A DNA stretch of 64,000 nucleotides from Capitulum mitella (Eukaryota > Arthropoda > Thecostraca > Pollicipedomorpha > Pollicipedidae). The notes beneath the pieces are model-generated. The model was not told the DNA's origin. It saw only the letters and a list, made by a program, of their open reading frames with translations, and searched no databases. Every line of letters begins with the position of its first letter. Within the stretch, counting starts at the first letter, position 1. Positions 1 to 64,000 of the stretch are shown here, piece by piece. The position numbers and the translations under genes were made by a program. The stretch lies in the NCBI GenBank assembly GCA_030062745.1, contig CP099851.1, positions 12,076,873 through 12,140,872 of the forward strand, written 5' to 3'.

Positions 1-2179
1 AAAATGTTGGTTATCCCCAGTGCGTACACACTTCGCATGGTCACAGATGATCAGAACCACATCTACGCTTTCTTTCTGTTCAGTTTTTTTTCTGTCCCAT
101 TCCTGTAAATTTTGGTCCCTAAAATAACGACCCTGGTCAGCGTTAAAATAACACCTCGTCATTATTGGGCTTTTACCTTGTGGCTGTGTCGCTGCCTGAT
201 GTTTTTGTGACTTACCTGCAGAAAATGGTCTGGAACATGGGTTTTCTGACGTAACGGGTATTGCATGAACCGATATTGTAGGATTTTATGTTGTGCTGTG
301 TGTGATCATTGAAAATGCGGTAGATGGTTTGACGAACACCAGAAACTTCCGACTGATATGTGTCAAGTTTGACCTAGGTTGATCTTGTTTGACCTTCATA
401 CAGTAGTTGCAGACTTCATAATCGTCCCAACAAAGTTTCGGCGTGATCTAGCATGAACACCATCTTTTAAATGAGAAAAAACGGGCACGAAACAAAAAGA
501 CAAAAAGGATGATTTGACTTAAGAGACCTCTCGTGACCTAAATACTGGCCTGATTGGACGAACTCTGGGTGGTTTCTTCTACTTTTGCAGAAGCGCGTTT
601 TTGTTTTTGTTTTTTTTTTCTTTGCCACTTACAATACTCGAGATCTTGGGGTGGTCTCATGACCCCTTTTCCCGCTCGACCCGGCGTCATGGATCTGGAG
701 GTTGGCTCGGCGAGAGTTGGGGGTTCAAGACGACTTCGGAATATGAATAAGATCTCATACTACTGTTGGTACACCAATCAGCGTTTCCGATTACATCAAG
801 ATCCTTTTAAGACTGATAAAAGGTTTACTGTTTCAAGATTATTGTTGGTAAACCTAAGGATGGCTATACTTATATAAGCTGCATTTTGCTAAATCTCATT
901 TTAAATACGCACTGCGATGGTGCATTAGTCATGAGAAAGACCTCCGGGCCAAGCCGTTGGCTGGCAGGTTATCGAGTGACCCTCGCGATACTACTTCTTA
1001 TTCGAAAGAAGTCGGAAAACTTAATAACTCTCCTCCTCTAGCATCTGTAGTCGGCGGTGTCAGCGGGCCTGAGAACATAGGACGCATATGGAAAGATTAT
1101 TTCTCGGATATCCTGAACTCGGTTTCCCATCAGCGTCTTAACCCTCGCCAGCCGAGGCGGTGGATGACACCGCCCAAGCCGTGTTTCCGAGACCACGGCA
1201 TAACGGCGCACGGCGGCGCCGTGAAATTTGGCATAGCTGGCGATGCTTTGATTGCGCATGTTTTGGAAAGAAGACTGGCCCAACTCATCTCAGATTACCG
1301 AACTATGACGTCATTACTAACGGCTTGCTGAGCCATTTTTGCGCGAAATGTCGGTTCTTACTGTTTTAGGACAATAGGAATGCATAAACGGCACATGACG
1401 GAGATGAAATCGGTTCAGAATGGCAGTCCACATGCAAACAGGTCATTTTAAATAGGTCAATGACTTTTTCACGATCAAACAAAATTAATGACCTAAGACA
1501 ACAGGTTTTGACCTTAGAACACGTTTCTGTAGTAATGTTTGGCACCAAAAACGATAAAGTAAGCAATTTGAGAACCATTTGACTCCAGAAAGTAGTTTTA
1601 ACTCCGAAAAATCGATTTATTGTTCTGAAGCATAAAGTTCCACCTGGCCTAGCATGTCACGGATTCACCTGACTGGTTCAAACCGGGCACCTTTGGATTC
1701 CTTGAACACAGAGTTATCGATCGCTCTTGGTCCCGAGGTGTTAGTTCAGTTACAGGCCAAATAGCAAGGGGGTGCCTACCAACCCCCCTCCGTCTTCGGT
1801 GCGAGTGCAAATCTCTCCCGTCCGGCGAGGATTAAGAGCTCCGTCATGTCGAGGCTAAATTAAAATTCGAATGCCTTGATCAATGTGCATGTTCATTGTC
1901 ACAGATAATGCCTAGTGCCGTCCATGGGCCACATTGACCGGTCGGCTCCGTCTCCGCAGCGGGTCATGTGAGGCGAGCCCGGACCCTCTCCTGCACAAAA
2001 GAGCAGAAACCTTTGCTGCCTCCGCCGTCATTCTGGTTATAGAAAGTTCTTAATACATTTACACAGCTATTTATGGTCATAATTGTACAGTAAAAGGGAA
2101 TACAAGCCTTAATTTGGAGAATTTCAGTCCTAAAACTGGCACCCTTTGTATGTAGTGGTTATTCTCGTTCCGCGTGTTA
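1..2179. other. No gene found
   Basis: Mixed-composition sequence with TGACC-rich patches at 360-410 and 1440-1520. The open frames at 554-877 and 957-1331 have no recognisable domain or splice context. Confidence 0.6.
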
Positions 2180-2259
2180 AAGCCAAGTTATTTAGGAACC
2201 AAGTATTACTATCCTCTTTAAGCCAAGTCAATTAGAAACCAAATATTACTATCCTCTTT
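2180..2259. repeat. 40-bp tandem duplication
   Basis: Units 2180-2219 and 2220-2259 share AAGCCAAGT, GAAACC-like and AATATTACTATCCTCTTT blocks and are about 90% identical. Confidence 0.85.
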
Positions 2260-2296
2260 TATGACGCTGCTACTGCCAAAACTTTCTTTTGATATC

Positions 2297-3010
2297 ACAG
2301 GCCAGACTTTTTATCTATCATCAGAATGAAATACTGCTTTGTCTGTGGAAGATCGCTCAATAGCAGAAGAGGGAAATTATTGTTCGTAGTCAGAAAAAGA
2401 AAATGACTTTCTGTCCTGACCTGGCTTGACCTTGACCCAATACACAGCAGACCCAGGAGATTTATCACGAGATATTCCTACAGTTCTGCATTTGACGTAG
2501 TTAAGAATACCAGCGAGTAAATATTGCTTTTGTCAGGAAAACTAATGCAACCTTATCTGACTTGACCTCGACTGACCTTGACTGGATGAAAAGCGAATAA
2601 TGCGTAACTGATCACCAGAATGTTTTGCCTCCGCCCTTTTTGCCACGTGGACCAAAACCGCCGCGAGTAAGTATAGATCTTTGACATGTAAACCCAGCAA
2701 AACCAGTATTTGGCCTGACTTAGGTGAGCTTGACGAGACATTTTTTTTAACATTTTGGCATGCTTCTGGTGCAGAAGACCGTGACATTATGTTTGATACC
2801 CAGATGAAGGCTCCAGGACCAGCATTGCTGAATATACGATGTACGAGCCGGTGTCAGTTTTTGCGACGTCGTGCTATGCGGTTTAGATCGTCTGTGATAT
2901 CATCAACCACGCGACCAGTGCTGGCGTAGTATTTTCCCAGTCGCAAGACTCAGAGCCATAGACTGGTAGACCACTTCAAATCCGATGGTTCGAGCCTGAG
3001 ATAAAATGGG
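2297..3010 (+). repeat. Dispersed AGGTCA-rich element, copy 1
   Basis: Shares ordered blocks with 30050-30790: AGAATGAAATACTGC, GATCGNTCANTAGCAGAAG, CCGCCCTTTTTGCCACGTGGA, CATGTAAA, GTTTGATACCCAG, GTATCAGTTTTT-ACGTCGT, CGCGACCAGTG and CCTGAGATAAAATGGGGTGC. It has many TGACCTTGACC motifs and no coding potential. Confidence 0.75.
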
Positions 3011-3296
3011 GTGCCCTTTTTTGACAACCTCCAGACGGTGGCGGGCACAAAAACACGCCAACTGGTGCCGAACTAACCCTTGTCAATACGCGCAACCCCC
3101 AACATTTTTGACAAGTTGCTTTGGATTCAAACTTTTTTCGTTTTATCAAAAAAATTCGAAGCTGATGCATTGAACGGTCGCTTTCCTTCTCGAGGGCTTG
3201 TCTTGGAGAAACAACGTTACGATTATCATCTTTGTCGGATGAGGAAGGTTTAAACATTTTACGGTCCTCAGTCTTACTCAATCTCACGTATGAGGA

Positions 3297-3329
3297 AGAG
3301 AGATGGAGAGAGAGAGGGGGAGAGAGAGG
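3297..3329. repeat. Imperfect (GA)n tract
   Basis: About 30 bp of GA dinucleotides interrupted by TG and GG. Confidence 0.8.
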
Positions 3330-5675
3330 ATACACTTTTTGCAGATTCTTGGTCCAATTTGCCTCACAGGGAGGGCAAGCGCCCGGCCCCAGGATATTCT
3401 GGACAACGAATGTGTTTCCATATCACTGCCAGCGAATGACATCATCGATGAGCGTCGGCTTCGCTGACTGCAGTCGGCCTTGAAGACTTCAGGTATATCT
3501 GTGCTTTGGAATCTACCTCAGTGCTGTCGTTTCACTGTGCTTCTATTGGTGTGTCATTTCGTCATTGCTACGGCTTAATTGGCTTTGATGTTCGGACTAT
3601 GCGGTGAACTTCGCTATGTTTTGTGAATCTCAGTCATGTACAGGTTCTTATCCAATGACAATTTTTTTTTACATCCGCGCTGATTTTGCCCGGCACATCA
3701 TATTTTATGGGGATAAAATGCAACAGAATATCAAAATACGTAAAAAGTTCACCTACGCTTTAAGGACGTATACAATGTCCTTGCCTTCATTCAAGATCGA
3801 CAAAATATCATCATCTGGACAAAAGAAAAAACCGGGTCATCGATACCAAATGCTGCCAAATGACTATTGGCACTCCAATCCGCGACAAGCTAACAAACAA
3901 AACGAACTTGAACGGCCCACAGCGCATAATTCCCGGACATCAGTGCGAACAAACATCACCGGAAAACCCAACGCCACCTCCGTCCATCACACATCTCTTT
4001 GGGTTACAGCAGTCTAACTTGGGAATAATAGCCTTACGTAGTACTCCAGTCTTGACAGTACGAGGCCCGACCATGCCGCGCTCCCAAAAACAGAACCACA
4101 GGCTCTTCACTCAGCTCCTCGCAGCCCGGGACTCCCCAGTGCGGGGTACGGTCAGTGGTACAGACGCCGCGTCGCCGCCGCCGCTGCGGAGATCGGAGAG
4201 CGCAGAACGAGGCGCCGCGGTCGGCATCCGGCCAGCGCAGCAGCCGGTCACATGCGTTCAGTCGGCGTGCTGAGCGATTTTCGCAATTTTTGGCGGATTA
4301 GACAGGTCAGTTTTCTCCATGTGTACTGTGACTAAGAACGCTGCGTTCTCCACTGATCGTGCTCCTACTTTTGGAACAAGGCTTCTAAGAGCGGCTCCCC
4401 AGGTAAGAAAATGGTCCACAGTGTTGTTCATGGTCTCAAATGCCTAGAGGGCCCTTCAGCCCCTTCGGCGTGCCGAAGATTATGTGTTGTTCTTGGCATT
4501 CGAAGAACACGTGCTCCAGAGCCTCCTCTGAAACAGCGCGCTTCCAAATCGTCAGATGTGACATCAGCAGCCCGTCATCGTGACCACATCCAGTTTGGGA
4601 GAGTGCACAAGGGAGCACGAGCCCATGCCATCCCTCCCCCGTTACGGATTTCGTGGTCCAAGCGGACCCCTCTTGCATGCAAAATATAAGGCGCTCAAAT
4701 TATGCAGGATTTGATTTATCCAAAGTATGGTTTCCTCAAAAAGTGTAAAACAATGAATATGAAAATCCATCTCACGAGGGTCCAGGATCAAGAAGTATTC
4801 AAGACTGAGCCTTCCATCGGCATTGTGGTGAGAGCAGATATCAGTGAAGGGTCCCAACGTACATCGGATCACGCACTCATGTTCCGACAATCGCCAATAA
4901 TGCGTCAAAGGATCAAGAACAAACAATGTGTTTCCAACGAAAATCATGTTGCTGCCCTCAGACCATTTAAGTACGCGTTTAAACGTCTAACGTCCCGTTA
5001 GTCTTCAAGAAATACATGCTGTTCAGGGTGGCACCGAGGTTTCCTCTGGAGTATGTCAGTTCCCTGATCCCCGAACTGTTACCTCCGCTCACGTGAGCCA
5101 GCTCGGGCCAGATCTGCACCGCAATTTTCCAGTTAAATAAAACAATTGAATCATTAGACGCCAGCTTCAAGAAGGAGAAAATGGACAAGATTCAAACCCA
5201 AATACATTAAAAACTCGTCACCTCTTCATGAAAAAGAGCAAATATTTATTGTAAGGCGAGCGGTCAGAATCATAAATGTTCTTGCCATTTACGCAGTCAA
5301 GAAGAACACGGATCAAAAATGGGTGCAGACGTTGTCCTACGCAAATGCCAGAATATTGCTGACGATTAGGGCAGAAACTCGTTTTCACAATTATTGCTGG
5401 AGGCCTAACGTTCCTCGAAAATTTCGGTATTGACATAATCAACTCTAGTTTCCGAAAAAGTCAGCGATCACACAGACGCAGCGCCAAATGTCAGTGCTGG
5501 TCTTCCTCAGCGATGGTCTCGGCCTCTTAAAGGCAGTCCTTTGCCCTCTCAGACAAAAAAAAACTACTGCCGCTGAGGACTTTCATTGAGGGGGAAGATT
5601 GTGAGCCAGTGGTGGTGAAGCACCTCTGAGACGGAGCCAGCGCTGGGGGGAGGAGGGCACGGAAGTGCTGGGAGC
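3330..5675. other. No confident gene; one weak relic
   Basis: Apart from the GC-rich block at 4.06-4.28 kb, only two overlapping - strand frames (4436-4678 and 4642-4947) look mildly protein-like. One carries EALEHVFFEC, reminiscent of LINE C-terminal ends, too little for a call. Confidence 0.5.
4060..4275. other. Small GC-rich island with a possible short frame
   Basis: GC-rich and CpG-rich. An ATG at 4073 opens a 66-codon + strand frame (start MPRSQKQNHRLFTQLLAARD, end CVQSAC). It may be a promoter or first exon; no supporting splice partners were found. Confidence 0.25.
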
Positions 5676-5708
5676 CACTAGCACTACTGACTGGATGTAG
5701 TGCTAGTG
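5676..5708. repeat. Perfect foldback, 12-bp arms
   Basis: Arms CACTAGCACTAC (5676-5687) and GTAGTGCTAGTG (5697-5708) with a 9-nt loop. Confidence 0.9.
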
Positions 5709-6243
5709 ATAACCACTTGTGAGGTGTGGACAACCACTGGGAGTCAGTACCTGGAGAGAAGGGGACCACATTTCCCGGGGGGAGGATGATGTATAGCCTC
5801 AAAGACGGAGGGAACCCTGAGAAGCACAGAAAACGACTAACCGCGCTGAAAAAAACATAGTTTCCTTCCTTATCCGGTCTGCAGTGATGCAGCGCGCCAT
5901 CCCCCCTCCAAGCGAGACATCTCAGCTAAAATAGATTTTCTGTACATGTGTGCCAACGATTGTACACCCTGAAAACTTGCTTTGTTAAGACAGCTCAGCC
6001 CGAGGCGCTGGGAAACCATCAGCGGAGACAAGAAAACGCGATTGCATTTATGCAGTTAAAAAAGAAGACCTCATACACGGCAAATTGGAAACAAATTCCG
6101 CTGTAACACCAGTTCCAACACATACGATGCGGTGACACAGATCTGCCTTGCAGCATGATTGTTTGACCGCAGCAGCGCCGCAAAGCGTATGAAACACCAT
6201 GTATCCACCACGTAAAGAATAATCGCAAAAATTTTTAATGTAC

Positions 6244-6559
6244 GTCTGGGCATTACTGGGTCATCAAAAAATCTATAATACTTAATGTTCACAGCACGCT
6301 GATCTCCGTTCTCGTGAACATGGCCGGATCCACTCTCTGGAGCGTGGGAAGCACTACTTTCTTTTTGACGAACAGTAATCGCCAATGGGTCAAGGTCCTC
6401 GCCATCTGCGGACAGGGAAATCATTCCAGCTGAGAACAGGGAAACATAGTAAAATACGTGAATGTGTATATAACTTAAACGAGAGCAGAAAGGTTGCACG
6501 ACTGGCAGCAACAACATAAATGCGCACGCAAAAACCCATTTTGTACCCATTTCTGACAT
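6244..6559 (-). CDS. Possible small secreted protein, 5' exons
   Basis: On the - strand an ATG at 6559 (or 6550) opens a signal-peptide-like segment (MGTKWVFACAFMLLLPVV). A short intron (6430-6480, 51 bp) with donor GTTTAAG and a strong CCTGTTCTCAG acceptor would join it to 6244-6429, encoding an acidic stretch (SADGEDLDPLAI) and then KYYRFFDDPVMPR. Because 51 is a multiple of 3, the frame is also open without splicing. A TATGTAAAA box lies at 6618-6626. The layout resembles a peptide-hormone precursor, but no mature peptide or amidation site is recognised. A donor-like GTACAT follows at 6243; later exons were not found. Confidence 0.25.
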
Positions 6560-6808
6560 GTGCTTCCTATGATGTCCAACTTTTTTGCACTCCGATAAAA
6601 GGACGATGCGTGGGGCCATTTTACATACTCTGTCTCCGACCGGCCTGCACCGTGCGAACGGGCGGCGCCAAGGGGGGGGGGAGGGGGAACAGCCTTTCGG
6701 TTGGGCCGGCTGGCGGGGCTACTACACTTAATAAGTCAAATGCTATGGATAACCTATGGAGATAGTCTACTGACGTTTTCGGCCTAACAGCTCGTCAGTC
6801 ATGTATCA

Positions 6809-6846
6809 GGCCTACCTATGTCTATGCCTATACCTATGCCTATATA
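6809..6846. repeat. (CCTATR)n hexamer microsatellite
   Basis: Six or so hexamers of the form CCTATG, TCTATG or CCTATA in a row. Confidence 0.75.
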
Positions 6847-6849
6847 CCA

Positions 6850-8400
6850 CTACCTATGTCATTCCGATCTCGAACACAAAAGATCAAGACACTTTTCTAC
6901 ACTCCCTCTTCACCCCTTCCCAACCAATGGAAAAATGGTCCAGGTGGCCAATGCGAGTTTTGATTAATGAAACAAGAAATAAATACTACTCCTCTGCACC
7001 AGGTCGGTCTAGTGAACTGAACGCTGATAATACAATTCGGGTGTTCACCTCAGCACTCTCAGGAAGGCGATACCGGCGTCTGGTGCCTGAGTTCTCGCAC
7101 GTTGGGATCTTCCGTGTGTTTCTGCAGGTAATTCAAGAGACCCGCCCGCTGCCTTTTCTCTTTGACGACTTCTTCCCAGCCGCCGATCCGATGCTTGTGT
7201 TCAAAATTTGTTGATAATTAGCTGCGTCGTAGGATCCTGTCGCAACAAAACCGAAGTTCGATTATCAAACTACACATGCAGCTTTCCACGGGCATTAGCG
7301 TCGCAAGCAGCTCACGTCGATTGCAGCGGGGAGGCAATGCGCTGCCGGCAATCCAGACGCGACCCTGGTACTTGTCGGCGCCGGAACACGAACCCTCGCC
7401 AGTTGAGCTGCGCCGTCTTCATTTTATGGTTGACGATGTAGTATGTAGGTTAGCTGCGTGCCGGGATAACGCTGGCAGCTCTAACTAGTGGCACCGTCTG
7501 GGAGGAATGCGTGACGAAGGGTACGACTTCCAATGTGTGGAGGGCGTTTTCTTCCTGCAAAGAAACTCCGTGACACTTCCCGACTGAACGAAAACTATCC
7601 CCTGTAAAATCTTTATAAAAACTGTCGTAAAAGATCATCTGGTATCACCTGATCCATCCTACATTTACATACTAATTCAAGGTTATGCCAGGACGCCGAG
7701 GTGCGAAGTCACTAAATTCGACGTCTTAGGCGCCGGATGAACTCAACAAGGTAGGCCGAACAACGGTGATCCAAAGAAATCTGTATCAGTATGCATGACT
7801 GACCAAGACCAAAATTAGAGCGATCTGTCTTCTAGCACGGCTACAGCAGAGCCGTCACCTCAAGGGATCCGCGCTGGAGAAAAACGTCACGTGTTTGTCA
7901 GGTCAGATCTCAGTGTCCAGAGTTCACCCAAGCCTGGCATTCACCACGACGTCACCAGACGCAATGCTAAACAGTCCCAAAGCTAAGCTTGGGAATGATT
8001 GCTGACAGACGTTCAGAGACGATGCCAGGATCTACGCTTAGGGGCCACACAGCAAGGGGACGGTACAGCACGTACCTGGTCCGAACACGGCACATTTGAT
8101 GACTGTTGCTGCCGCCGCCAAAGGGGAACCCAACGATCCAAAGGAAAAAGGTCACGACCCCTTTCCCTTGATGATGCCCTTCACGAGGCCTTCATTCCAC
8201 TGGAAGTGGATGGCCGAAGCTGACAGAAACCGATTTTTCGTCAATTCCAGTTCGATAATTCCATGAAAGTACAAAGTCACAGTGTGGTCACCATTGCTTG
8301 CTGAACGTGACGTCATACATGAAAAATGCTCGTCCATAGCTGGAGTGAAACTAAAACACTCAGCTTCAATGCTATGCAAAAGAAAAATCACGCAATTTAG
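6850..8400. other. No gene found
   Basis: Only scattered short frames. 7217-7300 (+) gives CVVGSCRNKT and SFP, slightly THAP-like but without the rest of the domain. Confidence 0.5.
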
Positions 8401-8417
8401 CAACGTCTTCTAATGCT

Positions 8418-11263
8418 CTAATAAACAACAAATGACTGCGTCCTGTCCTGTCGCAGAGATGATGTCACGTCTGTGTTGTACGAACGGACCTGAAGACAGA
8501 TCAGAAAAAAACGTTTTTGCAGCCCAGCGGCACTACCAGATGGGATCCAAAAATCCTCGGACCGACTGCAGTGATGCAAAGGACGCCTTTCCCGTCATTA
8601 GTTCATGTCAATGAACTAATGATTTTGGCAGGTTGCTGCCAAACGAAAGCGTTGTTTTGACGTCGTTGATGATTATTTCAGTCCACGCATCATTTGGTGG
8701 AGGGAACATCTCCAGGATTTACCTCCGAGAAAGCGCCAACAGATATGGAAGTATCACGTAAGAACCAGTTAAACCTGAAAGCGATTAAACAGTTCGAGAG
8801 TGTCAACACCCTTCCTTGAGTTACTATTCTGCCGTGGAGGGTGACGTCCAAGTACAGGCGAGAAACTGCTCCACCAGTTCCGAAACCAGACTGTCAGCAC
8901 TAACTCTCACTTATCAAAGAAGCAAAAAGTGAGCAGTGCGCAGCAGAGCTGCTAAATCTGCACGCCCTAGACAAGAAGCAACAGCCAAAGCCCCGACTTC
9001 CGTTTTCACACCTGGATTACTGTGATGTTCGACGGCATGACAGTCCGGATTAATGTCAGGCTTATACACAACCAAATCACGGGTAATTACGAGACAAAGA
9101 AACAACTAGATGGCAGAAGTCAGCAAATTCACCATGTCATAACGGCGAGGTACGACAGGGCCACGTAACTTAGCTCTGCAACAGTGCCAAAGCATCAGCT
9201 CACGAACTACACCGCCATTCGGCCAAGCTGTGGGTGCAAACGAGTCAGAGAAACAACGCCGTATGTGAAAAGAACCGCTGCAGATGATGACGTCCCCGGA
9301 TGGCGTTTTGGTAAGGATTCCAGTTTCGAATGCACCTGTAACAATCTAACAATGTAAATACTGGTTTGTACGCGCACACAGCACACAAAAAATGACATAC
9401 AGCTAAGCATTTAGTCTAGCCAGTCCATGGTATGTTGTTCCTTATGAGCTATGACGTTAAATGGCAGTGTCTGCACGGTTTAACGGTCGTTATTAAACTG
9501 TGGCTAACTGACTTAGGAATCACCTAGAAAGTTGTCAAAACTGCGCAGCTATTCCAGAATTACAAAGTCATCGTATTATTCCAGAGAACTTTTAGGACAC
9601 AAATATGGGAACCAGGGGTCGTATCACATCACTGGGTACTCTTTCCGATGGACTTTCTCTGTCCTGCATCCCTGGTTGGCGCAGACTCTGTAGTAAAGCC
9701 TCCTAGGGAAACTGTACGGACCACCGAGCTGAGCGGTTGTTTTCTTTGCACAAAACGCCGACGAGTCATGTACCCGCTCCTGACACCAAAACTCACTTAT
9801 TATCGTATTGTTCGATGTACAGCTCGTTCACGACATCAGTCAGGCGCGCTCTGTCCGCTTCGTTGAGTGCCCTTCCATCCTGAATACGTCTGGCCAAATG
9901 GCCATCAACCCAGCCCAGACAGACGCGAAACGGCCTCCTGAAAGAAACAGTGCTTACGAACCGCCAGCGAACTCTCCAGCAAAAAGTGGGGATGCACGGA
10001 AGACCGGACGATACCATCCGATTCAATTTTGGCTTTGCTGCATAGCACTGGAAAACCGTATCAAAAAGACAACCGCATAACGATGTAGTCATGCTAAAGG
10101 TACGGATATCGCAGTATGTAAGTGCATTCTACATCAGACACGTAGCAAATGGGGGTCATGGGGCCATCCCCCAGCCCGAGCCAAGCGGTCTTCACTACAT
10201 ATTTAGCGATTTCGCAGGAATGCGGAATAGTGATCATATATGTAATGCAAAGGCAAGCATTATACGTTTTTTTCTTTTGCGTTAGACATGGGGTAAGTTG
10301 CATAAACTTGCTGCTTTTTCCTATTAATTTTGCCATGTGCCAGTGGCATATGACAAAATTTGACATTTGCCTACCCCTTCCCCTAGGAAGATAAACATAC
10401 AGGTACATCTGAAGATGAAACGAAGTTTTATGTGCACGTTAGCAAGGGGAAGGAATGTAAGGGGCCCTGCAAGTCGAAATAATGCGGGTAAGCTGTTGGC
10501 CGTCACCCAAATGAGGCTCACTGGGGTTACGCAAGCAAAGCCGAAGACCGTTTTGTCACAAACATTCGTCAGATTATGATACCAACATTAACACGCCCCG
10601 AAAACATGAAACGTCATTCCGGACGAAGGACAGATTCAAAGATAGCTGATGTGCTGGACGTAATTCCATTCATTTTGAACCGCCATTCTGCATTTGCCTA
10701 GACACTAAAAACATTCAAGGGATCACATTATTCTCATTGGTTGCATGGCATAAAGTGCAACATGCAGGGTTTCAGTTGCCAGAAAAACCGGACGGCTAGT
10801 GCAAATTATACGTAGTGTTACCGTGCGGTGCAAAACGAAACTACTCGCTAACGTTTTTCATTCTAGTCAGAAAGAAACCTATTCTTTTCCTTTCCTTTCA
10901 TTTGCCAATTGCCGTATGACATCAATACATGGATCACCGGTAGCCGCGAGCACCGAGTACCCTCCAGCCATCGCTGTAGACTGCTTTTCTTTTACGCTTC
11001 CATTGCATCTCAGGGATGCAATGTGGCGGCCGGGAAATTTTAACATAGTTCTGAAATACGTTTCGAAGTGAATCTGAGAATGTGTGCAGTCGCCAAAGCC
11101 CTAAAAGAAGGATCTCAATCGCACTGGTGGCACTCACCTTTCCTGGATCTGTCCCGGCTCGCCGGGATTGCCGGGTTCGGCGAGCTGGTCCCCAGTAGCT
11201 CCATGGCTGGTGCTGGCCAGCTGCGCAGCCAGACTCGGTTCATCCGACGCGTCCGGTCGGCCC
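8418..11263 (-). CDS. Putative multi-exon gene of unknown function (3' part)
   Basis: Not a recognised family. Four - strand exons have canonical signals and compatible phases: 11138-11263 (acceptor TTTTCAG, donor AAAG|GTGAGT), 9797-9937 (acceptor TTTCTTTCAG, donor AA|GTGAGT), 8723-8774 (acceptor CTTTCAG, donor GGAG|GTAAAT) and 8418-8489 (acceptor TCTGTCTTCAG, ending in TAG). Only one frame stays open across all joins. The first exon encodes an acidic, Gly/Pro-rich linker (GDQLAEPGNPGEPGQIQE). The second looks helical and charged (GRALNEADRARLTDVVNELY). The last two encode short stretches ending SFVVY. The start is missing; 14040-14127 could be an upstream exon. Short exons can be assembled by chance, so this rests on splice-site strength and phase agreement, not homology. 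A perfect foldback lies in the last intron. Confidence 0.4.
8595..8622. repeat. Perfect foldback, 12-bp arms, 4-nt loop
   Basis: Arms TCATTAGTTCAT (8595-8606) and ATGAACTAATGA (8611-8622) around GTCA. It falls in the predicted last intron of the - strand gene. Confidence 0.9.
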
Positions 11264-11929
11264 CTGAAAACCAAACCCAGGGCCTCATCTCCGCATCAGT
11301 GCCCCGCCCTCAGCACTGTACGGAACAATGAACAGGTCCGCAGACGCCGCCCGCGCGCCGGTGTAAAATTCAGACGTCTCCATCACGAGAGTTCGAGAAA
11401 CACCCCAGAAGAATGGGGGAAGGGCGAGGGGATGTTATCCGGTTATGTCAGTTCTTATCACAGGTCCCGTGGGTCACTGAAGGGTTAGCGTTTAACTCTC
11501 ACGGGAGGTGGGGCAGTGGACCAGGCCCCTCCCCGCGTTCTTTCAACGATACCCTTTACCATACCCTGTTACACTCGGCAGCTTTCATTCATGTCCTTCG
11601 CCCATTGCGAAATGTGTGTTAATAGCCCCCGAATGTGGGGATACACCTCATGTCAAACAATAGATAAATGAATAAATGAAAACAGCAGCCTTCGTGGAAA
11701 GTATGCTGCTACACTAAAGCGCAGAGATAAAAACAACCACAGTCCAGAGTGTTCACGTTCGAAAAGCAGCATAACCCAGGTTCACAGCCTGGGACTATGC
11801 TGGGCTATGCTGGGTCACAGCCGCGTCACTGGACAATGGACTCACGGAAGGTAATCGAAACGAGCTGGCAAACGTCAGGAATGTCAGGGGAGAACTAGCT
11901 TCATCAGTATTTCTTTAAAGATCTCGTCA

Positions 11930-12030
11930 CATGTCTAAGTGGTTAAGGTGCTGAGCTCTGGTAGAAGGTCCCGGACTCAGTTCCCGCCCCAGGAGGGTTT
12001 CACAAGTTCCTCTTCCGTCGGAGTGTGGAA
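11930..12030 (+). repeat. tRNA-derived SINE-like sequence
   Basis: TCTAAGTGGTTAAGGTGCTGAGCTC has the D-arm/box A form of tRNA-derived SINEs; the expected box B about 35 bp later is diverged (GGACTCAGTTCCCGCC). No CCA end and no clean cloverleaf. Confidence 0.45.
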
Positions 12031-13373
12031 ACGATAATGAATTCATCAATGATATACCTCGGATAAACAACTTAACTTTTAACGTCAAGGTTAACATCGT
12101 TTCCTGAGGCATTGCGGAACTCTTCTAGTTGAAATGAAATGCTGCACCGCGTGACTCATTTTTGTTCAAGGATGCATTACAAAAAAAACGACAAAAAGAT
12201 GAGTCTTTCTTGAACACATACCCTTTTTAAGGAAACAGTGTGACAGCCATGCATACGGGAATGTAGTCCTTAAGCTATCAATCAACGCATGACACTGTAT
12301 CGCTATTAACGCAGCCATAGTTTAGCGGCAGTGCAGTCAGTGACAATTGCCTGTGGAGAGAACTCAACCGTGACGTTCCGATCTAGATCTCCGATTCGTG
12401 GATTTTTTTCTAGATCTAGACCACCGTTTCGATCTTCAGCATTCGGCCATTAGCGCGTATGTGAGAAAAACCGCAACGTAAGAATCAGCTCCCATGACTC
12501 CATGACAACGCATGATGCCTATGGCGAAAATGAGCTGACAGTAGGGATGAAGAATATTCCTAAAACATCAGGGTGGCTAGCATATGTCGGTAGGATGGAC
12601 AGGGCTGGTCTGGTCGATGCTGTGGAGAGTGGTGAGGCATCGGACGGGCTGGGATGACGTTGACAGGATGAGCCTGACCTTCACCGTTGTCCGGAACTTC
12701 ATCGGCGAGCTCCGGGCTAATATAACGACACGCCACTGATGGAAGCACTCGACCACATGGCCGCCAGATACGCCAAACAGTTTTCGCCCTTCCCAGTTCA
12801 CAGCTCTTCAGACGGACAGTGATTAGATTGTTGACAAAGGGCCCACTTTCACCCGAATCATGTGTGACAACGTAAGAACATGAAGCCAGGCCCATCCATC
12901 GCCTGGAACTCGAAAAACGACTAATGAGACAGATATCACACTTCAATATGACGATCCCGAACAGAATGCATCTGACGTTACCACAGGACATGCAGCACTT
13001 GCTTAAAATCTCCACGGGTGGGAGCATACTGGCATAGGACATCGATGCGGAGTTAACCAAATTCCTGGACATGTGGAACAAGAATGCTTGCTGCAGCATT
13101 TTCGGCCAGTTTTTGTCAAAGTAAGACCAATAAAATCAACTAAACCAAAAGACAGCATTTCATGATGATAGCTGTAATTGGAGTTTAAATGGCGCTTCGA
13201 CAATACCGGTCATTTCGCACCCAGTAAGATTTCATGATTGAAGGGGTTCCATAACTTTTGGCCTCAAACATTTATTTCTTCATGATGCCGGTGACCCGCG
13301 GAAGATGCCTTGGAACGGCAAATGGAAAGCCCGAACTTCATGAAACCCAGGCGGTTCCAGACCTCGCAGGTCA

Positions 13374-13685
13374 GTACTCCAACCCAATTCTTGCTGTTCG
13401 TGTCACACGAAAAACGCCAAGTGAAAAGTCATAGGAGGAAATGATGCGCCTCACCAGTAATGCGTAGGAGCCTTGCTTGCCACAAATGCAAATCACTTCG
13501 GCCAGTACTTCAGCAAAGATTACCTCTTCGCCAGCCTGACACTTCACGCCATCAGTCTTGGCCTTCCTGTACAGCGCTGCCTCTGAAAAAACCCAGTTGA
13601 CAGGTAGATGCAGTTGCTTCTCCCTCATCGTTTTCACATTCTGCCATCGCGTTGTTAGTAAAGAAGTGAACGAAGCCCAGAACAT
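13374..13685 (-). pseudogene. Coding-like fragment, unknown family
   Basis: A - strand open stretch with protein-like composition, including LYRKAKTDGVKCQAGEEV, then a hydrophobic CICGK segment and SYDFSLGVFRVTRT. A TTTTTTCAG acceptor-like site precedes AGGCAGCG near 13586. The adjacent upstream stretch (13600-13775) looks coding in a different frame (KDLASLVVHVRVKN), which suggests a frameshifted old gene or a transposon-derived C-terminus. It resembles uncharacterised C-terminal modules only vaguely; no function is assigned. Confidence 0.25.
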
Positions 13686-13782
13686 CCCGGCAAACGTGCT
13701 CGGCTATATTTTTGACCCTCACGTGAACGACCAGTGAAGCCAGGTCTTTAGGCAAAATGTAAACGGACACTAAATCCTCGAA

Positions 13783-13846
13783 TCTCAAGATGCAGAATCG
13801 ACAACTCTGCATTCTGATCTTGATCTCTGCATTCTGCATCTTGAGA
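13783..13846. repeat. Inverted repeat, perfect 16-bp arms
   Basis: TCTCAAGATGCAGAAT (13783-13798) and its complement ATTCTGCATCTTGAGA (13831-13846), separated by 32 bp that carry further CTCTGCATTCTG repeats. Confidence 0.9.
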
Positions 13847-14039
13847 TCCTTGCTGTTGCAACTCATAAATTTTAGCGTCGTCACGTACAACATCTGGCGG
13901 GTGCGATTCCGGCAGTGCTTTCTCCTGACCGGTTACGTAAACCTTCAGACGTCTATTACATCCCTGGACTGACTTGAACAGCTACTTACAAGCCGGAACA
14001 AACAAGACGAAAGTACGTGTTACCAGAATGTTTTCTTAC

Positions 14040-14127
14040 ATGCCCGGAAGCCTCTCTATGGTTGTCGGAAATGGATGAATAGCGCCAGCAGGCGTATTTG
14101 ACGGGAGCTGCGTTGTGTGCCTCTGGT
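14040..14127 (-). CDS. Possible upstream exon of the 8.4-11.3 kb gene
   Basis: An 88-nt - strand segment with a pyrimidine-rich acceptor (TTCCTTTCAG) and a donor CAT|GTAAGA. Two frames are open. One, starting with 2 nt and ending with 2 nt, is phase-compatible with the exon at 11263; the other encodes a stretch containing APVKYACWRYSS. No family is recognised. Confidence 0.2.
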
Positions 14128-14639
14128 CTGAAAGGAAGCATGAAAGGAAAAGTTGCCTAGAGTCATGACGTTTCTGGGGCCCACGACCTAGGGCGCAGGA
14201 GCAGCAAAAGAGGGCAAAGGGACAATCAATCCCCCAGCCCAATTTTAGCCACATTCAAGTTGTAACATAGTTGTGGCGTTCCACAAAAAAGGTGTTAAAA
14301 CCGACATTTGCGCCTCACTAACTTGTGGAACGTTCAAGCAACAATGAGACAATTTCAGAACTTAGAGCAAGTTACACAGAAAGTCAAAAAGTCATCCCTA
14401 GATCATCCACGGAACAGCTGGTTCGCATGGGGGGTGGGGGCAGCCTAGCGTGAGCAAGGAATGACATCAAGTAAATTATTACACGGAAATATAAGCAGCA
14501 TAAGTTGCAGCGGTATTAGTGTAGTGTAAGTATCATATTAGGTAGGTAAATTGTAGAATGGCATTAGCGTATTTTTGAAAGTTATTTTTACAGACAACGA
14601 AATTGCGTTATTTACGACGGCATGTGAAAAGTTCGTGCC

Positions 14640-15045
14640 CTTTTGAACGTAACTTTCTTTAATGAAGTTTCTTTCATGGGAGTTTGATCAGGATATTTCG
14701 AATGACTCACGAGATATGGCCGTCATTTTTGACAGCGTTTTCCCACCATGCCTACGATATCGACCGGCGAGCCATGTGCGTACATGAAGGTGGAGATCGC
14801 GAGTGAAAAATCCGCCGCGGACATTCACCGCGCCCTGCAGGAGTCATGCGGCAACGATGGCCTGTCTTGGCCGGCTGACAAAGAAGTCCGTTTCCTCGAC
14901 GGCAGAGCCGTCATTAATGACGACGCACGTTCCGGCCAGCCACCAACGGCACTAAAAGAACTGCACGTGCGGGCATTGCAGGAGCTCCTCAAGGAGGCCA
15001 GACGCGCTGAGCCTGCAAGGAGCTTGTCTCTGAAGTGGTATCAAC
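14640..15045 (+). mobile_element. Mariner transposase N-terminal relic
   Basis: An open frame from 14748 encodes an N-terminal helix-turn-helix like that of mariner transposases (KVEIASEKSAADIHRALQES, then AVINDDARSGQPPTA, the family's EDDPRSGRPS region). The 5' untranslated part resembles mariner ends (AAAAGTTCGTGCCC). The catalytic DDD region is absent; the frame is interrupted by a hAT-like end at about 15046. Confidence 0.65.
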
Positions 15046-15160
15046 TAGGGATGCACCGGATCAGGATTTTTGTCATCCGGCCGGATACCGAATATGCCGG
15101 ATCAGGGTGCCGCATATCCGGCCGGACACCGGATATCATGGCAGCCTATTTTTATTTACT
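15046..15160 (+). mobile_element. hAT-like element end with CCGGATA palindromes
   Basis: Begins TAGGGATGCACCGGATC, close to the TAGGGATGCACCG ends of many hAT elements, and continues with repeated ATCCGGCCGGAT palindromes. No matching right end was found nearby, so only one terminus remains. It overwrites the mariner reading frame. Confidence 0.5.
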
Positions 15161-15999
15161 ATTTGCTGGTGAGAAATGACACGAAGAAGACTGAGCTGAA
15201 AAAGACAAATCTGAAAAACCCAACAAACATAAAATAATTTTTTTTGACAGTTTCTGAATCATTTTTCCTTAGCGCTTACAGTTATTGTGAGGTTTCCACA
15301 TGTTTCATTCTAAAAAAGGAGACATAAAAAACAGCGATGACAGCGGAGCTCACCATCTTTATTTGTAGGCAAAATGCAAAGGACCCAGAATATGCAGAAT
15401 ACTATTAAAGCACTCTGGAAGGCCTAAAATACCTGGCTTGATAAGCATTCCATAAAAATACTAAGGAATGTCCATTGAAATATGATGTCCCATAACCCTC
15501 GCCCCTATACGGCCTTCTACATAACGCGGACATATAGAGAGGGGTTTAGTACAACCCCCTTGGCTATTTCCACACCATGCGTCCTAGATCGTCGCGGAAA
15601 AAAAACAGCGTGTTGCGCGTGACAAGATCTCGCGACTGCTTTCCCTTTTTGAGCTATCAGGTCAACGGATGGCCCTTCAGGCCGGGTCAAAGGTCAGAAT
15701 TTGGTCAGGTTGGCAGAAAGTGGCACTTTTTCGGGTTTAAACGCAAAAGAAAGCCAAAGAATAAATGATAAGATAAACGGGTATCATTGTGTTCACCAGT
15801 CAATAATGTGTTTATCTGTACACCACATGACTGTTTTTTACCCATGAAGTCTAGTCCAGGTCAAGCTAGGTGAATCCTTATCAACTGGGGTCGTCTCCTT
15901 AAATGCGCTGTCGAAACTGCAGAAGTATTTTTGTAGATATTAGTAGATGTTGAAGATAATGTAACATCCCAGTTAACAAACACTGCTGTCAAATAACAT

Positions 16000-16090
16000 A
16001 TAAAGGTCATCTTAGGTCATCCAATGTCACCTTACGCCACACAAGGTTATCTGAAGCCAGTGACCTAGAATGACCTTAGATTAGCTAAAA
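16000..16090. repeat. AGGTCA half-site cluster
   Basis: Alternating AGGTCAT, GACCTAG and TGACCTT motifs in about 90 bp, the same motif vocabulary as the dispersed AGGTCA-rich elements. Confidence 0.5.
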
Positions 16091-16487
16091 AAAATCGCAA
16101 CTTAGGTGCCTTAAAAGCGTTTTTCGAGTTGATATCCATTACAAGATCTAGTTCTAGCCATGCCGTGGTACTGCAAGCTCATCACTCCGCGGCCGACGCC
16201 ACTCCGTCCGTCGGAGCAAGTCAGGTGTTCGCTGCATTTCGCCCGTCTTTCGATGAAGTACAAGATAAATTGCGGCAAATTTATATCATTCGATTTCTTA
16301 CACCCCAAGCGATCAGAATATCTAGGTTGTTTGGTGATACCTATTTTCTATCGCATTCCTAGACATAAAAAGTGACGTGTCTCTTGGCCTTAGCTTGTGA
16401 CCTAAGTTTACATCCTCGATAATTCCGGCAGTGAGCATAAACCTATTTAATCCATCGGCAGTCTTGAAAACAACCAATTTGGAGTTG

Positions 16488-16515
<28 letters not shown>
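16488..16515. repeat. (AT)n microsatellite
   Basis: About 14 AT dinucleotides. Confidence 0.9.
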
Positions 16516-16518
<3 letters not shown>

Positions 16519-17049
16519 ATTGTAATTGTGCACTCCAGCCGTCTTACAGTGAGACAAAACTGAGACCGTTGTAAATCGGCTACGTTGGCGCGCGAAAACG
16601 GCCAACATGGTTCTCGTTATAACGTCGTAGCTCGTTACCATCGACACGCAGCAGAAACATTTTTCACCATAAGATGCGAAAAAGATGCCCCAGGAGGTAT
16701 ACTAAGTTTCAGATGGATTAAACATACCGTTCGGAGGTTATCCTTGGAAAACTTCAGGGAAGTTGCATCACCTCTTCCCCCTACGGGCGAGGGTTCATGT
16801 ATCTGTACAAGAGTATTGGAGACAGATAAAAATGCCTGGAAAACAGAAAGATGGTGCACCACGAAATGGGTTGCTGAACACATACTAGCTGTTGTTGTAC
16901 TGCTTTGAGCTTGAGCCCCGCCCTTGCAAATCATGTCTCAACCTTTCCAAAGTAAGAAGAAGAGGTTCTCCAGATAGCCCTAGGAAGTGTCAGTTACGTC
17001 GACAATCTTATATAACAAGGTACGCTGCTCCTGAAACCGTTTTGTAGGA

Positions 17050-17690
17050 AGACATCAGAGCGTCTCGGTCGTACACCGGAAGGCCAAATATCCGGTTGTG
17101 ATTGACGAAACTGGGTAGGGTTATACGAGCCCGAACCGAAGCCCCAATCAGCTGAGGCGAAGGCGCCAAACTCACCAAGGCCGAAGAAAGTGCAGCGCAC
17201 CCCTGACAGGTTAAAAATGATGGTCATCGCAGTATCTGATCACGAGGGTGCACTCACTGGCCACGTGGTCCCACCAAGGCAGACAGTCAACAAGCGGTAC
17301 TACAAGTTCTACTTGAGCGACTATCGAGGGTGAAGATCTGCGGGAAGTGGCCAGAACTGCTGAAACGCCGGCCGCTGATCCTCCATAACAAAGCCACTTC
17401 ACACGAGGCGAGTGTTGTTGTGGTCCTCCTGGAAAATTGCGACTGGGAGGTGCTTTCCCATCCACCCTTTTCACCAGACCTGACTCCGCCGGACTTCGAT
17501 CTGCTCCCTAAGCTCAGGGGGGATCCCTAAGCCCATGAGCGGACAGCGCCATGGGGACCCGACGGCGCTCAAGGATGCCGTGTCTACGAGGGTGAAAGTG
17601 ACGTGGTATCAAGTCACTGTCGCAGAGGTGCGACACTGATTGGGAAGCAGGGGACCATACTGAAGTGCAGTAGGGCAATACAAGTTATGC
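17050..17690 (+). mobile_element. Mariner transposase C-terminal relic
   Basis: In order and with frameshifts: IDETG (first catalytic Asp); VVPPRQTVNKRYY at 17266-17305; RPLILHNKATSHEA, where the family has HDNA (second Asp lost to Asn); and HPPFSPDLTPPDFDLLPKL at about 17460-17515 with the third Asp; then a degraded tail (ALKDAV) near 17570. A stop and several shifts lie between the pieces. The N-terminal DNA-binding half is missing. Confidence 0.75.
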
Positions 17691-17699
17691 TTGCAAAAA

Positions 17700-20290
17700 T
17701 GTTTGCTACGGAAACGAAGACCACGGACTATTTATTGAGCCTCGTAAAACTAAAGCTTGTTTTCTGAATGATAAGAATGTGGGCCACAAAATGCCCAAGG
17801 GAAATAGATCAGCTTAAAGTACGTCATGTCTTGCCACTCACACACATATATAGGTATATGGTACTTTTCGAAGCGGACATCTTATTTGTAGTGGCAAAAC
17901 CAAAAGTATGCGCATAGGCTGGACAGGCCTAATTTAGGCAAAAAATGCTAAGACTTCACTACCATCCTTGCCATCTTGGGAATGCAAAGTTCCCTATGGA
18001 TCCGCATTCTGCACCTGTTAAGTGGGACAGCGCCTATTTAATCTTTACCTATGGTCCCAGCCTGATAGAAAATAGATGTGCATTCAGTGGGGTTACTTCG
18101 GTTGTGGGGGAAGGGGCAAGCGGGGCAGCCACCCTATCCCACCCTACACCTAAGAACAAGTGCCCTTAATCCGGGGGCCTTTCCAAAATCTGGGGAAATC
18201 CACCGTAGACTAGAACGTTTTTCACATGTTTTACCCCAGCCGCCCGACCTTAAGCTTCGGATGTTTTTCTCTGCAACCACCAAACCCCAATACCACTGCA
18301 TGAAGTCACTGAAAACTCACTATTTGCATGATGCAATATATCCAACCAGCAACTATCCCTAACCTACCTCCCATGGGTGTTATGCGATTTATCATCATCA
18401 AAAGACATGATCTGGTTCATCTTGGTATAGTGCCTGTCCGGAGGCGTTATTTTATTTGCACTGGATTGTGATTATCGTACAAGCAATATGCCGAGATGCG
18501 GGTCTCCCTAGTGATGTTCGTCAAGATAGTGGCATCAACAACAGTGAAGACTATGGACTTGCTCATGAGAAATATATCGACAGGGGGAAACAGCCCACTG
18601 AAGCGCGGACATGGCATGGCAGCGCGCCCCAGAAAGGGTTTGTTTATACATAGTTCCGGGAATGTGCGGGGCCGTGTGCAGTGGTGGATGTAGACATAGG
18701 AGTCGGTGAGCGGGTGAAGATGTTCCAAAAATTTAGGATTCCAAGAAATGCGAGAACTATGCTAAGCATGGCCAGCTTAAACGCAGTGGTCAAGGTCAAA
18801 TTTCAGCAGCGCGCCCCGTATTCAAATCCTGGATCCGCCCCCGACATCTGGGAGGGAACCGTCCGGCTCGGGCCCCGGGCTGACACGTGGGGTGGAGAAG
18901 GGAAAGGAGAGCCAGACCATGGCCGTAGGTGTGGATGTCGCAATGTCGAAACCGATGTAACATGGCGGAGTGCATCTTGGCGTTTAGGTACGTGAAATCT
19001 GAGCACGCTCGTAATAACTATTCAGCATCAAGCAACTTCATAAAATACATTCCATCTTATTTTCGTTTGCATTACGGAACAACCTATTGTTTTTGACATA
19101 TTAAAGCATTAACCATTCATATCAAGCACAGATCTGATAACATTGCCGGTATGATAGTGTCATGCAGTCCGGATATAATCTGAGCAAAGCAGTACATGGA
19201 GATATTATTGTTTAAACGCCTTTTCAGCAAGTACCGCGTCATTCGTGTCATGTGCATTCTCGGGGCTTAAAAAGGTTGGTAAGTTACGCATGAATTCCTC
19301 AGGCACAGCGGTGCATTCTGCAAGAGCTGAATGGTTTATCTTTGTATTTTATCTGGCATGACCGTACGTAGTCCATGTTAACTTCTCCGTTTACTTTTAT
19401 CGCCATTGCGGTCAACAGCACGAAATGTCAGGAAGCCCACTCGGCAATGCTGTCTCAGGGCTCCAAACGCCAGACCGAATTTTATGGCAAAAGTATTTAA
19501 ATGGGGTCCAATATCCGTGCACTGCGCGTGTTAAAAAAGTGTCACAGGCCCAGAAAACGCCGCCACATCGCCGCGTGACGTCATTGGAGCTTTGGCTGTC
19601 TGGCATCTTAAATCACAGAAATGAATATTGTAATAGGCGCGCACGCTTGCAGCTGCGCGTGGGACTTTTCTTAAGGCTGGGAAACAGTCGGCGAAGGTCG
19701 GCACACCGCTCGTAAACAAACGAAAATAGCTCTTAAAGACAACGCCGGTCGGACGGTCTACTCGACCACTCGCGACTGACTACTGGTTGAGAAGCCAGAC
19801 GCTAAGTTTGACTTGAACAGACGTAAGTAAGACGAAGGCAGCTCTACAAGAAAGTAAAATATGTCCCTCGTTGCAAAATACTGTACACTGGTATCCATCA
19901 GCGACTGCATCCCTAGACAACTGGAGGCTCTAAGGACTGGCCTAAACCGGAGCCGGAGAGTGGGAACTCTTCTGGACCTCTCGTGTCAAACGTATTTGAT
20001 CAAGGATCGCCTGATATAAGTTGTCGACAGCAGGAAAACATGCTACTAGTGGCAGCATCACCAGGATGTTAACATAAACCAGTGTCTACAAAACAAGCCA
20101 TGCAAACAGCAGAAGCATGGAAACGCTCAGAACCAAACCATGCATAACTATGCTCAAGAAAAACTAAAAACTCATGCGCGACATTTGTAGTTCAGAAGAG
20201 CGAATTGAACAGAAAAGCTCAGCATAGCTGCACGCCTTCAAACATGGGTAACTCGAAACATTACGGCTCAGGGCTGTTTGGGAATGTCAT
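17700..20290. other. No gene found
   Basis: No exon-like segment in either orientation; exons 2 and 3 of the orphan cuticle promoter were specifically looked for on the - strand between 19.6 and 20.3 kb and not seen. Confidence 0.55.
18775..18860 (+). repeat. tRNA-derived SINE-like sequence
   Basis: CGCAGTGGTCAAGGTC resembles box A, and TATTCAAATCCTGGATCC resembles box B at the expected spacing. The adjoining sequence is GC-rich. It is probably a SINE head. Confidence 0.4.
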
Positions 20291-20532
20291 TCCACTGCAG
20301 CACACGTATCTGCTGTTTGTTTGCTGCTGGACTGTGTTAGAGACCAGGGGCGTCGATTTCTGTAAATGATTGGGTGGCAGAGCCGAGGGTCCTACAACCT
20401 AACCTCCCCCAAATGTGAGTTTCTCAACGATTTAGCCTACTTTATTTTGATCAACAGAAATTGATAGGTTTTTTGTCACTGTTTATCAAATGAAGAATTG
20501 CATTTATCCCGTGTATAGAGGTATGCATATAT

Positions 20533-20534
<2 letters not shown>

Positions 20535-20584
<50 letters not shown>
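20535..20584. repeat. (AT)n microsatellite
   Basis: An uninterrupted AT dinucleotide tract of about 50 bp inside the hAT-type element, flanked by short ACAC and GATA runs. Confidence 0.9.
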
Positions 20585-20587
<3 letters not shown>

Positions 20588-20702
20588 ATAGAAAGATAGA
20601 TACATCGCTTTAGACTTTGTTATTGACTTTCTGCCTATCTCTTATCTATTACGGCCGTATTTTTCGTTATTATTACTCGGTTCCCTTTGTAACCGGCAGA
20701 AA

Positions 20703-20763
20703 ATATTGGGTGGGCCCAAGCCAGCATTGGGTGGGCCCAAATCAGCTCCGGGTGGGCCAGGGC
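20703..20763. repeat. Short tandem repeat, GGGTGGGCC core
   Basis: Three copies of a 21-23-bp unit with core TTGGGTGGGCCCAA, the last one diverged, inside the right half of the hAT-type element. Confidence 0.75.
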
Positions 20764-21049
20764 CCTCTCAAAAGAGTATAAATCGACACCCCTGTCAGAG
20801 ACTGAGCTCTCTAAAGGAAAATTGCCGGTTTTCATGCGCGGCAGTCACCTGGCTCTCGGCCTCTCGGTCTCGACTCGACTCGACTCGACGACTCTGCGGT
20901 CCGCTGTCCGCCCGAGTACATTTGGAAATTTCCGAGCGGAGGGGATCGTGTTGTGGGTGCAGTGAATTTCACCGCCTGACGTAACCGTGCAAACTGTGCT
21001 AAGACCTTTGGTAATTGGTCTGCGGTGGGAAGTAAGGCTTGACAGTTTT

Positions 21050-23210
21050 ATCGGCGTACCTGTTGACGTTCGACAAATGTCACTGCTCGAACAGACGTAA
21101 AAATGTAATGAACAATTAGTGTTGGTGAGCGAAGAGAGACGCTCTGAGTTGGGAGGATTGGAAATGACAACCACTCATTCCACATTTTGGCATTCTTTGG
21201 GATGGGCAACTGTGAACGTAAGACAGAAAAGTGGTCATTAAAGATTTGCGCTTTTGCGCAACATATGTATCGCGCGAGGCATTTCCCAACCCAAAATACC
21301 CTACATGGCTGACTTACCGCAGCAATAATTGGGTCAGAATCAACGGTTGAAAGAATGGAAGTCGTAAATCATATTATTTTTAACTTTCGCAGAAACGTTT
21401 ATCGGCTGCTCGTAAATAATGAAGTAAGAAGTTTGTTAAATGCACTGCCTTGTGTCCCAAGGAAATGTTTTCCCTTAACCTTTCCGGCTGATGAGATATG
21501 AAGTCCATCACTGTTTTTTCCACGCTGACAGAACCTGTTAACATGGCTCCAATATCCTACAGAGGACTATCGATCAGAAAACTGTGATCTGTTAGCAACT
21601 TCTCTTCATGTGCGTCCATATCAGGGAGCAAACGCCGAACCGAATGCACGATGCACAAGGTCCCACCTAGGCCTCCGAACCCGCGCCTCTCCTTTATTCT
21701 GTTTCGATACATTTGACGCGGCTGATTTCGCCTGAAGTCCATGGGGCACTTACTTGCCTCCACTTACCACCGCAACATTTACCGACCACTGGACTACAGG
21801 GTCTAAACCAAAGCCTGTGATCTGAAAGAACTTTCTATGTACGGCTAAGGATGTCAAGAATGTGACTGACGCGTTCCGGACAGCAAAAAAGACGTAAACC
21901 CCCGATTTCTGTGGTCTTACCTGCGGTGCTACAGGCACTTATTTCGATTCTGTTAGCAGCTTGTCAACCTTCAGATAGCCCCAATGCACGCTGGCAAGCG
22001 ATGCCTTGACCAGTAGCGGATTCGGGGCCTCAAACATAGGGTTTTGGGTCAGGAGCTGGGTATCCACAGACTTTTGGGTTATTTCTCTCTCGCTTTAGCC
22101 CTCTTAAATAGTCTAGTTTCAATACCCTTGCCAAAGACGATGGCTGCTATCTCGTCAAAGCTTCAGTTGCCGTTCCAGGGAGTCAAAACTGGAGATGTAT
22201 GTAGTTAACTGAAAATGACCATGGTGTATTGACAAAACCAACCTATCTTTGTTGCCTCCTTGTTTCTCCTCTTCGTTTTCCCTGGATCTGCCTTTGCCAA
22301 TGCACGTTCCGTCAGCCTCATTTCCCATATGTATTGTGCACAAATGCTACTATTAAGTTCAAATCAGCAATGTAAGCTATTGGTATACACGGATTGAAGT
22401 CTAAGCCTCTAAAATTTTTACACCTGGCCCCACCCTTGATCAAGATTTATGCTCCCACTACAACACAGGTTCGTCGTATATGTGTTTTAACACGTGAAAT
22501 CGTTTACTTGTGGAGCCATATCTTGTTTTCCACACGCAGAACCCATTTACACATGACGTTACATTGTCTCATAATGCTGCTTGCATCCGCCCCTGGCAGT
22601 CTCCAGCTATTTCTAGTACCATATGGACGGGCAATCATCATAAATATCATGCATTATCATTACAATATTGACAAGTGTCATCAAGACACCGATAAGTAAC
22701 GGATCCAGCATGTCTGAAATGACCACAATATGGCCCGACATGCGACCCAGTAATGTCCTCTGGAGTCGCTCCTGGTGTATATAAGAACTTGAAATTATGT
22801 GTGGGACATAAAGCGCATGATATGCGTTTAGGACGTAATGATGAAAACTTTACTCCGGTGAAGTCGCTAGATTTGAGCACGACAGCGCAACCATTTGGCT
22901 TTGCGCCGCACAAGAACAAGAAACGGGGGTGGAGGGGTGAATGTCGAATCGGACCAAGCATGAAAATGGAGTTCATGCATGCGCATTCATCTGCCCGCAT
23001 TTAACATCTGCACTGGCGGTAGAAGTGGGGAGGTGGAGATGGTGGAGGGGGGGATGCCTAACTCCCCATGCAATTTGCTTATAACTTTCGCTGTAATAGC
23101 GTTAGAGCCCTGCACTTTTGTCTGTACCTTGCTGAGGACCTTGTGGGATCTTTTCCGTTTGGAATTTTGGAATTGGGCGATTTGCTCGGCCGATTCGTCG
23201 TCGGCGGTGG
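21050..23210. other. No gene found
   Basis: Short random frames only; the upstream side of the orphan promoter shows no further cuticle-like sequence. Confidence 0.5.
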
Positions 23211-23214
23211 ACGG

Positions 23215-23272
23215 CTGCACGGGTTTCGGGCTTCCGGGTTTCGGGTTTTGGGCTTTCGGGTAGTCAGGTACA
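23215..23272. repeat. Degenerate (TTCGGG)n array
   Basis: GGGTTTCGGGCTTCCGGGTT and TTTTGGGCTTTCGGG: six to eight imperfect hexamer units. The lengths are too irregular to be telomeric DNA. Confidence 0.6.
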
Positions 23273-23329
23273 GAGAGGTATCCGCACGAACTGCCGAAAC
23301 GTCTTTTTGCAGAAAGTGTTTTTGCCCAT

Positions 23330-23720
23330 TGCCATGAGGCGAATGCAGTTTTGGTTAATGTCATTTCATCGACGGTGCAAGCAATCGAATGCACAAAAAA
23401 GCGAACTGCAAAATGACGACTGCCTTTTTTGCTGAAGTGTCAAATTCCCGAAAAAGTTTAACCAAACGCCAAAAGATCCATTGTCAGATGATCGAATGTA
23501 AATCTGTCGACTGGTAAATGGTCTGTCAACCGATGGAATGCAGATTTGCCCATGGTTAATTACTCCATCGTCAATAAATGGAACGTAGATTTCCGATCGC
23601 TTATTACTGCAGTATTCATTGGTCGAATGTAAATATACCCGTTGTCATTTAGTCGAATGCAAGTTACCGGACAGCCGAAATGTCCTTTTGCCGAATACAA
23701 ATCCACGAATTCTATTTCGG
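23330..23720. repeat. Degenerate array with GTCGAATGNAAAT core
   Basis: The core recurs about every 40-55 bp: GATCGAATGTAAATC, GATGGAATGCAGATT, AATGGAACGTAGATT, GTCGAATGTAAATA, GTCGAATGCAAGTT and GCCGAATACAAATC. The intervals differ in length, so it is an old, decayed tandem family. Confidence 0.6.
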
Positions 23721-23724
23721 CGAT

Positions 23725-25190
23725 GAGTAAAATGTCAACTATACGTACACAGTCGTGGCCCCGTGACTTACTATATATGCGGTCCAATAGATGGAAATGG
23801 AGGAAAACGGGGAGGCTTACAAATGAAATATGTTTGCTACTACGTAACAAAACAGAAGAATTTTATTCAGGACCTCTGTGCTTGCATATGAAACCAAATA
23901 CATTCTGTAGTGACGAGTCCAATCATTTCGCCTTGATATCTGACCTTGAGACAACATGAGACCATCATTCTGTGCAAGAAAAGGAGGGTATCTTTTGATG
24001 TTAGACTGGCTTTCTCTCCGTGGCCGCCTAAATGTCTTACTTTGATAGTTCATACATTGAATGCCACCATTCAGTACAAGAAGAAAATGGAGGCCATTTT
24101 TGTCCGTTTTAGAATGCGATGTAAGGAGGTAGAACGGAGGTAAGTCAGACTTATTTGGGCTCGCTTGATACACATGACCTTAAAGAAAGGTTGCCAGTTG
24201 ATAAATTGCTTCAGTTGATTTACATCACGCCAGTCGGATGCCCCGGGTCTTTAGATGGGCCTGCTGCCCGCCTGTGCAAGGGCCCCTGCCGACTGTATTG
24301 GGTCGCTGCGGGCTTCTAAAAGCCCTTGCCATGGGCTTGCGATTGGGCCTCTTCCGACGTGAGAGCTATGGCTCCGGTATTGCAATTGGTGTTCAACTGA
24401 TTACTCAGTAATTTTCCTCCTGCCATTAATCCACTGATGCCGACATTGTTCTCAGCTGCTCTTTTTCTTGATGCGAACTATCAGAAAACTATTTGAAAGC
24501 CCTAACATCTGTTTTTTTTTTGGTTGAATTCATATTCATCCCACAACATATTTCAATGGTACAATACAGATTTGTGTACGAAAATATATCCGTATTGCCA
24601 CAGTCAGAAAGGGTAGGATGATAAGCCATGACACATGTCATAAAACACTGTGTGCAACTACTCGGACAACTTTTGCCATTCTGAGTCTGTTTTCCCAATA
24701 TTTTCGCAATGGTGATGTGTGGCAAAATATATGGCTATCTGTAAATAGAGTATCTAGTTACCAATGCACGTAGCTGATGTACAATATAAGCAGTAACAAC
24801 ACAAAGTATAAACAGTTCCAGGAATGGATTCCCATGAAAATAATTTGGGGAGAGGTGGGGATGGGAGTATAAGCATTAATTATGACTAATTTTTATGTTT
24901 TCAGGGCCATTCTTTTCATGAATCATCACAGGCCTAGTCAACGCGTAAAGCTGTTGGGAATGAGCCCAAGGGATATTGAGAGGGGTTCTAAAACCCCAAA
25001 GCTCCGCCTATGAGCAACTAGAGATTGCAAACAATTGCATTATTAGGTAACATTTGTTATATTTTCTGCTTAGATTGGAACAGTTTTACTTGTGGGATAG
25101 GAACTCATGCCAACTGTTTTGCCCCAGGGGACGAATGTAAATTGACACCTGGAAGCAGGTTTACCTACCTGATTATTGATATTTTGGCAT
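23725..25190. other. No gene found
   Basis: AT-rich, no repeats of note and no splice-bounded open segments recognised. Confidence 0.5.
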
Positions 25191-25196
25191 TAATGG

Positions 25197-25281
25197 GTGC
25201 ATATGTATGTATGTATGTATGCATGTATGTATGTATGCATGTGTGCATATATGTATGTTTGTATGAATGCATGCATGTATA
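25197..25281. repeat. (TATG)n microsatellite
   Basis: Mostly TATG with ATGC variants over about 85 bp. Confidence 0.9.
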
Positions 25282-25374
25282 TTAATATATATCATTTGTT
25301 ATTGATTACAATGGTCTGTGTAATTTTTGTGGCCATGTATTTACAGTATTTGGTAGAATCACATTTGAATTTGA

Positions 25375-25510
25375 AATCAGACAGTTTGAGCAGCATTGCA
25401 ATTGGATTCGGAATCAATTCCACTTGTGACTGGTTGCTTGGAACCGGATTCACGTTCGGAGTCATTGGCCTTGTTACGGAGTCGGAATCGATTCCGGTCA
25501 AGCGGAATCA
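25375..25510. repeat. GGAATCGATTCC palindrome cluster
   Basis: GGATTCGGAATCAATTCC and GAGTCGGAATCGATTCCGG occur with related GGATTC/GAATC half-sites, similar in style to the CCGGATA palindromes near 15.1 kb. This may be subterminal hAT sequence. Confidence 0.45.
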
Positions 25511-25539
25511 AGCACAAATCTGGTCCGACTTGTTCACGT

Positions 25540-25790
25540 TTCGATCAGATAACATTCGGCTAAGTGCATTTCGGCACTCTGACATGCTGTCAAACTGACG
25601 TTGGACAACCTGATATTTGGCAAACTGATCTGTCGACAGAAATGTCAATTTGCCGTTCGACTTTTTGCCTATTCGGCTTTTTCACACGTCGGCAAAATAG
25701 CAAGTCGGCCAGAAAGCATTTGGCTTATTCACAGTTAGCAAAATAGTGTTCGGCTGAAAGCCCTTCGGCTGCTTCTGTCCTGTAACCTAA
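25540..25790. repeat. Degenerate TTCGGC/GGCAAA short-period array
   Basis: ATTCGGCTAAGTGCATTTCGGC, TTTGGCAAACTGATC, TATTCGGCTTTTTCACACGTCGGCAAAATAGCA and TTCGGCTGAAAGCCCTTCGGC form a loose array with a period of about 20 bp. Confidence 0.5.
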
Positions 25791-25799
25791 ACGGCCTGT

Positions 25800-28250
25800 A
25801 AAACGATTAACATGTCGAAAAGATACACGCACCTTGTGGTGTACATTGGTAGCTTATACGGGGGACCGACGGGAATCAACACTGATTGGAGGTGAGGGAG
25901 AGACAGGACGGCTGCCGGCCGGTGACTACCACCAGTCTTCACGTTAATGCATCTTTTACTATTTTTTTAATAACATCGCAAATTAAAACCAGGACTAAGC
26001 AATAAGTCGTGCAGTGTGGAAGAAGTCCATGTAGTATGCAAACTAAAATCTTTTGAAATGAATCAAACCTCACATAAGGAAGAGGTAAGTTGTCCTTCCA
26101 GGTAGGGGAAAACTTACGTCTGTTGTTTATGAAACTAAAATTTCATGAAGCTATCCTATGCAAAACATTTTTTTCAGGTGTAGTTCAGATATCTGGTGGT
26201 CAGAAGAATCTCCAGGCGTGAGCACACGCTCAAGCTGTGATGGAAGCTTCCACCTGCTGAGGCGACTATCGTATCCCAGTTGACATATTAGCCTTCGCCC
26301 AACATAGAGGCCCATTTGCCCCCCCCCCCCCGCCTTCATTCCATTTCATTCCTTAGCCCTGGGACGTGCAACACATGAGGTGATGTATTTTTTTTTACTT
26401 CAGCTGGCTGAGTTCTGTTCAGTTCTGAAAATTTCAACGCCTGTCCATGTCATGATTCAAGTTAGGGCACGAAGACATCGCACCAGTTTCAAAGGCATGT
26501 TCCGTGACTTCGCAATGTACGTACAAACTGGCGCATTGGTTGTTCGTCAAGGGATAAAACCTACCACACAGCTTCGCCAAAAATGTTCTTGAATACCTTT
26601 CAATATTTAACATTTGGCGCAGACAATGCTGGCAGTAGAGCTCTCATATTTGGTCTTGACCCATGCCCGACTGTTGCGGTTGATGGCAGCCCGCCTGAGA
26701 TTTTTCAAAACAGCCCCCCTCCTCTCCCTCAGCCGGCCGTGCATGTTGCCGACTGCCAGTCAGGCGCGGGCTAAATTCACGAAGATATCACGTAAAATTA
26801 GATTAGATCGGTTGAAATCAAAACATTACATTTTCTTGAAGACATTCTACCGCTCTGTCCTTTATTCGAAAGCCGTTTCGCAACTCAATCAAAAATGTCC
26901 CTTTAACCTGATCTAGGATCACGAAAGGCTTCAAAATAAATGTTGGTTGCTAGAAACATGAAGCACGACAAAAACATTTAACAGTATTCTCACAGTAGCG
27001 GTAATCATCTGTGGTCCGCTTATCCTACAAGCAATAAATTAACATTTCGGTTGTGATGATGTAGCTCCACCCACTGTGCAAGGTCAATGTTCAGAGGTGC
27101 ATAGAAATTTTTTATGACCTTCGTTGTAGAACAACGAAGAAACTGTCAGATACAGAATTTACCGGAATGCTGACTGAGAATATACACCTCGGCCGGTAAT
27201 GGATACATTAAGACGCAAGAGTAAGTCAGGACTGAGTAACAAGACCAGAAATACTGTTGCGGCCACACCCATGCAGCTTTTGCAACGCGGCAAAGCGAGT
27301 CGGTTAGGCATGCAGATATATTCTGGCTCTAATGCAGGCAGCATGCACTCTAACGCACGCCATTCTCATGCATCATCATGCCGGTTTCAAGTAGTGTTCT
27401 TGATGGGTTCACGTGGCGCACTACGTGGAACCGCACATAAATGGCACCCACAACAGAGTGAGGTGGCAGGAGGTGAAGTCGACGCGACGGAAGGAGGCAG
27501 AGGAGTTTACGCAACGTAACGGAAAACTGTAAACGCTGAGCTTACAAGATACATTGTGGTGACGCCACCGGTTACACCAATACTTTTGAGTTAATTTTAG
27601 TAGCTGACCTACGAGCCACGTGCAAAGCACAGCGACGTCTTAGCGATGGCAACTGTAAACCCTGAAAAAACACCAAGACTCAAAACGGGAAAGAGAGGAA
27701 ATCTGTACTGCACATGCAATGTCCCCTGCAACATATATTTGAAGACTATTGGCTAGAAGCCAGATGCATCTGAGATTCCGTGATGCAAGCCCATGACACG
27801 TTCACAGCCTACTGCACGCTGCTGATGAGATCCGCTGCACCCAATGCAACTCCAAGACGTTTTGTACGATGGTTCTTGAGGCTTCATGGGGTAAAATGAA
27901 CTCAAGGAGGAGCACCATCTCCAGACCTCGTGACGCAAGGCTAACATAAAAAGGAGCATCATTCTACTTGGAATGGTGACTGGGCAATGTTAAGCAGATT
28001 TTAGGCAGACACTGGGTACGAAGAGACTACGACTAGGCAACGGCAACGACTAGGCATTGCAAGGCTATGACGCAATTTGACAAGTGCAAAAATAAACATC
28101 TTAATATTACACGTTCCCTTGGCTTGGATCAATATTCGAGGCAGATCACATTCTACCTCACCACTCCTCACCGTTCCCATACATGTGTGCCTCGAATATT
28201 CGCGGCTTCAGCCGGCTGCGCGTGGGGCATTGGAATTTCCCGTCCACACT
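25800..28250. other. No gene found
   Basis: Contains a poly-C run near 26321 and AT-rich spacer; nothing else recognised. Confidence 0.5.
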
Positions 28251-28256
28251 GAACAG

Positions 28257-28386
28257 CGGATCCGACTGCGCGCCAGACGCAGGGATGGACAGCCAATGCC
28301 GCACACCGTGGCGCAGAAGAGGCTTGGCGGTTCCCTGGGCGGACCAGTAAGCCACGGACCGCTCAGCTCCGGAGTTTCATGACCAG
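28257..28386 (+). other. Exon-like GC-rich block
   Basis: Bounded by an acceptor-like CACACTGAACAG and a strong donor ACCAG|GTATGC, with one frame open right through (TARQTQGWTANAAHRG). No family and no partner exon. Confidence 0.2.
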
Positions 28387-28539
28387 GTATGCGTTTGGAT
28401 TTTTCACTGACCTTCAGGAATCGAGAATCTCCTCAACATTTTACACAAGGTTTCCTCAAGATGCGTCAATTATGTCAAAGCTTCCGCCAGGACCTCGAGA
28501 ATTTGTTTAATCCAAGACCTCAGCTACACATAACTACCA

Positions 28540-28850
28540 AAGGATCTCTGGGACCTGGCACCATTTTTTATTCAGGAATATTGGATCTTTTTTAGATTTT
28601 GTCGAAAGATCTTTTGAGATCTAGGATCTTTTTGAAATACTGTCGAATGATCATCTGGCATCTGGGATTCTTTTTATAGTTTTCTGGAAGGATCTTCTGA
28701 TGTCTGGGATCTTCGAGGAATTTTGACAAAGGATCCTCTGAGATCCGTAATTTTTTTACTCTTGTCGAGGGACCCTGCGGGATCCAGGATCATTTGGGGA
28801 TTTTGCCTTAAGATCTTTTGGGGTCTTGGACCTTTTTCTGGGATCATGTA
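28540..28850. repeat. GATC-rich minisatellite, unit about 42 bp
   Basis: About seven diverged units of the form AAAGATCTTNTGAGATCTNGGATC, then TTTTTNNNATTTTGTCG. Each unit has two or three GATC sites. Confidence 0.8.
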
Positions 28851-28854
28851 CAGG

Positions 28855-29399
28855 CACAGGTCTGCTTTTGGCCATTAGTTACTCCAAAACCAATAGATAA
28901 GTGTGTCGAATGTGAATTACGATTGTTCAATAATCTCCGAAAGGTAATTTGGTCTTATCATCGGAGCCAATATTTATCTGGGTACCATCCCTGTCGTGGA
29001 CCACTGACCGTGCGGTTGGCGGTCACGTGATCGACCTCGCCTGAGGTGAGGTTGAGGTCGCGGTCGCCAGAGTCGAGTCGGGCCGGGCCGGGCCGCGAGG
29101 GCCGGCTAAAAGTCGCCGCCAAAATACGCTCTTATACGGTTGTATTCGACATGCTAGTCTGTTCGGTCGCCGCACTGGACTACCTGTGGTTCCAAGAGAT
29201 GAACAGTAGAAGACTTACATCTGATTACCAAGTGGTCCAAGAATGCAACATGTAGCAAACACTCCGTCACATACGCTTGTTATTTGGCTGCGTAAGATAA
29301 AAGACGGGCCATGATTACAACCAAATGTAAAAAGTATTTTTGGAGAAACCACCCACGTCAAAAGGTCGCCCTATGGAATTTCCCACATAGTTATATAAA

Positions 29400-29400
<1 letters not shown>
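28855..29400. other. Intergenic, short GC-rich patch
   Basis: 29030-29112 is GC-rich (GGGCCGGGCCGGGCC) with a CCTCGCCTGAGGTGAGG palindrome just before. A comparable GC-rich patch with CCCGCCCGAGGCGAGG lies at 30940-31055, after the right end of the AGGTCA-rich element copy 2. Confidence 0.45.
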
Positions 29401-29402
<2 letters not shown>

Positions 29403-29464
<62 letters not shown>

Positions 29465-29523
29465 CTGTGCGTGTGTGTGTGTGTGTGTGTGTCTGTGCGT
29501 GTGTGTGTGTGTGTGTGTGTGTA
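29403..29523. repeat. Compound (AT)n(GT)n microsatellite
   Basis: About 23 AT units (to 29448) run into GT units with occasional CTGTGC interruptions to 29523. Confidence 0.95.
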
Positions 29524-29724
29524 TTACGTGTGTGTTAGGTCCACAGAGCCATATGCACACACTACACGTAAATCTGTAACATATGTTAACAGTGCTATAA
29601 TCGGTACATAGTTAAATGTTTCATCAGTCAGTATTTCAGTTGCGGCAGCATGTCGTAGCCGCCCTTTCCCTCACTCCTCCCCCTCGCCAGCTTCGTCCGC
29701 TCGTCGTTCGCCAGACTTTGCAAC

Positions 29725-30930
29725 AGATATGATGCCGCAAGTGAGCCCTTGCATTCATGTTCGCGTTCAGCCATGTTCGCGCACCCGCCTCTTCTGGCGT
29801 GGGCGCGAACATGCTTCGTTTTTTATAACATTCGCGAACATAATGCATGGATTATTTCTATTTCCATAGGGCACGGTCCCCAGAGGGATATACAACCGTC
29901 CACATTAGAGGTCATGCTAGGTCACATACATGACAATTGGACTGATTTGCATTGTGGGTGAAAAGAGTGGCTGCTGCCGATCTTCACCATCGTCCTAGCC
30001 AGACAAGTAAATCTATATGCGCCTCTTAGCAAGGTCGACCAAATGCAACGTAAGGTCTTGTCAGGTCAGGATCATATGCAGATGTCAAAATGAAATGAAA
30101 TACAACATTGTGGAGGATCGTTCATTAGAAGCAAAGAGCAATTACTTCTCCTTTTCAGAAAAATAAAAATTACTGTCTGTCTGGAGGTGGACTGAACTCG
30201 GCCCCATGAAGAACAGACAGAACAGATTTAAACATCACGAACTCTCATTTCAGTCCCGTAATTGAGCTAATGAGGAATCCCAGTGAATAATTACTGCTCT
30301 TTCTCAGGAAGAGTAGTGCAACGCTATCTGACCCGACCTAGACTAACAATGACTTGATGGAAAACAGGTAATGCGAAAATGTTCATCAGAAGATTCCACT
30401 TCCGCCTTTTTGTCACGTGGATCAAAGCAGCTGCAAGTATCGATCTTCTGCATGTAAAGTTAGACCACTATGTCACCCGATGACCTTGACCCGACATTTT
30501 CTAACACTCTGGCATGCCTCGGTGCAGACGTCTGTGACATATCGTTTGATACACAGTTAAAGTCTTGAAGACCAATATTGCCGCTGATATGATGCACGAA
30601 CCGGTATCAGTTTTTCCAACGTCGTTTTGTGCGTTTTACACGACCTGTGACGTCATCAGTCACGTGACCGGGGCTAACATAATGTTTTCTGAATTGCAAG
30701 ACCCAGGTCTATCCACTAGTGGTAGATCGGTTCAGATCGGATGGTTAGATCCTGAGATAACAGGGGGTGCGTTTTTGACATCTTCAGGTGATCGAGGATA
30801 TGAAAACACGTCAGATGATGCCGGGGTCAAGCACTGCTCAATTGAACAAAATAATAAAGTTGTTGGCGTTATATGTTGCGCGGGCCTGCCATTGACCTGT
30901 TCAAAGATAAAGGCCTAGCGGGAGGTCATT
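29725..30930 (+). repeat. Dispersed AGGTCA-rich element, copy 2 (long form)
   Basis: About 1.2 kb. The left part has AAGTGAGCCCTTGCATT, CGCGAACATGCTTCGTT, a GGGATATACAACCGTC block and GACAATTGGACTGATTTGCATTGTGGGTG. The right part matches copy 1. It is present inverted at 33.7-34.8 kb. No transposase is visible, so it is probably a non-autonomous element. Confidence 0.8.
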
Positions 30931-30934
30931 GACT

Positions 30935-33465
30935 TCGACCCCGCCCGAGGCGAGGTCGGGCCGGCCGGCCGGCTGGCCGAGCCGAGGTCTGGAGCGCGGC
31001 ACCAGCGCGGGGCCCGCTGGCTGGAGCGGGGCCAGCGGTCGCGTATGCATGTGTTCTGTGTGGTACCGTTATAATACAACACAAAGGTACAACACGCAGT
31101 TGGTAAACAACTGTCTGAGGAAAAGAGCAATACTAAGTAAGAAAAGCCAACAACAAGATAAGTTTCCGAACTGAAAAGATCTGAAAACAACTGCGTGAGC
31201 AATGTTGTAAAAAGTGAGTATCACGTATGTGAACATCTGTAGGACACCTTTCAAAAGAAGCATAAACCTCTGTGTCCGTCTGCTTTGAGGCCTAGATCGG
31301 GTCAGTCTTCAAGAGTAATAGTTTTGACGAATATTCTATCAATCACTCAAGTTAAACCGAGCTGATTATCGAGTATGTACACGACTACGTGTATCCACAA
31401 ATAAGTACGCAAAATGGCTTTCAGAATGCTCAAAACGCTTTACATCAGTCACTGACAAAAAACGTAACGATGCTGTGTCTTTCCTTATGCCTATGTTTTA
31501 AGGCCACAGTTGGCTCAGTTTTCATGTTGATGGAAAGCTGTGCTGTGCAAAGACATACGCAGCGGAGAGAAAGTACTGGACGCGACATTCTTCATCGCCT
31601 ACGCCACGACATTCATTGCAGGCTGAGATCGAAGGATTCGTAACCGCATCAACTACCGCAACCCAGTTATCCTAGAGTTAGCAGCAGCATAGTGCCGGTA
31701 GTGGATGCTGACACAATCGTGTCGCTTTCGCCCATTGCTCTTCGGTCTGCACGTCAGTTCGACGGGCATTCAGAAATGCATGGTGCACGCGAACCACAGG
31801 AACAAGAAAAGTGGACCAAGGATTCTATTGAAGAATCATTTTACCACAACTCGTATTATGGTGTGACAGCCAGGTAAAACCATCTTGAAATGTAGCATTG
31901 CAGGTGTACGTTGCAAACGATTGCCACGGAGTGAATGTACTGCAAGAACAGAAGTATTCGTTACAATCCTCTTCGCTAACAGTTTTTCATGGAGTAGGCA
32001 AATGTTTACACAACTTTGCTTACTGAAAATGATAACAGCATGACCAAAGTTCCTTTTAGACACGGGTGGCCAACGACTTTTGCAGTCAGCTCCTGGAAGA
32101 AATTCGGACTTGCTTCTTTTAAAACTGACACTCAGTTCTTAGGGTCCTCAAAAAATACATGTTCTTACGGTCAGACGGTGAGATCCAAAAACAAATTGCA
32201 ATAAATGACCGGAGATGAACTTCCGTTTGCAACAGCACACATTATAATGAATGTGTTTGCATTAACTTTGCGGAGCTGGTTCTAATTAGCAGCTAATAAT
32301 AAATATAATAAACAGAGCAGCCTCATTTGCTGACAATCACTGGCATGGCAAATGACGAATGTGCTACAAGCGCCACACGAAAACAGAAGATGGCAACATA
32401 CCGTTAGCGGATTCTAGCTAGCCTTTGGAACTATTTTTCAGAAGCGGGGAAGAAAACTCCTCTGATTTCCAGCTGTGCAATTTGTGGAGGCAGTTTGTCG
32501 TGGACGTTCCCCATCATGATTTTCCTGATGATTCTGATTCCCATCGAGTCGGGGCTCCCACAATAAGACTTCTTGCCTGATGAACACAGGCGCAGCCAAG
32601 GGGGCCGGCCCCCCGTAGGCCCGCGTTTTTTGTGAAAGCCATTCACATCGTCTTCCCGGCAAGCGGTTTTCGTATGATTTCAATTCATTCTGAGCTCCGG
32701 GCTGCCCTCCCCTTAGCAAAATCCTGGTCCCTGCTGATGAATGTGTATATTTAATCATCGCGGTATTGATTCCGCAAGTAACTTGATACGGCAAAAACAG
32801 TTTAAGTTAACAGACATAAAACTATGAAATATGTCATTATTACAGTTTTATGAATGACTTTCCAAACTTCTAAAAAAACACTGGTGAAGCCAATCTATGG
32901 GCAATTTGACAATCTTCCTGCATTGCTTGTCAATGTTTTTTGGTCTCTATAAAGCAGAAATGGAGTTAGGCAGTTCCATTTTGGTTGGTTGCACTGTGGA
33001 AAATTAAAGAAACATTACGGGAAAGTGGAGGAAGTGAGAGACGATGACAGTAGTCAACATAATCGTCTTTTTGCTAACATGTCAGTTTTGTGTTCATTAA
33101 ATGTTCATAAGAGTCGTGGTTAATCCTCGTCATTTGGCCATCTACGACAGAACAACAGGTAGGAGTACTCGTTGCCCCATTCAGCCATTTACAACCTTGA
33201 CGCGATGAAGGATCGACATATGAAAAGAGCGAAAAGGAATTCATCCTTTTGCTACACACAACGATATGCTGGTTGACCTTTTTCATTTTTACAGTGACCT
33301 TACAGACACCATAAGGAGATCACGTCACTGGATTCTGGATTCTATTGAGTGCTATGGAACATTACCTATCGATCGCTTTTGAATGGCTTTTCAGTATTCC
33401 AAAACGAATCCTGACGAAGGCTAATCAGCGCCGTCTAACGCTGTAGGACTCCTCCAAGGTCGAGA
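30935..33465. other. Spacer between inverted repeat copies; no gene found
   Basis: Starts with a GC-rich patch (GGGCCGGCCGGCCGGCTGGCC near 30957) and is otherwise AT-rich with short random frames. Confidence 0.5.
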
Positions 33466-33469
33466 AAAG

Positions 33470-33660
33470 GTAAAAAAGTGTCAATGGCCCAACTAATGGT
33501 TTAGACTTAAGATGACCTTAACCGAAGCAAAGACCCAAATGCAGAGGGCACTGACTCCTTTGGTGACGCCTGTGAATAGGGCTGAACAAGACTGCACATC
33601 GTAAAATACTCCTTAAATTTGCTGTATGGTGAGGACCGTCTCCGTATCAAGACTTGTGCA
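33470..33660. repeat. Dispersed short repeat B, copy 1
   Basis: Contains GATGACCTTAACCGAAGCAAAG, GGGCACTGACTCC and GGCTGAACAAGACTGCACATCGTAAAA. The same series of blocks occurs at 38175-38345 and 59195-59375. Confidence 0.6.
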
Positions 33661-33709
33661 TGAGTACAAATACAAGACAAATACATGTCCCTGAGAAGAG
33701 TTCATGGGT

Positions 33710-34797
33710 TGGTGACTGTTAACCCGGCGCCGCCTCGCGTATTCTTGTGCGCGTGAACACTTGGGGGGGCGTCAAAAAGGGCAGTCCCTGTTATCTCAGG
33801 ATCTGACCGTCGGATCTGAATCGTTCTACCACCCATCGATAGCGCTGAGTCCTGCGATTCAGAAAATATTACCCGATACTTGGCTGATGACGTCACAGGT
33901 CACGTAAAACGTGCAACACGACGTCGGAAAAACTGACACCTGTCCCTACATCATATCATTGGCAACACTGGTCTTAGAAACTTCAACTGGGTATGAAACA
34001 AAAGGTAACGGTCTTCTGCAACAGGATCATGCCAAATGCACAACAATGTCACGGCAAGGTCAACCTAGGTCAGGTGAAATATTGATCTTGATTTTCATGC
34101 CAAAGATCGATACTTACTCGCAGTCGTTTTGTTCCATGTGAGCGAAAATGAAACGTGACGGAAGTAAAACCTAATTGTCTGCTTTTATTACATTACATAT
34201 TTTTCATTCAACCAAGGCAAATCTAGATCAGGTCTTCCGCATAATGTCAGTCTAGGTGATGATTAAATCTGTTCTGTCTGTTTTTATCGTGTCAAAGTTA
34301 AGCCAGGCCAGGACAAATAGTCATTTTTACTTTTCTGACCAGGAACAGTAATTGCTCTCTGCTGCTACAGAATTCCGTTGTCGTCTGCTTCTACAGACAA
34401 CGTTGTATTTCATTCCGTTTTGGCCTCTACCCATGGCGTGACTTGACATGACCTTACGTTGCATTTGGTGGACATAGAGGTATGACTCAGTATATGGACA
34501 TATGGTATGGACTAAGAGGCATATATATATTTATTTGTCTGGCTTGAACGATGGGGAGGATCGACAGCAACCACACCTATCACCCACAATGCAAATCAGT
34601 CCAATTGTCATCATGCATGTGACCTAGCATCACCTCTAGTGCTGATGTGTGACGGTTGTATATCCTTCTGGGTACCGTGTCCGATATAAATAAAAAAAAT
34701 TCATGCATTATATTCGCGAATATTATATAACAAACGAAGCATGTTCGCGCCCCCACCAGAAGAGGCGAAACATCAATGCAAGGGTTCACTTATGACG
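33710..34797 (-). repeat. Dispersed AGGTCA-rich element, copy 3 (inverted)
   Basis: Reverse-complement match to 29725-30800, including CACCCACAATGCAAATCAGTCCAATTGTCAT near 34580, GGTTGTATATCC, the TGATGACGTCACAGGTCACGT segment and the CTGTTATCTCAGGATCTGA end. Clearly diverged from copy 2. Confidence 0.8.
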
Positions 34798-34799
34798 TC

Positions 34800-36115
34800 A
34801 TGTCCCCATGTCCTGACCTAGCATGGATATGGTTCTGATTTCATAATACGTAGAATTGAGTGATGAAAATGTATTAAAGGTTCGGTTGTGCTGGTTCTAA
34901 CAGTTCAGAAGTTCTTCGCGAAAAGCCGAGGGGATGACCTGTTTGACACCGCCCAGGTGGTGCCGGGTTAAGGGATTCACAAGAAATTTTCAAAGGAGAC
35001 GTTAAAAGGTTAAATAATCAGCCAAACCGAAATTCACAGCGACCAAAGTAGTCATAAAACGTCAGCTTCCAAAAAACTTCGTGGGTTGTTCAGGGTTGGA
35101 ATTTCGATCAAATTACTGGTGTTGCCGGGAAAAAAACTAAGCTTTGTTTTGTATGTTGTATGGATGTGCTGTATGTATGTATATATGTACCATGGTAGGG
35201 CACCATGTACTACGATGCATCCAATGTCAAATTTCAGAATTACTGGTGCTGCACATTTGGCACCAAAAGCAAAGATGGTACCATCCCTTGGACGGCCACC
35301 CTCTCGCCCTCTCTCCTTTCCCCAATACTGGTGAGGGCTGAAAGACAAACAAAACGCAGGGGTGACGCGAAGCTACGCGAATCATTGTACGTCTCCTATG
35401 TTGCTTGACTTCCCCGCCTTTTACTTGACAGCAATTGTCTTTGCATGCCAATTATTTGTGTTCACAAAATGCATTTACCAAACCTTTGCATAAGAGTATC
35501 TCTTATCAAAACAACTCGAGTACCTACGCCGTCTTGAGATATACCTTGTTTAGATTGTTGTTTCTTGGTTACAGAATTGAACTATTTTTTTCCTTTATCT
35601 ACGTGGTATTCCAGCCAAGTGTGTCTGTTTGTCCGTCGAGGAATGCATGCTCCGGTCCAGGGCCCAACCGGTCTGACGGATCAGCACGTGCCGTGACCCG
35701 TTCCAAAAGTCTCGCGCTCTGTAGGTAAATCGGCTAATACCCGTCGCGCTGCGACCCGTCATTGGCGCGTGACGTGCGCTTCAAGGGCGATTTTTAACCC
35801 ATAGCGATAATATGTCAACAATAGCGTCAGACATCGTCTCGGTGCCAGTGAGTTTTCTCGACAATCACGGGTCGGTTCGAAGCACATCAAATCAGACCGA
35901 GAATTGAACGGGCAATCACGTAATGCACACCATGATTCAGTGTTCGCGACACGCGCCACGCAGAAGCGGCGGCAATATAAAGAATCGTTTCTGAACGTTA
36001 TTCAGGATTGAATGTGACGCTGGCCATCCAGAGACCGCAGCGACTTGGATAAACATTCACAGCGGTGATTCTGAAATGTCTGCTTGAAGCGGATTTACAT
36101 GGTGACTGTTTCGAC
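34800..36115. other. No gene found
   Basis: Several short overlapping frames at 35050-35450 on both strands, none with recognisable domains. Confidence 0.5.
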
Positions 36116-36119
36116 ACGA

Positions 36120-36290
36120 GTCATAGTTGCATTTCATTGGCTTTTGACCTGACCTGACATTACCTGAGGAGTAACACATTACTTCTGACAATAAAAAAAA
36201 GTTTTCGGTTGTTTTTTTGGCTGTTCAGTACACAAGATCAGTTTACAGGACCGCCATATTTGCTTTTTTAAGCCCCTTCCTATGTCTGGC
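36120..36290. repeat. Dispersed repeat C, copy 1
   Basis: Matches 56275-56430 with GAGGAGTAACACATTACTT, TTTTTGGCTGTTCAGT and ACACAAGATCAGTTTACAGGACCG as the clearest blocks. Confidence 0.7.
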
Positions 36291-36294
36291 TTGA

Positions 36295-37500
36295 TAATCT
36301 CAGCAAACAGTTGTTTCTTGTGCCAAGAATGGATCCATTGCCACCAGGGGAAAAAAATAAAAACGAGGGGATTTCGGGAGAATCGTCAGTCGTCATTCAC
36401 GTCGTTCGTACATTACTTAATGTGAGGTCTACAATGTACTCATAACAGTTCCCAATGTGTTTACAACGCTTTCAAAAGGAACGCATAACTGATCTTCAAA
36501 GTGCCCTCAAACACGCGTCCGACTGGCAGTCGGCACCATGCACGCCCGAATGGGGCGCGCTGTTGACCTCTACCCTAATGCGCGAACGATTAGGAGTATG
36601 ATAAACAGCGGCATACTGCTGAAAGCTCGTGACGAGAAGAGCTTGAAACTGGTCTCACTTTTACTTTTGAATAATATGTAAGACGTTTACGCCCTACTAT
36701 CTCATAGCCGACTTCGTGAACCCGGGAAACGGCCAGGATCTCAAGGGCTGTGATTAATAAAGCCTAAGTAGAGACATCAACAAATAGGAGGATGTCCGCA
36801 CTCAAATACAGATACGCATAGAATTCCTCTGATTTGTCTAAAATATACGAAGAAACTTTGAATTAGACACGACGGTTTTCACGCCACTCTACCGCGGGCG
36901 CCGGTGCCAAACGCGGGATGAAACTAACGGTCACACATCTTAATATAAGCTTTGTTAAATGACATTTTTTGACGCTAGTGGCTCCTATTATAGTTGTTCT
37001 TCGTTGATGTTTTAAAACAATTCCATAATTATCAATCTGCCTTAAAACTGACTTAGCGCTATTCGCAAAAGCCTTCATTTCCAAAAGATGCATTTTTTTG
37101 ATCTTTTGAACATTTTGGTATCATTTGCGACCGCGAGAGCAATTTTGCCATATTCCATCCATTCTAAGTCACTTAACGGAGATTATGACTGCAGCGCATT
37201 TTGGCTTATTATTGATTGGTGGTCTGAATTCAGGTCAGTGAATGAAGGTCTTTGATACTTTGCCCAGTGACGATCATTGGATGTCTGAGTCACCTCGTAC
37301 TCAAAATGTTATCGAAAAATCGGCCAGTTTCCGAAAAACGACATGTATTGAAAATGGCTTTCACTTTAGGCCAATGACCCAGAAATTTCTAAAATGCCTG
37401 ACAGAGCAGGTTTCTTGTACCTATGAAGATTTAAATCGCTGACAGTTTTATTGCGATATCTTGTTTTCCGTAAAACTGCCAGGCACTAAGCATTTTTGGA
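36295..37500. other. No gene found
   Basis: AT-rich spacer before the mariner relic. Confidence 0.5.
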
Positions 37501-37504
37501 CACA

Positions 37505-38165
37505 CGAGGTGTAGTCCAAAAGTAACAGCCGTTATTTTCTTAAACTCCTGATAAGCAGAAATTGTTTATTAGGGCGCCATTCAGGATCATTTTCATGTGC
37601 TGTCTATCGCTGAAAAACATTATAAGCTTGTATCGTTACAAGTCAAGGCACCACAGTCTGTTCAACCACATCATTTTTTTGAGACCACCATGTCTGAGAT
37701 CGCAGGTATCAGCTTCTTTGCAATGGAGCAGCGCGCAGTCATCAAATTTCTATCTGCGCAAGGAAAGCCTGCGTGTGAGGTTTATGAGGAACTCCTGGTG
37801 GTCGTCGGCAACTCCGTGCTTAGCGAAGGCCGTTTTTGAGAATGGTTGCGGATGTCGAAAGCCGTAAGACAGGACCCCATTGACTTGCCACGTGCCGGGC
37901 GGCCTCGGTCATCAATGACCACAGAGAATGCTACCCAAGTGGAGAACTTCACCAAAGAAAACCGAAGAATCACTTTTGATGGGAAAGCTGAACATCTGGA
38001 TCTCTCCCGCGTGACTGTTCATCGCATGATCACCGACGACCTTGCGATAACGAAGGTAAGTGCAAGATGGCTGCCGCGTCAGCTGGACGACGGGAAGGAG
38101 GTGCAAACTGATGCATGCCGGTCACTTCTGGAACGTCATCTGGCTCATCTGGCATCTGGTCATCT
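37505..38165 (+). mobile_element. Mariner transposase N-terminal relic (second subfamily)
   Basis: Starts near a mariner-like end (TGTAGTCCAAAAGTAACAGCC). Frames at 37597-37839 and 37846-38175 encode MEQRAVIKFLSAQGKPACEV, a frameshift, RAGRPRSSMTTENATQVENF, LSRVTVHRMITDDL and KVSARWLPRQLDDG: the two helix-turn-helix motifs and the linker typical of mariner. The catalytic half is gone. After 38120 the sequence passes into CATCTGG microrepeats and a dispersed repeat. Confidence 0.75.
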
Positions 38166-38174
38166 GGCAGCCTA

Positions 38175-38345
38175 AATACATGGTTTGACCAAAGATGGCC
38201 TCGACCGCAGTACAACCGCAATAAACAGAACCGCAATAACTTAGGCCACTGACACTAAGGGTGACTTCCCTGAACAAGGCCGAGCAAGATGTGAACACTG
38301 TAAAAGCCTGGCGTATTTTGTACGATGAAGACCAGCGCCACACCA
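38175..38345. repeat. Dispersed short repeat B, copy 2
   Basis: Contains TTGACCAAAGATGGCC, AGGCCACTGACACTAAGGGTGACTTCCCTGAACAAGGC and GTGAACACTGTAAAA, following the mariner relic. Confidence 0.6.
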
Positions 38346-38349
38346 ATAT

Positions 38350-38905
38350 TTCTTTCTGGACGTGTTCTCGAAAAAAGGTTTAAGTTAGGCACTTAGGCGG
38401 AAGATGTTTCCAGAGGTTGTCGGAGAATTTTTTGTAGAACGTCCATTTTGTAAAATTTTAGAGCGATCGGAGCGATTGCTAGCGGAAATGCGAGAAAAGT
38501 AGGTCTTCTCCCCTTTCGTACTAGCGAGAGCTAAATTCCGACTGTAACTTCGAACTGAGTTACCGAACATTTTGTGAAAAACACCAGCAAAACTTTTCAG
38601 CATCAACACTAAATATGCCATAGAAATGCGAAAAGTGGATACACTTCTGGCGTCTGTTGGGTCGTGCCATGAAGATAATCGGAAAAGGCCTGTGTCAAAT
38701 CTTCAAACTCCATGGCTCAACTTAAATCTCTTTAATGTGAATGACTCCTTTTCCTCACTGATTCAGCAGATCATTAAATTCGAATTGAGCCCAGACATTT
38801 GCTGCTGACCACAAACAGCCTGCAATCGTAGTCCACCGCTGTATTATTTTGCCCACAGTTACGAAAGCCAGCGGGTTTTTGACACACGCTATGTGATCCT
38901 TGACC
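38350..38905. other. No gene found upstream of gene A
   Basis: AT-rich. CCACCGC and ATTATT near 38835-38850 may be a very weak remnant of the upstream block shared by gene B and the orphan promoter. Confidence 0.4.
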
Positions 38906-38912
38906 CCCTAAA

Positions 38913-39044
38913 AGTTTCCAAATCTGCCCAACCGGATTATAAGCGACAGTGTCATCTCACCAAGCGGAGTCGAGACCGGGAGTTCAAGATTTAGCTGACT
39001 GCGGCACATAAAAGCAGGTCGGTGTCCAGGTGGGGGCATCAGTC
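38913..39044 (+). promoter_or_regulatory. Core promoter of cuticle gene A
   Basis: A TATA-like ATAAAAG at 39008-39014 lies 33 bp upstream of the A in a TCAGTC arthropod initiator (39039-39044, predicted start 39041). The leader to the ATG is 27 nt. A block AGTTTCCAAATCTGCCC at 38913-38929 recurs at almost the same distance upstream of gene B, so it may be a shared enhancer element. Transcription start is inferred. Confidence 0.7.
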
Positions 39045-39067
39045 TACCGCACAGCCCAGGAGAAGAC

Positions 39068-39153
39068 ATGCAGCTGGTACGTCGGTATCGTGAAGCGACA
39101 GTCGGATGGTGTTTTAAACCGCTTCTTTGGTGTTCAACCTGTGTTGCTTATGT

Positions 39154-39196
<43 letters not shown>

Positions 39197-39972
39197 GCTC
39201 AGTCGGTGCTTTTCATTCGTGCTCAGGCAATATAAGGTATGTTGTTTGTAATTATTTCCGCCGCAAACACATTAATCCTCTGGTGACACGGCATTTTTAA
39301 CTCATATTGCTTGTATGTTTTCAAGCAGTTTAACTTGGTGAGCGTGCGAGATAATCCGTTTTATTGCATGTCAGTTCACAGTCGTTGCCCTTGCGGCTGC
39401 TGCCTTGGCTGCACCTCAGCCACAAATCAACGACGTCGGCCAGGACTTGAGCGGCCAACAGTACTCCAGAATTGATCGACCGGAAATCAGGATTCTCAAT
39501 CAGAAGTTCGAGCAAGATGTTTACGGGAACTACGAGTACAGCTACGAACAGGACAATGGGCAAAAGGTGGGAAAACGCCAGGTGGAAAAAATGCTGTTGT
39601 TCCTGTGTTGCACATATTGCTGTACTCCAAAGTGGACAGAGTACCTGCTTTCAAAATGCTAACAATACAAAACGAAACATTTATCTTGCATGACGTATCG
39701 TTCCTTTCGGATTCCAGGTGGACGAGGTTGGCCGGGTAGAGCCCGGGCCAGAGCCGAATACAGGCAGTATCAGCAAACAGGGAGGCTTCCAGTTCGTCGC
39801 CGACGACGGCCAGACCTACCAGGTCAGCTACGTGGCCGACGAGGGCGGCTTCCAGCCGCAGGGCGCCCACCTGCCGCAGCCGCCGGCTCAGATCCCCGAG
39901 TACGAACAGCTGAGACGGGACTACCCGCAGCTGTTCTGGGCTGAAAACGCTGGGGCAGGGATCCGTCCGTAA
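39068..39972 (+). CDS. Cuticle protein, RR-type chitin-binding (gene A), 3 exons
   Basis: Secreted structural protein expected to bind chitin in the exoskeleton. CDS exons are 39068-39076 (Met-Gln-Leu), 39375-39566 and 39718-39972, joined by two phase-0 GT-AG introns of 298 and 151 bp; product 151 aa. Residues 1-16 form a signal peptide with an Ala-rich core, followed by APQP. Residues 56-65 (YEYSYEQDNG) and 90-120 form the Rebers-Riddiford domain (Pfam chitin_bind_4), with core GFQFVADDGQTYQVSY, then VADEGGF and GAHLP. The C-terminus is a proline-rich tail ending near YPQLFW. The start was chosen because the ATG follows a TATA/initiator pair and a 27-nt leader shared with gene B; a 3-codon first exon that splits the signal peptide is usual for this family. 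Intron 1 carries an (AT)n tract. No AATAAA was found near the 3' end. Function comes from the family; gene structure is read from the sequence. Confidence 0.9.
39157..39194. repeat. (AT)19 microsatellite in gene A intron 1
   Basis: A pure AT tract of 38 bp, 80 bp downstream of the intron 1 donor. Confidence 0.95.
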
Positions 39973-41620
39973 GACAAGCTGAATTCGCTGCCGTCCGCTG
40001 AGGAATACTTCGAACAACAACCGCTCATTGACTAGAGCTATCTTTTGAAAAGGTCCCGCGATTGATGCTCGTCAGTCTACAGACGCCTCATCTGCTTGTT
40101 TGATTCTGTAAGGTATAAAATCATTGCAAAATCGACTGCTCTGATATGTACTTCATTTGACGGCCACTGCCGTTACAATCGCTTTTTGTGTTGAGGCTTT
40201 CCCTAGTCTGCTGTGCTATGTGCAGATGACTGCTGTCCTAGTACATCTTTCTTGTCTAAAGCATTGTGTGGTGACGTGACTGGGAACAAAAATATACGTG
40301 GTGTGTTCATCGGTGTTGACATCTTTGTCATTTTTTGGCTTCCATATGATGATAATTTGAGATCCATGATTTTCTGCTCAATCTCAATCAGCTGGATGTA
40401 TATGTGAATTTCAGAACCGCTCACACGGTAAAGGCTGACGTTGGCCTTATAGGCTGCTATTTGTTTGTCATGTCATATTTTATATGTCCATGACATTTAT
40501 GTTTCATATAAATGATCACAGCTTTCGGTACAAAAGGAAGAACCGTGTAAAGGCATCCGTACTTGAACCTAGCTTCTCCCGCGCCACTCATGGCTGGATG
40601 GCCCCCGTCAACCTGCCGATGGTGGGATGGAATTGGAGAACGACAGACGGCGAGGAGTAATCCATTCTTTGCACAGCTCGTGGGTGGGTTGACGGCAAGT
40701 TCCAGTAGACTCAGGCTTTATGTTCTGATCTCCAGGAAGTCGAAATAGGTGCTAACGGAGCGTGACCCGCAAGAAAACCCACAAGATTATCCCGCGAGTT
40801 CGTTGCATCAGAACCGTTGGGTCGGGCAGCAAGTAGTGATTTTTGCACTGCCTGCTAATTTTTGCACTGCCTTTTGCTGAATACGACAAACCACTGCTGA
40901 TTAGTCTGGCATAAAACTGAGCTCCCGGACAAAGCCCCTCACGGCTGAATCCATTGTCAGCTTTGTTTTGCTTATTTCCAAACAGGATCACTGAAATTGA
41001 ATTGTTAGTTGCTGAGGAGACTGATCACGCTTCATTAACTCAGGTTTGACGTTGTTTTTTTTAAGTAGCATTCGCTTCACAACTTGTTAAGAGCCTTAAT
41101 ATCAACATGCATGGAAATATGACTCACTCCGGCTTAAAAAGTAAAGTTACAGTCGTGAAATGATTGCATGGTTTTGTTGCTGGCCGCGCGACAGCTGACT
41201 AGACGGTTCGTTCTAACAGACTATAAATGGAAACACTTTTGGCTGGTACTCAGTTTAATTATTTATCAAGGTGCTCATATAAAAATACACCAAGCACGAT
41301 ATTTATACTGAGCTGATGCCTTAACAGCCTATGGCGACTTAACGTTCCCCGATACAATTCGATGCGACCTCCTACTCCCCCTCCTAAGGTAATGTTACGC
41401 TCGTCCTTCGCCGTCCCCTTCAGGGCCTTTTCAGAACGCAAACCGAAAACACCTTCTGGATCCCAGAAACGAGTTTTTAATTATCCGTAATCGGCCAGAC
41501 CAACAGAAATACAGCTCACTGTCGACGGAGCGACCAAGCTTGCCACAAACAGATCTGCGGGTTACATGCCTCCACTACCAAAAAGACAAAATGAATAAGG
41601 AGTGTGAGAGGACATTTCAG
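39973..41620 (+). other. 3' flank of gene A, no other gene
   Basis: The segment 40200-40330 shows weak similarity to the gene B 3' flank (60130-60290: GTGTGGTG and CAAAAAT blocks), suggesting related 3' UTRs. No canonical AATAAA was seen. TTTTTGCACTGCC is repeated at 40841 and 40859. Confidence 0.4.
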
Positions 41621-41738
41621 GGAGGAAAAGGAGTGCGCCTCAGAGAGTAGCCCTGAGCCAGCGCGCACGGGAAGAATGGGGAGGACAAGGGGTGCGCCTT
41701 AGTGTGTAGCCCTGAGCCAGCGCGCACTGGAAGGAGTC
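41621..41738. repeat. 59-bp tandem duplication
   Basis: Units 41621-41679 and 41680-41738 share TAGCCCTGAGCCAGCGCGCAC exactly and differ at about eight other sites. Confidence 0.9.
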
Positions 41739-41861
41739 GGGAGGCAGACTGGCCATCGCTCGCCTACTGAGGACAGCTTATGGTCACGTGGCAAGGGGCC
41801 AGCCGGCCAACGGGGAAGAGGGACAAGCACGGGAAGGAAAAGCACATACCAGCAAAGAAAT

Positions 41862-41937
41862 ACCGCAATTGTAGCCGGGATCGAACCCATCTCACTCGCA
41901 TGAGAACTAAGCGACATACCACTCCGCTAGCATGTCG
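41862..41937 (-). tRNA. tRNA-like sequence (probable SINE head or tRNA pseudogene)
   Basis: The - strand reads a box A (TAGCGGAGTGG, 41929-41919) and a perfect box B inside GGGTTCGATCCCGG (41888-41877) at tRNA spacing. The acceptor arms do not pair convincingly, so a working tRNA is unlikely. The unusual anticodon-arm region reads TTCTCATGC. Confidence 0.5.
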
Positions 41938-42617
41938 CAATGGATAACGAGGCTGCGATAGAACATAACTGTATTTCCCAAGCTGCCCGAGAACAACGGC
42001 TTTCGACGCTCTGAAAGTTTGCAGAGCTGAGTGTTTATCCTTTGTACACATTGTACGACAAACTCGTGGCAGCATCGTTACTGGTCACTGATCTTTGACC
42101 TCTTTCTCGAGGCCATGTCGTGGAGAAATAATGTCACGTCGACCGTCTTCATCGGCGAGTAAACGTCTTTGGCGTTCCACTATATTCATTGTTACCAAAT
42201 GTTATACCTGAGTGTCAACCATGGTGTCAGGTACCTTTGCACTGTAGTATTTACTTAGGCCAAGGCCAACTTAGAACAAAATCGTGGACTGATGTTGACT
42301 TTTTAATCTTTTATCGGCCTCAGAGAAGTCCCGATGTAATACGACGCTGATTTTCATGCAAGCAGTAGGGTGCGTCGTCTACGGTTAAAAGTCGTTTCGC
42401 ATTCCTTAAAGCGCGCTATAGGTTACGCTCTGTGACATCCTATGAAAACCAGAATCCAATGATATGACCTAATTTGAGGTCATGTAAGGTTACAGTATAA
42501 CCTGAAAAGATCAAACCGAGTATTATCGTGTAGCTGGAAGACTAAGTTGCACGCTCATTTTGTTTCGTCGCTCTAGCGTCTAAGGTTTGGAAATGGCTGG
42601 GCAGGGGGTCAGAGTTG

Positions 42618-42798
42618 CCTCTCGAACTCGTGGAGAGCTTGCTTGACGAGACTTGACGAGCTATCTCCTATACCTTGACGTGTCTGATGGCCTGGTTTTA
42701 TCTGTATGACTATTGGGATGTGCTGCACTGAAGTGACTCGAATCAAACCGTAATCCACGCGTTGGAAAGATTCGTAAATAAACTGAACTGAACTGAAC
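42618..42798 (+). mobile_element. Solo 3' tail of the same LINE family
   Basis: Matches the last 180 bp of the 46-48 kb LINE (CCTCTCGAAC, GTGGAGAGCTT, CTCCTATA, TTGACGTGT, GGAAAGATTCG), ending in the same CTGAACTGAACTGAAC tail. It is a strongly 5'-truncated insertion; no target duplication could be made out. Confidence 0.8.
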
Positions 42799-42799
42799 A

Positions 42800-45700
42800 A
42801 CCCCTGCAGTGTCGACGGTGGCCGAATGATGAATGCTGTCAAGAGAGAAAAACGGTTACGACGGTTGGTTATGATTGCCAATGATTACAAACGGAAGAAA
42901 ACTTGTCGCAAAGATTTTTATGCTTTGATCATACATCAGCTGTAAGACGTTAACTGAATTTAGTCCGATGAAAAGCCACTGATTACGGAACCATCGAGAG
43001 GTCACTCACGTCAGCCGCACGACATGCATGGCCTAAATCTACAACACGCCGACACAAAAGCGAAGCGTACCGTGGCCTTTCGTCTTCTCACTATATCTGC
43101 TTGGAGTACGCCAGTCCTTGGGGACTACTACGCGATGGAAATCGATTCCAACTCATCGTTTGGTATAGCCTTGTGAAGCACATGCAGGCTACCAATGTCA
43201 GCGATTTTCATCGCCGTCGTTTATTTCGCACTGCGTCCGACGCGCCTCGTGAAATGACCATAGATTAACAAAACTATTTTTCTATGTTTGCCCAGTTGTT
43301 GACTGATATATTCCTACAAAATCCAAAGCTCTACCATAAAAAATGTTTTCAGTAGCCATTTTCTCTTTTACTTTTAAAAGTGCCAATAAATGGCCTAAGG
43401 TGCCCCTCAAAAACGCGGCCTGTCTCCGCCCCTGAGCAAAATAAAATTACCGAAATCTGGCATAATTCGTAGGAGGAACAGGTAGGAAAAATAGTTAGGT
43501 ATGGTGAAACTCGTTTAAAAAAAACTGGACGGCGAGCAAAAAACAAAACACGGATAGGGGCTTCTGAAGACCACCCCTCCCTCATCCGATCATCGGGGTA
43601 CCTTTCCGCAAAGTGTGCGACCGGCTAACGATTCACCACCCAGGGCGCGGCGTCGCACGGCGAGCACGTCACGCATAGTTGTTGTGGACGGCGGCGCCCC
43701 TCACGGAGAGAGCCTCACACGTCACAGATAACGTTTTCATGATCGGGAGACATCCGACATACACATATTAGCATTGGGATGTCAGTTCTGAAAACTGCTT
43801 GAAAAAATGCTGATGATAAATCAATACGTTTTGGAACCCCTACATAAACGAATCAGTTGTTCCTTTGCCATATACGTTACGGCGGCATGACCCGTTCGAC
43901 TTAGCGTTTAGAAGTTCCCAAGCTGAACTGAATGTGCTGAAGGTAACGTTTGGCGAGTAAGAACATGTCCGGTGACAGTATTTAAACAGGATTTCCGTCT
44001 GCGGAGCAATTACCGTGTGCTAACCAAAACAGCCACCTTATCGGGGCGGGGGGAAGGTTCAGCAACCGACGAGAGAGGGTGTTTCTGAGTTACCTCCACC
44101 AGGTAGCTTCTGCTGCACGCATTGACTAATACATTTTAAGTGTGAGCTCTTCCATGGCGGGCCGCATCTCCGTTCCGGATATCTCAGCTTGAAGGTGATC
44201 CGCACGTCTGGTGACGAGCGGCAAGCGACTTGGAATTTCACTGCGATCGAGGGGACATTTTCGAAGCTGACATTTCAATTAACGGACACAGTGCGGATCC
44301 CAGGAAAATCAAATAAACGAATGGGCCTTAGGTATGATTTGCACTGCCCCAGAATGAAAACATGGTATCGATGACTGCTTTAACCTGCCAAACACCCAGG
44401 TCACATTCGCTGAAGGTAGAGCTTGTTGAGAATGCCTGGAGGGTGACGGCTTCAGGGCAGCGAGGGAAGACGATCGTTATCAGCAGGTTAACCTCTCATC
44501 AGTCCATAGCCTATCTCCGTTCGTCGGATTGATTTCAGTGTAGACTGGAGTATTGGGAATTACTAAAACATAGCCCTATTTTCATGCGGTGGGCCAATTC
44601 GCCTCCGGCTCCCCCACCCCGTTGGTTTCGCTATAGTCTTTTGATTGCATTTGACCCCAAGATGTTTTGTAAACAAAACATGTAAACAAACACATGTAGC
44701 TTATTTCCCCACTCCCTGTTGAGTCAAGCAGTGGAGTTGCAATACATTACAGCGAGTATTTGGATTGCCGGTCTCAAACCGTTTACAACTTTTGACATCA
44801 CAGCCTTATATTCACGTGCCAGATTTGCATAGGAACTTGGGGTTAAGTGCAAAGTTATGAAAACGGACTGCAGTGCCAAATCAAAACTTTGTGCGCAATC
44901 GCCCCAACATTTCATGGCATTTCCTCTTTTTTCTAAACATTTTTGGACCTAACTACATTTATTGAACTCATATCAAGTGAACAGCTAGATGACACACACA
45001 TAAGGACGCAGAAGGTTTAGTATTTCCACAGCTCGCACGTCTTTTTCGGTAGACTTTTTGCGTCTCCATGGGTCTTAGTCTCGCAATGAAATGAAGAAAA
45101 GTAATTCACGTCATGGCGAATTGATTGCCGTTTATTGCGACGAAATCAGATGTGCAGTTCTCGAGATCTCAGGGGGGGGGCGAATCCACCCCCCTGCCGG
45201 GAATCGGCCATACCGTCTAGCCCTCCAGGAACAGAGCTAAACTTCCGGGCAAAACGCGTGCTTAAGTAGATCGCACGCTCCACATTGTCTCTGAACACAC
45301 GCCCGTCGCTCCTCAGTACAAGCGAAATGTGTGCGAATGATTTCAGAGATCTGACAAAAGACCAGTAACGTTTTCAACTGCCCTGAAATCCCGAACGAAT
45401 CTCCAGAGATATCCACAGTACTCATCCCGCGATTTAAAGTCAGCCCTGGCAACAGAATGGCGAGCTATGTTCTCTGCAGCAGGTGTAGCTTTTTGTGCCT
45501 TTGGGCTTCCTCCTTACATCGCAACAGGTCTGACTGAACGTTCAAAGCACGGTGGATATTTGTCGCTCAACCATGGGTATCTGTTGAAGACGCGAAGTTG
45601 TAGCGACTGAAGTTTAATTCACGCACAACATTTATAAAGTATCTCATGGATTTTTTTGCCACTTTTGAATACTGAATGCTTCATTCACCCAGTTAAGCTG

Positions 45701-46145
45701 CGCAGTTGACGTTTTTTACAACCATTTTTTTTTCTTGTAAGCATGTTGGTTTGGAAGAAATAACCATACTCTAGCATCGTTTTCTAAGCTGAAGAAACAT
45801 CTCTTCCTCACAGCTCAACGATGCTCCAGGATCCTGGCCGATCAGTTTCTTTCATTCCGCTGAAATTGTGTTTTAAAACTCTGTAATCTAAGGAAGTTTA
45901 TGCCCATTGCGGATATTTCCCTTTCAGCTGCGTGAAATGCATGAAATTTTCGTCTGTAACAAGCAAATCATCGGAAATTCGCATTCCTACGTCATACATA
46001 TGCTTTATAGATATTGACTTGCCTTCTACTTTTGCGTTTCGTTATGCCAAATGGATTCTCTAAGTGCCTGTAGTGCGCTATTTACTGCGTAGGCCAATGT
46101 AATGTGGCAGCTGGTTATGACACCCTTGTAAAATTCAAGAATCGG
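42800..46145. other. No confident gene
   Basis: Only the isolated exon-like segment at 44.2 kb stands out. 44662-44697 has ATGTTTTGTAAACAAAACAT and GTAAACAAACACATG, a small palindrome with forkhead-like TGTTTAC sites. Confidence 0.45.
44188..44331 (+). CDS. Possible isolated exon, unknown product
   Basis: A 144-nt segment bounded by acceptor ATATCTCAG and donor TTAG|GTATGA with a single open frame (1 nt in, 2 nt out) encoding a beta-strand-like stretch (ATWNFTAIEGTFSKLTFQL). No partner exons were identified, and extracellular beta-sandwich origin is only a guess. Confidence 0.2.
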
Positions 46146-46149
46146 TCGG

Positions 46150-48472
46150 ACTGCAGTCGGACTGGGACCAGGTTTACCGTGAAACGCTGATTGACCGTAA
46201 TTTGGAGGAATTTATGCTTGTGTGGTGGAGTGCAGCTGATGTGCATTGTCCTCTCAGAACGGTGATCCCTCGTCACTCCCATTGCCCATGGCTTAAGACT
46301 AGCCCTGACCTGTGGCAACTGATGCAGGAGCGGAACGACGCGTATCGGAAGTGGTGTCAATCTCGAAGCGTGACCGATTTGGCCGCATATCGACGCCTTC
46401 GTAACAGCGTTAAGAGTCTTTTCGCTCGGGCTAAGCGCAACTTCCTGTGTGCCAGTATGCTTGCCGACCGTGCCAGTTTTTGGAGGGGAATAAAAAGCTT
46501 CGCTTTTTAGCCCGCCCAGGGGGAGGGGGTGCCGCCGGAGAAATGTTCGCTGAGCAGGCTGACGACTTCAAACGCCATTTTGCGTCCGCCGGCCCTCGTA
46601 TTACTGCCGAACTGGCAGCGGGAAGCCACGGTGGCACCCCGCTTCCACCTAGACATGCGTGACCACATCCAGTCTAGGTCTGTCTCCTTCCACTCTCCCT
46701 GAACTCTCGAGAGCTATGAGTGATTTGCCATCGTCGAGGGCGGTAGGACATGACGGCGTGCCGCTGTACGCGCTACGAAAATGTTTCCCCATCCTCGGGC
46801 CACATTTACTTCATCTGATCAACAGTTCTATCGTCACTTGTGTTTTTCCTTCCTCCTGGAAGATGGCCTCTGTTCTTCGTCTTCACAAATCAGGCCTGCG
46901 TGACATCGCCAGCAACTTTAGACCCATACATATCTTACCTGCGCTGTCGAAGATATGTGAAAAGATCATGTGCACACAGTTGTCTTCTCCGCACATCTCT
47001 CTACCTAAGATCTTTTAGCTCCATCACAGTATGCATTTAGACCATGTCACTCGACGGAGGACGCCCTGGTTGACGTGGAGTGGATGGTGCATCGCAATGA
47101 CGGTGGCACGTCGTCGCCGTCACCTCGATTGACCCAGCTGAGCTTTTGACAGTGTCGAGCATGACTCCCTCATGACCAAGTTCCAATGGTATGGCATCGA
47201 TCCCGGGTGGTTCGAGAGTTACCTGGCTGATAGGCAGCAGGTCGTGAGAGATGGTTATCTCTCCCTTCCTTTCTCCCACGGCGTTCCGCAGGAGTCCATT
47301 GTCCATCGTCCATTGTCCATGGTCCAATGTCCTATCCTCTTCAGCATCTTCACGAACAACGTTCCATCCTATCTGCTTCATGGACGTCCTGTATCCTATG
47401 CCGATGACATTCAGCTGCTAGACTCCGCACATCCTGGTCATGTATCCATCCTATCCTCTTCAGCATCTTCACGAACGAACTTCCATCCTATCTGCTTCAT
47501 GGACGTCCAGTATCCTACGCCGATGACACCCAGCTGCCAGACTCCGCACATCCTGGTCATGTATCCATCCTAAAACCCCGGCAAGAAGAGACTCTCCTTG
47601 CCGTGAAATCCTGCTTCACATCCAACTCCTTGAAAATGAATCCATCCAAAACAACCCTGCTTCTTGTCGGCACAGCCCATAATCTCAAGACCACATCCTT
47701 CCATCTTAATTTTGCCGGCCACATACAAACTACTTCTCCGCCCGTGAAGATCCTGGGCACTATCGACAACTCCTTGTCCTGGAAGGAGCACGTATTCAAG
47801 GTTATCAAAATGTGCAACTCCATCCTGCTCTGTTTGTATAAGATACGTCACCACCTTACGCCAGAGGTCCTTACACTCCTAATCCAGTCACATGTTTTGC
47901 CCCACATCCTTTACTGCCTTTCGGTCTGGGGCGGGGCCGCGTCGTGCCATCTTAGCAGAGTTCAGAGGGTGGTGAACTTTGGGGCCAGGATGGTCTCCGG
48001 GGTTCGTAAGCGGGATTCGGTGTCGGCGACCTTGAGGGCACTAGGCTGGCGCGCTGTACGTGACCTGGTTGTGAGGCGCCACAGCATTGGTGTCTTCCGA
48101 GCCCTGAGCGACTCGCTTGCTCCGGTGGCGGCCCGGTTCCTGTTCATTCCACGTACCGCTGTGTCCCAGCGTGCGATCCGGGCGTTGGCGGCCGGCGCCT
48201 TAGAGCCGCCGACTTTCCGTTTGTCTGTCCCGCAGGGCTTCTTTCGTATCGCGCGGCCTCGTCCTGGAACTGCCTGCCGCGGCACATCACCGCCTCTCGA
48301 ACCCGTGGAGAGCTTTCATGCAAACTTAACGAATTTTCTCCTATAATTTGACGTGTATGCCTGCTTAGTTTTGTCTGCACGACTACTGCGCATGTGCTGT
48401 ACTGTAATGACTAGAATCAAAGAGTAATATACGCGGCGGAAAGATTCGCAAATAAGCTGAACTGAACTGAAT
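46150..48472 (+). mobile_element. Non-LTR retrotransposon (LINE), 5'-truncated and frameshifted
   Basis: The element starts in the linker before the reverse transcriptase (SPDLWQLMQERNDAYRKW; SFWRGIKSF), so the endonuclease domain is missing. The RT pieces follow in order: a gap-region frame with EMFAEQADDFKRHFAS (46540-46600); SSRAVGHDGVPLYALRKC; SSWKMASVLRLHKSG and NFRPIHILPALSKICEKIM (46659-47018); a damaged motif A (FDSVEHD, frameshifted near 47150); GIDPGWFESYLADRQQ; the catalytic YADD box at about 47398; then MNPSKTTLLLVG, the thumb and a 247-aa C-terminal frame (47603-48346). The 3' end is CTGAACTGAACTGAA. It belongs to the CR1/Jockey-like group, clade uncertain. Several frameshifts and a 119-bp tandem duplication make it dead. 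Confidence 0.85.
47331..47568 (+). repeat. 119-bp tandem duplication across the LINE catalytic YADD box
   Basis: Units 47331-47449 and 47450-47568 are nearly identical. Each includes the codons for SYADD, so the polymerase active-site box is present twice, the second copy in another frame because 119 is not a multiple of 3. Confidence 0.9.
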
Positions 48473-49069
48473 ATTTAAGTTATGAATAGCTTCGCGTTGC
48501 GATTCTTGCGGACATCATTAGTCTTATAATCACCGAAGCGTCCCTAGAGAAGTTGAAGCCACTGAGAGTCTTCATTGATGTAAAGCCTTTTTATCGCTTG
48601 TAATCTCATAGCTTCGTAACGTTTTACCACATCGGAAGTTTTTCATCAATCTTCTCTAACACCTTGACGTAACGTTGCTAGAACGTTTTTGGCGGTCTGA
48701 CTCGCCACAAAAACTTCAGTAAAAGACCTCGAATTGACTATAAGTCTACGGCGGGTATTTTTCTGTTTGATGCTAAATGTACCATCTGAGATATTAACAC
48801 TGCTTTTGAGATGGTAATGCAACCTTTAACGGTAAGGTTCCTTTGAGACCAACCACCAACAACGCTATTCATCTTGCTGGTAGAGCTGGGGTAATGTTTT
48901 CCTCCGCGCACTGTTCTGTTGCGCTGCAGACTCCGCACAAAATTTTCATTTTAGGCATCGCTTCAATGCCGTTTCTCCACTTTTGTGTCGGACTGGACCA
49001 AACCATCCAAACCACATTACACTTGCCTTTTGTCTTGCTTGTTTCCAGACCCTTTAAATTCGTTTAATA

Positions 49070-49120
49070 TGAACAACGCATATAGTACTCCGACAGTCGG
49101 AGTACTATATGCGTTGTTCA
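49070..49120. repeat. 51-bp perfect palindrome (25-bp arms)
   Basis: The left arm 49070-49094 starts TGAACAACGC and ends CTCCGAC. One central A is followed by its exact complement at 49096-49120. Confidence 0.95.
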
Positions 49121-49878
49121 AAGTCGTATCATCGGTTAACTGGCTGACTTTTACCTCTATGTTATTTATCGTGATAACCTAAATTGCATCCACTGCCATC
49201 ATCTTGTTTTCTAGCTTTCCCCTAAAATGTTACATAGCATGCCGCTTAACGGTGATCTTTGAAAGATGCCCAGGCGCAAGGGGACCGTTCAAACGCGTAA
49301 CCATCATTGCTGACGGTGAGCAAAGCTCTAGTATCTGACAGCTTGATCCACAAGATAATATCTTGACTGAAATTGAGCGACTCAGAGTCGTACCAGATGA
49401 AATGAAATTTGGTCTCCAATGAACATGAGTTTTGTTTCCAGAGTCGAACTCTTTGCGATAGTTTGCAGATAACATTATCTCTTCTAAGCTACCTGTTCTG
49501 AAACCATCGATTACACTGAAAATTAATTTTGAGTTTCCACCCGTTAGTCTTCCTTTCCCAAATCCAGTTTGTTAGTAACGAACTATATTTCCACTCATCC
49601 TACTCATCTTCACTGCGACTGCTTTGGCCTTTATCATGTAGATTTCAGCAGTTAAACAAACGAGCCTTTTATTCGCCGGAAACATTTGGTTCCTATTCTT
49701 CAGAATATGAGTTAAGACACCCCTTCTGTAGACTGCAAACAACTGCTGCTTCATTTTCGCTTCATTGATACATTCAACGATGACAGTTCCTATTCCATCA
49801 AAAAAGTAGAAAAGTTCAGCGGAATATTCAGAACGTCCTGCCGTTTTGTTACGTACCATGCTGGACAATGGATACGTA

Positions 49879-49911
49879 CACTCCAGTTTAGCGTTACGCT
49901 AAACTGGAGTG
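49879..49911. repeat. Perfect palindrome, 16-bp arms, 1-nt spacer
   Basis: CACTCCAGTTTAGCGT, T, ACGCTAAACTGGAGTG. Confidence 0.95.
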
Positions 49912-49918
49912 GAAGTGG

Positions 49919-49959
49919 AGAGGAAGAGAAACGCCGCACAGCTGCGTTTCTCTTCCTCT
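49919..49959. repeat. Perfect foldback, 16-bp arms, 9-nt loop
   Basis: AGAGGAAGAGAAACGC (49919-49934) and GCGTTTCTCTTCCTCT (49944-49959), only 7 bp after the preceding palindrome. Confidence 0.95.
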
Positions 49960-50778
49960 GAGAGGCGGTGAGTATTTTCACTCAATGCAAAAGCAAGAAA
50001 AAGGTTGCGGCGTATTTGTCTCGAAGTGCACAGGGACTTGAAATGTTTAACACGGTCTTTTTTAGAATGACCCGATGTACGTGAACTTATGTCCCATCTG
50101 TGTTTTGCAAAGCAGTAATCGTTTTTTGTGCAACTCTTTGTTCCGCAATTCTTGATAAATCCTTTGTCGATTTTTCGCCGTCTTCTAATCAGGTTGCTTA
50201 AGATATCAACATTGCTATCTTCCCACGGCTCATCTTTAGGTCATTTGGTTTTCGCCCAGCGTTTTAGGATTCTTTAACAAGTTCTTCGGTCGGCAAATTC
50301 GCCTTAACCCATCATGAAATCAACGTTTTCCATTGAAGCGTGTGCTGGATTTTTTGGGATATTTCCAAATTCACCGTCAGTTAACTCGAATAATAATCGC
50401 AGCACGTTGTTTATTATTCTGTTAAATTACGACTGAGACTGATGTCGGGCATCTTGTATTTTCAACTTGCGTTTGCTGAAAGTGATGTGTGTATTAAAAC
50501 CACACTGGCATAAACAACATAATATCAATCAGGTTAGCGAACGGAAATAACACTAGCGCCAGATGACCACTCGAGCTCTCGTCAACCAACTAGCTGCATG
50601 CGTAGTTTATTCATGCTTTGGAGGTCCGACGTTGAATATGCAATTCATAAGTGACACCCGGAAATGGTTCGATCCCAGTGGTCTGTCCACCGTGCTGTGA
50701 CCAGCATTTGTTTGCTCCTCCGTCACCTCAGTGTTTGCCGTCCTAGCCTGAGTGCTTGCCGTGCTAGCGATTGCCGCG

Positions 50779-51823
50779 CTAACCACAGTTTTCCACATTT
50801 TCCTTCTGCACTACGAGATTTGCCCGAGCGTGGCTCGACAGCAATCCGTCACACTTGTGCCTGGTGAGCTGGGCAGCATATTCCGGTGTAATGCTGTCGT
50901 CCAGCAGGCGCTTTTCACCAGTCTTGCGGCCACTGTGGTTTGTCAGCCGCTTCCCCTGCAGACTGACGTCACTGGAGCCTCCGTCATCACGGAGGAGAGC
51001 CTGTGCACGCCCAGGGCTTGGTTTTTGTGCCGTCTGCTGGGCGCGCCGTCCCTCAACCATTGTTCACCGACAGATAACAGGTCTCGTGCTCTATCTCTCC
51101 ACGTCTGATCTGGTACGAGCGATACAGTGCGACCATTCACCGGAGATTTTCTGCCGTTTCGCAAGTGCAGAATATCTTGGGGAGAAACAACAACCGGAAC
51201 CCGTTGCCTTCCTGGTTTTTGTTGCTCTTTCTGTGTACTCCAATTATGCCCCATCGGTTGTCTCTCTCGGTTCTATATTCTCCCATTTCATCTGTCTGTG
51301 GTCGTCGACGCCTCGTAGACAAATCCAGCGGTGAATCCCCACTAAATGGTGCGCAGGAGAGTCTTAGCCCACGAGTCGCCCAACGCTCCGCTCTCCCACA
51401 ATCTCCATCCTCCACGATCAAGGGTATAACCCGCTTTGGGCGGTTGCTCTTGCCTGCCACCTTTGTTACGGCTTCCTAGGCACTCATCATTGAGTATGCA
51501 TCCATCTTGATCGACGAAATGTCCAAAAGACAACGTCTTTCCGGCTTCGATTTCACAAAGTCCGTAAATTTCTTCAGCTCTGATTTGGTTTCCTTTCTCA
51601 TTGCTTTCGGAACTTGGCCTCGGATAAGCTTCTCCGTATCTTTCATCACTCTTACATGCGTTTCCATGTCAGGCTCACCAATATTTAGATCTACATGTAG
51701 GTCAAACCTAGGGATTTCAGGGCTGGTCAGCCCTGGGTTTGGCATGTGGGAATCTAAATAATGGTATAGTGACAGCTGTGACCGATCAAATATGTACTTC
51801 TTTGCAGCATGCACTGGTTCCAT
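50779..51823 (-). pseudogene. Degenerate Crypton-like tyrosine recombinase (DUF3504/KIAA1958-like)
   Basis: Read on the - strand, pieces of one tyrosine recombinase follow each other in order but in different frames. 51823-51476 is a 115-aa open frame from an ATG, with the N-terminal SAM-like region (TKSELKKFTDFVKSK). LWESGALGDS and LLRTI follow at about 51401-51345. The first catalytic-arginine box reads LRGVDDHR (51318-51295) and runs on to KWENIEP. GVHRLSSVM lies near 51030 in another frame. The HxxR box is in GKRLTNHSGRKTG (HSGR at 50937-50926), followed by PEYAAQLTRHK where the family has a GHK motif. Where the nucleophilic Tyr is expected the frame reads His. The order and boxes match the Crypton-derived DUF3504 family (ZMYM2, QRICH1, KIAA1958), known to descend from tyrosine-recombinase transposons. 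At least two frameshifts and a likely catalytic loss make it inactive. A TATA-like TATAAAT lies at 51921-51927. Confidence 0.75.
51476..51823 (-). CDS. Intact N-terminal open frame of the Crypton-like relic (115 aa)
   Basis: This first segment has no stop from its ATG (51823) to a TAG at 51476 and is preceded by a TATA-like box about 100 bp upstream. It carries only the DNA-binding N-terminal half of the recombinase family, so a translated product would lack catalysis. Whether it is expressed cannot be seen; the frame may be open only because decay is recent. Confidence 0.4.
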   Translation of the reverse strand: MEPVHAAKKYIFDRSQLSLYHYLDSHMPNPGLTSPEIPRFDLHVDLNIGEPDMETHVRVMKDTEKLIRGQVPKAMRKETKSELKKFTDFVKSKPERRCLLDISSIKMDAYSMMSA

Positions 51824-51929
51824 TTTTAACCAGCGGTGCTGCGGGCTAAAGCAGTTAAACCACTCGCGGACATAAATATGCGGTTAATCCACTCGGTTTC
51901 GCCTCTTCGGTTCACTGCATATTTATACT

Positions 51930-54595
51930 CGCTCGTGATGTGATGTACAATATTTTACTCTAACTCGTTGAATAAACTGCGCAGGTTATTTCCGATGAAG
52001 AGTAACTTAAGTGCTATCGTTTTAATTATCTTTGTTTCCAATCCTCTAACATTATTCAACATCAATTCTACTTTAATTTGATTCGAAATGACTTCACGGC
52101 ATGTATCAGAGCAATTCACAACTTTATTTCAGTTATACCTGTGTTGCAGACACCATCTTGAAAACGGGACTTGTCGACTGAATATGTGTATGGCGTCCTA
52201 TAGCATTGAGTAGAATGTCTGGGTCTTAAAGAAAGGGGTATAGAAGAGGGAACGGGGCGGGGGGGGGAGCGGCCAATAGGAAGGCAATAGATAATGTCAA
52301 TGATGCGTGGACGCACAGGGTGGACGTGCCATACTTGCAACTGTAGGATAAAGTTTTCTAATTCAAGAGAGACAAGGAAACCCTCTAACTCAAGAGAGCA
52401 AGAGACACATACGTTAGGGTCTAAACAAGAGCATTCTCATTCAAGAGTGACAAAGGAGTTCTCTGAATCCTCTAATACAAGAAATCATGCTAGGTCTTAG
52501 AAAGAGCACTCTAATTCAAGGGTGACAAGGGAAGCCTCTAATTCAAAAGAGCAGTGGCGTCAGGAAATGAAGGAGTACAAGGGAAGAAAAAACAAAATGG
52601 GAAAAGAAGTGAGGCGCGGGCCTGAACTAAAGAAAGCAGTGCTGACTGTGTCATCGCCTTACTATTTTACATGCTTAACGGACTACTCAGGGCTTCAGTT
52701 TTCATCTCAACACCCATTCGAAGAAAGTCGTTTCTGTTTTGGAGACGACGAGACGACAGAGACGCAGCGTACTGTACGGAGGCAACGGATGAAGCGAGCG
52801 AACGCAGGCGTTGACGCGCAGTTTATAAAAAAATATAAGGACCCAATATGACAAAAACAAACAGAAAGGTGCCGACAGCGCGCATAAACGCCTCGCCCCG
52901 GACCGCGGCCGGCGTCAAGAGAACACACAGCACAGATACGGGCGGCACGACCGGGCCGCCTGGCCGGCCGGGAGACGCGGCCCTGTCGCCGCACATGCCG
53001 GGCGTCCAGCTCGACGTCGCGGCTGCCTGCACTGCACCGCAGGCCGCGTTACCAAAACTGATGTCTGTTGGCAACACACTGCATCGACAAAGCCAGGATT
53101 ACTGAGCAAAGAACTGCTGAAACACCATATGCCAGGACCAGGCGTTTCTGAAGTCAAGCACATTTCGACAGACATAAAATTACGATCAATACCTGAGCGT
53201 CTATCTAGGTACTAATAATGCCGTTGGTCCTCACGGCGCTGCCGATGGATGTACAGTCATTACACGATTGCCGAAGAGGGTTCAATCTTCGCCATGTGTA
53301 CTTTCTTTTTGCAGAATCTTGGAGCCTCCAGGCACCTTCCAATGAAAACTAGCTTAGCAAATCTCGAAGCGTTGTTCTTGCCCTCTTTTCTCTTTGGCGG
53401 GAAGAATTATCTGTACCAAGCGCACTAAGCTTCAGGCTAAAATCGCTGGGTATGGATGTTCTTAAATTTCTATGTGTCATTAAGCGTTCTCTTAAATGAT
53501 CAATAAAATTACGCCTAACACACTGGCCACCAACGAATGCATAAACTCCTATCAACACCTGTTGCCATTCTGGCCCCCCTTCAAGCCATGAACACAAGCC
53601 GTCCTGTTAAGTCCACGCATACTTAATGGATGCGATATTCAAAGCCGCATGAAACAGAACCGTCACGTCCGTTTGTCCGTCACACCAAAGTTCCTCCTGC
53701 CGACGTGACACTGACTACCGTGGAAATACTTCCACTGTGGAAATACGTATGGCTTTTGTGGCTGACTGTATAATGCTGCCTTGTTCTTACTGCAAACCAC
53801 ACGGTAGAAATCCTGTCCCACCCGGAACCACCCAGATCTCCCTCCAAAGCACCCGACCAAAGGCCTCTGGCATGGAGCCAATCCCGACACAGCGGCGGTG
53901 GCACACCTGGGGCGGCCGAACACGTGATCAGCGAGCACGTGCCCACTTCACACTGCGCTGTGAAATAATGTTCCACACAACCCGGACCTGACAAGGTATC
54001 CGGAGCCATTCCGACGAAAGTCAGAGGCAATTTCAGATGCACGCGAACCCCCAAAAACGCTCCGGCCCGACTCATCCGGGACACAGAACCTGGAGGTCGG
54101 TCGGCCCGGCGAATCACCGCTGCGCACGAAACTCCGATCTCGCGCACCGGTCGGGTCCGGACGACCTCGCTCCACCCGGCCCCAGCACACACGTGGGATC
54201 CTGGCTCCAGCAGTGCAAGGATTAATGCTTAATGAGTAAGAAATCCGCAAGCCACACCTCGTCCATAGCATCGGCCGTAATGTAATGCGCCAACGACGAG
54301 AAAAGTGTAACCACTTTCCCAGCGTGAACGGGTAACCAGGCCAGCAAAGTAACCGGAATATGTCATAGAAGGTCATGACACCAACAATGCGTCCTGTCGA
54401 TTGGTCTTGTTACTCATGCATTTAAGAATGAAGCGAGCACCAGCAAAGCAAATGACTATCGCTAACAGCAGCAGCTCAATATCTCATCCAAAAATGAGTA
54501 CCGCGACACATCTGCGACGGACTGCGACTGCAGCCTACGCTGGAGCGAGTCTAGACTTACAGACATGGTAGCTCGGAGGACGCAGGGGCCTCACC
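51930..54595. other. No confident gene
   Basis: Contains the CTAATTCAAGAG minisatellite, a (G)n run near 52256-52267 and a GC-rich patch at 52890-53045 with short open frames on both strands. Confidence 0.45.
52357..52553. repeat. Minisatellite, CTAATTCAAGAG core
   Basis: About six to eight diverged units of 25-30 bp with CTCTAATTCAAGAGTGACAAGG as the best consensus. Translation gives SNSRE-type repeats, but no gene is implied. Confidence 0.75.
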
Positions 54596-54599
54596 TTAG

Positions 54600-55135
54600 C
54601 TGAATACCGAGCCGGTGTAGTCCGCGGACCACAGCGGCTCAGCGCGCACCGGGCAGCCGGCGATCGGTCGCCGGAACAGGCCCGATCAGATCGGACCTGT
54701 CTGACCCAGAGGCCCGACCACGCGCCGAAGACGGAGCCGCCGACCGAAGCGGAGGCGCACCGACACCCGGAGACAACATCGCTGCATCCGACGACGAAGC
54801 GGGCGGCAGCGCCGCACCGTCCGGCCTCTACGGAGAGACGCCGCCGAATCAGCAGCCGACGACGACGCCGACAGCTCCGGGGCCGACGCAGGCAGCAGCC
54901 CCGCCTCGCCAGCAACCACCGAAGACGACAACCACTGCGTCGACGGAGTCGGGGGCGCCACCCCGCCAGCCGCCGACAGCCGCGACCCGCCGCCCGCGGC
55001 AGTGCCCCCGGCCCCGGCGCCCACGCCGGCAACGCGACGGGTCGGCCGGCCGAGGGCAGGTCACGACACGAGGGCGGAGAGTGGACGCCTCTCAGGTCGC
55101 TCCGCAGATGGTCCTCGCCATCTGCGCCTTCAATT
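54600..55135. other. GC-rich island, open on both strands
   Basis: A stretch of about 540 bp with far higher GC than its surroundings and many CpG and CCG/GCC runs. The - strand has a 213-codon frame from an ATG, rich in Arg/Ala/Gly/Cys. The + strand has an ATG-less frame (54604-55167) with a Pro/Thr-rich segment (PPNQQPTTTPTAPGPT). GC-rich DNA has few stops, so neither frame is convincing. It could be a CpG-rich promoter, a first exon or inserted foreign sequence. Confidence 0.4.
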
Positions 55136-55559
55136 TTTCTAAACAACGCAAAAACAAAGAGAGCTAGAAAAGTCAAATTTTTCGTACCTGCTAGCCATTA
55201 TTTTCAAATTTTGCAACAAAATTTCAAAATCAGGGCTGGTCAGGTCATTGATCTTACTTTAATTTCAAACAAGGCACGTCAAAAAGGTTTAAGCTTGTGC
55301 GAGGGATTGCCAAAGAAATATTGACAAAAGGAACGTGCTGTTCTTATTCCGAGCCCATTTTTTCAACATCTACATTCTCAATTTTTTTTTTAACTGTTTG
55401 ATCTCACGTCAGGTCAACAGTTATGAGGTGCTGTTTTTAGTCTTTCTGCCAGACATTACCCTGCATGAAACTTTTCTGGATAAGAAAACGGACACAGGTC
55501 GTCTGGCACGCTATTTTACTGATTTAACTTCATACCGTCCGTGACGGGCCAGTGACCTG

Positions 55560-56130
55560 AGATTAGGTCAGATGGCTGCAAAATCGAACGCATGACAGAA
55601 CTGGTATAAAATGCATTTGCCATTCACTTCTGGCGAGGCATGATGGGTGTACATTTCAGTTTGTCTAAAAAGGATTTTAAATGTCATGGCCTGATGTGAT
55701 CTGCCATGACCTGATATCATTTCAAAGGTTACTTGTCGCTTAGGATGCCGTAGAATGTTACGCAATATTTTAAGACAAGGTAAAGGGTTGGCTTTGCATT
55801 TTTACCTTCATTTGTTCCTTAGATACAAAAGCTTATTCATCTGATCTAGGTTTGCCTTGGATTACTGTACTGACTTGTTTTAGTGACTTCAAGCAGTTTT
55901 TGTAATCTCAGACGTGTTTCAATACTTCGTTTTGTTTTGTAGCACCGTGATTTTTCGAAGGAGTCACACATTTTGCCACACATCACACATTTTGCCTGCT
56001 ATAGTTCTCTACCAGACCTGACCAGGCCTTTCCTTGACTTCTATGACATTTAAGAACACATTAGCATAATCGTAGCTTTACCCAATTACGAGACACGAAT
56101 GTTGCAAGACCTGACTTCAGTTGATCTGAC
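55560..56130. repeat. AGGTCA/TGACCT-rich stretch
   Basis: Repeated GACCTGA, CATGACCTG, CTGACCAGGCC and GACATGACCTCAGATGACCTAC motifs, no coding potential. Probably an old copy of the AGGTCA-rich repeat families. Confidence 0.5.
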
Positions 56131-56274
56131 ATGACCTCAGATGACCTACAATAATGATTTTTCCTTGAAATTGTCGTACATGACTGAACATTATCAATGA
56201 TGATCCCAAAACGTATGCTTGAAATAACTTTACTTAAGTGCTAGTTTCCACACATCACTATTATATTCCAAGGG

Positions 56275-56430
56275 TTGTTGACCGAACCTAACATAATCTG
56301 AGGAGTAGCAAACTACTTTTTGGCAATGAAAAGAACGTTTCTGCTCCTCTTTTGGCTGTTTAGTTCACAAGATCAGTTTACAGGACCGTCATAATTGCTT
56401 TTATTGCCCACAGGTCTTGGACGTCATGAC
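56275..56430. repeat. Dispersed repeat C, copy 2
   Basis: Contains GAGGAGTAGCAAACTACTTTTTGGCAATGAAA, TTTTGGCTGTTTAGTTCACAAGATCAG and TTTACAGGACCGTCATAATTGC, matching 36120-36290. Confidence 0.7.
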
Positions 56431-56540
56431 ACCACCTTGTATGACCATTTGACCCAAAAACCTAACTCAAAACCTACGAATATGCGTGCATTCTTCGCAA
56501 AATTTGACGAGCTTTCGATTCGTGTTGCCCTCATCTCCAT

Positions 56541-56824
<284 letters not shown>

Positions 56825-56848
56825 ACTCGCGATGATGGGGGGGGGGGG

Positions 56849-56899
56849 GGTGTCGCTTCACTTACCCTCCTCGGGTAAGTGAAGCGCGGTACTGACACC
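56849..56899. repeat. Foldback after a poly-G run
   Basis: Perfect 14-bp arms CGCTTCACTTACCC (56854-56867) and GGGTAAGTGAAGCG (56873-56886) with a 5-nt loop. Outer GGTGT/ACACC arms pair across a 7-8-nt bulge. It follows a (G)n run at 56837-56850. Confidence 0.9.
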
Positions 56900-57617
56900 C
56901 GGGACTGCGTGGTTTAATAAAGACTGCAAAGCCTCGACCTTCATTATCACTTCTGCAGGACGCAAAGAGGCTGTCATTCTCCATGTAGAAATATTTTAAA
57001 ATTGTCTGCTTGAGGTTACGTTTCAGAGGTGCAAATGATGGACCAGTGCAGACCAGGAGGTGTCAAAGAAGGAGACTTCCGAGTACTTTGACATCCCCCT
57101 CCCCGTGGAGCAGTCCCTACACTAATGTTTCTTGGTGCTTTTGCACGCAGTAAAAAGTTAGCTATTATGGAAAGTTAGTTCAGATTCAAGCTTCCTTTAA
57201 GCTTCCTTTCGTCAACAAATTTAACACAAAAGGGCGTCAACACCACAAGAGTATCACACTTTTTGACGACACCAACATTTTCTAAAAGTTCGCCCTGTTG
57301 AAAAAAATGACGGGTATGCACCCTTATTTTTATCGTAAATCACAACTGGTGAGTGCCACCATGAGCTGTAAGAATAAAACTTAATTTTCATGTGGTTTTT
57401 TGGACCACGTGTCTCCAGAGGCAATGCACGACTAAAAATGCGCGTTCCGCGGCCGACGCAAAGTAGAGTGACATTGGCAGTATGACTGGCGACGGTTTCT
57501 GGAAACCTGGCAAACGGTGGCAATGAATCACTGCAACCTAGACAGGACCGTGTCGTAGCCATCATGCCCCTCGTTTGGCCAATCGTTAGCTGACCCGAAT
57601 GCAGTGCCAAACACCGA

Positions 57618-57694
57618 GCACCGAGATGACTCCAACCTTTCTGGGCTGCACAAGAACTCAGCGCTACTCAGTCTGAGCTACCAATCACGGCGCC
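57618..57694 (-). repeat. tRNA-derived SINE-like sequence
   Basis: The - strand reads GGCGCCGTGATTGGTAGCTC (box A region) and GGTTGGAGTC, one base from box B GGTTCGAGTC, 36 bp later. It has tRNA-like spacing but no full cloverleaf. Confidence 0.45.
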
Positions 57695-57916
57695 ATATCC
57701 TTATCCGCAACTTGTGGCCTTTTTCTTCCATCATACATTGTTCGTCACATTATTACATTCCGACTAAACCATAATTTACCAAGCGTCAGCATCAGTAAAA
57801 AAAACTCGTAAGCCTTACTTCCCACCGCAGTCCAATTATCGGAGGTCTTAGCCCAGTTCGCGCAGTTGCGACAACCGGTGAAATTCACCGCACCCACAAC
57901 ACGATCTCCTCTCGGA

Positions 57917-58049
57917 AGTTTCTAAATCTGCCCGGATGGGTGGCAGAGCGTCATGGTCACCTCGTCCAGTCGAGCCGAGCCCGAGAGGTCGAGAGGCGGC
58001 TGACTGCCGGGAATAAAAACCGACCGGTGTCCGTGTGCGGGCATCAGTC
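57917..58049 (+). promoter_or_regulatory. Core promoter of cuticle gene B
   Basis: ATAAAAA at 58013-58019 lies 33 bp upstream of the A in TCAGTC (58044-58049, predicted start 58046). The 27-nt leader is the same length as in gene A. The block AGTTTCTAAATCTGCCC at 57917-57933 sits 129 bp upstream of the start, against 128 bp in gene A. Similarity to the orphan promoter at 20.8-21.0 kb extends upstream to about 57812. Confidence 0.7.
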
Positions 58050-58072
58050 TCTGACGCAGGCCGGCAGCAGGG

Positions 58073-60008
58073 ATGCAGCTGGTACGTGCGCGGCAACGGA
58101 GCGCAAGACTCAAGCTGTTAAAGTGGTCTGTCGGACCAGCCTTTGTGACTTTGCCTCAGTGCCTCAGTTGATACTGCGGGCCAGTCGGCTAACACTTTTT
58201 ACTGGTATTGGTGAATATTTATCACGCACTTCGTTATATGTCGTTATGTGTGCATATGCTTTTACTTAAAGCATTGCTAGATACCATGTCTGCTCTTTGT
58301 GGTAGGTGGAATAATCCTATAGCATGCGGGAGCGATTTTATTTCGCTTTGATTTGAAAAGCCCAACCCGAACAAGTACTCTCAATAAAAATGCTCTTACC
58401 CGTTTTTTTTCAGTTCACAATCGTCTTCCTCGCGTGCGTTGCCCTGGCTGCACCTCAAAGTCAGAGCATCGAAAATTTCAACCAGGACTTGACCGGCCAA
58501 CAGTACAACAGTAGAAATGGTCAGCGTGGGATCCGTGTCGTCAGTCAAAAGTTCGTGCAAGACGTGTTCGGGAACTACGAATACGGCTATGAACAGGACA
58601 ATGGACAAAAGGCGAGCGGATGCCAGATAGAGTGATGCATTGACCGGCAATGCAAGTATTGTATTCACAACAGGGCAAACAGCTCACAAAGCAAGCGCAT
58701 TGACTTACTTTATTGTCACTGCATCAGAAGGACGAAAAAGTAGTTTTACTGCTTTTGTCAGTAACCAACCAACTACTTACTGTATTATTTTTATTTTCCT
58801 TATTCTCCACATATATGTGCGACTTTTTGTTTACATTCATCATAGACAGCACTGGCTTTTTGACCATCTTCGACAGTACGGAGGGGAGGAGGTCACGATC
58901 CCCCAGCCGTTTTCAAACATGATGTGCTAGAGCAACGAAACAAAAACGAATGGTTAGGTTAGTAGTTTAGCTAAACGATAATGGCCTGCTTGACCTTTTT
59001 AGATCACGCAGTGGCCTTTCAGGCGGCGTCAAATGACGTACTGTCAGCGGATTTTCATTTTGATCGATCCCTACGGAACGTGAGCTATGAGGCGCTCTTG
59101 AGAGGCTCAAACTTATTTTTAACAGCAAAGAAGGACTCAGATTACTTTTTATGCAAATTAGCGTTTTAAACCGCATCATGACCCCTCTGAGGTCGATACG
59201 AAAAGCTTGAAAGGATAAAAAGGCCCCGAATCCATGGTTTTGGCCTGAGATGACCTTGACCAAAGTAAAGAGTACAGTGCGGAGGCCACTGACGCCACAG
59301 ATGGCACTTATGTTTAAGATCTAGCAGGACTTTATATCGTAGCACGGCTAGAATATTTCCTGTCAGAAGAAGACCGCCGCCGTGGCGTGATATCTCGGTG
59401 ACACGCCCCCGCGAAAGAGGTCATAAGCCCGTAACTTTTCAAGGTACTGAGCCCAAATCTGGAGAAAACTTGTAAACAGGTTCAAAACTTCGCTATGCGG
59501 CATTTCAGAGTGATCGAGGCAGTCGTCCTGCGGAAAGTTCCGATAACCACCTTGGCAAAACAAACCAATTTTAAGGACATGAAAATCGACTTCAGGCATC
59601 ACAAAAAGAAGAAAAAGTGAAAGAGGTGCACCCGTCACCCTAGACCGGCGAGGGTTAATGCTATCAGCTCACAGATAAGCTATCATAACCAAATCTGCTT
59701 ATCCCACGTGACGAATGGCTCATTTTCTCCCTCAGGTGGAGGAAATAGGTCGGATAGAGCCCGGACCACTGCCGGATAAAGGCAGTCTCCGCCAGAAGGG
59801 CAGTTACCAGTTCGTCGCCGACGACGGCCAGACCTACCAAGTCAGCTACGTGGCTGATGAGTACGGCTTCCAGCCGCAGGGAGCCCACCTGCCGCAGCCG
59901 CCGGCTCAGATCCCCGAGTACGAACAGCTGAGACAGGACTATCCGCAGCTGTTCTGGGCTGAAAGTGGCGGAATAGGGGTCATTCTGAACGACCAGCAGT
60001 TCAACTAG
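58073..60008 (+). CDS. Cuticle protein, RR-type chitin-binding (gene B), 3 exons
   Basis: Paralogue of gene A. CDS exons are 58073-58081 (Met-Gln-Leu), 58414-58611 and 59736-60008; product 159 aa. The signal peptide spans about residues 1-16 and is followed by APQSQ. The Rebers-Riddiford domain starts at YEYGYEQDNG in exon 2 and continues in exon 3 with YQFVADDGQTYQVSYVADEYGF and GAHLP. The tail ends EYEQLRQDYPQLFW plus a short Ser/Gly/Asn-rich end. Intron 1 is 332 bp with a T-rich acceptor; intron 2 is 1124 bp and holds dispersed repeat. The donor of intron 2 reads AAG|GCGAGC where gene A has AAG|GTGGGA, so splicing needs a GC-AG intron, or the gene is damaged; the reading frame fits only if this position is the junction. 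Exon 3 is about 95% identical to exon 3 of gene A over the core, while exon 2 is much more diverged. Reading on through the donor meets a stop at 58633. Confidence 0.85.
59195..59375. repeat. Dispersed short repeat B, copy 3 (in gene B intron 2)
   Basis: Contains GATGACCTTGACCAAAGTAAAG, GGAGGCCACTGACGCCACAGATGG and AGCAGGACTTTATATCGTA. It explains part of the long second intron of gene B. Confidence 0.6.
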
Positions 60009-61365
60009 CAGCAGTTTGTTGACCGAGAATTTCTCCAAGAAACGTTCCTTGATTGAGAGTCCGTAGATCAATGGAGGCGCCAGTTTCATGCGCAGTTATG
60101 TCCTTAAAACCCTCGACATGAACTGTGTGTTCTGCTACTAGTTTGATTCAACCAGCGATGTCGTTTTGTGTTATGTTGTCGACAACATTCACTAGTCCGT
60201 TGTATTGTGTGCGGCTTGTGCCATGTTGCATCTCTGATGCCCCAAAAATGTGTATGTGTGGTGTGGCCGAGAATGAAAAGATGCGTGGTGTTATAATCCA
60301 TCCCTACTTAATAGCGTCAAAAACTGTGTTTATTGCTTCCCCGGCTTCAGGCATAGTTACGAAATAACGGAGTGTGTTATAAATCTCGATGTGTTGCAGT
60401 AAAGAAGGAAACTGGAGAAAACGAATGAACTTTGCTTTACTGTATTGCTTCATTGAGCCATTATGCGACGTTTTGTGGTTACTTACGAGGCTTCATATTA
60501 AGTCGACATACTCGTAAATCCCACAAATGATCCTTTCTAGTTGCATACGGGCTACCAGACTACTGTGCCTCTGTCCAGTTACGTAATGTTATGCTCGGTA
60601 AGTCTTCACAATGCATCACATTCGAATTTTCATGTCTTCAGACCCAACTGATGTCTGTCGTCATGGTAAAGCTTGACCAGTCAGTGGAGTCGGGAAAGAC
60701 ATAAGCATTATGAAGGTAGAAGAAGGCCGGCGTTGGCGTTCGGTAAACAAGCTTGGGGAATGAAATATATGAATGCTTGTGGGTAAGACGTGCCATAAAT
60801 ACAACTCAAAAAGCGGGTCTTCCAGCGAAGGCAAAACTTTCATGGAATCTTGCGGAATTTCCGTACCTACGAAAATCCTGCCGCACTAGTTTTTGCATTT
60901 TCCTTACGTTTACGAGCAAGGCCAAATGCCGACTGAGTCTTCAACTAGCAAAAAAATAAAAAATCGGACTGAACCGACAGCTCTGCCACGACGCGTACTG
61001 CAAGTTATAACTTTACGACCATGGCAACGAGTCATGAAGTTTTCAATGGGAGATACCTGACTTCTTGGACCTTTATGTGCTTCCATTTCCAATGAGTAAC
61101 TTGCAAGCTGTTTCTTCTACTTGCCTAATCCTGTGGCAACATTTTCGGTGCTTTCACCTGTTCTTCACAAGTGCTTTTGAACGGCTCAGTAACGGCAGCG
61201 AACAATATCAGGGGAGCGCTTGACGTACAAACTTGCAATTACCCGGATGCAAACTGTTGGGAAAGATCGCAAAATGCCTGTTTGTCTCACGAAATGAATA
61301 AAGGGTACTGAACGTCATGATACAATAAGTAATGAAGAGTAATTGGGACGACCGCCCCCTCCCCC
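60009..61365 (+). other. 3' flank of gene B, no other gene
   Basis: A TGTTGTCGACAACA palindrome lies near 60174. The first AATAAA in + orientation is near 61297, too far for a confident polyadenylation site. Confidence 0.4.
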
Positions 61366-61369
61366 TGAG

Positions 61370-62200
61370 GCCTGAGAAGAGGCCCCTGTCAGACTAAAAA
61401 GGAGCCCCAAAGGGATCCGGTATGAACTTCACGGAGTTTCTATAAGAACCTGACGGGCTGTTTATGCAGTCAGGGAAGCCTCCTGGAGGGTTAAATGATC
61501 TCTGAGACGCATAGAGAGTCCTGAACCTCCCAAAGGCCCCTAGGACCCCAACCGGGAAAAAAAAGGCAGGGTGTCTTTGAGAACGCCAGATGGCTCATAG
61601 GGCCCCTGAGACAGGCCAAGATGAGGACTCTTAGAGGGCCACTGTAATTAAGAAAAGGAAAGGTTCCCGATGTAACTAGAGGGGGTTCGGGGGGGCTACA
61701 CCATGGCAAGGTAAGATGGCCCCTAAGATGGAAAGAAAAGCCCTGAAACTCTTTAAGGGCCCCTGGAACCGCAAGGGACCCCAACAGGGCAAGAGGGTGA
61801 CCCCGACATGGCAAAGGGGTCTAAGAGGGTGCCTCGCACAGCATAAGGAGACTCCTGGCTAGCCAGAGGGGTCCCCTGAACGGGATTCGTCGGTGGCCTT
61901 CTTATCCTCGAGAGGAGCCACAAATGGGCCGCACGGGCCTTTTTGCAACATTGGGGGTTCTTGATGCTGTCGGCCCCCCCCCCGAAAGGTCAGGTGGTTT
62001 CTGAGACGGCAAGATGGGCCCGTACACCGCAGATGACCCCTGAGACTGCCAAAAAAGTCGCAGTGCCCCTGCGAGGCAAAGACGGTAAGCGAACCTCTGA
62101 GACGGTATTTGGGTTTCATGGGGCGCTGGGTGTAATAAGCGGGCTTCTGTTACGGGCAAGGTCCCCTGAGACTGTGAGCGAGGCCCCTGAAGCGCCAACA
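61370..62200. repeat. GC-rich minisatellite with CCCCTGAGACNG core
   Basis: About 25 diverged units of 30-35 bp, such as GGCCCCTGAGACAGGCCAAG, GATGACCCCTGAGACTGCC and AAGGTCCCCTGAGACTGTGA. It is open in several frames; the open frames on both strands are repeat artefacts. Confidence 0.85.
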
Positions 62201-62264
62201 AAAGTCTTTTGTTAATCGTTAAACAAAAGTCTTTTGTTAAAGATTATGCGGATGCATAATCTTT
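62197..62264. repeat. Two identical palindromes and a perfect hairpin
   Basis: AACAAAAGTCTTTTGTTAA occurs at 62197-62215 and 62222-62240. AAAGATTATGC (62239-62249), GGAT and GCATAATCTTT (62254-62264) form an 11-bp-arm hairpin. It sits exactly at the end of the minisatellite. Confidence 0.95.
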
Positions 62265-62269
62265 TGGTT

Positions 62270-63430
62270 TCTTTTGGCTGCGGTTTTCATCAACTTGCAT
62301 ATTGTAGTTGGGAAGAGCATAACCCATACATACATTCGTTTCCAAAATATTTTGTCAAGATTAACATGAACATTGTCGGCGGCCGATCTCGGTCGGAGTC
62401 AGACACGCCGAGAAGCTCCGAGTTTCGCTTTATTGTTCATTATGGCTCGTTGAGATCATCTCGCAAATTAACGCTTGTGTTCACATTCAGTATCTGGGGA
62501 CGCTGGATCCAGATCAAGATCTTAGGCGATGGAAAAGGCAAATGCTTGTACCAGATATAATGAAATAGCTTGGGCGCAGGATAAACCACAAAGGGCTCCA
62601 CTCACCTCAGGAAAAGGTCAGTGACTCTGCTGGTGTAGAACTGAATGAAAAAAAACATGAAAAGATATCGAAAGCGCTATGGCCAAATTTCTAGCAGCCT
62701 TCGAAAGCAACTATGCGGGAGGCAGAACAGGACGTATCTCTTGGAGAGTGATTCATCGAGGAAGACATGGAGATCAGGAAATTACAAATCAGTATCAAAA
62801 GGCAAAAACCTCAGGGCAGAAATGGGTCAGGAACAAGGAACAAAGACTCCACAACGCACGTCCCGCTCATACCTACCTGACGCCTTGGTGTCACAAGTTC
62901 CAGTCGCCGAAGGAAAACAGTGAAACAAAAACAGCGGATACCTTCCAGCATGTTCCGGGAAATGTAAATCAGACCACCGAGCTTCATCGTGGCGCATGGG
63001 TTACAGAAAAACGACAAGGTTATCGCTGAGTTCCGTTAACACTCTCAACATGACAACTGTTGGAATCGAGTTTCCAGGTGGCCGCCATGCAGCGGCCCCC
63101 TAGCGGCAGGCGGGTTTGAGGCGGAAGTAACAAAAAGACCCGCTTGATGACAGCTCTGTTTGAACGAGCCCTCCCGTCCGAACAGAGAATCTGCAATGCG
63201 CTGATACCAGTGGCGGTTTGCCATAGGAGGAAACTGAGACAATTTCTCACCAAAAATATCGGCAAATGTGGAATTAAAACCATGTGTAATGTGTGCATAA
63301 TAACATTGTTTATAAAACTGAATGCATGATTAAACTGCAATAATGTGCCTCCTTTTGTTTCCGCATTCATCAACATAGCAGGGAACATACCCGCAAACAC
63401 GCCCCACGCCGCGCTGTACTCCCGCTCTCT
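62270..63430. other. No gene found
   Basis: Overlapping open frames at 62645-63029 and 63020-63400 lack domains or clear splice context. Confidence 0.45.
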
Positions 63431-63438
63431 TGTGTAAG

Positions 63439-63520
63439 GATACGGTGCGAAGGCTGGTAGAGAGCGGCCAGCCCACCTACCTCAGTCAATACCAGAATCA
63501 GATGTCATACAGCTCTCCTG
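63439..63520 (+). CDS. Possible isolated exon, unknown product
   Basis: An 82-nt segment with acceptor CTCTTGTGTAAG and a strong donor CCTG|GTGAGC, open in the frame encoding TVRRLVESGQPTYLSQYQ followed by NQMSYSSP. Composition is protein-like, but neighbouring exons could not be fixed; the gene may continue beyond the window. Confidence 0.25.
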
Positions 63521-64000
63521 GTGAGCGTCGGCGACATTGCTTTATCTGTGTATTATGCTACTTATTTGCTGATCTGGGCGATATCGCTGTGATGCTACCC
63601 TTGCCAAAAAAGTGCATGAACAAATTAATGCAGGTTCGCTACTGTGTTTCCGTGTCGATTTATATGCTTTGTGTTTTTGCGTGCTTCTTCGATTTGGTTG
63701 ATTTAAGTCGGGACGGGATGCATGTGAATAGATCATGGGAGCTGGACAGACTTAACTGATGTTTGTGATCGATTAAAGTGCAAGGGGGCGATGTTTGAGT
63801 GAACTACAGGGTTAATGTGAAAGAAATCTTGGTACATATCAATGAGAAGATGGACAAAGTCTCTTCGGCGGAATTTTTCCTCAAATCTTTCTTTTCTGTG
63901 TTCTTTTGCGTCATTGTCTTGACGCTAATCACTTTTTTAATCTAACAACACTAAATGATGTTGCTTAATTGGTCTGTCCCTGCGAACAAATCATTCCCAT

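Follow-up and report, generated by a model that had tools for sequence, protein, structure and literature searches.

An exon-less promoter copy split by a hAT-type MITE as a probable dead fragment of a cuticle gene in Capitulum mitella

What does a cuticle-gene promoter represent when it has no gene behind it and is cut in two by a transposable element? The window, which is the whole 64,000-nucleotide stretch of Capitulum mitella DNA analysed here (C13:12076873-12140872), contains two intact plus-strand cuticle genes, gene A (38912..39972) and gene B (57801..60009). Both were delimited by protein and genome searches, serve as living comparisons, and encode a Chitin_bind_4 domain (PF00379) in exon 3. 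Searching the whole genome (477 Mb, 16 contigs) with exon 3 of gene B yielded 11 close copies on C13 among the best 150 of 256 candidates, and exon 2 also yielded 11 copies on C13 (38/38 candidates scored); the two sets match one to one. Two further regions of the same contig are related to these genes. C13:12226794-12232004 (L002, L038) is an inverted near-copy of gene B, with 98% identity in exon 3 (protein level), 98% in the promoter and 97% in intron 1, and C13:21699464-21714774 (L003, L039, L046), 9.6 Mb off, harbors a second A-/B-like gene pair.

A third, inverted cuticle promoter had been proposed from the letters of the window, and the comparison with gene B confirmed its presence. On the minus strand, positions 21049-20803 and 20344-20296 together duplicate a Chitin_bind_4 gene from its promoter through the leader to exon 1. 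By blastn, 20794-21049 (-) aligned with 57801-58055 of gene B at 76.7% identity over 258 columns (E 8e-49). The promoter part, from upstream block to initiator (20803..21049, -), was placed by blastn and shuffles, and the leader and exon-1 remnant (20296..20344, -) by alignment and shuffles. The upstream side alone scored 206 against B, the maximum of 300 dinucleotide shuffles being 27. With the L044 leader, the far side of the insertion (20344-20244, -) gave a score of 51 (53 bp, 79%; maximum 28), with B 33 (maximum 26) and with O5, an exon-less promoter outside the window, 36 (maximum 29), each over 500 shuffles. Homology is thus significant separately on both sides of the insert, which supports the explanation as a partial dead copy. 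Once the element and one target duplication were removed, alignment ran along the minus strand between 21049 and 20296, covering the leader and extending beyond exon 1. We conclude, with a probability of roughly 0.8, that the locus is a pseudogene fragment that copies only the 5' end of a Chitin_bind_4 gene and is now dead.

The interrupting sequence is a 450-bp element, as the sequence-only reading had it, and lies at 20345-20794. Target duplications of 8 bp and short inverted ends of the CAGGG type mark hAT elements. By repeat-family comparison the element has 15-bp inverted ends, CAGGGG(C/T)GTCGATTT, which read CAGGGGCGTCGATTT and CAGGGGTGTCGATTT in the window copy. Comparison of the element flanks identified a target duplication on the leader side, TTAGAGAC (20337..20344), and one on the promoter side, TCAGAGAC (20795..20802). 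The 8-bp duplications claimed earlier are therefore present, but as near-identical copies alike at 7/8 positions; they differ at a single position, at which the promoter-side copy retains the B sequence. Judged by its duplications and ends, the insert is a hAT-type MITE.

The MITE belongs to a large, dispersed family. The genome search returned 5699 candidates, of which the best 40 were scored and 30 loci, including the window copy, were kept. Exact CAGGG..CCCTG ends occur at 17 of these 30 loci, and the window copy has a CAGGG-type start at both ends. Among the 17, the duplications are identical at 8/8 positions in nine, at 7/8 in five (including the window copy), at 6 in two and at 4 in one, so that 14/17 share 7 or 8 of 8. 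With ends allowed to vary, 22/30 loci share 7 or 8 of 8 positions (8/8 in 14); a random-flank control gave 4/600 with 9 offset pairs per trial and is not like for like, as for the real varied ends the choice was among as many as 120 pairs, filtered by end sequence. Of the 30 copies, 26 entered a tree (4 of the 29 other loci were too short), which was star-like, with 1/23 inner branches well supported. The end branch of the window copy measured 0.083 changes per site (median 0.092). The element thus resembles non-autonomous hAT elements in its 8-bp duplications, short CAGGG inverted ends, many copies and star-like tree, the assignment here being made from duplications and ends.

Other repeats were observed in the window. 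Positions 2324-3070, 29786-30823 and 33771-34767 constitute one repeat family (70-74% alike, one copy inverted). Broken frames with a YADD motif at 46121-48346 resemble what we take to be a non-LTR reverse transcriptase; within this region a 124-bp segment is duplicated in tandem (copies at 47330-47453 and 47449-47572, 93.5% alike), and its frame 47408-48346 had no Pfam match at 0.001. Frames at 17240-17530 and 37840-38175 resemble pieces of a mariner-type transposase.

The state of the promoter copy was assessed by alignment with the promoters of 10 of the 11 living genes; that of L045 was missed by blastn and excluded. The earlier statement that the copy reproduces the promoter holds for the spacing of its elements: the joined dead copy has 123 bp between TTTCYAAAT and TCAGT, as against 125 for B and 124 for A, and the values given before, 127 against 128-129, use other landmarks with the same 1-2 bp difference. 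It does not hold for the elements themselves, as the TATA and the initiator are both damaged, beyond what had been stated. The TATA-like site CATGAAAA (20829..20836, -) has a core changed from AATAAAA to CATGAAA, where living copies have AATAAAA or CATAAAA, and the initiator relic GCTCAGT (20801..20807, -) is one base short of GCATCAGT, its A being deleted. Loss of the start codon and the donor was likewise corroborated by alignment. Exon 1 of the dead copy (20318-20310, -) reads AAACAGCAG, compared to ATGCAGCTG in gene B; the ATG of gene B (58073-58075) corresponds to AAA, and its donor GT (58082-58083) to AT at 20309-20308 (-).

In total, the dead copy is changed at 10/56 columns that are invariant in the 10 living promoters, namely an A of the ATAAAA core, the A lost in GCATCAGT, two ATG bases, the first base of the donor GT and five more. 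O5 is changed at 5/56 of these columns, gap columns counted. In a leave-one-out comparison, the living promoters are changed at 0 to 8 of 56 to 64 columns (29/589 overall). The MITE sits at the former transcription start. Judging from these sequence changes, the copy should yield no cuticle protein and probably gives little or no transcript.

Consistent with the earlier description of the promoter as gene-less, none of the 11 exon-2/exon-3 pairs on C13 (found among the best 150 of 256 exon-3 candidates) is tied to it. With gene B exons, tblastn gave no other window match better than E 0.88, and profiles of exons 2 and 3 built from the 11 genes, gene A included, had no match under E 0.5 within window positions 1-24802. 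What the copy does retain is the upstream flank, the promoter, the leader and a remnant of exon 1, followed by about 255 bp from the intron side. Exon 2 and a Chitin_bind_4 exon 3 were not found by these searches, and TATA, ATG and donor are all altered, which does not fit a whole working gene; kept promoter and intron sequence, missing later exons and disabling changes fit a partial duplicated pseudogene.

One could suppose instead that the living gene at C13:12072163, 25 kb downstream, has an exceptionally long first intron and uses the block as its far promoter. That gene does lie on the same strand, and among the whole-genome matches scored no exon 2 or 3 falls on the minus strand between it and the dead copy. 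However, it has its own TATA-to-donor region at C13:12073173-12073268, and donor and ATG are lost in the dead copy. The gene's own promoter and exon 1 rule this candidate out, leaving its probability close to zero.

From which member of the family was the copy derived? Gene B had been named as the source. Within the promoter B is indeed similar, but on either flank the only strong match is to O5, which replaces gene B as the closest relative by flanking sequence. O5 is located at C13:12064726 (+), outside the window by about 12 kb on its left side and 33 kb from the dead copy (at about 1501-1984 of L005, C13:12063226-12066426). Scored against O5, the upstream stretch 21066-21680 reached 101.9, where shuffles reached at most 20.9, and the intron-side stretch 20031-20300 reached 71.1, where they reached at most 23.7. 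Against eight other family members per side the flanks scored at or near chance, save for a weak upstream match to B3 (26.2 compared to a shuffle maximum of 16.9); the upstream score of B was reached by 2/200 shuffles. A permissive alignment joined the two orphan promoters from window 21674 to 20040, and together with the flank scores defines an upstream flank (21050..21674, -) and an intron-side flank (20040..20295, -) common to both, exon 2 not being found in the latter. Genome searches with the two flanks returned only the window itself and missed O5 too, indicating low sensitivity; they revealed no large repeat family.

O5 keeps an intact TATA, ATG and donor, lacks 7 bp between TATA and initiator, and has one changed base in the initiator region. 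No exons 2 or 3 of O5 were found in exon searches that included the whole genome, with profiles from 11 genes. An acceptor-like site lies 226 bp past its donor, in sequence common to the dead copy; both orphans have this site, and an in silico join of O5 exon 1 to it yields 16 codons. These intact signals raise the idea that exon-less promoters are kept as working units, O5 being transcribed at moulting as a non-coding RNA or micropeptide and the window copy being its MITE-disabled sister. This is a speculative and very improbable reading.

Within the promoter itself the signal was mixed. A tree of the core promoter placed the dead copy beside L040/L042 (91/91), against the O5 and B readings alike, and a tree of the wide promoter grouped it with the B copies (73/80). 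In AU tests, a pairing of the dead copy with O5 was not rejected (p 0.07 core, 0.21 wide), a pairing with L042 was rejected on the wide alignment (p 0.0035), and a clade with the B copies was disfavored on the core alignment (p 0.039). Of the 31 sites separating O5/L044/L041 from L040/L042, the dead copy sides with the first group at 18 and with the second at 9, and matches neither group at 4. Sequence exchange among neighbouring promoters would account for the conflicting trees.

These data bear on the earlier reading's history, in which gene B gave rise to a duplicate that decayed and shed its exons, the MITE arriving only afterwards. The upstream block of the dead copy is highly similar to B (84.6%), the wide tree places it among the B copies, and its changes exceed those predicted from the MITE end branch alone: at 0.083 per site, at least 10/56 changes have p 0.016. 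The flanks match O5 and not B, however, the core alignment speaks against the B clade, and p rises to 0.20 once the ~5% change of living copies is added. We consider this history unlikely. The order in which decay or exon loss came before insertion was thus not established, and insertion of the MITE may have preceded decay.

The same upstream block was also considered as a regulatory piece, an enhancer or decoy, retained after gene loss. Its identity to B exceeds that of the core (84.6% compared to 70.4%; Fisher p 0.006), but living B and B3 display a like contrast (92.8% compared to 84.3%). Selective retention of the block is unsupported on account of this shared contrast, and a regulatory role appears very improbable.

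We therefore return to the partial dead copy and its probable origin. O5 sits between the living genes L040 and L042, which are tandem duplicates (74% over 2.9 kb, plus further blocks). The tandem units are collinear to about window position 802, through a dispersed repeat, and in the first unit some 45 bp more precede the start of the O5 segment. The window copy carries this segment in inverted orientation, with its end at 21674, 20.9 kb off. The neighbourhood of the window copy yielded no match to what lies downstream of O5. The repeat at window 1-802 gave 549 genome candidates, the best 40 of which were scored, at about 70-77% alike. As proof of a segmental duplication, the repeat at 1-800 is weakened by its dispersed family, and it was used only within the collinear series.

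The inverted orientation would be most simply accounted for if a tandem duplication came first and an inversion of about 20.9 kb, with breakpoints near window 802 and 21674, came second. A unit with one living gene and the O5 ancestor would have been duplicated in tandem, resulting in the L040 gene with O5 and the L042 gene with the dead copy, and the inversion would then have flipped the dead copy. Its exons would have gone by partial duplication or deletion, the MITE landing before or during decay. This duplication-inversion history is an inference: the connecting repeat is dispersed, and a match to the O5-downstream region was not found beside the window copy.

Both parts of this account have parallels. 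Partial gene duplicates with a breakpoint inside an intron are described in a review (PMC3449122); as there, 5' flank, promoter and first exon were copied here without later exons. In contrast to those cases, a breakpoint is indistinguishable here from a later deletion because the exons are missing from both exon-less copies. For Drosophila cuticle-protein (CPR) clusters, tandem duplication and gene conversion are described (PMC2793513). The present cluster likewise combines paralogues lying close together, tandem copies and a promoter whose ancestry is possibly mixed, although here the organism is another arthropod and the promoter copy is dead.

Overall, we regard the dead copy as an unremarkable partial pseudogene into which a MITE has inserted. 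It looks like a common fossil left by turnover within a gene family, and illustrates clearly the shedding of copies by a cuticle-gene cluster. For annotation it is a warning, as the promoter-like block at this position marks no gene. The less ordinary part of the finding is O5, exon-less and yet with its working signals intact.
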